Part shown: in pieces, positions 1 through 64,000 of the stretch
Layout: every line of letters begins with the position of its first letter
Numbering within the stretch: the first letter of the stretch is position 1
NCBI GenBank assembly: GCA_034401795.1
Contig: CM067373.1
Span: 36,243,443 to 36,307,442, forward strand
Length of the DNA: 64,000 nt
Origin: Chaetoderma sp. LZ-2023a
Taxonomy: Eukaryota > Mollusca > Caudofoveata > Chaetodermatida > Chaetodermatidae
Direction: 5' to 3'
Translations under genes and position numbers: made by a program
The notes under the pieces: generated by a model
Told to the model about the DNA's origin: nothing
What the model saw: the letters and a program-made list of their open reading frames with translations, nothing else
The model's database searches: none

Positions 1-337
1 CAGGTGTATTAACATTTAGGCGTGTGTGTGCACCTTGGATCATATGCTACAGGTGTATTAACATTTAAGCATGTGTGTGTGCACCTTGGATCATATGCTA
101 CAGTTGTATTAACATTTAAGCGTGTGTGTGCACCTTGGATCATATGCTACAGTTGTATTAACATTTAAGCTTATGTGTGCACCTTGGATCATACGGTACA
201 GGTGTATTAACATTTAAGCGTGTGTGTGCACCTTGGATCATATGAATCATATGGTACAGGTGTAATTACCTTTTAAGCTTGTGTGTGCACCTTGGTTCAT
301 ATGCTACAGGTGTATTAACATTTAAGCTTGTGTGTGC
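1..337. repeat. 50-bp tandem array, about 7 copies, runs off the left edge
   Basis: Units begin with CAGGTGTATTAACATTTAAG and end with CTTGGATCATATGCTA. They start near 1, 50, 101, 150, 199, 257 and 307. The unit starting at 199 is longer because the CATATG-AAT junction is partly duplicated. Units differ by a few substitutions and by the length of the internal GT run. The array begins outside the window, so its full size is unknown. Confidence 0.9.
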
Positions 338-639
338 TGCTGCTGCTCTCTTTCTCTGAAAGCGCCATATAGAACTGGTGTGATAATGATGCTTTGCAGT
401 GTGATCATGTAAAACCATTGTAGCTTGGTATTGTTCATGCCATAAGTAGTGGAGGGTTGGGGATGAATTGTATTCTAAAATGTTGTATACAATCAGATAC
501 AAGTTATTTAAAACTGTTTACTTTCTTTCCAGGATTCAAGTGTCCAAAGTGAAGTCGACACACTCCTCACCAAGTTTTCTAACTATAGAAGATAGCAGTA
601 TCTGACTATTCTGATCGGGACACTTCTTACTGCTCAATA
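338..639. other. Gap without a recognisable gene
   Basis: A short GCT run near 337-350 is followed by apparently unique sequence. Short open frames on the minus strand show no recognisable domain and no codon pattern that would mark them as exons. Confidence 0.5.
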
Positions 640-890
640 TAGTACTACTGGTATTTGGAAGTGAGCACTCAATAGAGGGATATCTAGCTACACCGCACTG
701 ATTTTTATCTAAGCTCCGCCCACTTTGTGCTGGGGTTTGAATCAATTTTATCACCTATCAACAATGCATTATAAGAATCTCAATTTCAAGGTAACTCTAT
801 GGGTAAATTGTTGAATATTTTGTAACCAATTTAATTGGAAGCAGTTGCTACTGCTTAAGGCAGCAACAGCTTCCAGTCTAATTAGTGGTA
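640..890 (+). repeat. Hairpin MITE fragment, B/E-type flank, with palindrome at about 812-888
   Basis: The left part (about 670-760) carries the TATCTAAGCTCCGCCCA segment seen in other copies near 10480 and 51130. It is followed by a stem whose arms read GTTGAATATTTTG...TTGGAAGC and GCTTCCAG...AATTAG, around a loop containing TTAAGGCAGCAAC. This is one member of the recurrent hairpin family described under findings. Confidence 0.7.
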
Positions 891-896
891 AAGAAA

Positions 897-987
897 TTGG
901 TGTACATTTTCCAACAATTTTGGGGGATGATGTTGCTGTCTACGGCAGAAACATCATCCACCAAATCTGTTGGAAAATGAACACCAG
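897..987. repeat. Second adjacent palindrome with unrelated arms
   Basis: The left arm contains GGTGTACATTTTCCAACA and GGATGATGTT. The right arm contains AACATCATCC and TGTTGGAAAATGAACACC. The arms are complementary with a few mismatches around a loop near TGTCTACGGCAG. It lies directly beside the 812-888 hairpin and has the same organisation, but its stem sequence is different. Confidence 0.75.
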
Positions 988-1237
988 TTCATTTGTAATT
1001 TAATTTGAAAATTTCGCTATCAGAGTGGTAAGGGTTAAACGGATGCTAATCTCATCTCAAATGTTTTATGGCACCAAGGGATTATGGTTTATAGATAACG
1101 TATCATTCATATCCTGTCACATTCCCGTATCTGTATCACAATTATCCACTTTGTAATATCAAGTAGATGTTGAACAGTGTTCACTGTCATTTTATCTCCT
1201 CATGCAGTAGTGTAAGTGTAAGTGCCAATGCATTATA

Positions 1238-2939
1238 GATGATAACTACGTAATCAGATCGGGAAACCAATGTCGTAGGTATTTTAGCCTGATGCTTGGT
1301 CGCAAATGTGAGACCAAAAGTCTAAAAAGAACTCGTCAGCAGTTTCGTGGACGAACACATCAAGGTTCATGTCACAAAGATCAAATCATATGTGAAAGAC
1401 ACCACAGATTTCATCAACCAACTAGAAGCATTCGGACCAACAAAACCCGGCACGCTTCTAGTAACAATGGATGTCACCTCACTGTACACAAACATACCCA
1501 ACAATGAAGGACTAAGAGCGGTGGCCAAATTCTGCAGCAAATTTGGGGTACCGGGCGATCTCTCCATCAGAGGATTACTAAATCTTCTAAAACTTGTCCT
1601 CGAATGCAATAACTTTGAGTTTAATGGCGAGCACTACCTACAGATAGGAGGAACCGCCATGGGAAGCAAGGCCGTCTGCACCTTCGCATGCATCTTCATG
1701 GCCGACTTAGAGAAAAGATTGCTGCAGACTGCACCACACCAGCCTGCACTGTATGTTAGATACATAGATGACATATTCATAATCTGGGAGCACGACAAAA
1801 CAGCCCTAGAAGAGTTTGCCACATACATGAATGAAGCTCACCAGAGCATCAAATTCACCATGGAATGCTCAGAAACACAAGTTTCTTTTTAGACACACTG
1901 GTCAAACAGACACGGGATCATTCTATCATCTTTGATCTCTATACAAAACCGACAGATACCCACGGCTACCTGCATTATGACTCAGCCCATCCCTCAAACT
2001 GCAAGGACTCGTCCCCATATGGACAACTCCTCAGGTTGAGACGCATCTGCACGCTCATAGAGGACTATGACAAAAACAGTATCCTCCTACAAGGACACTT
2101 TGAAGCACGAGGCTACCCCACAGGCATCCTGAACAAATCCAGGGCCAAAGCCAGATCACAAGACAGACAACAAATCCTCCACCCACCACCAAAAGCAACC
2201 GCCAAAACTCAAATGCAAAGACCAATCTTTGTATGTGAGTTCACCAGGACAGGCGTTTTTCTGAAGAAAACCATAAAAAAGTACTGGCCAATTCTGGAAG
2301 CCAGCAACAAATGCAGGTTAGCATTTCCAGAACCACCGCTGTTTGGATACAGGAAGAACAAAACAATCAAGGACACGATTGTCAGGGCCAAACTCCCAAC
2401 AGAGCACGCCCCTGTAATGCACAGAAACCCATTTATCGCATGCAAAACAAAAAACTACCGCCTGCCACAGGATGGAGAAAAACAGATTCTTCACAAGCTC
2501 CCACACGGGCCTGACCTACAAGGCCAAAATCATAGGTAACTGCCAAACTAGAAACATCATCTACCTCCTAACTTGTAGCAAATGCAACAAACAATACGTG
2601 GGAGAATCCCTGCGCACCTTTAAGATCCGAATTCAGGAACACCTGAGATCTATATCAAACCTCCACAAAAGTGAGAGATACGACACCCCAGTCGCCAGGC
2701 ATTTCAACAAACCTGGACACTCACGAACAGACGTGCAGTTCAGAATCATACAGGTTCTCTCATCAGACCCTGATGATGAAAACTCCACACCATGGAGGAG
2801 ACAAAAGGAATGCCATTGGATACACCAGCTCCACCTGATGGAACCTATAGGCATCAATCTAGCAGGTTAGGGAACACCCTTTACCTGGACCAACACGCCC
2901 ACTATAGGCGGACACGCCCAGTACGTTGTTATTACACAC
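1238..2939 (+). mobile_element. Penelope-like retroelement, 5'-truncated
   Basis: A 1.7-kb insertion bounded by the direct repeat GCCAATGCATTATA (1224-1237 and 2940-2953), which I read as its target-site duplication. It encodes the C-terminal part of a Penelope-type reverse transcriptase followed by a GIY-YIG endonuclease. The order RT then GIY-YIG is diagnostic of the class. The first third of the protein is missing, as is usual for 5'-truncated copies. The 80 bases before the coding part contain a small hairpin (TTGGTC/GACCAA, about 1296-1317). Confidence 0.88.
1326..2870 (+). pseudogene. Penelope RT + GIY-YIG endonuclease remnant
   Basis: In the class, the protein copies its RNA into DNA at a nick made by its GIY-YIG domain. 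Visible parts in order: RT motif A region VTMDVTSLYTNIP (about 1466-1504), GTAMGSK (about 1651), catalytic YIDDIF (about 1762), the Penelope-typical LYTKPTDTHGYLHYDSAHP (about 1939-1995), and a GIY-YIG domain with IIYLLTCSKCNKQYVGES (about 2554-2610), RIQEH and the tail SDPDDENSTPWRRQKE. The reading frame changes twice, near 1870-1895 and near 2490-2540, so this copy is dead. The N-terminus is truncated and no natural start is present. It ends at a TAG at 2868-2870. It is related to the fragment at 18270-18797, but diverged from it. Confidence 0.88.
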
Positions 2940-3338
2940 GCCAATGCATTATATTCTTTATTATGTAATACTCATCTTGTTGAATATTTTTTAACTAATT
3001 TGACGGGAAGGCAGCAACAACTTCCCGTCAAATTAGTTTTAAAATATTCAACAGCTTACCTGTATGGTTGCTTTTGCACCACATTGCCAAACTATAGCCG
3101 GCACCTCTATGACTGTGCATATATACCGAGGCAGACACACTAGGCTTTTTCTGATTGGTTGAAAAGTAAATCATGACAGCCATCATAGGGTGTAGAAATA
3201 TACCAACATTTAGCTACTAAAGCCTGAATATCTTTCTTTAGCAGGATGATAAAAAGCTTAAAATTACCTGCATAGTTTATTTGTGCCATATTAGATCATC
3301 TGAATAGCTATCAAGAGATGAGGTTAGTTATCCTTTAA

Positions 3339-3592
3339 CTTGTAAATTGTCAAGCAATATACAATTTAGACAACTACTTTCAGACCTTTGTACATGTCGT
3401 GATTGACCTACATTATTTGATTGCGACATCAGTTAACAAGTGACATATTTTGATTATGATGTCAGATACTTGAGTGACAGATTGGGTCACTCTAGTGAAA
3501 CCATTATGTAGATAATTATACATTGTTAGTATAGTCATTTATGCAGTGTATATCTCTATATATGTCTGTCTGTGATGCTACTATTATCTCTC

Positions 3593-3669
<77 letters not shown>

Positions 3670-4118
3670 GTGGATGCAAGAATGTTCTAAAAGTGGATAT
3701 ATGCGATGATGCTGAGAGGAAAAGGGCATGAGTGTAGTCCTGAAAAATATTTTGTAATTAAAAATGTAACTTTCCTGTATGGAGGAAATGTAACCGGCTC
3801 CGAATCTTGCCCACCCACCCCACCCTACCATGTCATTATCCTGAGTCTGGAAAAAAGTATAGAACTTTAATAAACCCATACCAGGCCTTGAAATGCATGG
3901 AAAATTCCACAAGTTGCTTCCCTAGTTTGGAAAAATTATGGAAAATTGAAATATTGTCAATTGTGATTCTAACTTTTTCATAGAATGTAGATAATATTTG
4001 AAGTATTACAGATCTCGACAATTAATTAAAGGTTATGACATTGTTCTGCAATATCTTAGCATTTTCAACTGTCTGCTGATTATAGACATCATGAAATAGG
4101 CCGGGAAATTGATCAATG
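3339..4118. other. Intergenic, includes hairpin-MITE tail and (CT)n
   Basis: Around 3420-3500 there is a tail segment (GATTATGATGTCAGATACTTG, then GAGTGACAG) shared with the E-type repeats at 10450 and 51112. The rest apart from the CT microsatellite looks unique. No exon can be supported. Confidence 0.5.
3586..3666. repeat. (CT)n microsatellite
   Basis: Nearly pure CT dinucleotide over about 75 bases, with one TATC interruption near 3598. Open frames crossing it (an RERERE peptide on the minus strand) are artefacts of the repeat. Confidence 0.97.
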
Positions 4119-5826
4119 GACCTTTCCAGTTTTAGCTATGCCCTGCCCATCTCTATCTAAGCTCCACTCACACCTCGCTCATGTTGGGATTGATCGATCC
4201 CTGAACTCCCTGACTATCAATTTTGAGAAAAATATACAGGTAAGCTGTTAAATATTTTGAAACTAATTTGATTGGGTGTTGGTGCTGCCTCTGACAGCAA
4301 CAGCGCCCATTCAAATTAGATTCAAAATATTCAACAGAATGTATTAAAGACTTACAATTCGTACAACAAGGCTTAGTCCGTCTCCAATTAAGCGTTTGTG
4401 CAGTGTTCCTCATTTGCGTCCTTTTGCGCGTATAGGTGCATAAAATCTGTCCTGGGATGCATAAAGTTGGACCCCAAGCGTCCCAACGGACGCACAGAAA
4501 ATTTGGTACAAAAATTGGTGCATCGCAAGTTTCTAATGTTTTTCCGGGAATTGTGTATGAATTGCGGCCATTTGTATTTGTCCAGATAATTATCGACAAT
4601 TTTTGTCAATTGGTTCCCGTTTGAAGACTATTCTAAAGTAGTTAGCATGAGGAACCAGCTACTACTCAGGACTTCGTCAGTGATTCTGATCAATTTTTTT
4701 CCGCTCTTCATGCAATACCGAGAATCAGGAACTGGGAACTCATTATACTGAACACGGAACTCGTGACCTACTCGTTAAGTCTCATCGCTAACTCAGAATT
4801 TGTCACAAGATGCATATTAAAAGAACCTGTTAGAGTTAGAATAACATGATTTTATCATGACCACTAGATATTTTACTGTTTGACAGCATCTAGAATATAG
4901 GGCATGTTTTTTACGCGTCGGCGAGTGTGCCATTCTTTTGTTGTAGATCATATATTTTTCCTGTAAATCTCTATTCGGCAGATCACGCTGTTTTGGTAGT
5001 TTGTAAAAAGTAAAATGTGAAAGCAACCATTTATGAAAGACCAAACGTCCTCAGGGAATTCCCGTAGCCCAATAATATGTGAAACTCTACAAACAAATGT
5101 TGCGGCACAACACTGTATTAACCCTCTGGCTACTATGGAACTACAAAAAGATAGATATTTTATCGTCGTGAGCAGTAATGCCAAGTTACTATTTGCTTAA
5201 AGAGTGAGATACCCGACAAGTTAACTTCATTTCATTTTGGAAATTCCTCTCATATACTAGAGCACATCGCAAACGAGTAAAACAGAAAGGTATGATAAAA
5301 TTTCAATGTATAAATTTACAATTATTTATCCAACCTTATTCATATGACATAGCTTTGTTGAGTAATATAGTTAAAACAGTGATTTTTATTTTAAAACATG
5401 ATATTGTAATGTATAGGGATATAGTGTTCTATGATGTGAAACTATATCACTGTTTGAATATAAATCACTATTTTAACACTATATTACTAGCTTAATAAAT
5501 ATACTATATTATTCAGCAGTCCTATGAACGTGATTCGATTAAATAATCGTTTTATTATACATTATCGTCTTGTTTTAGGAGTCACAGTTTACTTCATCGA
5601 AATTTCCCCCCCCCCCCTGCGATTTCAGCTGGGACCCCCAGATTTTGGCTTGGGACATCCAGATTTTGGCTTGGGACATCCAAATTTCAAAGTAAGGGGT
5701 TCCATGGGGAACACTGCATTCGTGGCATATTTATCTACGCCATTCATGGAATCATTGATTATGACGTCATCCTACACGTCACATACTTGATTATGTCGTG
5801 ATACGATGGATGGATAATTGGAAAAG
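4119..5826 (+). repeat. MITE-B copy, split by a hAT-like insertion
   Basis: The left part (4119-4400) starts with CCTTTCCAGTTTTAGCTATG and contains the palindrome at about 4245-4337. The right part (5717-5826) carries CATTGATTATGACGTCATCC and ends near TGGATAATTGGAAAAGT. Both parts line up in order with the unbroken copy at 10021-10398. Confidence 0.78.
4401..5716. mobile_element. hAT-like non-autonomous element, about 1.3 kb
   Basis: The ends are inverted: left CAGTGTTCCTCAT, right ATGGGGAACACTG (12 of 13 positions match after complementing). The flanking octamers CGTTTGTG and CATTCGTG are a slightly diverged 8-bp target duplication, and the unbroken MITE-B copy shows a single TTCGTG at this point. 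CAG-starting termini with 8-bp duplications are typical of hAT elements. No transposase-like coding sequence is visible inside. Internal features include an inverted pair near 5360-5390 and 5463-5490. Confidence 0.65.
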
Positions 5827-5999
5827 TACATTAAGTCTGGACAAAGTATGGAATGTCATTCTGCAGGTGCATGAATATTACCAACAGTAAAAATTAACCA
5901 ATCATGTTTTATATAGCTTAATCTTTATATATTTAATCCCCTCAAAATGTCTTTATAATAATGTTCTGTGGCTATACATGTATATGTAGTGGGCATTTC

Positions 6000-6238
6000 T
6001 TAACCCTTTAAAACCCATATAAGCCAAAAATGGCCTCTGTAGTCATCTTGAGAAATGTCCATTTGCAGACCGAGAGAAGACTCTTTTTGAATATTTACCA
6101 CTGGAATGACTGGCTCGATAACCGAGCCAGTCATTCCAGTGGTAAATTTTCAAAAATAGTCTTCTCTTGGTCTGCAAATGGATATTTTCTATCAGAAAAT
6201 TGAAATTATCTTGAACAATTCGTGGGGTTAAAGGGCTA
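6000..6238. repeat. MITE-D copy with long palindrome
   Basis: Flanked by TTAACCCTTTAA-like ends. The central palindrome (about 6058-6180) has arms of nearly 60 bases running from CCATTTGCAGACC to GAATGACTGGCTCG on the left and back from CGAGCCAGTCATTCC to GGTCTGCAAATGG on the right, with an ATAAC loop. Related copies lie at 34623, 35405, 36088, 48786, 49303, 57236, 62200 and 62925. Confidence 0.85.
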
Positions 6239-7529
6239 ATTGTGTACAGGTGACGTGTATTAATACTTGTCTAGTGGAATATTTGTTATATATCTCAGTA
6301 CAGTCTATTATGTAGTAATGGTTTATTAGATTGTATCTTAACACTCAGTACTACAGCACAGATACAGTAACTGCATTAAACCTAGATAGTGGTCAACATC
6401 TTTTGTTTTCAACAATTTCCAAGTTGAAGTTTATGGATATCAATTTAACGGAAAACATGCGGATTGCTGTTAAGTTTTTGGAAATAATTAGAATGGAAGC
6501 TGTTGCTGTCCTGTGTTTTAAGTTATTTTTAAAAGATTCGACAGAATATTGTACATTGTAATAATAATTTGAGTGCAATCCTAAAGGAATGCGCTTACCG
6601 GTAAGTATTCTGAAGTCACATGTGTATTTTGGACACATTAGACTAGTGTGTATAATATGGAATAGCTTTAGATCTGAAACAATAGTAGGCCCTTCTGGCC
6701 GCTCAAGATTTGGCAAGAAAATTAAAATTCTCGCTTAGTGAATGTTGAGTTACAGATCAAGAGAAGATGTATTTCAAATTTAGCACATAATTATCTGTGT
6801 CCTCTTGGCCCTCAAATGGACATTTGCACAAGACGAGAGCAACGGCCTGTTTTGACCAGCTTGACCATTCAAGGGTTAAAAGTATGTAAGTATCATGCTC
6901 CATCATTGGAAAATCATGTCAACCATTCTATATGGAGATTCAAATTAATTATTTACAAGCAGGCTAACACTAGTTGCTAGTCCTTGCGCGCTCGGACATG
7001 CATCTTTATAAATTAATGTGTAATAGCTTGTTAATATCTTGTTACACTGCCTACAGAATAAGATATGGCTTATGTGATTGTATAAAAATATTTTTTTCTA
7101 CTCTGAACTTGTATATATATATTGTTTATAATTATATGGTATAAGAAAGGTGTTTTTATTTACTTTTGTAACTCTATTCACAAACTATCTATGAGTATCG
7201 GTATAAGATGTTTTTTATTTACTTATTTGAAATATTTACATATATATTTATTTGAGATTTCAGTATTTGTTATAGTCAATTATCTCCATTATTATTAAGC
7301 ACTCTATTCATTATCTCCATGGCGATAATGGTCCGCACATTCTCATTGGTCAAGGATCTTAACGGAAACTAATTGTCCAATAGAATTGCGAGCTACATTA
7401 TCCTAAGAAAAGTAGAGATGATGAACAAAATGATGATCGGATGACTAAGATAATAAAGTATTATTAATTTCACAGAGTTTAAATTTTAGAAATATTTGTG
7501 CACAGTGATAAGAATGCATTTATATATTA
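6239..7529. other. Intergenic, degenerate hairpin and MITE-D remnants
   Basis: Around 6395-6560 there is a heavily decayed hairpin-family copy (TTCAACAATTTCC ... GGAAGCTGTTGCTGTCC). Around 6755-6885 there is a diverged MITE-D segment ending GACCATTCAAGGGTTAAAAG. The remainder (6890-7520) is AT-rich and shows nothing I recognise. Confidence 0.45.
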
Positions 7530-8254
7530 TTAGCTCACCTGGCCAGAATTGCCAAGTGAGCTTATGCAATGGCAACCATCCGTTGTCTGTATGTCGTCTG
7601 TCGTCCATCATCTGTCATCCGTCAACCTTTTCTTTAAACGACTTCTTCTCAAGAACCACTGGGCCGATTTCAATTATGTTTGGCAGGAAACATCCATAGG
7701 GCATAGAGATTCAAGTTTGTTCAAACGAAGCGATCGGCCCAAATCCAAGATGGGTGCTGGCCAAAATGGCCGATTTTTAGAAACACTTTAAAAAATCTCT
7801 GAAACCGCTGGAGGAATTGATTCAATACTCATAACACATCATCTATGGCAATGTTAGACCCAAGTTTGTTCAAGCCAACCGTATTGGCATATTTGCTTGG
7901 CGGCTATCTTGGATGACCTAGTTTTTGTGAAAATGACCTCCCGAAGCACTGAAGGGATAGAGCTGAAATTTTGTAAATATGCTTAGGGACCAAGGGCCAT
8001 TCAAATTTGTTCAAAGCAATTTTGTACGTTAAAAAACATGGCCGGTATCAACCAATCAAAATTTAGCATTTGTTGGTCATATGGTTTTTTGTATTTGATG
8101 TATTTTAATGGCGAAAATTGCTCTATATATGCTTATCAGGGTGGCGAGGTCTAATATGCCACTTTCGAGACGGTCGGATAAACGGTTTTCCTGCCATCTT
8201 GGTTTGTTTTCCCGCCATAGTCTTCCATAGTAAAGCAATGGGGAATTCTTTAAA

Positions 8255-8286
<32 letters not shown>

Positions 8287-9911
8287 CAATTATATTTGGG
8301 AAGAAGCATTCATAGGGCATAGAGATATAAGTTTGTTCAAACGAAGTGGATCGGTCAAAATCCAAGATGGCCGCCGGCCAAAATGGCCGATTTTTAGAAA
8401 CACTAAAAAATCTTCTCCGAAACCGCAAGAGGAATTGATTCAATACTCATAGCACATCATCTATGGCAATGTTAGACCCAAGTTTGTTCAAGCCAACCTT
8501 ATTGGCGTATTTGCTTGGCGGCCATCTTGGATGACGTAGTTTTCCCCAAAACGAGTTCTCCCGAACCGCTGAAGGGATAGAGCTGAAATTTATTAAATAT
8601 GCTTATGGACCAAAGGCCATTCAAATTTGTTCAAAGGAATTTTCGTATGTTAAAAAACATGGCCGGCATCAACCAATCAAAAAGTAGCATTTGTTGGTCA
8701 TATTGGGTTTTTTTGTATTTGATGTATTTTAATGGCGAAAATTGCTCTATATATGCTTATCAGGGTGGCGAGGTGTAATATGCGACTTTTGAGACTGTCG
8801 GATAAATGGTTTGGCTACCATCTTGGTTTGTTTTCCCGCCATAGACCCCCATAGTAAAGCAATGGGCCCATAGTAAAGCAATGGAGAATTCTTTAAACAA
8901 CTTCTTCTCAAGAACCACTAGGCCCATTTCAATTATATTTGGGAAGAAGCATTCATAGGGCATAGATATTCAAGTTTGTTCAAATGAAGCCGGTCGGACA
9001 ATTTGGGCGGCGGCCATCTTGGATGTTGGCCGATTTTTTGAAAACTCATTAAATAAGATCTAGGGCAACAGCTGAAACAAGTTTGTTCAAGAGAACTTGA
9101 TTGGCCAAATAGTTCAGCGGCCATCTTGGATGACCTAGTTTTTTCAAAAACGACTCCTTCAGAACTGCTGGAAGGATCAGGCTGAAATTTGGGAGATTTG
9201 ATTAGGGCCTAAGGGCCATTAAAATTTGTTCAAAGGAAGTTGATCCATCAAAAAATATGGCTGCCGTAGCCCAATCAAAATGTAGCATGTTTGGTGGCCA
9301 TATTGAATTTTTTTATTTTGATGAATCTTGAAGCCGAAATTGATTTTATATATGTGTTTGTGCATTCTGATTTCAGATTTGCCATTTTCGAAACTGTCGG
9401 ATAAACGTTTTAGTGGCCATCATGGGTCATTTTCCAACTAGAAACTCCCATGTACTAAAGCAATAGGAAATTTCAAGTGTATTTGGCAGAAAACATACTT
9501 AGGGCATAGAGATGCACGTTTGTTCAAATGAAGCTGGTCTGTAATTTACCTGGCAGCCATCCTGGATTCAAAACTCATGACAGGTTATTTATGGAAACAG
9601 CTGAATCCAGTTTGTTCAATGGAACTTGATTGTCTAATGCTTTAGTAGTCATCTTGGATGCCCTGGTTTTCATGAAAACAACATCGTATCCAGAATCGCT
9701 GAACAGATTGGGCTGAAATTTGGGAGATATGATAAGGGACTAAGCGCCGTTAAGTTTTGTTCAAAAGTAGTTGATACATAAAGAAACATGGCTTCTGTTT
9801 TCTTGTTATAAATCTGCTCAACTCTGTAGGGTTCTACTTATTGTTGATGGCCTTTCTGGTTGAAATGCCTATGATGCAGGTGAGCGATATAGGCCCCTTG
9901 GGCCTCTTGTT
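7530..9911 (+). mobile_element. MR repeat copy 1 (mollusc-type long non-coding element)
   Basis: The left end reads TAGCTCACCTGGCCAGAATT followed by GCCAAGTGAGCTTATGC, which folds on itself. The right end reads CAGGTGAGCGATATAGG, then CCCCTTGGGCCTCTTGTT, a short terminal hairpin. Inside are at least three tandem modules of about 600-640 bp, each starting near CGACTTCTTCTCAAGAACCA (7640, 8252) or its variant (near 8900) and containing GGCCGCCGGCC/AAAATGGCCGA. No coding potential. The end hairpins, central tandem modules and absence of a clear duplication resemble Helentron-type non-autonomous elements, but this is a resemblance only. Confidence 0.75.
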
Positions 9912-10020
9912 ATTTAATGAGGTGAAATTCTCATTATACCGCATGAAAGTTGAGGTATATATCAATCACTTTGTATGCGTGTCCATCTAATCTGCATAAT
10001 CCAGATCAGTTTAGCAATGA

Positions 10021-10398
10021 ACCTTTCCAGTTTTAGCTATACCCCGTCCATCTCTAGCTAAGCTCCACCCACACCTCACTTGTGTTAGGATCGATCGATT
10101 TCTGTACTCACTATCAATTTTATAGTTAAGCTGTTTAATATTTTGGAACTAATTTGACTGGGTGCTGCCTATGGCAGCGACAGCACCCAGTCAAATTAGT
10201 TTCAAAATGTTCAGCAGCATATTTATTGAATAGTAAATATTTAAATACAATTCGTACAACAACACTTAGTCTGTCACGAATTATGTGTTTCGTGACATAC
10301 TTATCTATGTCATTCATGACATCATTGATTATGATGTCATTCTACACGTCACATAGTTGATTATGGCATCATATGATGGATGGATAAACTGGAAAGGT
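10021..10398 (+). mobile_element. MITE-B, complete copy with 13-bp perfect TIRs
   Basis: The left terminus ACCTTTCCAGTTT and right terminus AAACTGGAAAGGT are exact inverted complements. Length is 378 bp. The internal palindrome (about 10128-10215) has stems GACTGGGTGCTG/CAGCACCCAGTC. The right third contains two palindromic TCATGACAT/ATGATGTCAT-type motifs. This is the reference copy for family B in the window. Confidence 0.85.
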
Positions 10399-10434
10399 CT
10401 GTTGTCTCATTACAGTCTGTCATCCACCTAGACA

Positions 10435-10840
10435 CCATGTGATACCCACGAACTAGAGGTATTGAAGTATCCATTTCTAGCTAAGCTCGGCCCATTTCTA
10501 GCTAAGCTCCGTCCACTGTTTGCGCGTGTTAGAATTAATTTATATACTTTGAATCCTGAATTCTCAGAATCTCGACCGGTAAACTTGAATATTTTAAAAC
10601 TAATTTGACTGGTTGCTGTCCATTTCATGCTGCCTAGTCACATTATTTAAAAAAAAAATTTAAAAACATTTATTAAACAGTAAAGACATACAATTTGTAC
10701 ACTTGACAGACTTTTCAATGTTCTTGACAGAGCTAGGTACGTCACTATGTATTGTGACGTTGGCCTACATGTGACGGCCCACATAATTGAGTGACGTCAT
10801 ATACTTGAGTGACAGTTTGTATCCATATGTTGAGTTAACC
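10435..10840 (+). repeat. Type-E hairpin repeat
   Basis: It shares the order of parts with 51112-51625: a CCATTTCTAGCTAAGCTC block, the hairpin half GAATATTTTAAAACTAATTTG, and a tail with TGACGTCATATACTTGAGTG. The hairpin's right arm is eroded and contains an A-run at about 10650. Confidence 0.6.
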
Positions 10841-10975
10841 TTGTACACCAAGAGTCTTTGGTTAGAATCCTGTCACCTGAAGGGCCACAAAATGGTGAAT
10901 GCAATCATGGAGTCGATGAGTGAGATTTGTGTTTTAATACTCCGTTAATTAAGTTACCGTAATGTCACATAATGC

Positions 10976-11350
10976 GCCTTTCCAGTTTTAGCTATGCCCC
11001 GCCCATCACTAGCTAAGCTCCACCCACACCTCGATCATGTTGGGATCGATCGATCTCTGAACTCCCTGACTATTAATTTGTAGAAAACTATACAGATAAA
11101 TTGTTGAATATTTTGAAACTAATTTGACTGGTTGCCTATGACAGCAACAGTTCCCAGTCAAATTAGTTTCAAAATATTCAACAGCATGTTTATTAAATAG
11201 TAGTGACATACAATTTGTCAGACTATTAAGAGTTAAAGACAGGCATAATAAAATCATTTATGATGTAATAATTATGATGTCATCCTACACAGTGCTTAAC
11301 CGAGTATGGCATCATATGACATCAAATCATCGATGGATACTCTGGAAAGA
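10976..11350 (+). mobile_element. MITE-B copy flanked by a 27-bp direct repeat
   Basis: It starts CCTTTCCAGTTTTAGC and ends CTCTGGAAAGA. The palindrome lies at about 11098-11182. Immediately outside, AATTAAGTTACCGTAAT followed by (G/A)TCACATAAT is present on both sides (about 10947-10974 and 11353-11379), with one mismatch. Confidence 0.75.
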
Positions 11351-11397
11351 TGAATTAAGTTACCGTAATATCACATAATTAAATATTATGGTGTTTT

Positions 11398-11855
11398 AGA
11401 AAGTCCTTGACCGAAACAGGAAAATAACCAAGGATGTAGGTAATTACACTCTTCCCCCACCCACATAAGGGGAAGCGATTGGTTCTGTCTGTCTGCACGT
11501 GTATCTCAAACACTACTGATTCAATTTTGCTCAAATTTTAACACAACGAAGGAACTAGTGGTGAAAGAGGATTTCCAGACTGCCCTTGATCCAGGTAAGA
11601 TAACCTGATCCCGATCAGATCAAATTCTCTATCTGTAGATATCTCAGAAACTTCTGGTCTGATTTAGCTCAAATTTGAACACATGAAATGGTGTGGCACT
11701 ACACTAGGATTCTACAACTTTAGGCGTGATCCAGGAAAATCCCTAAAAATCCAGAAAATCCAAACAAATCCAGGAAATCTGAAAACGTTTTATAATGTGA
11801 CAAAAATGGGAGGGCAAGGGTCAGCAATCTTCTGATTGCCCTTGTTATCATTTAT
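11398..11855. repeat. Unclassified repeat ending in a GGGCAA/TTGCCC hairpin
   Basis: The right end reads GGGAGGGCAAGGGTCAGC, then TTCTGATTGCCCTTGTTATC, so it closes with a hairpin followed by TTGTTA, as the MR repeats do. Inside, CTCAAATTT(G/T)AACACA occurs twice (near 11528 and 11668). I do not recognise the family. It may be an MR relative. Confidence 0.4.
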
Positions 11856-12055
11856 TTTTCAACAATGTGTTGACATGTTTGTTCCTAAGTTGGGTAATAT
11901 ATAGATACCCTTCTAAAATTACTTAGCCGCATTCCTGCTTTTATTACTATATATCTTTCAGTATTATATTGCTAATATCAGCTGGGATAAATCCGCGACT
12001 TGGCCTGCACATCCAATGGTGCAGCTGAGTAGAGTTAATCTGGGAGAGAGGGGTG

Positions 12056-13849
12056 GGGTGGGGAGAGAGTGATTTTAGAAAACTAAATATTCTATTTCAC
12101 AATCTAAGGGAGTAATTAACGGCTGTATGTCATGGGTGGGGAGAGAGTGATTTTAGAAAACTAAATATTCTATTGCACAATCTAAGGCAGTAATTAACGG
12201 CTGTATGTCATGGGTGGGGAGAGAGTGATTTTAGAAAACTAAATATTCTATTGCACAATCTAACGGAGTAATTAACGGCTGTATGTCATGGGTGGGGAGA
12301 GAGTGATTTTAGAAAACTAAATATTCTATTGCACAATCTAAGGGAGTAATTAACGGCTGTATGTCATGGGTGGGGAGAGAGTGATTTTAGAAAACTAAAT
12401 ATTCTATTGCACAATCTAAGGGAGTAATTAACGGCTGTATGTCATGGGTGGGGAGAGAGTGATTTTAGAAAACTAAATATTCCATTGCACAATCTAAGGG
12501 AGTAATTAACGGCTGTATGTCATGGGTGGGGAGAGAGTGATTTTAGAAAACTAAATATTCTATTGCACAATCTAAGGGAGTAATTAACGGCTGTATGTCA
12601 TGGGTGGGGAGAGAGTGATTTTAGAAAACTAAATATTCTATTGCACAATCTAAGGGAGTAATTAACGGCTGTATGTCATGGGTGGGGAGAGAGTGATTTT
12701 AGAAAACTAAATATTCTATTGCACAATCTAAGGGAGTAATTAACGGCTGTATGTCATGGGTGGGGAGAGAGTGATTTTAGAAAACTAAATATTCTATTGC
12801 ACAATCTAAGGGAGTAATTAACGGCTGTATGTCATGGGTGGGGAGAGAGTGATTTTAGAAAACTAAATATTCTATTGCACAATCTAAGGGAGTAATTAAC
12901 GGCTGTATGTCATGGGTGGGGAGAGAGTGATTTTAGAAAACTAAATATTCTATTGCACAATCTAAGGGAGTAATTAACGGCTGTATGTCATGGGTGGGGA
13001 GAGAGTGATTTTAGAAAACTAAATATTCTATTGCACAATCTAAGGGAGTAATTAACGGCTGTATGTCATGGGTGGGGAGAGAGTGATTTTAGAAAACTAA
13101 ATATTCCATTGCACAATCTAAGGGAGTAATTAACGGCTGTATGTCATGGGTGGGGAGAGAGTGATTTTAGAAAACTAAATATTCTATTGCACAATCTAAG
13201 GGAGTAATTAACGGCTGTATGTCATGGGTGGGGAGAGAGTGATTTTAGAAAACTAAATATTCTATTGCACAATCTAAGGGAGTAATTAACGGCTGTATGT
13301 CATGGGTGGGGAGAGAGTGATTTTAGAAAACTAAATATTCTATTGCACAATCTAAGGGGGTAATTAACGGCTGTATGTCATGGGTGGGGAGAGAGTGATT
13401 TTAGAAAACTAAATATTCTATTGCACAATCTAAGGGAGTAATTAACGGCTGTATGTCATGGGTGGGGAGAGAGTGATTTTAGAAAACTAAATATTCTATT
13501 GCACAATCTAAGGGAGTAATTAACGGCTGTATGTCATGGGTGGGGAGAGAGTGATTTTAGAAAACTAAATATTCTATTGCACAATCTAAGGGAGTAATTA
13601 ACGGCTGTATGTCATGGGTGGGGAGAGAGTGATTTTAGAAAACTAAATATTCTATTGCACAATCTAAGGGAGTAATTAACGGCTGTATGTCATGGGTGGG
13701 GAGAGAGTGATTTTAGAAAACTAAATATTCTATTGCACAATCTAAGGGAGTAATTAACGGCTGTATGTCATGGGTGGGGAGAGAGTGATTTTAGAAAACT
13801 AAATATTCTATTGCACAATCTAAGGGAGTAATTAACGGCTGTATGTCAT
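12056..13849 (+). repeat. 78-bp satellite, 23 units in exact phase
   Basis: Unit: GGGTGGGGAGAGAGTGATTT, then AGAAAACTAAATATTC, then a G-rich to AT-rich remainder ending GGCTGTATGTCAT. The array is 1794 bases, which is 23 times 78, with no indels seen. Only scattered substitutions separate units, for example TTCCATT instead of TTCTATT in two units near 12480 and 13105. This points to recent amplification or strong homogenisation. Confidence 0.96.
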
Positions 13850-13945
13850 TGATAGCTGGTAATGTAAACCCATCACTCAAAGGAAAAATGGAATTTTGTG
13901 GGCAGAGTTTATGAACCCTGCATCATACTCTGATTCTGATAATTA

Positions 13946-16091
13946 TTAACTCACCTGGCCTGAAAGACCAAGTGAGCTTATGCCATGGCGCCCCTCTGGC
14001 GTCCATCCGTCCATCAAATCGCTTCTCCTTAGCGGCTTGACTGATTTCAACCAAAATTTGCCAACCGGCAGACAATTTTTTCAGAATTTTGATCGGTCGA
14101 TTTTTTTGGGGTCAAAATCGCAGATTTTATGAATAATTTACTGAAATTGTCAAAATGCTACTCCTTAGCTACTTGACATATTTCAAACAAATTTGGCTAG
14201 ACTGATTCTATGATGGTAGGTTCTAGAACTTCTATTCAGAATTCTGAGTGATAAATTTTTTGAGTGAAAATCTTAAATTTTTAAACAAAAATTTACCTGA
14301 AATGGTCAAAATGCTACTTCTCCATAGCTGCTTGACATATTTCAACCAAATATGTGGTCGGCTCTAGAATTTCTTTTCAGAAATTTGATTGATCGATTTT
14401 TTTTTTTGGGTCAAAATCTTAAAAGTTGCTTGACATATTTCAACCAAATTTGACTAGATGGATTCTATGATGGTAGGCTCTAGAATGTCTTCAGAATTTT
14501 GAGTGATCAATTTTTTGGGTTATATCAAAAATTAGTACAGCCAACAAAAGGGTTGTAAGCAAAACTTTCTCTTCAAAAGATTTTATTACAATTAGTTCGG
14601 ATGACTGAAGATACAGCGTCAAACCAAATATCCATGGTGGCCATCTTGGATTTTCTGAAAATCATTTAAAAGCCTGCTCATTAACAACTGGGCCGATTTC
14701 AATCAAACTCAGTGGGAAGGACCCTAGGGCAGTATGCTTCAGAACATGTATACAGGCTTTTGATAGGAAAGTTTTTTCAGCGGCCATCTTGAATTTTCCG
14801 GAAATTGCGGGGAATTGTTTGAAACGCTACTCCTCATTAACTACTTGGGCAATTTCAGCCAGACTTGGCTGGAAGGATACTAGGGTGGGAGGTTTCAAAA
14901 CTTGTATACAGAATTTTGATTGATCAATTTTTCCGATGCCTGTCTTGGATTTTCTGAAAATCAGTTAAAAGCCTACTCATTAACCACTGGGCCGATTTCA
15001 ATCAAACTCGGTGGGAAGAACCCTAGCATAGTATGCTTCAGAACTTGTATACAGAATTTTGATTGGACCATTTTTTCAGCGGCCGTCTTGAATTTTCTGA
15101 AAATTTGTGGGAATTTTTTTTTAATGCTACTCCTCATTAACTGCTTGGGCAATTTCAGCCAGACTTGGCTGGAATGATACTAGGATGGGCGGTTTCAGAG
15201 CTTGTATACAAAATTTTGATTGGTAAATTTTTCCGACGCCCATCTTGGATTTTCTGAAAATTTCTGGAAATCAGTTAAAAGGCTACTCCTCATTACGGCT
15301 TGAACGAGTTCAAGCAAACTCAGCTGGAAGGACCCGAAAGCTGTATGCTTCAGAGCTTGAATTTTGGTTGGTCAATTTGTTCTGTGGCCATCTTGAATTT
15401 TCCGAAACATGGTTGAAAATTGTTTAAAACACTACTCATTAACTGCTTGGGTAATTTCAACCAGACTGGCAGGAACTAGTCCACCCGGGGACTACGATGG
15501 ACTACTAGCTTAGCGAGTCCATCGTAGTCCCTGTGTGGACTAGGCTGGAACCAGCCTAGGGCGGTAGACTTCAGAACTTGTATACAGAATTTTAATTGAT
15601 AAATTTTTCCGGTAGCCATCTTGCATTTTCTGAACATTTTGGGAAATCAGTTAAAAGGCTACTAATCATTAACTGCATGGCCGATTTCAGCCAAACTCAG
15701 CTGGAAGAACCATACATTGATATGCTTCACAACATGTATACAGAATTTTGACAGCTTGATTTTGATGGTGGATTTTCCGAAAAATGGGAATTCGTAGTTT
15801 GTAGAAATTCAGTAGAAGGTAGATGTTTTGGCAGCCATCTCTGTTTCTCTGAAAGTTTTCCGGAACCATATAAAAACTGTACTCATTCAATCAATAGCCC
15901 AATTTCAACAAAACTTGGGTGGAACGATCCTATGACAGTAGGCTTCAACATATTTAACGAGAATCTTGATTGGTCAATTTTTTGGTGGCCATCTTGGATT
16001 TCCGAAAATCATTCATTGTGTCTTATTTAAATTCCAATGGTTTAAATGTCAATGGCCCAGGTGAGCGCCACAGGCCCTTGGGCCTCTTGTT
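13946..16091 (+). mobile_element. MR repeat copy 2
   Basis: It begins TTAACTCACCTGGCCTGAAA with the fold-back AAGTGAGCTTATGCCATGG and ends CAGGTGAGCGCCACAGG, then CCCTTGGGCCTCTTGTTTTT. Inside are degenerate modules built on CACTGGGCCGATTTCAATCA and GGAAGGACCCTAGG, with the phrase GCGGCCATCTTG recurring. It carries a small hairpin insertion at 15476-15542. No coding sequence. Confidence 0.78.
15476..15542. mobile_element. 67-bp hairpin insertion with 8-bp target duplication
   Basis: Arms CTAGTCCACCCGGGGACTAC..GGACT and AGTCC..GTAGTCCCTGTGTGGAC are complementary with two mismatches, around a loop of about 12 bases. The flanking octamers GGCAGGAA and GGCTGGAA are a near-exact duplication of a motif that appears once in sister modules of the same MR repeat (for example near 14868). 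It is too short to encode anything. Confidence 0.7.
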
Positions 16092-16418
16092 TTTAGAGGG
16101 TAACATGATTAATCTATATAACATTATCTTCCTCATGGCCCTCTTTATCTAATTCATTTGTGCAATTAGATGATAATAGTGTTGTAGTTGTATTTTCTAT
16201 CTGAAATGCTGAGAACATTGGGATGTGAATGAATTGTGTTTTGGCTTGTCTAATTTTTATTGGTAGATCGTTTCAGATTTGTACTCTAGACTAGAGTTGT
16301 TTTAAGTGCTTCGGATTTGGGCCTTGGTATAGCGAGCATCTGATTGGTGGTACTTCTAGTTCGCATGTTTCCTGTATCTGCATACTTATAGTGCGATGTT
16401 AGGTAGCATGGTGCATTA
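16092..16418. other. Short intergenic stretch between MR copy 2 and a Tc1 element
   Basis: AT-rich, apparently unique sequence. I see no gene, repeat or regulatory site that can be supported. Confidence 0.5.
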
Positions 16419-18080
16419 TATACACCTGTGCAAAAGTTAAGCACCAGCAAAAACAAAGAATGTAGAAACATGATGGTACAACTAGGCTGCCATACTTTTT
16501 GTCCCCGCGTTAGCTGACATAATTCCAAGTACGAAATGCACATGCATGCATGACTTCACGCCGCTTGATGTCCGTGCGTGGCGGGAAACAGCACACGTGT
16601 TCAGTTATGTAAAAGTCCAGTTTGAGGTGTAGAACATTACATACAGATTTAGGCGACAAGATTAGGAATTTTGTGTTCATGACCGTGGTTTATTTGTACA
16701 GAGAGAATTAGCTCTTGATTGTGAACCGCTATGGCAAGACGAAGGTTAAGTGATCGTGTGAAATGGCAAATCATAGGCATGCATACCACTGGTATGTCAT
16801 GCAGAGAGATTGGCAGACAGCTGAACATTAACCATACTGTAATCAGTCGTTTGATTGCAAAACATGGGCAAACTAACGAGGTGAAGGGCAGGCCTAGATC
16901 TGGAAGACCGAAGAAGACTACTGCCCGTGATGATCGAGCCCTAGTACGCCTTGTTAGGAGATCTCCATTCACCAACAGCAGAGTGCTCAGCCAGCAATGG
17001 GAAACGCGCAATAGAGTGTCAATGTCTACCGTCAAAAGGAGACTGTATGCTGCTGGCATGAAAGCTAGGAGACCTGTCAGACGTCCTCTCTTCACTGCAC
17101 ACCACAAAGAGGAGCGTCTGAGGTGGTGCAACGAAAGAAGACACTGGAACACGAGATCCTGGAGACGGGTACACTGGTCCGATGAAAGTCGGTTCCTGCT
17201 TCATGCCACAGATGGTCGAACTCGTGTATGGAGGTCCAGACGCACGGCGTACGACCAACGTAACATCATGGAAGAAGTTCCATTTGGTGGAGGTTCCGTT
17301 ATGATAGGGGGGTGCATCTCATTTGATTGTAAGCTGGATCTGTTGACTGTACCTGGAACACTAAATGGACAAAGATATCAAGATTCCATACTGGATAGAG
17401 TTGTGGTCCCTCATTTTGTAAATCATGCACCTGTAACCCACCCTATATTCATGGATGACAACGCCCGACCACATCGTGCTAGAGCTGTGCATGCATACCT
17501 CCGCCAGAATGCCATCGAAACCCTACCATGGCCAGCAAGGAGCCCTGACATGAACCCTATTGAGCATATCTGGGACATTCTGGGAAACATGGTGAGAAGG
17601 AGGGATCCTCCTGTGCAGAACCTACAGGAATTAACAGACGCACTCCATCTTGAATGGCAACGAATACCACAATGGCGTATCAGTCGGTTGGTGACCAGCA
17701 TGAGACGTCGTGTCCAGGCCGTCATCCAGGCACAAGGTGGATATACCCGGTATTAATAATGACAGTCTCAAACTCGTGCACAGATGTTAAACTTCGTTTT
17801 CAGACACCATTAATGACAATCTAGCCACGTGTGTCAACTGTAGGGCAATAGTTGTCAGTTGTGTCACCGTAACCATATTCAGGCCTCGTTTTCAAGTTCA
17901 AACAAAAACATAGTGTTTCCCCACCATCATAATCAGCATTCCTCTAGTTGCATTATTACCTCTTGCACTAAGATGGATGGGTAGATAAATGTTTATGCTA
18001 TTGCTTTCTTCATAGCACATGAATATACCCTCGCATGTGCGTAAAAATAGGGTGGTGCTTAACCTTTGCACAGGTGTATA
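16419..18080 (+). mobile_element. Tc1-type DNA transposon, structurally complete
   Basis: The termini TACACCTGTGCAAAAGTTAA, then GCACCA (from 16421), and the complement of TGGTGCTTAACC, then TTTGCACAGGTGTA (to 18078), match at 25 of 26 positions. TA dinucleotides sit at both edges, as expected for the TA-targeting Tc1/mariner superfamily. The single open reading frame inside covers a full transposase. The inverted repeats are short, unlike the long ones of the second Tc1 copy at 52618-54301, so the two belong to different families. Confidence 0.9.
16731..17756 (+). CDS. Tc1-type DD34E transposase, open frame of 341 aa
   Basis: In the family, the enzyme binds the transposon ends and cuts and joins DNA at TA sites. 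Visible parts: an N-terminal helix-turn-helix (residues about 8-45, with SCREIGRQLNINHTVISRLI), a GRPRSGRPKK linker (53-62), a second helix-turn-helix region (about 64-115), and an RNase-H-like catalytic core with D151 in HWSDESRF, D243 in MDDNARPH and E278 in SPDMNPIEHIWD. Exactly 34 residues separate the last two acidic residues. The glycine-rich PFGGGSVM loop lies at 184-191. Length matches the usual 340 or so. The ATG at 16731 follows about 310 bases of leader after the left terminal repeat. All three catalytic residues are present and no stop interrupts the frame, so the copy could be recent or active. Activity is inference. Confidence 0.93.
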   Translation: MARRRLSDRVKWQIIGMHTTGMSCREIGRQLNINHTVISRLIAKHGQTNEVKGRPRSGRPKKTTARDDRALVRLVRRSPFTNSRVLSQQWETRNRVSMSTVKRRLYAAGMKARRPVRRPLFTAHHKEERLRWCNERRHWNTRSWRRVHWSDESRFLLHATDGRTRVWRSRRTAYDQRNIMEEVPFGGGSVMIGGCISFDCKLDLLTVPGTLNGQRYQDSILDRVVVPHFVNHAPVTHPIFMDDNARPHRARAVHAYLRQNAIETLPWPARSPDMNPIEHIWDILGNMVRRRDPPVQNLQELTDALHLEWQRIPQWRISRLVTSMRRRVQAVIQAQGGYTRY

Positions 18081-18269
18081 GTACAAGATCTTATATATCA
18101 TCTTTGATATCATCTCCTCTCATGGATGTTAGTAATATGGCTTTTGTAGATTCTAAATTTGTGTCAATAGCCCTGGTTGCAATTACCCCATACAGAATTA
18201 ACATAAATTACAGAATTCCATAAAACAAGCTAATTTATTCCGAGACAAATACTGAAATACTGGTATATT

Positions 18270-18797
18270 TTAGAGAGCTGCCAACGCAAAAAAAGGAAGC
18301 AAGCATAAAGGATGACATCATCAGAGCACGCCTCACCAACCCTGACACAGACAAACCACAACATAGGAGAAAATTCTCACTTTGTTCTAAAGGCAAGTGT
18401 TTTTTGTCAAGTTATGGACCAGACACGCTGGTTCAGAAGCAACTACATAAAGCTCACCTACTGAGCCAAGATAATCGGCAATTGCCAAGCAAGAATTTAA
18501 TTTATCTAATCAGTTGTAAACACTGCAAAAACAATATGTGGGAGAAACAAAAGACACGTTTAAGGATACAAGACCACCACCGTTCATTTACAAATTTAAA
18601 ACAGAACAGACGCTATGACACACCTGTGTCAAGACATTTCACTTCTGGAAATCACTCCAAAAAGCGATGCACAAATTCGCATTATACAAGTATTATCATC
18701 GGACCCAAATGATCCAGAATCCACAACATGGATACAGGCAAAAGAAAGCCACTGGATTCATCAACTACATTCCATGGCCACCTTTGGCAATAACTAG
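18270..18797 (+). pseudogene. Penelope-like element fragment, GIY-YIG end
   Basis: Short matches to the 3' half of the Penelope protein at 1326-2870: SIKDDIIRARLTNPDTDKPQ (about 18304), NLIYLISCKHCKNN (about 18498), RYDTPVSRHFTSGNHS and, in another frame, IRIIQVLSSDPNDPESTTW followed by KESHWIHQLHSM. It ends at a TAG near 18795. The reading frame changes within the GIY-YIG domain near 18520-18540 and again near 18660, so it is dead. Only the endonuclease end survives. It is a different lineage from the 1.2-2.9 kb copy. Confidence 0.82.
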
Positions 18798-19021
18798 GCG
18801 GGTCACATTGCCAAAATTAAGCCTCCCGCTCCTACGTCGTAAATAACATAGGTATGAAGAAAACTATTTAGTATCACTGGAAATGAGGTATTCTGCTGGC
18901 TTTTTAGTAATAATGAATGAACAACTGTGTCATATGCTTTGCGGAGATCGATTAAGTCACACGATAGTTATATTTTCTGTTCGCGTAGGAGTTGGATGGT
19001 ACATTGATGTCATTTCAGTTT

Positions 19022-19631
19022 ATGCCATGGCGACCGTCCGTCGTCTGTCAACTTTTCCTTTAAATGACTTCTCAAGAACCACAGCCGATTTCAATTATAT
19101 TTGGCAGGAAGCATCTTTAGGGCATAGAAAGTCAAATTTGTTCAAACGAAGCAGATCAACCAATTATGTCGGCGGCCATCTTGGATTTTGGATGATTTTT
19201 TTTTAAATCTCCAAACCCGCTGGGGGAATCGATTCAAACTCGGGAAACATCATCTAGGGCAAGAGATAAGCCAAGCTTGTTAAAGAGAACATAAATGACC
19301 AAATGGTTCGGCGGCCATCTTGGATGACCTAGTCCCAAAATTTGGGAGATCCGATTATGGACCAAAGGCCATTAGAGTTTGTTCTATGGACATATGTCAA
19401 AACAACATGTCCGCCACGAATCAATCAAAATTTATCTTATTTGGTGGGAATTTCTGAGAAAATCATAAAAAGACAACTTATTAACCACTGGGCCAATTTT
19501 AGTAAAACTTTGCTAAACCTTCATCAGAAAAATTTGATTGGTAAATTTTTCCAGTGGTCATCTCGTTTTGTTCGGTTGTACCAGTGGCCAATAATTGCAG
19601 GTGAGTGATACAGGCCCATTGGGACTCGTTT
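19022..19631 (+). mobile_element. MR repeat copy 3, internally deleted
   Basis: It starts at TATGCCATGGCGACCGTCCG without the usual AGCTCACCTGG end, and finishes with GCAGGTGAGTGATACAGGCC, then CATTGGGACTCGTTTT, a mutated version of the terminal hairpin. One full module (about 19060-19340) and part of a second are present. It abuts a LINE fragment on the right. Confidence 0.65.
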
Positions 19632-20440
19632 TGCTTACCATAATCAACATTGAAGTCGCCTGCAATTATCATTTCTCTGCCCTCCAGTTCGGATTTATCT
19701 AGGGTTTCTTCGAGTTTAGTTAGCCAGTACACTGGCGAGACAGGAAGTAGAAATAACCATACTGGAATGGTTTTGGCATTGTTGGTTTTTATTTCTAACC
19801 AGATGTATTCTATTTCACTCACCTCAAGATCATTCATTCTGGTGATGTATTGCCCTTTACCTCAAGCATAGGTATTCCCTTGTCCTGTAATACATTGAAT
19901 TTATTTGATGTGGCTGTTTTTATCTGTTGTAGTCCTGTTTGAATTGTTCCGATATGTGTTGTTCCGGTCTCGGTTTTTCTGGTGTCCTACCTACATTCCT
20001 CCCGTAATGGAAATTGTGTGAATCTTTTTGTTTGGTGTAACGTATGCATCATAGTTTGCGGAATGGCGAGTGTTAGTACCGTCGTCATCCAAGACATTCA
20101 TTGAGACAGTCGTGTAATTAATTATATTTTCAGATAGAAGGCGGATTCCATTGGTATTTGGATGGATATTATCATAATACAGCTCTGTGAATATGTCATC
20201 ATTGGGTGAATAGAAGAGCTGTGTATTGTCAGTGAATACACTGCCTCTTCTACTGCCAAGGGAACTGACCGTGTTATTGAACTGGCTAACTAGGTTATTC
20301 TCATATACATTATTTGACCGTGGGAGGAGCGATGTTTTATTACGCTTATTGCATCTCAAATCAGGGACAACACACGTAGTATCTAAAATCACACTACAGT
20401 AATAAATTATAAGAATGTTATCATCATATTCCATTTTTCG
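19632..20440 (-). pseudogene. CR1/L2-type LINE fragment: SGNH-like ORF1 end and start of endonuclease
   Basis: On the minus strand, 20434-19991 reads a peptide with NNLVSQFNNTVSSLG, NDDIFTELYYDNIHPNTNGI and RLLSENII. The D-x-x-H of YYDNIHPN in this setting resembles the last block of an SGNH esterase, known in ORF1 proteins of some CR1/L2 elements. Further on (19837-19632) comes an endonuclease-like stretch with EYIWLEIKT, a proline/valine-rich strand and REMIIAGDFNVDYG, the GDFN block of AP-type endonucleases. The two parts are in different frames. The reverse transcriptase is absent, the fragment being cut at 19632 where the MR repeat begins. Nothing here is functional. Confidence 0.68.
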
Positions 20441-20523
20441 CCATGCAAGATACTTAAGAGACCGTATAAAGTGAATTGTGGCCGTTTATTAGCAACATGC
20501 GCCTTCGTCTAATGGAGTGTTGC

Positions 20524-21130
20524 TTAAAGGGATCCTAATCTCATCTCCCCTGTTGTATTGCACCGATATATTATGGTATATAGATTCAATATCCTTCATA
20601 TCCTGTCACATTCCCTTATCGGTATCACAACCATCTGCTTTGTAATATCGAGTAAATGTTGAACAGTGATCTCCACCGTTTTGTTACCTCTAGCGATAGT
20701 GTGTGATGTCGTGTAAGTGCCAATGCATTACATCCTTTATTATTTAATAATCATCTTGTTCACTATTTTGAAACTAATTTGATTGGAAGTTGTTGCTGCC
20801 TAAGGCAGCAACAACTTCCAGTCAAATTAGTTTCAAAATATTCAACAGCTTACCTGTATGATTGCTTTTATCCCGCATTGTCAAGCTATAGATGGCACCT
20901 CTATGGGTGCGCGCATATATACCAAGGCAGACACGCTAGGTTTTTTCGAATTGGTTGAAAAGTAAATCATGACAGCCATCATAGGTTGTAGAAATGTATC
21001 ATGATTTAGCTACTTACGCCTGCATGTCTTTGCCGGGATGATAAAAAGCTTAAAATACCATGCATAGTTTATGAGTGGCCTATTAGATCATATGTTTAGA
21101 TATCATGAGATGAGGTTAGTTATCCTTTAA
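20524..21130 (+). mobile_element. MITE-A, uninterrupted 607-bp copy
   Basis: Ends TTAAAGGGATCCTAATCTCA and TGAGATGAGGTTAGTTATCC, then TTTAA, are inverted repeats with TTAA at both edges. The central palindrome (about 20757-20848) has the stem TTGGAAGTTGTTGCTGCC facing GGCAGCAACAACTTCC around a TAA loop. This copy contains the undisturbed CCAATGCATTACATCC site that the Penelope element used in the sister copy at 1035-3338. Confidence 0.88.
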
Positions 21131-22853
21131 AGACAGTTAGTTAGCTATAGCCACAAATCGAGAACTCCGATGGGTATTCATCAAGATTTTAAATTGGAGT
21201 TAACAAGCATGTGGCACTATGGCTGTGGTGTATGAGCGTCCACAGAATAATGTACAGAGCTGGTGATTGTGACTAAGGGGTTGCTCCCCCCCCCCCCCCA
21301 CCTTCACCTCCATCACCTACCTCCGTCCAAATTTACAATATCAAAATTTGGCAGAAAATCCACACTCCATTATGTCTAACATTTACTCAGAATATGTGCA
21401 TAAAATGATAAAATGTTACTAGCTAAATAAATCTTTCAAGGCAGCTCTACAAGAAGTATGGTGTATGTCGCTTTGTCAAAATGTCGTACCTACTGTATGA
21501 CAGACAGATATACTGAAGTATATGAGCTGAGAGTTGTTTCCTTGTTACCGGCACTTAATGACAGGCTCAGCCTCATGACATCATCATTTCCTGCTTCCCA
21601 TGCTAAAATGAGTCAATCTTAGTTGTGCATCGAACTTATGGACAGCCCCCCCCCCCCACCAGTGGAATTTAGGTTGTAAACAGTGGCTATTATATAGTCT
21701 GATATCATATATGTATCGGTCCATTAAGCATGTACCTTGAAATTTAGTTTTTGTAAATTCATTTTTCAGTTTCAAGTCGTTTCCAACACGCGTACAAATA
21801 GAAGTGACGGGTTACCAATGTTGTCAGTATGTTAGTTACTACTCCATGCACGCAGTGTTCACGTGGTTGTTGTTAGGGCGTTGGTGTTTGTCGGATATGA
21901 GTGCTTCGATTAGGACCAAGAATTATGAAGACTAGAACTACTCGGGTGTCGTTTATCTTATCTCCTATATAATAGGTCTAGCGGCACGAGTCTCGTCACA
22001 CTCAAATACCAGCTCATTTTCAGCACGATCTGATCTCAGCACAAGCACAAGATGTTTATCTAGAATGACTCAGGTGATAAGAGGATCCTTTACTGATGGC
22101 TAATTAATCGTCTGATCACGGCAGATAGCTGCGCACGTGTGGAAAACACAGAATGCAGACACTCGGCTAAACTGCATAGGCCTATTTAGCGGTTCTCATC
22201 ACACCATACGCACCACCACCACCATCATCGTCATCATCATCATCACCATCATCAAGCCTTTGAATTGTTTCATTGGGCACACACGCACCCGCACATGAAC
22301 GTGAGACATGTATTTGATTGAAATACCCAATCTACGCCGCTGAGGGTTGGAGCATTAAATGAATTGATGGACATAGTATTGTGTGACGGATTGTAGAATA
22401 GATCTAACAATAAAAGCTATTACACAGTGATTAATTTTCAAATGGCTAATTTTCAAATTTCTGGCTGCCATATTAAAATCAAGTTATAGACCCGGTGTGA
22501 CAAATGTGTCTCTGTCTCTGCCTGCCTCCCCCCCCCCCTCCCCTCTCCTCCCTCCCTTTATCCCTCTTCTCCCCATCTCCCTCCCTCCGTCCCTCCGTCC
22601 CTCCCTCATCCGTGTTTGTGTATGAGTGGCAGGCTTATTTTATGATGAGCAGTTATGCGGTAGGCCTATATGTGAACACTGGCTCTACAGATGGTTGAGT
22701 ATATCACAATGTGTCTGAATGTCTACAGATGCATGACTAATAAACAATAATTCTAGACCATGATAGTGGAGGTATGTAGCGCGTTTTATGAGAGATAGTA
22801 TCGTTTGCAATTATTTACATTAGTCGTTGCAATCATTTACTTCAGTCCGTCCT
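21131..22853. other. Longest low-repeat stretch in the left half, no gene supported
   Basis: It holds a C-run at 21287-21300, another at 21648-21657, an (ACC/ATC)n patch at 22206-22256 and a CT/CCT-rich patch at 22530-22610. A possible TATA box and splice donor around 21964-22080 are discussed as a weak finding. No open frame shows a recognisable domain. Confidence 0.5.
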
Positions 22854-25800
22854 TGAGAGTAATGGGATCATGCGAGAAATGGGACTGATAGCAATGGAAT
22901 CAAGAGTAATGGATCGTGAGAGTAATGGGATCATGAGAGTAAGGTGATCATGGGAATAATGGCATCGTGAGAGTAATGGGATCACGAGAGTAAAGGAATC
23001 ATGAGAATAATTGGATCATGGGAATAAATCAATCGTCAGAGTAATGGGATCATGAGAGTAATGGGTTCATGAGAGCAATGGGGTTGTCAGAGTAATGGGA
23101 TCGTGAGAGTAATGGGTTCATGAGAGTAATGGGTTCATGAGAGCAATGGGGTTGTCAGAGTAATGGGATCGTGAGAGTAATGGGATCATGAGAGTAATGG
23201 GTTCATGAGAGCAATGGGGTTGTCAGAGTAATGGGATCGAGAGTAATGGGTTCATGAGAGTAAAGGGATCATGAGAATAATGGAATCGTAAGAGTCCGGG
23301 ATCATAAGAGTAATGGGATCCTGATAGTAATGAGATCGTGAGAGTAAAGGGATCATGAGAGTAATGGGATTGTGGAAGTATGAGACCTTGAGAGTAATGG
23401 GATCGTGGGAATACAGGGACTGTCGGAGTAATGGGATCATGAGAGCAATGGGGTCATGAGAGTAATTGGGATTGTGAGAGTAATGGGATGAGAGTAATGG
23501 GATCGTGAGAATAATAGGATTATAAGAGTAATGGGATTGTGAGATTAATGCGATTGTGAGATTAATGCGATTGTGGGAGTATTGGGATCATCGGAATAAA
23601 GATATTATGGGAGTAATGAGATTGTGGGAATAATGGGTTTATAAGAGTAATGGGATAATGAGACTAGTGGGATCATGAGAGTAATGGGATCCTGAGAGTA
23701 ATTGGATTGTGACAGTAATGGGACTGTGGGAGTAATGGGATCGTTGGAATAATGGGATTGCGGGAATAATGGGATCGTGAGAGTAATGGGATCGTGTGAG
23801 TAAAGGGATCGTATATGTAATGGGATTTTGGGAGCAACGGGGTCGTGGGAGTAATGTGACCATGTAAATAATGGGATCATGGTACTGATGGGATCGCGAG
23901 ATTAATGGGGTCGTGGGAACAATGGGATCATGCCAGTAATGGGATCATGAGAGCAATGGGATCATTAGAGTAATATGATCACGAGAGTAATGGGATCGTG
24001 GGAATAAAGGGATTCTTGGGGGGTAATGGGATGGTGGGAATAATGGGATTATGAGAGTTATGAGACTAATGTGACCGTGAGAGTAATGGAATCCTGAGAG
24101 TAATGGAATTCTAAGAGTAATAGGATTGTGACATTAATGGAATTGTGGGAGTAATGGGATCGTTGGAAGAATGGAATCGTGAGAGTAATGGAATTGTGTG
24201 ATTAAAGGGATCGTGGGAGTAACGGGATCGTGGGTGTAATGTGACCATGTAAATAGTGGGATCATGGGACTGATGTGGTCACGAGAGTAATGGGGTCATG
24301 GGAATAATGCGATCATGAGAGCAATGGGATCGTTAGAGTAATAGGATCACGAGAGTAATGGGATTGCAAGAGTAATATGATTGTGAGATTAATGGAATGA
24401 ATGGGATCGTGGGAATAAATGTATTATGGGATTGTGGGAATAATCGGATTATGAGAGTAATGGGACCATGAGACTAATGGGATCGTGAGAGTAATGGAAT
24501 CCTGAGAGTAATGGAATTCTAAGAGGAATAGGATTGTGACAATAATGTGATTGTGGGAGTAATGGGATTGTGGGAATAATAGGATTGTGGGACTAATGGG
24601 ATCGTGAGAGTAATGGGATTGTGGAAGTATGGGATCTTGAGAGTAATGGGATCGTGGGAGTAATGGGAGCAATGGGGTCATGAGAGTAATTGGGATTGTG
24701 AGAATGGGATCGTGAGAATAATAGGATTATAAGAGTAATGGAATTGTGAGATTAATGGGAATGTGAGATTAATGCGATTGTGAGATTAATGCGATTGTGG
24801 GATCGTGGGAATAAAGGTATTATGGGAGTAATGAGATTGTGGGAATAATGGGATTGTAAGAGTAATGGGATCATGAGACTAATGGGATCTTGAGGATAAT
24901 GGGATTGTAAGAGTAATAGGATTGTGACATTAATGGGATTGTGGATCGTGAGAGTAATGGGATTGTGTGAGTAAAGGGGTCGTGGGAGTAACGGGATCGT
25001 GGGAGTAATGTGACCGTGTACATAATGGGATCATGGGACTGATGTGATCACAAGAGTAATGGGGTCATGGGAATAATGGTATTGTGTGAATAATGGGATT
25101 GTGTGCATAATTGGATTGTGGGAACAATGGGATCGTGAGAGTAATGGGATAGTGTGAGTAAAGGGATCGGATATGTAATTGGATCGTGGGAGTAATGTGG
25201 CCGTGTAAATAATGGGACTGATGGGATCGCGAGAGTAATGGGGTCGTGGGAATAATGGGATCATAACAGTAATGGGATCATGAGAGCAATGGGATCGTTA
25301 GAGTAATAGGATCACGAGAGTAATGGGATTGTGAGATTAATAGAAGTGTGGGAGTAATGGGATCGTGGGAATAAAGGGATTCTTGGGGTAATGGGATCGT
25401 GGGAATAATGGGATTATGAGAGTAATGGGATCGTGAGGGTAATGGAATCCTGAGAGTAATGGAATTCTAAGAGTAATTATTGTTGGAGTAATGGGATCGT
25501 TGGAATAATGGAATCGTGAGAGCAATGGGATTGTGTGAGTAAACGGATCGTGGGAGTAATGTGACCGTGTAAATAATGGGATCATGGGACTGATGTGATC
25601 ACAAGAGTAATGGGGTCATGGGAATAATGTGATCATGACAGTAATGTTAGGATAGTTAGAGCAATAGTATTGTGAGATGAATGGGATTGTGGAAGTAATC
25701 CGATCGTGGAAATAAAGGGATTATGTGGTAATGGGATCGTGGGAATAATCGGATTATGAGAGTAATTGGACCATGAGACTAATGGGATCGTGAGAGTAAT

Positions 25801-28800
25801 GGAATCCTGAGAGTAATGGGATTTTAAGAGTAATAGGATCGTGACAATAACGGGATTGTGGGAGTAATGGGATCGTTGGAATAATGGTATTGTGTGAATA
25901 ATAGGATTGTGGGACTAATGGGATCGTGAGAGCAATGTGATTGGGTGAGTAATGGGATCGTGAGAGCAATGTGATTGTGGGACTAATGGGATCGTGAGAG
26001 CAATGTGATTGGGTGAGTAATGGGATTGTAGGAGTAATGTGACCGTGTAAATAATGTGATCTTTGGAGTAACGGGACTGATGGGATCGCGAGAGTAATTG
26101 GATCGTGGGAATAATGGGATCATCCAGGTAATGGGCATGAGAGCAATGGGATCGTTAGAGTAATATGATCACGAGAGTAATGTGATTGTAAGAGTAATAG
26201 CATTGTGAGATTAATGGGAATAAAGATTGTGGGAGTAATGTGATAGTGAGAATAAAGGGATTGTGGGAGTAAAGGGATCGTGGGAGTAATTGTATTATGT
26301 GAGTAATGGGATCGTGAGAATAAAGCGATTGTGGGAGTAGTGTGATTAATGGGATTGTGGGAATAATGGGACCGTGAGAGAAATGGGATCATGCGAGTAA
26401 TTGCGTTGTGAGAGTAATAGGATCGTGAGAGTAATAAGGGTAATGGTATTGTAAGCGTAATGGAATCGTGTGAGTAATCGGATCGTGTGATTGTAAGAGT
26501 AATGGCATTGTGAGATTAATGGGATTGTGGGAATACACGGATTGTGGAAGTAATGATATTATGAGAGTAATGTGATCATGAGAGTAATGGGGTTGTAAAT
26601 ATAATGGGATCGTGGGAATAAAGGGATTGTTGGAGTAATGGGATCATGAGAGCAATGGGATTGTGAGAGTAATGGGACAGATTAATGGGATTTTGGGAGT
26701 AATGGGATCGTGGGAATAACGGGATTGTGGGAGTAATGGGATCCTGGGAATAAAGCGATTGTGGGAGTAATTGGATTGTAGGAGTAATGAGATCGTGAGA
26801 ATAACGCGATTGTAGGAGTAGATTGATTAATGGGATTGTGGGAATAATGGGATCATGAGAAGTAATGGCATCGTGAGAGTGATACTCAATTACATCGTAA
26901 AAATCGCGATTTTAAAAATAAATCGGACTTCACGATTAAATCGAAAAATCGCGCAAGCCTAAGTGATAGGATCGTAAGAGTAATAAGGGTAATGGGATTG
27001 TAAGCGTAGTGGGTTCGTATGCGTAATGGGATCCTGTGATTGTAAGAGTAATGGGATTGTGAGATTAATGGGATTGTGGGAATACACGGATTGTGGAAGT
27101 AATGATATTATGAGAGTAATGGGTTGTAAAGGTAATGGGATCGTGGGAATAAAGGGATTGTTGGAGTAATGGGATCATGAGAGTAATGGGATTGTGAGAG
27201 TAATGAGATCGTGAGATTAATGGGATTGTGAGATCAATGGAATTGTGAGATTAATGGGATTATAAGAGTAATGGAATTGTGAGATTAATGGTAATGTGAG
27301 ATTAATGCGATTGTGGGAGTAATGGGATCGTGGGAATAATGGGATTATGAGAGTAATGGGATCATGAGACTAACAGGATCGTGAGAGTAATAGGATTGTG
27401 AGATTAATGTGATCGCGGGAATAATGGAATTGTTGGAATAATAGGACTGTGGGAGTAATGGGATCGTAAGAGTAATGTTATTGTGTGAGTAATTTGATCG
27501 TGGCTGTAATGGGATTGTGGGAGTAACAGGATCGTGAGAGTAATTGGATTGTAAGAGTAATATGCTTGTGAGATTAATGTGATCGCGGGAATAATGGAAT
27601 TGTTGGAATAATAGGACTGTGGGAGTAATGGGATCGTAAGAGTAATGTTATTGTGTGAGTAATTTGATCGTAAGAGTAATGGGATTGTGGGAGTAACTGG
27701 ATCGTGGGAGATATGTGACCATGTAAATAGTGGGATCATGGGACCGCAAGTGTAAGGAGATTATTACAGTACTGGGATCATGAGAGTAATGGATCGTTAG
27801 AGTAATGGGATCATGAGAGTAATGGGATTGCAAGAGTAATAAGAATGTGGGAATAAGGAGATTGTGGGAATAATTGATTCGTGGAAATAAAGGGATTGTG
27901 GGCGTTCGTGATTGTTATGGCATCACTGGAGTAATGGATTGGGAATACACGGATTGTGGGAGTAATGAGAGTAATGATATCATGAGAGTAATGGGATTGT
28001 GGGAATAAAGGGATTGTTGGTGGAATGGGATCATGGTAGTAAGGAATCATGAGAGTAATGTGATCGTGAGAGTTATGGGATCATGAGAGTAATGGGATCG
28101 TAAGAGTAATGGGATTTTAAGCGTAATTGGATCGTGAGAGTGTAAGAGTAATGGGATTGTCAGATTAATGGGATTGTGGGAATAGCACAGATTGTGGGAG
28201 TAATGGGATCATGAGAGTAATGAGATTGTAAGAGTAATGCGATCGTGGGAATAAAGGGATTGTTGGAGTAATGGGATCATGATAGTAAGGAATCATGAGA
28301 GTAATCGGATCGTGAGAGTAATGGGATCATGAGAGTAATGGGATCATGAGTAATAAAATTATAAAAGTAATATGATTTTGAGATTAATGGGATTGTGGAA
28401 ATAAAGTGATTGGGGGAGTAATGGGATGGTGGGAATAATGGGATTGTGGAATGAGATTGTGGGGATATTGGGATCGTCAGAGTAATAGGATTGTGGTGAA
28501 CACTGGGATCGTGGGTATATTGGGATTGTGGGAGTAATGGGATCATGGAGTAATGTGATCGTGGGAGTATTGCGAGAGAAATGGGGTCGTTAGCGTAATG
28601 GAACCAAGGGAGTAATGGGATCGTGTGCATAAAGGGTTCGTGAGAGTTATGGGATCACTGGAGTAATGGGATCTTGGGAGTGACGGCTTCGTGAGAGTAA
28701 TGGGATCGTGGGAGTTAATAGGATCACATGAGTAATGGGATCGTGGGAGTAATCGGATAGTGGGAGTAATGGGATCATGAGAGTAATTGGATCACGGGTG

Positions 28801-28920
28801 TAATGGGACTGTGAGAGTAATTGGGTCGTGAGAGTAATGGAATCGTGAGAATAATGGGTGTGTGGGACAGTGGGGGTAATGGATCGTCTGAGCAATGGAA
28901 GCACCTGAGTAATGGATGCA
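22854..28920 (+). repeat. 17-bp minisatellite, about 6 kb
   Basis: The consensus unit is GTAATGGGATCRTGAGA. About 350 units with substitutions and occasional unit-length variants. Higher-order blocks are visible: for example, the run around 23600-24000 reappears in similar order near 24790-25060. The minus-strand open frames with the peptide phrase SHYSHDPITLMIPLL are a by-product of the 17-bp period. A 77-bp foreign insertion lies at 26885-26961. Confidence 0.96.
26885..26961. mobile_element. 77-bp insertion in the minisatellite
   Basis: It is sequence unrelated to the array, between two copies of AGTGATA (26878-26884 and 26962-26968). It contains AAAATCGCGATTTT, a perfect 14-base palindrome, and later AAATCGAAAAATCGCG. 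The duplicated heptamer suggests transposition or templated insertion rather than decay of array units. Confidence 0.55.
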
Positions 28921-30522
28921 CACACACACACGCACGCGCGCGCCACATCCCCATGCCATTCGGATCTCGCAAGATCTGCTTCGATACGAGATCGAGAAAA
29001 GTATCCTCGAAGAAGCCACGCCTCTAGTTTAGATTGATCACCATGCATGTGATCTTTTAATATCGTGAACCAATCTCAAGATATAAGCTAATATGTGGAG
29101 CTAAACAAAATCTTAACGGGCGACGACAGGCAGACAGACAGACAGACAGACAGACAGGCAGGCAGGCAGGCAGACACTGAGTGAACTGATCACCTTGTTG
29201 ACGTAATTTAATTTGATTTTCGCCAATAATAAAATCTACTAGGACATAATAATAGATTGCGTCTAATAGCATAAGTAATTAACCAAATAAGATTAACAAA
29301 TAGGCCCAACCACTGTATTTATTAGGTAGACTATTGATCAATGCTAACCCTTTGTTGCTTCATGAGAGTTGTTCAACTTCTCACGGAATCTCTAATATGC
29401 ATATCCCCATATCATTGTTAGTTTGCTTGGAACTAGTGTCTGCAAATTCATGGTCAAATGGTATATACAGGATTACGACCGCTAGTAGAATTATCATAAT
29501 AAGTGATTAACAGAATACAATGAACCAATATCTCGTGTATTTAGTAGCTACAATATTGTTCAAATCTGGGTTGTTTCATGAGAATTAGTCAACTTATCAA
29601 TACGTCAGGCAGTGTTTCTCATGGCATTTACATTGTTGACGTCCCAGGGACCCCACACCTTCAGATATGGGGGTGTCAAGGTGAAATCTGGGGTCCCAAA
29701 CTGAAAATTTGGAATGACAAAACAGTTTTTCCATCCATGCTAGAATTGGAGACTACCATGGACTCACAGCTATGAATTATGGGTGTCATATACTAGATTT
29801 TGTGGGTATTTTGTACAAAATCCTATAAAACTAATTAATATTTCACAATTATACAGGATTTTCAGGGCTCCCATGGGACCCACTACCACTAATTTTGGGG
29901 GTCCCAAGTTGCATTTTATATACTCTCAAAAGGACAGTTATGAGACTCCCCGTCCTCATGTGGTCTACCTGAGTACACCCAGCCAAACACACACACCCCA
30001 CTATACAAACTCTCTTGTACGCTCAAGATAACTGGAGATAGATATGCCTTATGACTGTCGTGTTGATAAGGTGGAGGCCCGCACCTGCTGGGGTGGTCTT
30101 GTACGGGTGATAAGCATGCGCATGATGCTCGCTTAGTCGCGTGTGATGAGCAGAGATAAGCCTGGATCGTGGCGCTCACTATCGCTCCAACGCGTGCCGT
30201 TCATTAATAATCGTCATTAGACGATTTTCCGCCTGGTTATATCAATTACACGCTAAGACAAGTGTGGCGAACAGATACAACGTGCATAGTCACGTGCTAT
30301 AGTAAACATGCCTTACATATCACCTGAGGTCAGAGAAAGTTAGACATGCAACAATTAAGCATGATAATAATTATTTGCTGTGAACAATGCAAGGCGACAG
30401 AGTAACATGTTCTAAATACGATAATCTGAAGTTATGGAAGACTGACTGTCAGTCAAGGCAACATAAATATAGCAAAACTTAAGATGACGCATTTATCGCC
30501 AGAACTAAATGTAAGTAGAAAA
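28921..30522. other. Intergenic with microsatellites and a possible hAT-type end
   Basis: There is a short (CA)n/(CG)n patch at 28919-28943 and a (CAGA/CAGG)n tract at 29126-29176. Around 29608, GGCAGTGTTTCTCATGG followed by a GGGGGTGTC/GGGGTCCC-rich stretch resembles the complement of the right end of the hAT-like element at 4401-5716, but a matching partner end could not be fixed. No gene is supported. Confidence 0.45.
29126..29176. repeat. (CAGA)n/(CAGG)n microsatellite
   Basis: About a dozen tetranucleotides, mostly CAGA then CAGG. A similar tract is at 61120-61230. Confidence 0.9.
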
Positions 30523-30758
30523 GCGATGAGATGGGCAGCTATTCTGATTGGCTGAGAGATATTGATGACGTCATCTCATTTGCATATTAAGTCAAGCCCA
30601 CATGCCCATAGATGTTCAAGGGACAGGGCTTATTTTCGATGTTTGAAGAGCCCCCACCTGACCATATATAGCCATGTGGGCATAGCCTAATATGTAAATG
30701 AGATGACGTCATCAAGCTCTCAGTCAATTAGGTCTATACCAGCCGCCAATCCCATCGC
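30523..30758. mobile_element. MITE with about 85-bp terminal inverted repeats
   Basis: The left arm runs GCGATGAGATGGGCAGC ... GATGACGTCATCTCATTTGC ... GCCCACATG. The right arm runs CATGTGGGC ... AAATGAGATGACGTCATC ... CCAATCCCATCGC. The arms match through roughly 85 bases with scattered mismatches and enclose about 60 bases. Each arm contains the 8-base palindrome TGACGTCA. No coding sequence. Confidence 0.82.
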
Positions 30759-30819
30759 CACATTTTATGGATGTGGATCTTTTGATGTATGCCAATGATT
30801 GGCAGATTTAAAGGTGCGA

Positions 30820-31340
30820 AACCTGAAGGGGCGTGGTCAAAGGCAGTGTCACATGACCTCTCGAGGCATGGATATATTGACAGATGTAGTGAGATGTGAA
30901 ATGGCTAGAGCAGGGTCAGGCCAAACTGAAGTCACATGACCCCTCATAGCCTATCAGAACAGATGCTTATACAGTCGCAAATGTTTGCTATGTAGAACTA
31001 TTGGCAAGGTAATGAACTGTGAAAGTGTTAGAGGACATGGCCAAACGAAGGATCACACGACCCCTTGCAGCCCATCAGAACAATTGCTCATAACTTCGCC
31101 ACTGTTTGAGAAATTGAAGGAATTCTATAGAGTTATAACATGTTCGAATTTTGTTCTTTTAATCGAGGTCACAGGACATCTTCCAGCCAATCAGAACAGC
31201 CGCTTAGACATTCGTTACTGTTTGAGATGGGCTGACAATCGAGCTCACATGATATCTCCCCGCTAATCAAAACAGCCGTTTATACGGTCGCCTCTGTTTG
31301 AGATGGGTTGGAAATTGAGGTCACGTGACATCTGCCATTT
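30820..31340. repeat. Old diverged tandem repeat with CACATGAC and CCAATCAGA blocks
   Basis: Five or so units of very roughly 80-120 bases. Each unit has a block like GGTCACATGACCTCT, then AGCC(A/T)ATCAGAACA, then GCTTATACAGTCGC, then TGTTTGAGATGGG. Units are strongly diverged, so the array is old. Examples start near 30857, 30941, 31049, 31167 and 31243. Confidence 0.6.
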
Positions 31341-32130
31341 CCATTCATAGGTTTTCCAAATACTAGGTTTTGCTACAAATAGGTCACATGGCCTGGGGTT
31401 TACCCTGCCCAAGTTAGTTTATATTCGCCAGAACGCTTTATTAGATCGTGAGACATTCACTTGTACAAGTGTTCACCTATTTCGTGCAGAGTTATAAACC
31501 TATATATGCGTTATACCTGGATGCATGGGCCGAGACACTAAGTTTTTAAAACTCTAGAGCTATAGCACATTCAGACATGCATAGGCCTACCTGAAGAGAC
31601 ATTGGAAGAGTAGACTGCAAGCATACTGTAAAATGTGTAACGTGCAATACCTTAGAGCTTATTAATTGTTCAGAATGCAGATCTAACATTTCATACCTGA
31701 GAACACCAAAATAGTAATGCCATTCTATGTATGTCCAGTCCATGGCTTGTCTATCAATAAAACAAATCTTTCATATAAGCAATGAGATCGTGCAGAAATA
31801 CTTCAAAATGCTATCACGACCCCACCATGCCCCTAATTATAATAATATTAATAATGTTAATAATAAAAAGGGTAGCGTTCATACGCTAGATTTGCATGCA
31901 TGAAATCTGGCTGTCTGTAGGATTTGTGGAAATATGTTGGGACCTCAACACCGTATCCAGTCATAATTGTTTCAAAATATTAATCCGCATGCTTATTTGA
32001 CAGTAGAATAGTTAATTTGCATAAATGCCCACCTATTCCCAGCAGAGTTATAAAACCTGTATATGCATTATACCTGACTCACGAAATTACCTAAGTTAAT
32101 AAATCTATGACCTATGACAAAGCCCGGAAT
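31341..32130. other. Intergenic, no gene supported
   Basis: AT-rich sequence. It includes an AAT/ATA-rich run near 31835-31865. No coding or RNA feature is recognised. Confidence 0.45.
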
Positions 32131-32470
32131 GTATTCCTGTGCAGCAGGGGAGCTTACAAGATGGTACCTCCAGAGGTGTCTAGAAAACCTTCCTGAAAGT
32201 ATTCCTGTGTAGGGGAGCTTACAAGATGGTACCTCCATAGACGTATCAGGAAAACCTTCCTGAAAATATTCCTGTGTAGGGGAGCTTACAAGATGGTACC
32301 TCCATAGACATATCAGGAAAACCTTCCTGAAAATATTCCTGTGCATGGGAGCTTACAAGATGGTACGTCCATAGAGTTCTCTATAAAACCTTCCTGAAAG
32401 TATTCCTGTGTAGGGGAGGTTACAAGATGGTACCTCCATAGAGGTATCTAGAAAGCCTTCCTGAAAGTAT
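32131..32470. repeat. 65-67-bp tandem repeat, about 5 copies
   Basis: The unit is centred on GGGGAGCTTACAAGATGGTA, then CCTCCATAGA and CCTTCCTGAAA-TATTCCTG. Copies are anchored at 32151, 32216, 32283, 32350 and 32417. The minus-strand open frame through it is a repeat artefact. Confidence 0.92.
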
Positions 32471-32489
32471 TGTGTCTCAAATATTAACC

Positions 32490-34360
32490 CACACCCATGG
32501 GCAACAGCAGCAAGATGAATCAGTTTCAAATTTTTTTTGTCAGAATGCTTATTAAATAGTAAACGTTTGTAATTTACACAACCTGACGATCTATTCCCAG
32601 TTCATGACATGTGTACGCATGCATGTGCGAGTGGGCACATGCTCAGTAACAACAATAACAATCACAATGCCAACAATAACAACAACAGCTAGAATGCACT
32701 CGAGGGAGATGGTGGCTCACGCCTTTCCCCTCTGTCTTGATAATGCACTTACGGACCATTAGCACCTAGATAGTTGATCTGTTGACGTCAACCTCAAAGC
32801 AATCATAAACTGTCGTAATATGAATGGGTGTGCTTACTATGGTGATTCTACCATCTTGTATTCCAGTATGGTCTCCATGGCCCGGGAACATAGATATTTG
32901 ATTGTTGCCCTAAATCTTTTAAATCTGCTAGGTACTTATAATATGAAAGGATGTAACACAATTTGATGACTCTACCTATTTACATTCACGATTTTGGGTT
33001 AAAGATGTGTATTTCAGTATGCACTTACTGATCCCGTGGCATAGGTATTTCATACTTTGTCATAAGCTCATGTAACTTTTAGACGCTGATAATATGAATG
33101 GATGTGACACAATTTGATGATTCTACCTATTTATATTCACGATTTTGGGTTAAAGATGTGTATTTCAGTATGCACTTACTGATCCCGTGGCATAGGTATT
33201 TCATACTTTGTCATAAGCTCATGTAACTTTTAGACGCTGATAATATGAATGGATGTGACACAATTTGATGATTCTACCTATTTACATTCACGATTTTGGG
33301 TTAAAGATGTGTATTTCAGTATGCACTTACTGATCCCGTGGCATAGGTATTTCATACTTTGTCATAAGCTCATGTAACTTTTAGACGCTGATAATATGAA
33401 TGGATGTGACACAATTTGATGATTCTACCTATTTATATTCACGATTTTGGGTTAAAGATGTGTATTTCAGTATGCACTTACTGATCCCGTGGCATAGGTA
33501 TTTCATACTTTGTCATAAGCTCACGTAACTTTTAGACGCTGATAATATGAATGGATGTGACACAATTTGATGATTCTACCTATTTACATTCACGATTTTG
33601 GGTTAAAGATGTGTATTTCAGTATGCACTTACTGATCCCGTGGCATAGGTATTTCATACTTTGTCATAAGCTCATGTAACTTTTAGACGCTGATAATATG
33701 AATGGATGTGACACAATTTGATGATTCTACCTATTTATATTCACGATTTTGGGTTAAAGATGTGTATTTCAGTATGCACTTACTGATCCCGTGGCATAGG
33801 TATTTCATACTTTGTCATAAGCTCATGTAACTTTTAGACGCTGATAATATGAATGGATGTGACACAATTTGATGATTCTACCTATTTATATTCACGATTT
33901 TGGGTTAAAGATGTGTATTTCAGTATGCACTTACTGATCCCGTGGCATAGGTATTTCATACTTTGTCATAAGCTCATGTAACTTTTAGACGCTGATAATA
34001 TGAATGGATGTGACACAATTTGATGATTCTACCTATTTATATTCACGATTTTGGGTTAAAGATGTGTATTTCAGTATGCACTTACTGATCCCGTGGCATA
34101 GGTATTTCATACTTTGTCATAAGCTCATGTAACTTTTAGACGCTGATAATATGAATGGATATGGCTAATTTTTGTGATTTTACCTACTTACATTCCGTGC
34201 ATGGATACGGTCATGTGTATGTACATACGTGCATGCTGATGGCCAGAGCAGAGTTAGTTATAGAGGGATTTTCAAGATGGTGCCTGGTGTATAGCTTATG
34301 GAGGTTGACCATAAGCTCCCAGTCAAAGTAGTTTCAAAATATTTGCCAGAACATTTGATT
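32490..34360 (+). repeat. Hairpin-bearing repeat expanded by a 151-bp satellite
   Basis: The left end has half of the recurrent hairpin (CAGTTTCAAA ... CAGAATGCTTATTAAATAG). The right end has CAAGATGGTGCCTGGTGTAT and AGTAGTTTCAAAATATT. Between them, units of 151 bp are anchored on AGACGCTGATAATATGAATG at 33081, 33232, 33383, 33534, 33685, 33836, 33987 and 34138, with a slightly diverged unit before (from 32930) and a more diverged one before that (from about 32810). The relative at 38560-39300 has only one such unit. Confidence 0.85.
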
Positions 34361-34622
34361 AAACAAGAGGCCCAAGGGGCCTATGTCGCTCACCTGGAAC
34401 ATTTACAACTCAACTAATCTGTATGGAGTTTTACATCAATCAGTGCCACTTCCAATGACTTTCAGTCAAATGGTTATTTTGCAAAGGTTCTTTTGAACAA
34501 TATTTAAGCAAAAATAGAAGACATCAGTACTAACAACAGAAATTGATGACATGCAGTCAAACTTGTATTAAGACACCCCTCAAGTGAGAATCAGAAGACA
34601 GCCTCTTATGGTAGCTGGTTTC

Positions 34623-34855
34623 TTAACCCTTTAATGGTCATGATTTTTCAGTAAAACAAAAATTTCATGTTATTTCTATTTGCAGACCAAGATATGGAGC
34701 ATTTTGAAAATGTATCACTGGAATGACTGGCTCGATTATCGAGCCAGTCATTCCAGTGGTAAATTTTCAAAAATACTCATGCTGGCCTGCAAATCGACAT
34801 TCCTCAAGGCCACTGCAGAGGCAGGTTTTCGCTGGTTTGACCATTAAAGGGCTAA
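34623..34855. repeat. MITE-D copy nested in MR copy 4
   Basis: It starts TTAACCCTTTAATGGTC and ends GACCATTAAAGGGCTAA. The palindrome core CACTGGAATGACTGGCTCGA faces TCGAGCCAGTCATTCCAGTG around a TTA loop, a perfect inner stem. Confidence 0.85.
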
Positions 34856-34925
34856 TAAAGTTTCAAATACATTGCTTAATTGCATTTAGCAAATGAAGAA
34901 AGTTGTCTTTAAGGCAGGTGGTCTC

Positions 34926-35320
34926 TTAACCCTTTCACCCAAAAATCCCGGAAAAAGTATATTCTTCATGACATAAAACTTATTTTGATGAATATTTTGA
35001 AATTTGACGCAAAGCCATTGTGCCTTAGGCAGCATTGGCTTTCCGTTAAACTAATTTAAGAAAGGTTAATACAGATGGTCTTTATAGCAGGTTCAACTGA
35101 GTATATTCCAAACCATCCTTTTAACACGTTTACATCTTGCTGAATGGCCAAGTTGCTGCAGTTTATTTAAAAAATAATTTGACTTAGTCATAGCTGACTT
35201 AGGCAGCAACAACTTTCAATGAATCAAATACATTTCAAAATATTTTAACAGTCTAGGTATCAGAGTACACAATACATATCTTAAATATTTAGGCAGCCAT
35301 TGCAGGGAAAAGGTTAACCT
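34926..35320. repeat. MITE-C-like copy with two hairpin remnants
   Basis: It begins TTAACCCTTTCACCCAAAAA and ends near CAGGGAAAAGGTTAAC. Inside are two decayed hairpins (about 35010-35065 and 35150-35250) with TGCCTTAGGCAGCATTGGC and CTTAGGCAGCAACAAC cores. Confidence 0.55.
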
Positions 35321-35404
35321 GTTAATTTAGTTTTTATCTATTATGGTAATAAAAGCTGTCATATGTCAATGGATGGTGGAAATAAAACTCCAAATGCACA
35401 TTAA

Positions 35405-35637
35405 TTAACCATTTAACCATTGAATTTAAGAAAAGTTCAATTTTCTCATAGAAAATGTCTATTTGCAGACGAAGACTAGTTTTGAAAATTACCACTGGAA
35501 TGACTGGCTCGTTAAAAAGAGTCCGTCATTCCAATATTAAAATTTTCAAAAATAGTCTTCATTTGGTCTGAAAATGGACATTTCTCAAGACCACTGCCGA
35601 AGCCGTTTTTGGCTGATATGATGGCTAAAGGGTTAAC
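35405..35637. repeat. MITE-D copy, partly eroded palindrome
   Basis: Ends ATTTAACCATTGAATTTAAG and GCTAAAGGGTTAACC. The core left arm ACTGGAATGACTGGCTCG faces a mutated right arm AGTCCGTCATTCCA. Confidence 0.75.
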
Positions 35638-36087
35638 CATTTTCCTAACCTAGCAAAATAGGTAAGATATTGTGTCCTCTGATATCGATAGCCAGATGAG
35701 CTAATAATAATAAATTGATGAGGCAAATCTTATTAATGCATTTAACTGGAAATAATGTGCTAAGCTGTTGCTTAACAGCTGTTGTGTAAGCTGTTGCTGT
35801 CAATTGTATAACAGCAACAGCACTGTCTATGACAGCAATGGTCTTCAGCAATGGTGTTTACAAACTGTACACCAGCCTTTCTAATACTGGATTTGTAACA
35901 ATTAGTCTTTAGACATTGGTGTGACAAGGGTTGAATAGTCATGCTGAAAACTGTTGCTGCATTTGACAGTAACAGACATCATCAGCAAAACCATTTTCAA
36001 AATGTCCGTCACCATGCTACATGCTATCCAACAAAACTTGTGAATAACGCAATACTCAACTAAATTCATAGCTAAAATTAATTGGCT

Positions 36088-36297
36088 TTAACCCTTTAAC
36101 CCTCAAATTTATTCAAGACAATTTAAATTTTCTCAAAGAAAATGTCCACTTGCAGACCAAGAGAAAACAATTTTTGAAAATTTATCACTGGAATGACTGG
36201 CTTGGTTATCGAAACAGTCTTCTTTTAGTCGGCAAATGGACATTTCTCATGACCACTGCAGAAGCCGTTTTGGCTGATATGAGTGTTAAAGGGTTAA
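36088..36297. repeat. MITE-D copy with deleted right arm
   Basis: Starts TTAACCCTTTAACCCTC and ends GTTAAAGGGTTAA. The left arm TATCACTGGAATGACTGGCT is present. Most of the matching right arm is missing, so the palindrome no longer closes. Confidence 0.75.
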
Positions 36298-37997
36298 TGA
36301 TGAATTAATTAAATAAATCTTTTAGAATCAGTATGTGAATATGGGACACTTCATCAGCTCACTACCTCACAGGGTATTAATTTCATTTCAATCCTGAGAA
36401 TTAGAGTTGTGGTTTTAAATTACAAGATTAAATGTTTTCCTATGCTGGCTAAATATCTAAGATATGTATTGTGTATGCTGACATATATGACTTTGAATAT
36501 TTTGATATTTATTTGACAGAAAGTTGTTGCATTCTAAGGCAGCAATGACTTTCAGTCAAATTATTATTTTGAACTAGTGAACAACTGCTGCTAAGTGAGT
36601 TTGGTCACTCTGTCAAATGATTACAAGGGTTTTAGAATGCAGTTATATATGCTATAAAGACCACCTGTACTAAATGCCAATTTTACTACATGCCGCCAAG
36701 CCGTTTATCTGATAGATTCAGAAATGGCATGGTTGAAATCAGCATACTCATAACCCTGTACTAAACAAATTTTTGATTCAAAATCCATCAAATAAAAAAA
36801 TCCAATATGGCCGCCAAACATGCTGTATTTTGATTGGCCCACTGCAGCCATGTTTTTTTAATGGATCAACTTCCCTTGAATAACCTTTAATGGCCCTTAA
36901 TCCCTAATTAGATCTGCCAAATTTCGATCCCTTCAGCGGTTCTGAAGAAGCTGTTTTGGCTAAAACTAGGTCAACCAAAATGGCCGCCGAATCATTTGAC
37001 CAATCAAGTTCCCTTGAACAAACTTGGTTCAGCTCTTGCCCTAGATTATATTTCATGGGGTTTGTTTCAATCCACCAAGGGGTTTCGGAGAAGATTTTTA
37101 AAGACGTTTACAAAAATCGGCCAAAAATCAAGATGGCCACCGGCCAAATTGGCCGATCAGCTTCGTTTGAACAAATTTGAATCTCTACATCCTAAGGATG
37201 CTTTCTGCCAAATATAATTGAAATCGTCCCATAAGTTCTCGAAAAGTAGACATTTTAAATTTCCCATTGCTTTAGTATGGGAGCTTTTGGCGGGAAAATG
37301 ATCCAAGATGGCCACCAAACCGTTTATCCGACAGCTTTGAAAATTGCAAATTTGTGATCAGAATACCCAAAAAACCTATATAAAACCAATTTCAGCCCCA
37401 AAATCCATCAAATAAAAAAAATCCAATATGGCCGCCAAACATGCTGTATTTTGATTGGCCGACTGCACCATGTTTTTTGATGGATTAACTTCCCTTGAAC
37501 AAAACTTTAATGGCCTTTAGTCGCTTATCATATCTGCCAAATTTTGGCCTGATCCCTTCAGCGGTTCTGGAGAAGAAGTCGTTTTCACCAAAACTAGGTC
37601 AACCAAAATGTCCGCTGAACCATTTGGCTAAGATCCCTTGAACAAACTTGGTTCAGCTCTTGCCCTAGATCATATTTCATGGGATTTGCTTCGATCCACC
37701 AAGCGGTTTCGGAGAAGATGATTTTTAAAGACATTTCCTAAAATCGGCCGAAATCCAAATTGGCCACCGGCCAAATTGGCCGATCGGCTTCGTTTGAACA
37801 AACTTGGATCCCTATGCCCTAAGGATACTTCCTGCCAAAGATAACTTATATCGGTCTAGTGGTTCTTGAGAAGAAGTCGTTTAAAGGAAAAAGTTGACGG
37901 ACGGACAGACGGACGGACGGACAGACGGACGTCGGACTGACGACGGACGGTCGCCATGGCATAAGCTCACTTGGCCATTCTGGACAGGTGAGCTAAT

Positions 37998-38555
37998 AAT
38001 AACGCCCACAATTTAGGCCTAAATTTTCAAAAGTGGCTTTGCTTGGTTGCAAATGGATAGTTCACAAGTCCTCTGTAGAAGTTGGGTTAACCGCCTTGAG
38101 CATTAAATGGTTAAGTGTTATATCAACGCGTAACACCGACCAGATGATAAGTTATGACATTTGAATAGGTAAGCATTAACATGGGGACATCATGTGGATT
38201 ACGCACATCTCATAATTGCACCTAACTTATCCCTAATATAATTAGATTAATAAAAAGTTGATTAGGATATAAGTGAGACACGATACAGAGCAGATGATCG
38301 CCATTTCAATAGCTAGATATTATCCAGGAGACATCTAGCTGATTATACACATCTGCCTACCAACCATAATCTGGCTGTAGGTCACAATTAGCTTAATAAA
38401 GTTTGACTAACCATAACCGAGATAGACACATGAGCCTTGGCTAACATTTTCTTTAGAAATTTAGGTTGAGACTTAAGTTCGAATCCATCAGCCCCACCAT
38501 GTCGCCTGCACTCATCCCAGCGGTAAACCCACAGACCTTAAATAGATATGACCAT
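37998..38555. other. MITE-D right half and a duplicated segment
   Basis: 38018-38115 is the right half of a MITE-D. The following TAAGTGTTATATCAAC, then CCAGATGATAAGTTA, recurs in the same order at 39298-39525, so this composite was duplicated together. No gene. Confidence 0.55.
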
Positions 38556-38559
38556 AACA

Positions 38560-39300
<741 letters not shown>

Positions 39301-40579
39301 GTAAATTTTCAAAATTGGTTTCTTGGGTGCAAATGGATAATTCGCAAGCCCTCTGTATACGTCATGTTTACCGCTTGGAGCAGTAAAGGGCTAAGTGTTA
39401 TATCAATACATAACACTGACCAGATGATAAGTTACAGCATTTCAATAGGTAGACATTAACCTGGGGACAGCTAATAGAATGTGCACAGATCCTGGGGACA
39501 GCTAACAGAATGTGCACATCTGTGAACTACATCTTACGCTTCAGTTGACTTCACACAATACAGTTTCTATGTATGCCTCCTTGCCTACCCGCTTATATCC
39601 ATATCTCTCCATCCTCACACTAGCCCAATGCTCACATCAACTCCCTTTTGACATCTCTCTTAAAGTTTCTTTATCCTCCCCATATGAGTGGTACCAGCAG
39701 TTTTGACCAAGTAGAATGACTTGCAAATGCCAAACTACCCTTATTTCCCGAAATCCGGGATAAGTTGCATTGGATATTAGTTAATATATGGATAATGGTG
39801 ATAATTTGTCGTTTGAAATAATAATAGAGTTAAAGTGAACAATCAATTATGTCATTGATTACGTCATTACTTGAATCTGGGGCGCCAGGCATTTATGACC
39901 GAGAAGGGTTAAAACCTTTGCAACAATTTAGTTCAGCATTACAAGTTGACCGTGGCAGCTATTTTAAAATGGTCGCCATGCAGCTTCTCTGTTATAAGAC
40001 ATTGTGATAAATTTATGTCTGACAAAATAGTTAATTGTCTTTTTAATGTCACTTATTTACTGAAATCACGGTAAGATGTTTAGAAAATAACATCAAACGT
40101 AATTTTAAATTTTCTTGAGACAACCTATGGATGGACGTTTTAAAAATCAAAATGATAATTTTCTGGAAGAAGACTACATTATTTACCCCCATAGTGCTCA
40201 ACTGAGTATCTCTCCTGCCACAATTATACAGCATGGTTAACTTTCTTTGGAATGTCAAACAAATCATCGACGAGACCTTGTGGGGTCTGCAGTAACATTG
40301 AATACATTTTCACTGAGGCATGTCATAATCATGATTACCAGTAATACCAATCTAATATGCAGAAACAGCCAAAACAATGCATGTTTCGTTAACAAAATTG
40401 TCCATATAAAGATCGTATAACTGTTTGACTTTAGGTTCCAATTTCAACCATGTTATCTTTGTTTGCTTCAAACTATTATGAGTGGTAGTGTGATCTACTG
40501 GTACTGTTTATCACAATGATGAAGGCTCTCAGACTAGTTCCGGTTAATGTCATTGCGAGGCCTATATATCAGGACAATA
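39301..40579. other. MITE-D right half, duplicated segment, then unique sequence
   Basis: 39300-39395 is a MITE-D right half, and 39395-39525 repeats the segment near 38113, with an internal CTGGGGACAGCTAA(T/C)AGAA duplication. The rest to 40579 shows no feature I can support. Confidence 0.5.
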
Positions 40580-43500
40580 CATCAATAGAGTGGAACTCCT
40601 GCCTTTTTTTTGTCAGGAAGAGACCAGTGAGAAACTTATTTGTCAGGCAGATAGATTCCATGTAGCTGGTTATACTACTATTATTGAAAATGCATTAGCA
40701 TTCAATAACATGGGTTTCTTTGCACCAAATGTGAATTTTAATAACATGTCCCTGATGGATTGAAGCAAACATTCACTAAGAGAAAATCAAAACTCCATAA
40801 AACATGCACTCTTAAATTCAACACAAATGAGCTAAAATGTGTAGTTAAATGAAACAGGTGTGCCACTGATGAGGGTTCTTCTAGTAAAAAGGAAAAGTAC
40901 ACACGTCAAATGATTTCTCGAACTGGTGATATCCGGGAAATTGTTTCTTTTAGCTTAGAGCAGGAGACTTAATTGTGACAGATGCTGAGTATCACCGCCA
41001 ATGCTTGGTGTTATACAATCAAGACCGAGATAGACACAGTCCTTCACATGAGGACTGCAACACAATCAGTGCACAAAGCACAGCATTTGCTAAACGGATT
41101 GTATACATACAAACGATTCTTGAGGATGAGGACACGCTACCACTATTTTGTTATTATCTGTACTGAGGCAACTTTAAATTGATAGAGTATATGTCAGTCT
41201 CTCACAATGATCTGGTATGGAACAAACATCAAGAATAAAGCCAATTACATGGCACACCCATCTTTGTCCCTGTCACAACTGTTGATCTATAACAGTTGCA
41301 CAGACCAGCATCCAAAACTGTCATCAGAAATCAGACATTCAGAGCAAAAAGACATGATTGGCACCTTTTCTAGGTGGATTCATTCACTCAAGAACATGAT
41401 CGGAAGATCTAATTCTCATGCATTGCTGTCTGGGATTGTCTGTTTCATATGACCATGTTCAATCATGTCTACGGACCTAGCTAACTCTGCCATTGCACAA
41501 TTTGTCCATCATGGCCACACGTAAGATTGGTGTGTTCACATCGGCAGTCGACGATATTGACTATGATCCAACAGCAACTAGCACACATGGATCCTTCCTT
41601 GGGACCGGCATCTCATTGTTTCAATATCCAGGCACTGACAATTGTGGAACTGAGCAAATACACATCCCTATCACAATAAACAAAAACAGTGCTTTCCGTT
41701 GCAGAAGTATGTGGTCTGATTCAACCTGACTTAAGTCTAAAGAAAAATATAAATTGTGTAATCACATTAGCAGAGTTGTTGCTGCAGACAATTCTGACAG
41801 TAAAGACAAGGACATGCATGTATTTTTGGCAATGTACCACAGCGCAAGGACAGAACTATTATAAACCACACAGCATGACCCCATAGCGCCAATGCACTTC
41901 TCCCTCTCTTTCCTGATGACTCAAAGTCAATTGCGATAATTCATCATTCCATGGATGTTGTGAAATCATTCTAATTCCTGGACAGATGCCGGTGATTACA
42001 AGTGATCAGCCGTGGTTTAAACTTATAAAAAAAATTCAGTGGACCTGGCCAGAATAATATGGGGACGATTTATTTCTTGTTTTGTTGAGTGGGCTATATA
42101 TCAATACGTCATTGTTTAAAGTGGGTGGTGATCTTTTGGATGGTAGTGGACGGGCGTCGGCACTAGTGCAAGCGGACATAGCTAGGATAGGAACTCCAGT
42201 ACCATTCCTTAAAGTGGTGTATGGCAAGAGAACAGCACGTGGGCACAAGGTGCCCGTGTGTAAACTGTACACGCTTCAACTGGAATCTTATGCCGAGTAC
42301 CAAGCATCTCAACAAGTGGCATTGATATAGCTTTTGACGACTAGAGCAAACAGAGAGTAGAAAACATCCCGCAGTTCTATTTCTGACAGCTTGTCCTAAG
42401 GATATTGACCGGGTACATATCCATCCATGGTGGAAACTTCCTTCTGTGTATGGATGCCTGACACAATGGATGAATCCAGTTTTAGCTATGCCACGACCAT
42501 CTCTAGCTAAGATCCACCAATCCTTTGCCAGTGTTTGTATCAATCGATCCCTACACTCTGAATCTGAGTTTCTAGAAAACTATACAGGTAAACTGTTGAA
42601 TATTTTGAAACTAATTTGACTGTGCACCGTCGCTTTCTGTGAATTATGATTGTGTATTGTGACACTGGATTGTGACGTCAACCTATATGAGATGTAGTTG
42701 ATTATGGCATCATATGATTGACCTTTAAGCTGCATTCATCCATTGGAATGGCTCTTCCATGATCTTGATCACTACAACTATGTACATGCTGTAGCTATTC
42801 ATATGCGAGATATGATAATGCAAGGTAACAAACACACATGCATATTTGCAGCATTTTGCAAGGGCAAGTTCACCATGAACAAGGCATGACAGGACAAAAC
42901 AATGCGTGATGGGGGTGGGTGGGGTGGGGGTGGGGGGTGGGGTGGGGGAGCAATTGGCCTTTCTGAGATGTCATTCCAGTATCTAGATGCAACTCGCATG
43001 GCACATGTGTTGGGTAATGAAAAGCGCAATGCATTATCAGCTTTCCGTGTGTTTAGAGTGTGTGACACTATGCCGGGTTTTGCCGGAAGAGGAAAACGTA
43101 TAGCTTGGATATCATAAAGTATGTTTGAGGGTGTCACGCCAGCATTGCGTCAACGTGCAGGGACACTCACAGCAGTTAGTAGAACTGAACATCTTCCAAG
43201 CATTTGGCGTTTCCTCATCTAGAAATATTGCAGAGGAAGCCCTGATGAGAATGCAAACTCGTCCAGACAGACAATGTTCACACTGAAGGGCAGAAAGATA
43301 GAAAATATACAGCCGACACGGGATGCCCTCTATCAGCATCTGTGACTAGGATACAAAGCAAGGCATATATGGGGCCAGGCCCTGCTTAAACGGGAACAAC
43401 TATACAACACAGTTACATTTTTTTTGTGGGTGGGGTTTGGGGGTGGTGCGAAGAAAAAATTATCACGATGAAGAGGATGTGAAATGTATGACCCCGATGC

Positions 43501-43625
43501 TTGCTGGTGCAGCATGTCATTCCGTGATCAAATGTGGATGTACGAAAGACTGCAGAGGACTATGTGATGGAAAGGCTGACATACACACTACTTTGTTAGC
43601 GGGGTGATTGTGAGCAAGAGGGCTA
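40580..43625 (+). pseudogene. Decayed copy of a conserved, unnamed metazoan multicopy protein
   Basis: Short peptide stretches, in collinear order but in different frames, match a large uncharacterised family that I recall from cnidarian, fish and mollusc genomes. A cysteine-bearing N-terminus is followed by SKLHKTCTLKFNTNELK (about 40790) and VTDAEYHRQCLVLYNQ (about 40975), the latter a C/H-rich module. Further on are VDDIDYDPTATSTHGSF and GTGISLFQYP (about 41544-41630), SDQPWFKLIKKIQWTWPE (about 42003), GDLLDGSGRASALVQADIA (about 42130), LDHYNYVHAVAIHMRDM (about 42760), GRKIENIQPTRDAL (about 43290), and a C-terminal cysteine-rich block SVIKCGCTKDCRGLC (about 43520). It has many breaks and no function now. 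A MITE-B-type element interrupts it at about 42468-42728. I cannot name the family's role. Its multicopy, apparently intronless form suggests it moves with a mobile element or as retrocopies (inference). Confidence 0.65.
42468..42728 (+). repeat. MITE-B-type insertion inside the pseudogene
   Basis: Parts in family order: CCAGTTTTAGCTATGCCACG, ATCGATCCCTACACTCTGAA, GTTGAATATTTTGAAACTAA, and GTAGTTGATTATGGCATCAT. The right arm of the hairpin is missing. Peptide matches of the host pseudogene stop before it and resume after it. Confidence 0.7.
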
Positions 43626-43769
43626 ATGCAAAACTATTTACCTTTGAGACTATTTACCTGTGAATTGTGCATCTTTGCATGCCTAATATTGTACTGTTTT
43701 GATTATCGTGAACCATCCTGTGCTAGTTACGCTTGTATTGTTTACAGAAAGAAAAGAACATTCTGTATC

Positions 43770-46700
43770 TGTATCTGTATGAATACTAGGCAACATCCTA
43801 ATGGACATCACGCCTAGGTGCGGGCCTGGTAAACATGGCTGGGTTTCACAGTCCGCAAGATTAAAATTGTCCATTGATCCATTTAAAAACTGCATGTACA
43901 CTATTTACATCGTCTCATTCAGTCTTAGAATGTCGTCTCACGGATGTAGGTCTTAAATATCTCTACATCCACGGCGGTGATTGTCTCTTCAACCAGGTTG
44001 TTCCATATTGGTACAGTTCTCGGTAGAAATGAGCTATGGTACTGGATTATTGTTGTCTGATATGGCTGTAGCTTCAGTGGGTGACTGTGCCTGGTGGTGT
44101 TTACGTTGGCCCACTTAGGATGGTATTCTGTTGGTATAGCTACTTGCCCATGCAGGATCTTTTACATGAAGATGACATTGGCCTTCATTTGCCGTTGTGC
44201 AAGGCTTTCCAATCCCAGTCGGTTCATCATTGCTGAGACACTCTGCCTTGGATAGAGGTACACTGGGCGACCTAGTACAAAACTTGCAGCCTTCCATTGG
44301 ACGGCTTCAAGTTGGGTTTTCAGGTCACATGTTCGTGGATCCCAGACTGTTGAAGCGTATTCAATTTTTGGTCTGACCAGCGATTGGTAGGCGCATTCTT
44401 TGACGGATATTGGGCATGATCTTAGATTTCTTGTTAGGAATCCAAGCACTCGGTTTGCAGATGATGTTGATTTAGATATCTGATTGTGCCATTTTAGGTT
44501 GTGTGTTAGTTGGACACCAAGGTATGGCGTGGATTTACATTCCTCCAACCTTTCCTCCACTCATCGTGTAGTGTGTGGTGAGGCATGATCCTCTTTTGGG
44601 TGAGTTTGACGATATTACACTTGGATATGTTGAATTTCATCTGCCATGTTTTCGTCCAGGTCATAAGTTTATCTAGGTCTGATTGAAGAAGGCGCTGATC
44701 CTCTTATGTATGTATGGTCCAATATACTAGGCAGTCATCAGCAAATAGCCGGATCATGGAATTAAGGTTGTTTGCTATGTCATTGATGTAGACTAAAATG
44801 AGGATTGGGCCTAAAGTTGATCCTTGTGGCACTCCTGACAGGACTTTTGTTGTCTCAGAGCAGACACCTTCTATGACAACCTTTTGCTATCTTTCACTGA
44901 GGAATGATGTTATCCTTCCCAGAATGTTGCCTTGTATTCCGTAATGGTGTAATTTCAGTAGTAGGCATTGGTGCGGTACCTTATCAAAAGCTTTTGCAAA
45001 GTCCAATACTGCTATGTCTACCTGTCTGCGTTGTTCCAAGGCGTGTGTGAGGTCGTGGGTTGTCAAGATTAGTTGTGTTTCACATGATCTGTTTCGTCAG
45101 AAGCCATGTTGATTTGGATGGAGTATAATGTTTTTGTCCATATGCTGCATTATCTGGCTGGCTATGATATGCTCCACCACCTTGAACGTGACTGATGTTA
45201 GCGACACTGGCCTATAATTTGAAGCTGTTGTTCTGTCACCTTTCTTATATATCGGTGTAATGTTAGCTGTCTTCCAGTATAGTTGAATCATTCAGAGTCT
45301 GCTGGAAGAGGGAGGCAAGGATTGGTGCAGTTTTACTTGATGTGTTTTTCAGTATTTTTGATGGTATATTGTCTGGACCTGATGCTTTTGATGGGTTATG
45401 GTGCTGTAGAGCCTTCATTACATCAGGTGAGTTTATGTTTATGTTGTGAATGGTATTATATGGTGATGGCGGTAAGGTTCGCATCGAGCTGATATTTTCC
45501 TCAGTGAATACTGAGGTGAATTGTTCGTTCAGCGCTCTAGCTTTTCCTTCTGGGTCAGTGATAATTTGCCCACTTTGCCTGATGGTACTGGTTCCTATAT
45601 TATCTTGTCGTCTGTTCTTGATGTGACGCCAAAACTTTTTGCTACCCTGATCATTTTCTGGGTCCAGTATTTTTTTAATGTAATTTTGGTATGATTGTTG
45701 TAGCATGAGATGAATCTTCCTGCGTAGCTTCTTAAATTTCTCTTTGTCCCTGTTTTCGCCTGTTCTTCATGCTGTGTTGTAAGCTCGATGTTTCTGCTTA
45801 CCAAGTTTCTTGATGTTTTGGTTATCCAGGGAACATTCTGGTGCCTTCCCAGCTCTTTTTGTGGTATGATTTTAGACATTGTCATAGTGATGGTATCCTT
45901 AAAGAGCTGCCAATTCTCTTCAACACTGTAGTTTGATGGGATACGGTTGAAGTAGTTTGTCTGCATGTCTTCAATATCTTTGTTGATAGCTTGCCAGTTT
46001 GCCTTACTACACTGAAATATCTTTCTAGGTGGTTGCTTCAGGATCTTTGGTGTTGTCATTACATCAACTACTAAGATGTCATGATCTGCAAATGGTGGTG
46101 CCGTAAATGTCTTTGTAACTAGGCTTGGATGTGTGGTAATTAATATGTCAAGGAGATTGTCGCCTCTTGTTGCATGTCTGTTTACTTGTTCAAGTGATGC
46201 ACTAAAGAGGGAATCAATCAGTAGCTCTGAGTGTGCACGTTTAGGATCTCCTCGCACTGAGGTGTGTGTATCCCAGTCAATAAATCCCAGATTGGATCTC
46301 CCCCGAGATATATTATGGACGATGGATATGCTTGTTTTACCTTGTCGAGTGAAGCATGTAGAGCATGTAGTGTTTCGATGCTAGCTGGTGGGTTCCTATA
46401 GAAACTTCCTAAGAGTGCTGTTTTATCTCCTGCTAGTGCAATTTCAACCCAGATTATTTCACAGTCAGTTTCAAGGTTTTCTCTGCGGGTGCATATAAGC
46501 TCAGGGCTTGCGATTATTATGACGCCACCTCCATTACTGTTACAATCTCTCCGAAAGGGATTGTACCTGTATTCATCTGGTGTGCCTTCAGGGAAGAGTT
46601 TTGAGTTGAGAAAATCACCATCTATATGCGTTTCATTATGATGTCTGGGCTTAGGGTTATTATCTCTTGCAGCAACGCTTCTTGTTTATTTGTGATACTT

Positions 46701-47115
46701 TGGAAGTTAATAACCGATATTCTAAGCTGATCAGGGTGTTTTGGTGATATGAAAGCTTGTTTAGATGAGCATTCTCTACTAGTGTCATAAGTAGAACCAT
46801 TTCTGTGGTGTTGAATGGGACTTGGTAGTGTCCTATTTGAATTGTCCCCTGGTGTAGGCTGCATGTTTGTTCTGGTAGCTTTAGGTGACGATTCGGCAAG
46901 TGGTATGGTACTTACACATTGTGGTTCACGCTGTGTGGTATCTCGCATAGTCATTGAGAACTCGGACTCACGTTGTAAGACTGCAGAGCTATTTGTGCTA
47001 CTCGTTCTGCCTGTTGAGCTAAAGAATGATGCTGCAAAATTTGGTAATCCACATTTAAAGCAGAACCAGTTAACACTACTGTTAGCCAAGTATTGGTAAG
47101 ACATGGAATCTATGT
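43770..47115 (-). mobile_element. CR1/Rex1-like LINE, 5'-truncated
   Basis: Reading right to left: the end of a PHD-like zinc finger, an AP-type endonuclease, a reverse transcriptase and the usual C-terminal tail, then about 150 bases of 3' UTR. A short (ACAGAT)n-like run at about 43768-43790 may be the 3' end. The right boundary near 47115 cuts the zinc finger in half, consistent with incomplete reverse transcription. I could not identify target duplications. Confidence 0.85.
43925..47104 (-). pseudogene. LINE ORF2: endonuclease and reverse transcriptase remnant
   Basis: Blocks in order: VNWFCFKCGLPNF (end of the PHD finger, about 47070-47030), RISVINFQSITNKQ and SPDII (endonuclease start, about 46720-46630), NPFRRDCNSNGGGVIIIASP (about 46560-46500), WVEIALAGD, LGSFYRNPP, and FADHDILVVDV (about 46100-46070). 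These are followed by RT blocks KASGPDNIPSKILK (about 45390), TANITPIYKKGDR, ASNYRPVSLTS (about 45250-45180), IRLFADDCLVYW with the catalytic ADD (about 44755-44720), and YLGVQLTHNLKWHNQI (about 44525). The tail has KWANVNTTRHSHPLKLQPYQ and SFLPRTVPIWNNLVEETI. The frame changes near 46625, near 46250, between 45700 and 45600, near 45280 and between 45097 and 44560, and an in-frame stop lies at 44162-44164. It is dead. Confidence 0.88.
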
Positions 47116-47689
47116 GGAAATCATTTCAAGTAATTGTGAAATCAGTCTAATTAATTAAAGGTTGTCCATAGAAATTAAATTTTTTATTTTAACATTGCGA
47201 AATTTCCAACTTTCCGATATCATTAGCATGATAACTGCGTTCACTTGACGAAAGGTCTAGCTAAAAGGGGTTGTTGTCCGTGGCAGGAATACGTTTTCGC
47301 TACAGCTGTCCCAAACAGAATACCAGTATTCCTGCTCACGTGTTCGGCATGTGTTTGATAGGTAGTATACGGGTTAAAATAATCTCAAATTACACCATGA
47401 ACACTCTAAAATCATTTTGATGTCAGCCTTTCTAATGCTTTTGGTAAATGCACACACTAGAAAACAACTAGTGAGAAATCTAGCATTGTCTGTGCCAATT
47501 TGGACCAATTATCTAATAACAGAAAATCTGTCACGACCATTTTTAATGGCTGCTAAGGTCAACCGAGGTCATATGCAGAATGCCTCCAATCTTCTAAATA
47601 TTAATCATGCCACCAAGAAGCAGTGTAATAAATTTCACGCTTTTATCATAAAGTGCATAATCCTTTCACCTATCTGCTGGACTATACGC
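47116..47689. other. Intergenic, no gene supported
   Basis: AT-rich and apparently unique. An open frame at 47417-47710 has no recognisable domain. Confidence 0.45.
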
Positions 47690-47975
47690 GATGTTAGAAT
47701 GACGTCATAATGAATTCATACCGTAGTTGAATCCGTCACGAACGCTTAATTGATGACGGACTAAGAGTTGTTATCCGAATTGTATGTCTTTACTATTTAA
47801 TACACAGGCTGTTAAATATTTTGAAACTAATTTAACTGGCGCTATGGCAGCAACAGCACCCAGTCAAATTAGTTTCAAAATATTCAACAACTTACCTGTA
47901 TAGATTTCTGGAAATTGATGGTCAGGGAGTTCATGGATCGATGGATCCCAACACGGGCGAAGTTTCCATTGTCAC
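47690..47975 (-). repeat. MITE-B copy, reverse orientation
   Basis: In reverse complement the order of family-B parts is present: AACACGGGCGA-type left segment, hairpin, CTTAGTCCGTCATC, then AATTAAGCGTTCGTGACG. The hairpin (about 47808-47890) keeps long outer arms GTTAAATATTTTGAAACTAA and TTAGTTTCAAAATATTCAAC. This copy also shows the undisturbed site used by the hAT-like element at 4401. Confidence 0.75.
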
Positions 47976-48785
47976 TCAATCTATGTTGTAGGCCCTATGT
48001 TGGCATTGGAATGTTGTTGGCCCCAAAGATGAAATAACCGTATCTGCGCTGCTTTTGTGCTGGTCATTTTCTTAAGCAAGTTAAGAAGCAGTTTCATTTT
48101 ATTTTTGCCGCTTCAAGAATAACACCCACAAACTGGTAATAATGGTCTGGTTATAATGGTCATTACTAGCGAGATGATATTCTGACATTCAATGAACTAT
48201 AGGGGTGTCTTCTTTCACTCTCCAGTCTCCCCGCATAGATATTAGAGAGATAGTTCCGCGTGAGACAGATATAACCTATTTAGTGTTTGTTTTGACACAT
48301 GGATAGGTGAGTTTATGAGATGATGCGCGAACGAGCGCGAGAGGCGTGTACGCATAGCTTACCTGGTAATTAAGTTATTCGTGATGTATGCTATACCGTA
48401 ACGTGCCATGTCTCAGCACGGTGATGTACACTTGTTCAGTTGCATACCTCTGTCGGCTTGTAAATCATGCAAGCTATATGCTTTGAACATGTTGATGGGG
48501 GCGTGCACAGATAGCCGTGAAACACTCGACATGGGTGGTCATTGAGTTGTCAATCATTGCACCCGTGAATAAACATGCCTCTCAGCACATTCTAGTGCTT
48601 AAGTTCATTTTCAGTTGGAGCAGTTACACGGATATCTGGATAGATTACACTAAGCGAAATCAAAAAGGTAGAATATTTAAGTTAAAGAAATATTTTTTTC
48701 TAAAAAGTGTCGAAGCAAATCTGTCCTAGCTGGTCAGGTGTGGAAGATTAAAAAGCGGTTACTAAGGATACGCGATCGCTTAAAT
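47976..48785. other. Intergenic, no gene supported
   Basis: Apparently unique sequence with a CGCGAACGAGCGCGAG patch near 48327. No exon or RNA gene can be supported. Confidence 0.45.
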
Positions 48786-49012
48786 AACCCTTTGACACTC
48801 ACGCTGGTCTTGAAAACTCTACATTTACGGACCAAGAGATTATTTGTAAAATTTTATCACTGTAATGACTGGCTCAATAACCGAATCAGTCATTCCAGTT
48901 ATAAATATACCAGTGATAAATATTCAAAAATAATTTCTTTGTCTCCAAAGGAACATTTTCTATAAAAAAAAATTGAAATTTGCTTGAAGAAATTTGTATT
49001 TCAAAACCTTAA
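48786..49012. repeat. MITE-D copy, eroded
   Basis: It starts TAACCCTTTGACACTCACGC. The palindrome ATCACTGTAATGACTGGCTC faces CAGTCATTCCAGT with mismatches, and a second ACCAGTGATAAATATTC follows, suggesting a partial duplication of the right arm. Confidence 0.7.
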
Positions 49013-49149
49013 TCCGCTGAGTGGCGCTGACTACCGTGTAGGTAATTCAACACCGTTTCAGTTCTCTTTATACTCTCGTACCAAATTATATTGGCATATG
49101 AAGTGTACGAAAATTATTATATTAGAAGACTAGAATATATTGACTACAA

Positions 49150-49192
49150 TCAAAATAATTTCAAAATATTCAACACAATCCTTATTCAACTT
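49150..49192. repeat. Right half of a family-1 hairpin
   Basis: AATCAAAATAATTTCAAAAT, then ATTCAACACAATCCTTATT, matches the right arm and adjoining tail of the recurrent hairpin. No left arm is visible. Confidence 0.5.
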
Positions 49193-49302
49193 TAAAAAAT
49201 TTTCACAGCTTCGTATTTCAGATGTAACTGATTAGGGTCCCTAGTCATTTGTTGCAGGTTTCAGTGGCGTGTTTTCAGTGGCGTATGAATACATTTTCTG
49301 TG

Positions 49303-49535
49303 TGAACCCGTTAATTCTCATATCAGCCAAAAACGGCTTCTGCAGTGGTCTTGAGAAATATCCATTTGCAGATCAAGAGACGACTATTTTTGAAAATTTA
49401 CAACTGGAATGACTGGCTCGATAACCGAGCCAGTCATTCTAATGGTCAATTATCAAAAAAACATTCTTCTCTGCAAATGGACATTTTCTGAGAAGATTAG
49501 AATTTTCTTGAAAAAATTTAAGGGTTAAATGGTTA
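49303..49535. repeat. MITE-D copy upstream of the omega-loop gene
   Basis: GAACCCGTTAATTCTCATAT to AAGGGTTAAATGGTTAACC. The core ACTGGAATGACTGGCTCGAT faces CGAGCCAGTCATTCTAATGG. Confidence 0.82.
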
Positions 49536-49574
49536 ACCATTTGAACCCTGAATTCCCAGATTCTCAATATAACT

Positions 49575-49873
49575 ATACACACAAGCTGTTTAATATTTTA
49601 AAGTAATTTGACAGTAACAGCTCCCAGTCAAATTAGTTCCAAAATGCCCAACAGAATAGTGATTAAATTGATTCAGGGCGTTAATGTTTTTGTGAATTCA
49701 GAAGAAATCGCTCAAAAAGTAAGCCATACCGGCACGCACCTGTAGCTCAGAAATAACGTTGCATATTTCTAAAATAAAATAAAACGTACTGTTGATTACT
49801 TGAACATAATTGGATTGGAAGACATTGGGCAGCAATGGCGTCCAATTCAATTGTATTCAAAATAGTGAACAGA
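49575..49873. repeat. Two hairpin-family copies directly upstream of the gene
   Basis: The first (about 49587-49662) has lost most of its inner left stem. The second (about 49788-49873) pairs TTGGATTGGAAGACATTGGG-type left bases with CAATGGCGTCCAATTCAATT on the right, a stem sequence not shared with other copies. The second ends 120 bases before the proposed start codon. Confidence 0.65.
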
Positions 49874-49948
49874 AGAGTTCTTAGGGCGTGTATAAATTTG
49901 TTCTTAACATGTGTCTGTTTTTTAATTTTAACTTATTTACGTACTGCG

Positions 49949-49957
49949 CTGTGCAGA
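49949..49957 (+). promoter_or_regulatory. Possible splice acceptor before the omega-loop exon
   Basis: CTGTGCAG|AGG, preceded by a T-rich stretch (CTGTTTTTTAATTTTAAC). It would place 36 non-coding bases before the preferred ATG, or join an upstream exon in frame. Confidence 0.3.
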
Positions 49958-49992
49958 GGAATATTCAGACGAATGCGACTGTGTGTGCGACA

Positions 49993-50871
49993 ATGTGTGA
50001 ACGTGAAACAGAACAGAGCGTTAGTCCGACAGAAACTAACGAGCAACAAACAGGTGACACCACTACGTCACCAATTAGTGTCAACTCTGACAGTGACATA
50101 CGCGAAAGATTTCCATATTCTAATCTCGTGACAGACTTGTCTTCGCGCGTGCCATTGCGCATGAGACAATTACCCGCGTCATTCTGGCAGGAACCACACT
50201 ACCAGCAACCGTACAAACAGATGAACTCACTTATTTATGTCCGTCCGTTAGATTCACCGTCTTGGCATACCGACATTGTACCATTCATCGCAGACATACA
50301 CCCGCCGGATACAAATATTACTGCGCGGACATCCTACACTGATGATATAGCTATTGATAAGTCTAAGGAACCTACACTTTCATTGCATCGTAGGTACGAA
50401 GAACTTCGCACTCGAATGGCCACAATGGATTATCTGTTCTACGTGCACAGTGTCAGTGCCAGCCAGTCAGCGCCATCAACATCAGCCTCGTCATTATATT
50501 CTAATCTGTCGCCGTCACCACTGTCAACATCAGGATGCACAATACCGCCAGTAAGCGCTTATTGGGATTTGCCGCATCACAGCTCGCATACATGCCTGGG
50601 ATGTAACGCCATGCCCGTTTCACACTTGCGCATCCCATCCAGGAACACGTCAACGATGTCCCATGGATGTAGCTCCACACGCGCTCCACAAATGCCCGAG
50701 GGGTGGAGCATGTCTCCGTCCTTACCCTCCCTTTATCCATACTATTCACAGCAGTTACGCCATTTATCTAATAGTAGGCGCCATCAATCGTCATCATTGT
50801 CATCGTCGTCTACATCGCGACTGAAACATCTGTCATATCTATCACCACGCTATCATCCGTTTCGCGTGTGA
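49993..50871 (+). CDS. Serine-rich protein with YAP/FAM181-type TEAD-binding omega-loop motif
   Basis: The open frame runs 292 codons from the ATG at 49993, or 327 from an earlier ATG at 49888. I prefer the later one because the extra residues are hydrophobic and AT-rich and are followed by CTGTGCAG (ending 49956), which looks like a splice acceptor. This may therefore be a last exon. Residues 52-68 of the shorter form read RVPLRMRQLPASFWQEP. From memory, the omega-loop of YAP is VPMRLRKLPDSFFKPPE and vertebrate FAM181A has VPMRKRQLPASFWEEP. In those proteins the loop binds TEAD transcription factors. After the motif come a tyrosine/proline-rich stretch, LHRRYEELRTRMATMDYLF and a long Ser/Pro/His-rich tail, probably disordered. 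The FAM181 N-terminal block (ALDKSAPCRRSVDHRK) is not seen and may be in an upstream exon or absent. There is no WW domain, so it is not YAP itself. Third-position GC and CpG use are higher than in surrounding DNA. A nuclear role with TEAD is inferred. Confidence 0.72.
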   Translation: MCERETEQSVSPTETNEQQTGDTTTSPISVNSDSDIRERFPYSNLVTDLSSRVPLRMRQLPASFWQEPHYQQPYKQMNSLIYVRPLDSPSWHTDIVPFIADIHPPDTNITARTSYTDDIAIDKSKEPTLSLHRRYEELRTRMATMDYLFYVHSVSASQSAPSTSASSLYSNLSPSPLSTSGCTIPPVSAYWDLPHHSSHTCLGCNAMPVSHLRIPSRNTSTMSHGCSSTRAPQMPEGWSMSPSLPSLYPYYSQQLRHLSNSRRHQSSSLSSSSTSRLKHLSYLSPRYHPFRV

Positions 50872-50892
50872 ACACTGATCATGTGTTCTTGT

Positions 50893-51084
50893 CTTAACCC
50901 TTTCACAGACAAATCCCTGAAAAGTTTATTCTGTTGAATATATTGAAAGTAATTTGCCCGGAAGCCGTTGATGCCGAAGGCAGCAACGGCTTCCAATCAA
51001 AATGATTTCAAAATATTCAAGGGTTTTTCTGTCTGGTTGCTTTCAAAGATTAGACAAGGGGAGTTCATCGGTGAAAGGATTAAA
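50893..51084. mobile_element. MITE-C copy downstream of the gene
   Basis: Inverted ends TTAACCCTTTCACAGACAAA and TTCATCGGTGAAAGGATTAA, about 190 bp. The hairpin (about 50933-51022) has the stem CCGGAAGCCGTTGATGCC facing GGCAGCAACGGCTTCC, around a GAA loop. It begins about 20 bases after the stop codon, so it may lie in the gene's 3' UTR. Confidence 0.8.
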
Positions 51085-51111
51085 ACCGAATTCATTTAAA
51101 TCAGTGATGAA

Positions 51112-51625
51112 GAATAGAGGATCCATATCTAGCTAAGCGCCGCCCATTTCTAGTAATGCTCCGCCCATTTATATCTATGACCCGCCCATTTCTAGCCAAG
51201 CTCCGCCCATTTCTAGCTATGCTCCACTCATTTCTAGCTATGTTCCGCCCATTTCTAGCTATGCTCCGCCCATTTCCAGCTAAGCGTGACAGAATCTCCG
51301 CCTACTTTTACCCGTGTTAGAATCGATTTGAACCTGTGAAACCTGAATTTTCAGTATCGAATTTCCAGGGTAACTATACAGGTAAGCTGTTGCATATTTT
51401 GAAACCAATTTCACTGTATGGCAGCAACAACTCCCAGTTAAATTAGTTTCAAAATATTCAATAGAATGTTTTTTTAATTCGTCAAAGACAAGGTCATACA
51501 CTTTTCTGATGGACTTTTCCATTTTCATAACGGAGCTACGTCAATTTGGTTGTGGCGTTAGCTAACACGTGATGTATTCGATTATGACGTCAGCTACTTG
51601 AGTGACAGGTATGATCCATCTTTTG
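51112..51625 (+). repeat. Type-E hairpin repeat with expanded GC-box block
   Basis: About eight copies of a 21-bp unit like GCTCCGCCCATTTCTAGCTA (51120-51290), then the hairpin (about 51385-51465) and the tail GATTATGACGTCAGCTACTT. Other copies in the window have only one or two of the 21-bp units. Confidence 0.75.
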
Positions 51626-51715
51626 AATTCGTGCTGTCACGTGTCGGGGAACGCGTTTTGAATAGATCTCTGAACTCCCAGAAACTCAAGACAACAACAA
51701 TACAGGTAGGCCCAA

Positions 51716-51805
51716 GATGTTGAATATTTTGAAGCTAATTTGACAAGAACTGGCTGTTGCCTTCAACAGCTCCCCGTCTAAATATCTTTTAAATATTCAA
51801 CAGGA
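51716..51805. repeat. Hairpin-family copy
   Basis: Outer arms GTTGAATATTTTGAAGCTAA and TTTTAAATATTCAAC. Inner bases GCTGTTGCC/CAACAGCTCC. Confidence 0.65.
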
Positions 51806-51950
51806 TATTTATTAGATTGTACATAAGTTATTGAATTTGGCATTTCACGTTAAGAGTTCATTTAGATTTTAATAAATATTCTGGAAAATATGCGGAAACT
51901 TATTTGAATCTAATATGTTGATACGAATTGTAGCAACTGTTCATACCCAA

Positions 51951-52064
51951 ACAGGCGAGAGAATATCTTATGGAACCAAACACGCGAGAGAATATCTTGT
52001 GGAACCAAACAGGCAAGAGACTATCTTGTGGAACCAAACACGCGAGAGAATATCTTGTGGAACG
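51951..52064. repeat. 29-bp tandem repeat, 4 copies
   Basis: The unit is ACACGCGAGAGAATATCTTG plus TGGAACCAA. ACAGGCGAG and ACACGCGAG units alternate. Confidence 0.9.
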
Positions 52065-52307
52065 ATATAATATATCTTGCGGACCATTCTAAAAACACGC
52101 ACCATTTAATCAAATGTATTATAAGGTAGTTAACTTATTCTTTAATGATCATGTATAGCACTCGTATAAACGAGGGTTTGGAAATCTAGTTTATCATTAC
52201 TTGTTATTTATAATGTTAAAATTATCATAATCCAGACGCAGCTGGATAAACTTTGGACACGTTCATGTGTCTGGACATAGCTTGGCATCTTGGATTATTT
52301 TTGTTCC

Positions 52308-52419
52308 GAATAACTGAGCCACGGTATCACCTGGCCGGTATTCGGAATTTTCGGCCATATATATATATGGCCGAAAATTCCGAATACCCCGGCCAGGTGA
52401 TACCGTGGCTCAGTTATTC
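52308..52419. repeat. 112-bp near-perfect palindrome with AT centre
   Basis: The left arm GAATAACTGAGCCACGGTAT, then CACCTGGCCGGTATTCGG, faces the right arm CCGAATACCCCGGCCAGGTG, then ATACCGTGGCTCAGTTATTC. The only break is a two-G bulge. The centre is ATATATATATAT inside GGCC...GGCC. Confidence 0.92.
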
Positions 52420-52422
52420 AGG

Positions 52423-52570
<148 letters not shown>

Positions 52571-52617
52571 GGAAGCAGCTAGATGTAACAGCATAATTAT
52601 GCAATCCATACAGTCTA

Positions 52618-54301
52618 CACTGCTGGGCCAAAAAAAATGAGGCAAACATGATTTATCATATTTTTTATGATTACTCTTTCATGTTAATAAATACAGGTGA
52701 AATAAGTTACAATTTTACATAATATTGTATGCATTGTCTGTGTGCAGGGTACCTTTTAGTATGGGATAGCCTTTCCCTTATTTTTTTGGTTTCAAAACTC
52801 ACCCATTTGGGCAAGCTGCCTGAAAGCTTTTTGCATTGTGCTGCGTCAATGCTGTTCCATTCATGTCTGACTGCTTTCCACTGCTGAGTGAGCTAATTTG
52901 CATATCAAAAGCCATCTACTGAATGGATTCTTGTTCTATATTAGACCTACATGCATACACAAAAGACAAATAGTGCGTCTCTGTGTTCAGGATTTAAAGT
53001 GAATTAACTAACCAAATTAGCAAGCTAGTTGAGTTACGCTGACCGAGGAGGCAAGACATTAGCCATTTCTGTAATCTCTGTGTATTATCAAACTGTGCCT
53101 GAAGAGTGAAGTTGTTATTTTTTATTCAAAATGTCTTCAAAAAAGGCTAAATTCCATGTACCTGTTGAAGTCAAAAGCCGGATCCCAGGTCTTCGTCAAG
53201 CTGGAAAGTCATATCCTGAGATTAAGAAAATTCTAGTCTGAGGATATTCAGATTCCACTGTCTACAATACAGAGAATTGGCCACACATTTCAAGTGACAG
53301 GTTCTGTTGGCTGGAAAGCAGGTTCTGGACGAGCTAAAGTGACATGTCGTGATGAAAGAAGGCTGAAAATGACTGTTCTGAAGAATCGTAAGAACACTCT
53401 CACCAAATTAGCAGAAGAATTCAGAAATTCACAAAATAAAGAACAATTTCAAGGAGGCTCAAAGAAGCTGGTTTTTCATCAAAGCGGTATGCTAAGAAAC
53501 CATTGCTGTCCACAAAGAACGTTGCAGACAGACTCAGATTTTTGGCACTATCGTGACCATGATTCTCAGTGGTTTGAGCGTGTTCTCTGGAGTGATGAGT
53601 CAAGTTTTGAGCTGTGTACAGATGTTCCAGAGCGCTGTCTTGGTAGGTCAGGTGAAAAATATAACCCATAATGCCTCTCCACCACTGTGAAACATGGAGG
53701 CGGTGGAATTATGGTATGGGGTGTGTTTTCTGCATCTGGTGTTGGCGAGCTTGTGCAATGTGAAAAGTCCATTAATGCAAAGGAGTATCAAAACATATTA
53801 GAAAACGGGTTGCTTCCAAGCCTGAACAAGTTGTGTGGTGGAAATAAGACAAAAAGCTATTTTTCAACAAGATAATGCCCCGGCACACACAGCAAAAACA
53901 ACAAAGTCATGGTTTGAGCGGCATTCTCTGTCGGTGATGTTTTGGCTTGGACAGTCACCAGAGCTTAACCCCATAGAGAATATATGGGCGCATATCAAGG
54001 TCAAACTGGTTGGCAGAAATTTTGGGAGCACTGACCAGTTGTGGGAAGCAGTCAGACATGAATAAAACAGCATTGATGCAGCACACTGTAAAAGGCTTTC
54101 AGACAGCTTGCTCAAACGGCTGAGATTTCTGAAGAAAAACAAGGGAAAAGCTATCCCATACTAAAAGGTACCCTGCACACAGACAATGCATACGATAGAA
54201 TGTAAAATTGTCACTTATTTCACCTGTATTTATTAACATGAAAGATTAATCATAAAACATATGATAAATCATGTTTTCCTCATTTTATTTGCCCAGCAGT
54301 G
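52618..54301 (+). mobile_element. Tc1-type transposon with about 160-bp inverted repeats, dead
   Basis: The left end CACTGCTGGGCCAAAAAAAA and right end ATTTGCCCAGCAGTG are flanked by TA (52616-52617 and 54302-54303). The inverted repeats extend inward to about 52780 and about 54142 with a few mismatches. The right repeat overlaps the last codons of the transposase. Confidence 0.93.
53131..54164 (+). pseudogene. Tc1-type DD34E transposase remnant
   Basis: Starts MSSKKAKFHVPVEVKSRI with a helix-turn-helix (AGKSYPEIKKIL), interrupted by a TGA in the next codons (about 53239). Then, after a frame change near 53260-53290, SGRAKVTCRDERRLKMTV follows. Catalytic blocks are LWSDESSFE (about 53587), KHGGGGIMVWGVFS (about 53690), QQDNAPAHTA (about 53868) and SPELNPIENIW (about 53958), with 34 residues between the last D and E. 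Other lesions: a deletion in the middle of the N-terminal half, stops near 53670 and 54063 and a frame change near 53850. The final codons KGKAIPY* lie inside the right inverted repeat. Confidence 0.9.
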
Positions 54302-54303
54302 TA

Positions 54304-54959
54304 TTTCTTGCACGACCGTATAATAAATAAATAAATAAATAAATAAATGCTGTCACTAATTGATCCAACGCGCTTATTTGAGTTTCCATTATCAACATAG
54401 GCTTACATCAAGCTATTGGAGGGAGGGATCGAAGGAAGGAGGGAGGGGAGCACCACTTTGGGACTTGTGGTTCAAAGCACATTTTGCATACAGCAGCATT
54501 ACATGTGACTAATATGAATGATATGCAAATTGCCCACTCATAGAATGCAACTCTAACCAGAGAAAGTCAGCCGAAGGCTGAAATACAAAACCCTACGCCC
54601 CCCCCCGCCCCCCTACATGAGCACAGAGTAAAAGTGAATGCAAATCAGTCATGTATGACTGATGCAAAAGCTTTTAATGCTGTCAAGTTTCATCCAATTT
54701 TCTCTCAAACTGCAGCAGGAATTCAGTGACAAGATTTTCGGGGATGGACGTGCGCATGAAACGACCATAATAATTATAATTGGTTTGTTAAGCACTAGAT
54801 ATAACACAATGAGTGGTCTATATAGATAGGAGATACCATCATTATATACCATTAGAGGTGGATTGCATTTCAATCAGCGCAATCAAGATTCTGAATCAAG
54901 ATACAGAACGGCAGGAAGGAGACACCGACTATGCTTACCATAGGTATGACTACTTATTT
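54304..54959. other. Intergenic with (AAAT)n
   Basis: Holds a TAAA tetranucleotide run at 54321-54348, a GGAGGG-rich patch at 54418-54450 and a C-rich patch at 54597-54612. No gene is supported. Confidence 0.5.
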
Positions 54960-55153
54960 CTTAACCCCTTCACCAATGAACTTCCATATCTCATTTTCAA
55001 CACTATCACACAGGAAGTCTTGAATATGTTGAAATTAATTTAACTGGAAGAGATTGTTGCTTTCAGTCAAATTAATTTCAAAATATTCAACAGAATAAGT
55101 TCTATATCATAAGGAATATAATTTTTCAGGGATATGTCTGTGAAATGGTTAAG
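54960..55153. mobile_element. MITE-C copy
   Basis: Ends TTAACCCCTTCACCAATGAA and TCTGTGAAATGGTTAAG are inverted. The hairpin at about 55018-55095 is shortened, with loop TGCTTTCAG. A half-hairpin follows at 55155-55213. Confidence 0.75.
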
Positions 55154-55468
55154 TTTATGTTGACTGGGAGCTGTTGGTTACAGTCAAAGTAGCTTCAAAA
55201 TATCCAACAGCTTTATTGTATAGCTGTCTTGAAATCGAGATACTGAAATTTCAAGTATTAAGAATTTGATAACTCCTAAGCAAAACCCCCGCAGGATACT
55301 ATGTAGGCAATGCTAGCTGTGGGTCACATATTAATGGCAATAATGGATGACAAAACGAAGCTGTAAAGTAATAGAATATTCATAAATTGTTTTTATATTA
55401 AACTTTAGCACATAAAATATTACATTTTACAAATAACAAGTATAACTAACAATAAAGCATTGAACTAA

Positions 55469-56975
55469 ATGTCTGGCTTGTCCTGCTCATTGTCATCTGT
55501 CCTGCTTATTGTCATTTGTCCTTGTCCTGCTCATTGTCACATGTCCTGCTCATTGTCATCTGTCCTGCTCATTGTCATCTGTCCTGCTTATTGTCATTTG
55601 TCCTTGTCCTGTTCATTGTCACATGTCCTGCTCATTGTCATCTGTCCTGATCATTGTCATCTGTCCTTCACATTGTCATCTGCCCTTCACATCTGTCCTG
55701 TACATTGTCACCTGTCCTGTTCATTGTCACATGTCCTGTTCATTGTCGTCTGTCCTTCACATTGTCACCTTTTCTGTTCATTGTCACCTGTCCTGCTCAT
55801 TGTCACCTGTCCTGCTAATTGTCACCTGTCCTGCTCATTGTCATCTGTCCTGCTCATTGTCATTTGTCCTTGTCCTGTTCATTGTCACATGTCCTGCTTA
55901 TTGTCATCTGTCCTGATCATTGTCATCTGTCCTGCTCATTGTCATTTGTCCTGCTCATTGTCATTTGTCCTTGTCCTGCTCATTGTCACATGTCCTGCTC
56001 ATTGTCATCTGTCCTGCTCATTGTCACATGTCCTGCTCATTGTCACATGTCCTGCTCATTGTCATCTGTCCTTCACATTGTCATCTGTCCTTCACATTGT
56101 CATCTGCCCTTCACATCTGTCCTGTACATTGTCACCTGTCCTGTTCATTGTCACCTGTCCTGCTTATTGTCATCTGTCATTCACATTGTCACCTTTTCTG
56201 TTCATTGTCACCTGTCCTGCTCATTGTCACCTGTCCTTCACATTGTCACTTGTCCTGCTCCTTGTCACCTGCCCTGCTCCTTGTCACATGTCCGGCTCAT
56301 TGTCACCTGTCCTGCTCATTGTCATCTGTCCTGCTCATTGTCATCTGTTCATCTCATTGTCATGTATCCTGCTCATTGTCATCTGTCCTTCACATGGATC
56401 TGTCCGTCACATTGCCACATACCCCGCTCGTTGCCACATGCCCTGCCCATTGTCACCTGTCCTGTTCATTGTCATCTGTCCTGATCATTATCTGTTCTGT
56501 TCATTGGCCCCTGTCCTGCTCATTGTCACCTGTCCTTCACATTGCCACATGCCCTGCTCGTTGCCACTTGCCCTGCTCGTTGCCACTTGCCCTGCTCATT
56601 GTCACATGTCCTGCTCATCTACAACTGTCCTGAGCATTGTCATCTGTCCTCCTCATTGTCATCTGTCCTCATTGTCACATGCCCTCCACATTGTTATCTG
56701 CCCTCCACATGGTCATCTGTCCTCCACATCGTCATCTGTCCTCCACATTGTCAACTGTCCTCTACATTGTCATCTGTCCTCTACATTGTCATCTGTGTCA
56801 TATGTCCTCCACATTGTCATCTGTCTGTTGTCCACATTGCCACCTGTCCTCCACATTGTGATCTGTCCTCCACATTGTGATCTGTCCTCCACATGGTCAT
56901 CTGTCCTCCACATGGTCATCTGGCCTCCACATTGTCATCTGTTACATTCACTGTCACCTGTCCTGTCACTATATA
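55469..56975 (+). repeat. 19-bp minisatellite, about 80 units
   Basis: The unit is GTCCTGCTCATTGTCATCT with variants (TTCACATTG, CCTCCACATTG) that cluster from left to right. All three plus-strand frames stay open over long stretches, giving up to 511 codons of SCSLSSVLLIVICP-like peptide with a 19-residue period. This follows from the repeat and is not evidence of a protein. Confidence 0.95.
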
Positions 56976-57235
56976 AACATAAATTTTTACAAGCTAAGTT
57001 GTAATATGATAACCAATCATGAAACAGAATATCAGATGCGGAGACGGAGACGGTGTCAGAAAAGTGATACCTATATCTGCCATTTTGCTTTGCAGATGCG
57101 ACAAAAATCTTATTAAAAATAAAAATATATTATTAATGTATATTTGATATCCATGCGACAAGGGAGTGATAGGCAGTACATAATTTGTTACATTATTAAC
57201 ATATGTAAGTATCATGATATACACTCACATTTATC

Positions 57236-57430
57236 CTTTAACCCTCATATTTGTTTTAATTTTCACATAGAAACTGTCCATATGCTGACCAAGATTATTT
57301 TTGAAAATTGACCTGTGGAATGACTGGCATGCTTATGGAACCGTAATTCCAGCCGTAAATTTGCAGCCCTCTCTTGGTCTGCCAATGGACATTTCTGAAG
57401 AGCACTGCAGCTTGAGAGTTAAAGGATTAA
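57236..57430. repeat. MITE-D copy, eroded
   Basis: TTTAACCCTCATATTTGTTT to GAGAGTTAAAGGATTAA. The palindrome is weakened: GTGGAATGACTGGCATGC against GTAATTCCAG. Confidence 0.7.
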
Positions 57431-57465
57431 GAGAATAATATTTTAACAGTTTGTAATAACATTGC

Positions 57466-58158
57466 TACAGTACCAGTAGTTAGTGAGATCTCAAACATGA
57501 TATGAGCACTAACATGTAGCAGTAGCTAGTGAGATCTCAAACATGATATGAGCACTAACATGTACCAGTAGCTAGTGAGATCTCAAACATGATATGAGCA
57601 CTAACATGTAGCAATAGCTAGTGAGATCTCAAACATGATATGAACACTAACATGTAGCAGTAGTTAGTGAGATCTCAAACATGATATGAGCACTAACATG
57701 TAGCAGTAGCTAGTGAGATCTCAAACATGATATGAACACTAACATGTAGCAGTAGTTAGTGAGATCTCAAACATGATATGAGCACTAACATGTACCAGTA
57801 GCTAGTGAGATCTCAAACATGATATGAGCACTAACATGTACCAGTAGTTAGTGAGATCTCAAACATGATATGAGCACTAACATGTAGCAGTAGCTAGTGA
57901 GATCTCAAACATGATATGAGCACTAACATGTACCAGTAGTTAGTGAGATCTCAAACATGATATAAGCACTAACATGTAGCAATAGCTAGTGAGATCTCAA
58001 ACATGATATGAGCACTAACATGTACCAGTAGTTAGTGAGATCTCAAACATGATATAAGCACTAACATGTACCAGTAGTTAGTGAGATCTCAAACATGATA
58101 TAAGCACTAACATGTAGCAGTAGCTAGTGAGATCTCAAACATGATATGAGCACTAACA
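57466..58158 (+). repeat. 46-bp tandem repeat, about 15 copies
   Basis: The unit is GTGAGATCTCAAACATGATA plus TGAGCACTAACATGTA(G/C)CAGTAG(C/T)TA. Three sites (TAG/TAC, GCTA/GTTA, ATGAG/ATAAG) vary in blocks between units. Confidence 0.96.
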
Positions 58159-58269
58159 GGAGCAAGAACTATCAATAACAAGACTGTACAGCTTAAACAC
58201 AAACATTTAACATAAGAGGCTGGGCAATAGATGTTACTAATGTTCTCAAAGGGGAACATAAATGAAGAA

Positions 58270-59785
58270 GGGACAAAGTACAGAAAATGGACAATGCACA
58301 AAGAAGGGACAAAGCACAAAGTACAGAAGGGACTAAGCACAAAGAAGGGACAATGCACAAAGAAGGGACTAAGCACAAAGAAGGGACAAAGCACAAAGAA
58401 GGGACTAAGCACAAAGAAGGGACAATGCACAAAGAAGGGACAAAGCACAAAGAAGGGACTAAGCACAAAGAAGGGACAAAGCACAAAGAAGGGACTAAGC
58501 ACAAAGAAGGGACTAAGCACAAAGAAGGGACTAAGCACAAAGAAGGGACAAAGCACAAAGAAGGGACTAAGCACAAAGAAGGGACAACGCACACAGGGGG
58601 GGACAACACACAGATAAGGGACTAAGCACATAGAATGGACAAAGCACAGAGAAGGGACAAAGTACAAAGAAAGGACAAAGCACAAAGAAAGGACAAAGCA
58701 CAAAGAAGGGACAACACACAGAGAAGGGACTGAGAACAAAGGGGCAACACAGAGAAGGGACAAAGCACAAAGAAGGGACAACACACAGAGAAGGGACAAA
58801 GCACAGAGAAGGGACAAAGCACAAAGAAGGGGCAACACACAGAGAAGGGACAAAGCACAGAGAAGAGACAAAGCATAAAGAAGGGACAAAGCACAAAGAA
58901 GGGACAAAGCACAAAGAAAGGACTAACCACAGAGAAGGGACTAAGCACAGAGAAGGGACCAATCACAAAGAGGGGACTAAGCACAGAGAAGGGACAAAGT
59001 ACAGAGAGGGGACTAAGCACAGAGAAGGGACAAAGTACAGAGAAGGGACAAAGTACAGAGAAGGGACAAAGTACAGAGAAGGGACAAAGCACAAAGAAGG
59101 GACAAAGCACAGAGAAGAGACAAAGCACGGAGAAGGGACAAAGTACAGAGAAGGGACAACACAAAGAGAAGGGACAACGCAAAGAGAAGGGACAACGCAA
59201 AGAGAAGGGACAACGCAAAGAGAAGGGACAAAGCACAGAGAAGGGACAAAGCACAGAGAAGGGACAAAGCACAGAGAAGGGACAAAGCACAGAGAAGGGA
59301 CAAAGCACAGAGAAGGGACAAAGCACAGAGAAGGGACAAAGTACAGAGAAGGGACAAAGTACAGAGAAGGGACAAAGTACAGAGAAGGGGCAGAGCACAG
59401 AGAAGGGGCAAAGCACAGAGGGAACTAAGCGCAGAGAAGGGACAAAGCGCAGAGAAGGGACAAAGCGCAGAGAAGGGACAAAGCGCAGAGAAGGGACAAA
59501 GCGCAGAGAAGGGACAAAGCGCAGAGAAGGGACAAAGCGCAGAGAAGGTACAAAGCACAGTGGGGACTAAGCACAGAAGGGACAAAGCACAGAGAAGGAA
59601 CAAAGCACAGGAGGGACAAAGCACAAAGAGGGGACTAAGCACAGAGAAGGGACAAAGCACAGAGAAGGGACAAAGCACAGAGGGGACTAAGCACAGTGAA
59701 GGAGCAAAGTACAGAGAAGGGACAAAGCACAAAGAAGGGACAAAGCACAAAGAACGGACAAAGCACAGAGAAGGGACAAAGCAGG
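58270..59785 (+). repeat. 18-bp minisatellite, about 84 units
   Basis: The unit is GGGACAAAGCACAAAGAA with drift from CACAAAG (left) to CACAGAG (right) and local GCGCAGAG blocks (59430-59550). The period is a multiple of three, so both strands stay open (KHKEGT and LCALSL phrases). These frames are repeat artefacts. Confidence 0.96.
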
Positions 59786-60239
59786 CAAAATTATGCATTT
59801 GTATAAATTAAATAAAATACAAATCTATATTTACATATTTTGGAATTCTTTAATTGTAAATTTAGCCACAGAATGTCGTTTTCTTACATTTTTCATGAGA
59901 ACCGCAGTGATGTCATCGCGTAAATGATTGTTGTGGTATGATGTCATTGCGTGAATATTTTGTTGTTGTTGATTGAAACCCATCAACAGTCAACAGATCA
60001 ATCGAACACCACCATATTAATTAGATGCAAGAGGAATATGAGTATTTACTAAGCTAGAACTTGGACCGGAGCTGATGTCCCACTTGGTAACTGTATTACA
60101 CAACAGTTTCTTATAATCTGAAAATATGTGTGGCATAATCTGATTCCACATGGTTTACGATTGATGCGATGACATACCGTGAATTTTATGGCATGCCAAA
60201 ATTTATGACTTAACCAAAAGTTTAAGTAATACAGATTGT
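59786..60239. other. Intergenic, no gene supported
   Basis: AT-rich sequence with a GATGTCAT(C/T)GCGT motif occurring twice (near 59909 and 59940). Confidence 0.45.
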
Positions 60240-60723
60240 GAAAATTTACCAATCAAAATCTGGAAGTTTTAAAAGCCTACCACAATAGAATCCTTCCACC
60301 CTAGTTTCATTGAAATCTGGAAGTAGGAATACCATTTTAAAGCATTTCTTGACAATTTTCTGAAAATCCAAGAAAACTTCCAGCCACTGGAAAATTTACC
60401 AATCAGATACTGTACATAAGTTCAGATTTTTGAAAATACAAGAAGGCCACCATAAAAATTTACCAATCAAATTTCTATATATGAAAATCTTAAGATACTT
60501 TCTGAATGATTCCACACACCCCATCGCACCCCCACCCCAAATTTAAGATCTAAGAAAATACAAAATGGACATGGAAAATTTAACCAATAAAATTTCTGTA
60601 TACACGTCTAGCAGTCTTCGCCAGAGGGTCATTCGAACCAAGTTCAATTGAAATCGGTCAAGCGAACGTTGATGGACAAAGGATGGACGTCATGGTATAA
60701 GCTGTCTGGTCAGCTGAGCTAAT
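60240..60723 (-). mobile_element. MR repeat copy 5, truncated and diverged
   Basis: The MR outer end is recognisable at the right (GGACGTCATGGTATAAGC, then TGGTCAGCTGAGCTAAT). Inside, AAAATTTACCAATCAAAT recurs four times. The CCCAAGGGGCCT end is missing. Confidence 0.55.
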
Positions 60724-61119
60724 CAAATGATATTGTAAATTAAGAATTTGCACTCCGAGTTTGTTTTGGCAGTGGCCACACCGACCTTGAGTTCCTGGCA
60801 AAAAATTCACTATTTCACCCAACCCTGAGACTCGAGAGGCTCACATTTCATTAAGTACAATAACAGTAAAGACCGGAAAACCGGCCTGCACATACATATC
60901 TGATGTCAACCTATATACACAGTAATTCTGCACTTTTGGGTTAAGATTTATGTCGAGCTTTGTCAGATATATAACAAAACTTGTAAGATTTTTAATAGTT
61001 CCATGTCACAATCAAAAATCTAAATGATGCTTGAAGAAGTAATTCTGGACTGGTAATTAAATGTATGGAATGTCAATGAGATTCACATTATAAACTTACA
61101 TGTAAATGTAAAAAAAATC
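60724..61119. other. Intergenic, no gene supported
   Basis: AT-rich, apparently unique sequence between MR copy 5 and the CAGA tract. I see nothing in it that can be annotated. Confidence 0.4.
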
Positions 61120-61230
61120 TGACAGACAGACAGACACAGGCAGGCAGACAGCATGACAGACAGACAGACAGAGGCACAGAGACAGACAGACAGATAACCA
61201 GGCAGGCAGGCAGACAAACAGAGATAGACA
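61120..61230. repeat. (CAGA)n/(CAGG)n microsatellite
   Basis: Interrupted CAGA and CAGG tetranucleotides. Confidence 0.9.
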
Positions 61231-61477
61231 GACAGATATATACTAGTTGCAGCTAAAACGTGATATTGTGAACATGAGGTTAATCCCTGTAAGTATTTCA
61301 TCTGCAAATATCTCCAACAAAATTTAGTTAGAATTGGTCCAGCAGTAGTCTTTTAGAGGAATCACTTTATATTGTAAATACAGGACCTGAAATGAGTTCC
61401 CATGTAACCTTTTTTAGGGGTGTGTGTGTTTAATTTGGTCAGGAAAATTGGCATATTTGATTAGCGAATTTTCAAAA

Positions 61478-61695
61478 CATTTCTGTCTTGCCTATGAAAG
61501 GGACATTCAAGAGCAGTGCAGAGGCTGGTTTTGACTGTTGGCTTGGAAAGGGACATTTAAGAGCAGTGCAGGGTTGGCAGTACTGGTTTTGACTGTTGGC
61601 TTTGAAAGGGACATTCAAAATGGAAATGGACATTTAAGAGAAGTGCAGAGGTTGGTTTTGATCGGATTGACTATTATTAAAGGGCTAATATCACA
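61478..61695. repeat. MITE-D right-end fragment, partly triplicated
   Basis: GAAAGGGACATT(C/T)AAGAGCAGTGCAG occurs three times in about 150 bases, with GGTTTTGACTGTTGGCTT after the first two. It closes with GACTATTATTAAAGGGCTAA, a MITE-D terminus. Confidence 0.65.
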
Positions 61696-61749
61696 ATTAT
61701 CTACCAGTTCACTAAATATCATTTTGAATGAGCTTTAGCAAATAACACT

Positions 61750-61930
61750 TCTTAGTGAGTAACAAGCTTTAGGGAGTAACAGGCTTTAAGGAGTAACAGG
61801 CTTTCGGGAGTAACAAGCTTTAGTGAGTAACAGGCTTTCAGGAGTAACATGGTTTAGTGACTAATTAGTTTTAGCAAATAATGAGCCTTGGGGAGTAATG
61901 CTCATTAGCGAGTACCAAGCTTTAGCGAGT
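61750..61930. repeat. About 20-bp tandem repeat, 9 copies
   Basis: The unit is GAGTAACA(A/G)GCTTTAGG with variants. Confidence 0.85.
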
Positions 61931-62199
61931 ACAAAGTGATATTTACTAATTAATGAAAGTGATAATAGTGGTATTAAATGTGAGGCAGGTGAGACAATAA
62001 AGAATAATTAGAACAAAGAACTTTACTGTTAAATAACACAGGTGCTCTCTCGAACACGTTTCATTCTGTATGATTCGGTGGCAAGACAGTGATCAAGTTA
62101 TATGCTATAGTACCTAAGCACATTATACAATCAATAACATAATCATATAATTAACAGCACCAATTAACAGCACAGACAGTGGCACATTACCTTGACACC

Positions 62200-62393
62200 T
62201 TAACACTAAATTCTGCAGTATTCTTGAGAAATGTCCATTTGCAGACCATGAGATGATCATTTTGGAAAATTTACCACTGGAATAACTGACTCGATAACCG
62301 AGCCAGTCATTCCAGTAATACATTTTCAAAAGTAGTCTTCTCTGGCACGGCAAATTGGCATTTTCTAAGAGAAAGTTGAAATTAGAGGGTTAA
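62200..62393. repeat. MITE-D copy
   Basis: TTAACACTAAATTCTGCAGT to TTAGAGGGTTAAC. The core ACTGGAATAACTGACTCGAT faces CGAGCCAGTCATTCCAGT with two mismatches. Confidence 0.8.
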
Positions 62394-62402
62394 CACTTCT
62401 AT

Positions 62403-62920
62403 GGTCAAGCCAGCCAAGACAACACAGCTTCTGCACTGGTCAAGCCGGCCAAAACAATACAGCTCCTGCACTGGTCAAGCCAGCTAAAACAAAAGCTCCT
62501 GCACTGGTCAAGCCGGCCAAACCAATACAGCTTCTGCACTGCTCAAGCCGGCCAAAACAATAGTTTCTGCACTGGTCAAGCCAGACAAAACAATACAGCT
62601 TCTGCCCTGCTCAAGCCGGCCAAAACAATACAGCTTCTGCACTGGTCAAGCCAGACAAAACAATACAGCTTCTGCACTGGTCAATCCGGCCAAAAAAACA
62701 CAGCTTCTGCACTGGTCAAGCCGGCCAAAACAATACAGCTTCTGCACTGGTCAAGCCAGCCAAAACAATACAGCTTCTGCACTGGTCAAGCCAACCAAAA
62801 CAACACAACTCCTGTACTGGTCAAGCCGGCCAAAACAATAGTTTCTGCACTAGTCAAAACCATACAGCTCCGGCACTGATCAAGCCGGCCAAAACACTAC
62901 AGCCCCTGCACTGGTCTTGA
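62403..62920. repeat. 35-bp tandem array derived from a MITE-D end, about 15 copies
   Basis: The unit is GGTCAAGCCGGCCAAAACAA plus TACAGCTTCTGCACT. A single copy of the same phrase, GGTCAAACCAGCGAAAAC then CTCTGCAGT, forms the terminus of the MITE-D at 34623-34855 (reverse strand). The array runs straight into a MITE-D body (CACTGGTCTTGAGAAACG). Confidence 0.85.
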
Positions 62921-63088
62921 GAAACGTAAATGTATGGGTCAATAGAGGACTTTTCTGAAAAATTACGACCAGAATAAATGGCTCAATAACAGAGTTAGTC
63001 ATTCAACTTGTAAATTTCCACAAATCATCTTCTCTTGGTCTGTAAGTTAGCTTTTCTTGACCAGTCTATCAGGACCATTACAGGATTA
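62921..63088. repeat. MITE-D body, eroded
   Basis: TCTTGAGAAACGTAAATG through CAGAATAAATGGCTCAATAA against GAGTTAGTCATTC, to TACAGGATTAAACC. Confidence 0.7.
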
Positions 63089-63285
63089 AACCTTTCACTG
63101 ATAAATTCCTGAAAAAGTACATTCTTCACTATATAATAAAACTTACTCTGTTGAATATTTTGAAATTAATTCGACTTAAAGCCGTTGCTGCCTTCCAGTC
63201 AACTTTATTTCAAAATATTCAACAGTTTTCGTGTATGGCTGCCTTGAAGACGAGATATGGGGAATTTATCGCTGAAAGGGCTAAG
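63088..63285. mobile_element. MITE-C copy
   Basis: Inverted ends AACCTTTCACTGATAAATTC and GAATTTATCGCTGAAAGGGC. The hairpin at about 63148-63225 has outer arms GTTGAATATTTTGAAATTAA and ATTTCAAAATATTCAAC, and an inner left stem AAGCCGTTGCTGCC whose partner is deleted. Confidence 0.8.
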
Positions 63286-63469
63286 ACATTTCCTAGTACC
63301 AGTATCATGAGAGCTTGTGAAAACACTGCTGATAAACTCTATGGGCCATATGTGCCAGAGGTTTAGTCATTGTCAAAGTAGTCCTTTGTTTAAATTTGTA
63401 ATGTAAGATCAGATGTGACTGCAACAGCACAATTTAAACCGATCTAATGGGCCCTGGTTTAAATCTTCT

Positions 63470-64000
63470 GCATGGTAGCTAAGATATGTCTGGTTCTGGT
63501 TTTAGATACACTTTACAGTAACTAAACCATGACTGGTTCTGGTTTAGAGATACTCTGTACAGTAGCTAGCCCCAGACTGGTTCTGGTTTAGACTCTGTAC
63601 AGTAACTAAACCAAGACTGGTTCTGGTTTATGGATACCCTGAACAGTACCTAGCCCAAGACTGGTTCTGGTTTAGATACTCTGTACAGTAACTAACCCCA
63701 GACTGGTTCTGGTTTACAGATACTCTGTACAGTAGCTAAACCAAGAATGGGTCTGGTTTATGGATACCCTGTACAGTACCTAACCCAAAACTGGTTCTGG
63801 TTTATACATACTCTGTACAGTAACTAACCCCAGACTGGTTCTGGTTTACAGATACTCTGTACAGTAGCTAAACCAAGAATGGTTCTGGTTTATGGATACC
63901 CTGTAAACTACCTAACCCAAGACTGGTTCTGGTTTATGGATACTATGTACAGTAACTAAACCAAGACTGGTTCTGGTTTATGGATACTATGTACATTAAC
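63470..64000. repeat. About 44-bp tandem array, 12 copies, runs off the right edge
   Basis: The unit is AGACTGGTTCTGGTTTA plus (T/C)AGATACTCTGTACAGTA and ACTAACCCC. Two unit types (AAACCAAG and AACCCCAG) alternate, suggesting amplification as a larger block. Confidence 0.93.

Follow-up and report, generated by a model that had tools for sequence, protein, structure and literature searches.

The locus at positions 20524 to 21130 of the 64,000-nucleotide stretch of Chaetoderma sp. LZ-2023a DNA analysed here (the window) raises the question of why a hairpin recurs with two arms that agree inside a copy and differ between copies. The earlier note had proposed selection for the fold or correction of one arm by the other. 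The hairpin at 20757-20848 folded into a single stem closed by a 3-nt loop (-59.5 kcal/mol, z -15.5), and an intact half arm of about 45 nt reads CTGTTGAATATTTTGAAACTAATTTGAC-TGG.....TG-TTGCTGCC before the 3-nt loop. A profile search with nhmmer detected 24 hairpin places in the window and all 15 positions listed in the note fell among them, confirming that the hairpin recurs. The outer arms are shared as had been described, with 30 occurrences in the window at up to three mismatches and none in 100 shuffles. The loop assignment did not hold: GGCAGCAAC, found 9 times in the window as compared to 0.33 expected, is part of the stem in intact copies (TTGCTGCC/GGCAGCAA flanking the 3-nt loop) and resembles a loop where the left inner arm is deleted, for example in the copies at 2978 and 47809. 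The hairpins and host elements classified in the window were:

20524..21130, + strand: family B host element of 607 bp that contains the hairpin at 20757-20848, ends TTAAAGGGATCCTAATCTCATCT .. AGATGAGGTTAGTTATCCTTTAA, inverted, with TTAA at both
20757..20848, + strand: hairpin of 92 bp, a near-perfect palindrome with the loop TAA and the subfamily B inner stem GGAAGTTG/CAACTTCC
50894..51083, + strand: family D MITE of 190 bp, TTAACCCTTTCAC .. GTGAAAGGATTAA, with the hairpin 50931-51020 within it
54961..55152, - strand: family D MITE of 192 bp, hairpin 55019-55093, inner arm partly deleted
63086..63284, + strand: family D MITE of 199 bp, hairpin 63148-63225, inner arm partly deleted, right end CTAA
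10971..11356, - strand: family A element of 386 bp, ends AATTCATCTTTCCAG .. CTGGAAAGGCGCATT, hairpin 11102-11184
10016..10403, - strand: family A element of 388 bp, hairpin 10131-10217
4245..4337, - strand: family A hairpin, with a family A end at 4115
47809..47889, + strand: family A hairpin, left inner arm deleted
51387..51464, - strand: family A hairpin, inner arm deleted
51718..51803, - strand: A-like hairpin of doubtful class, decayed
2978..3054, + strand: family B hairpin, left inner arm deleted
898..987, + strand: f2 hairpin, a homologous palindrome with different outer arms (GGTGTACATTTTCCAACA..), both arms one nucleotide shorter, TTAA on the right, left end not seen
809..891, - strand: D-like hairpin of doubtful class that adjoins the f2 hairpin

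To place these copies in the genome we applied the profile search to 20 samples of 10 kb drawn from contigs C1-C4 and C6, and 44 places were found in 15 of the 20 samples, a density of about 1 per 4.5 kb. An exact scan of the 2.44 Gb genome (2,753 contigs, C1-C17 each longer than 70 Mb) returned 30,091 intact cores and none for the reversed pattern; the pattern left 7 inner positions per arm free and is self-reverse-complementary, so that each place appears on both strands. A 26-nt outer-arm pattern matched the genome 50,729 + 51,148 = 101,877 times. Four arm and core strings were absent from the main text of the searched literature. The left outer arm of the 20757-20848 hairpin carries a rare GTTCAC variant, which we considered as a templated mutation confined to one arm. 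This idea was rejected, as the search query itself held the variant and the search skipped common words. The variant was present in 37 of 41 copies in query-biased loci, always in one arm and in bins A, B and D, and in 3 of 73 sample copies. Genome-wide there are 61 occurrences of the exact 26-nt C-type arm bearing GTTCAC, and independent changes predict about 65 such arms in about 82,000 C-type arms (an estimate, with 19 T-type arms of 100). A hand count over 100 listed arms gave 4 and 2 cases of the single steps to GTTCAC and 0 of the double step.

The hairpin is very probably the shared palindromic core of several related MITE-like families with different ends. The host elements are short, putatively non-coding DNA elements; those of families D, B and A have inverted ends and the copy number is very high (30,091 cores), as in MITEs. 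Sorting 100 places by the flanks outside the hairpin gave 40 A, 7 B and 10 D copies, with 21 doubtful and 22 unsorted, and conservation extended beyond the hairpin borders. Family A elements are about 380-420 bp long with ends AAT[TG][CG]ACCTTTCCAG .. CTGGAAAGGTCCATT, and the family D copies of the window span 190-199 bp between TTAACCCTTTCAC .. GTGAAAGGGTTAA or near variants. Family B was aligned from 8 copies. Within B the core sits off-centre; in D and A it is close to the middle. The relatives f2 and f3 lie between other TTAA ends, TTAACCCTT..AAGGGTTAA in f2 and, in f3, TTAA but with CTGT and CCAT. The core is thus common to families with different terminal repeats, in part by ascertainment, the core having been the query. 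We also considered family A as a Helitron or a SINE and rejected both, as its ends are inverted and 20 of 21 end pairs were without a long target repeat (the 21 pairs represent about 16 distinct elements by hand count, some paired twice). The element at 10971-11356 is flanked by a 20-bp direct repeat with 1 mismatch, and a second A end pair has a 4-bp repeat that scored just above the 95% level of a mismatched-flank control.

The ends were then compared for a TTAAC[CT]-type motif. Of 9 D copies, 4 had the motif on both sides, 5 on the left and 6 on the right, and 0 of 250 random places had it on both sides; it was also present on both sides in 1 of 2 f2 and 1 of 2 f3 copies as compared to 0 to 0.8% of random places. 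None of 32 A copies had it on both sides. Judged by their ends, D, f2 and f3 resemble short MITEs that insert at TTAA and would be mobilised in trans by TTAA-specific transposases; D and f2 are probably piggyBac-like. Families A and B are larger elements bearing the same core.

Long hairpins are common here, an observation from this genome alone. A de novo scan of the window and 30 samples (314 kb) kept 45 inverted repeats with 42-bp arms, and by hand count 24 of these overlap places of the hairpin described above (one of them, L022:5333, touches only at its edge), 15 are like a second hairpin family, H2, and 6 are others. H2 (AGAAGACTATTTTTGAAAATTTACCACTGGAATGACTGGCTCG..) has 40 places in the 314 kb, and 6 of 29 are flanked by TTAAC[CT]-type motifs left and right. 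Similarity of its arms to those of the first hairpin was not clear, with p from 0.0045 to 0.27 by pair. The H2 hairpins lie at:

window 6075-6165, 34702-34778, 49378-49469 and 62251-62341, and L023:1072-1161

Several other features were noted in the window and samples. An open frame of 341 aa at 16731-17756 with Tc3-type HTH and DDE_3 domains marks a Tc1/mariner-like transposase. Reverse transcriptase and GIY-YIG matches lie close together at 1347-1892 and 2472-2870, an arrangement that we take to be that of Penelope-like elements. A 327-aa open frame at 49888-50871 contains a TEAD-interacting omega loop (TEADIR3, E 2.9e-8) and is presumably FAM181-like. Minisatellite-like repeats were seen at about 26500-27700 of the window and in samples L021 and L028, and in the two samples they are open over hundreds of codons.

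The arms of a copy agree with each other more than with the arms of other copies, as the earlier note had stated. Over 8 inner positions the arms differed by a mean of 1.58 within a copy as compared to 2.69 when permuted (the lowest of 5,000 permutations was 2.12), measured in the first 50 listed of the 30,091 cores, all on contig C1. When copies of all families were taken together paired change was strong: 88 copies had 124 double-changed cells as compared to 58.9 when shuffled, with none of 500 shuffles as high, and the 47 window and sample copies, families mixed, had 85 as compared to 36.9. In a hand-chosen alignment of 13 copies (3 A, 3 B, 3 D, 2 f3 and 2 f2) 18 of 45 pairs were changed on both sides, against 8.6 shuffled and 2-7 in slid controls, with a covariation score of 0.253 against 0.109. 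The paired inner-stem change that had been claimed is therefore real between families and was not recovered within family A as defined by its flanks, where 30 copies had 9 double-changed cells as compared to 8.5 shuffled (238 of 500 shuffles as high) and 85.2% of cells paired as compared to 85.4%; covariation within a clonal family, looked for in these 30 copies of family A, did not appear. The covariation lies between clonal subfamilies and arises from mixing families.

The inner stems themselves fell into few classes, the clonal case in which the note had itself allowed that its reading would fail. On a class list drawn up by the analyst, the first 50 listed cores comprised 28 GGGCGCTG, 5 GGAAGCTG, 5 GAAAGTCG, 5 GGAAGCCA, 4 GGGAGCTG (ties and decayed copies), 2 GGAAGTTG and 1 GGAAGCCG. 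The pair CTGGGTGCTG/CAGCACCCAG, given in the note as an example, is that of family A, whose inner stem contains a CpG and a founder mismatch. A narrower pattern matched 856 places, and in the first 50 listed the sixth position was T on both sides in 7 and T on one side in 8 (hand count).

Between founders, both arms changed together. Majority arms of copies sorted by flanks, 40 A, 6 B and 10 D with two D positions ambiguous, showed 3 paired differences between A and B, 3 between A and D and 1 between B and D; the sole one-sided difference was at position 1 (B), in addition to a C/T mismatch at position 33 inside A. This mismatch was found in 16 of 23 loop-oriented genome copies among the first 50 listed cores. 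In all 6 of the f3 copies fetched (from 40 listed places), both arms differ from B by substitutions at positions 19, 20, 31, 41 and 44, and those at 41 and 44 are paired C-to-G changes. The f2 arm aligned to the A and B arms with scores of 43-45, where the best of 2,000 shuffles reached 26-28. The alignment has a gap of one nucleotide, identically placed in the two arms. The f2 consensus, built from 12 sequences of which 11 are of the L026 kind, differs between its arms at three positions. The f2 search returned 39 places besides the query at 89-91% on one strand and 26 rows at 76-81% on the other, an asymmetry that fits these three arm mismatches. The pairing of founders is real and needs a cause, so both selection and arm copying survive for active lineages. 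The fixed founder mismatches, one in A and three in the f2 subfamily, show that the upkeep of pairing is loose.

To follow the arms after insertion we compared them within family A, taking for the covariation counts copies with 35 or more of the 45 letters in each arm. Leaving out the CpG positions 33-34, there were 4 double-changed cells as compared to 5.5 shuffled, and in the 18 copies from the window and samples only there were 3 as compared to 2.7. In 51 best-match A copies, 28 of them from a genome search biased toward its query, the arm-arm mismatch was 0.147 as compared to 0.154 expected under independent decay, and 7 identical double changes were counted as compared to 5.3 permuted (p 0.29). 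Of the first 50 listed cores on C1, 28 were nearest A and carried 22 one-sided and 0 identical two-sided changes over six free positions, the founder mismatch left out; one further core, tied in class sorting and so counted elsewhere, carried T in both arms at the CpG. Within family A the arms of landed copies mutate independently, and neither the 30-copy nor the 51-copy test pointed to selection that keeps pairs, or to correction of one arm by the other, in landed A copies. Identical double changes were in excess in the best-match bins B (9 as compared to 2.2, p 0.0035) and D (11 as compared to 3.8, p 0.003), bins that are mixtures and that take several of their double changes from f2 or other odd copies (for example window:899, L026:9798, L014:597 and L020:8064). 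The pair ACGGGAAG/CTTCCCGT of the copy at 2978, also among the note's examples, does have T to G in both arms at one position of the stem; it is a single unexplained case, in a copy whose inner deletion places it below the letter limit of the covariation counts. As the arms descend from founders and, in family A, decay independently after landing, no ongoing upkeep of single copies is needed.

The hairpin is nevertheless less diverged than the rest of family A. Among elements with at least 60 aligned hairpin letters, divergence from the A consensus was 0.112 in the hairpin as compared to 0.202 and 0.147 in the outer parts for those found by the left outer part (20 of 29), and 0.094 as compared to 0.195 and 0.144 for those found by the right outer part (27 of 34). 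Divergence of the near flanks was between 0.111 and 0.150 in both searches. The same trend was seen in another A set, with 0.079 in the arms as compared to 0.121 in the near flanks when variable arm columns were dropped. The 60-letter requirement, founder variation and CpG sites in the outer parts may contribute to this difference, as may some constraint on the sequence of the core. The lower divergence does not restore pairing, because mismatches between the A arms are about as frequent as the divergence of the arms would lead one to expect.

Together these data make it likely that clonal amplification of palindromic founders, with arm-independent decay, explains the paired look. A few near-perfect palindromic founder elements would have been copied many times, giving the subfamilies told apart by flanks and inner stem; the arms of landed copies would then mutate independently of each other, as shown for A, and one window that mixes copies from different founders would give the appearance of paired change. 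The alternative that template switching or gene conversion keeps the palindromes of landed copies matched is highly unlikely. Arms do agree more within copies than between them, yeast provides a documented case of template switching at inverted repeats (PMC8604942), small excesses appear in bins B and D, and one A copy (L040) has an inverted loop together with T at 33 in both arms, as such an event could leave; the lower hairpin divergence in A raises this alternative slightly. It is opposed by the arm-arm mismatch in A, which matches independent decay, by the double changes in A, which are not in excess, and by the rarity of loop inversion, seen in one of the 24 flank-sorted A copies whose loop reads ATA or TAT and in none of 10 more. 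Independent insertion of the palindrome into each larger element is also very unlikely. The hosts A, B, D, f2 and f3 do differ in their ends, but about 20-25 bp on either side of the hairpin are recognisably alike across A, B and D, which argues that the core and its near flanks travelled together.

Under clonal amplification the pairing of the founders would come about in one of two ways: a folded core could aid spread so that mostly paired founders amplify, or one arm could occasionally be copied from the other during replication or gap repair in an active lineage. Selection for the RNA or DNA fold of founders, as a hairpin or cruciform aiding amplification or as a small-RNA precursor, is a good possibility if not a probable one. 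It agrees with the two-sided changes across five families in the 13 chosen copies, well above the slid controls, with a core shared by hosts whose ends differ, and with a hairpin less diverged than the outer parts of A. However, A, the most numerous class of the 50 listed cores, was amplified with its C/T mismatch, the f2 subfamily carries three mismatches, the paired one-nucleotide deletion of f2 would need two matching deletions, and no Rfam match at gathering score was found in the window. Arm copying restricted to the founder lineage, by fold-back synthesis or a template switch during transposition-linked gap repair, would produce paired changes in bursts, and we give this reading just short of an even chance. 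The mechanism is known elsewhere (PMC8604942), and we lean slightly toward it because f2 has many paired substitutions and a same-place deletion of one nucleotide in both arms, and likewise because of the paired C-to-G changes at 41 and 44 of f3. Mismatches that persisted through mass amplification indicate that such copying was infrequent, and no intermediate was caught. The persisting founder mismatches show that neither selection nor arm copying was strict. The proposals of the earlier note thus fall away for landed A copies, where no excess was seen, and both stand as candidates for the founder lineages. More speculatively, and on balance doubtful, new MITE families may be founded when a decayed arm of an old core is copied over the other arm, an event that would re-perfect the palindrome in one step and leave many paired changes; the palindrome and not the ends would then be the heritable heart of the clan, moving between hosts with different ends.

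Among known systems, PALTTAA-type elements of nematodes are palindromic non-autonomous DNA repeats with TTAA. By that general description their palindrome spans the element, whereas here it is an internal core. The closest precedent is found in the CMITEs of Acropora corals, piggyBac-like MITEs with CC[C/T]T-type ends and an internal region more conserved between families than the terminal repeats, for which the authors suspect a role in transposition while naming ascertainment as a partial cause (PMC2872659). The elements described here are similar in that D and f2 have TTAACCCT ends and the core is shared while the ends differ, and ascertainment applies to them as well. They differ from CMITEs in the palindromic nature of the core, 92 bp long and near-perfect, and in the paired change of its arms from one family to the next; the CMITE paper uses neither the word hairpin nor the term secondary structure in its main text (PMC2872659). 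Three hairpin matches follow one another over about 410 bp at L039:18-430, which resembles the tandem arrays described for CMITEs. In yeast, template switching makes the arms of inverted repeats identical and can invert the spacer, and loop inversion accompanies it (PMC8604942); arm homogenisation of this type left no sign in landed A copies and is possible in founders. The T2-MITE/Kolobok elements of Xenopus form a long-lived family of MITEs, described in a paper where the word TTAA appears 23 times (PMC6004289).

These results demonstrate that clonal transposon subfamilies can produce strong covariation that withstands shuffling, and that the signal can vanish once copies are sorted on sequence lying outside the hairpin, a control needed in covariation tests on repeats. 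The 30,091 intact cores and about 100,000 outer-arm matches are a large natural data set on the upkeep of palindromes, by selection or by arm copying, and these families add a palindromic case to the MITEs whose core outlasts their ends.
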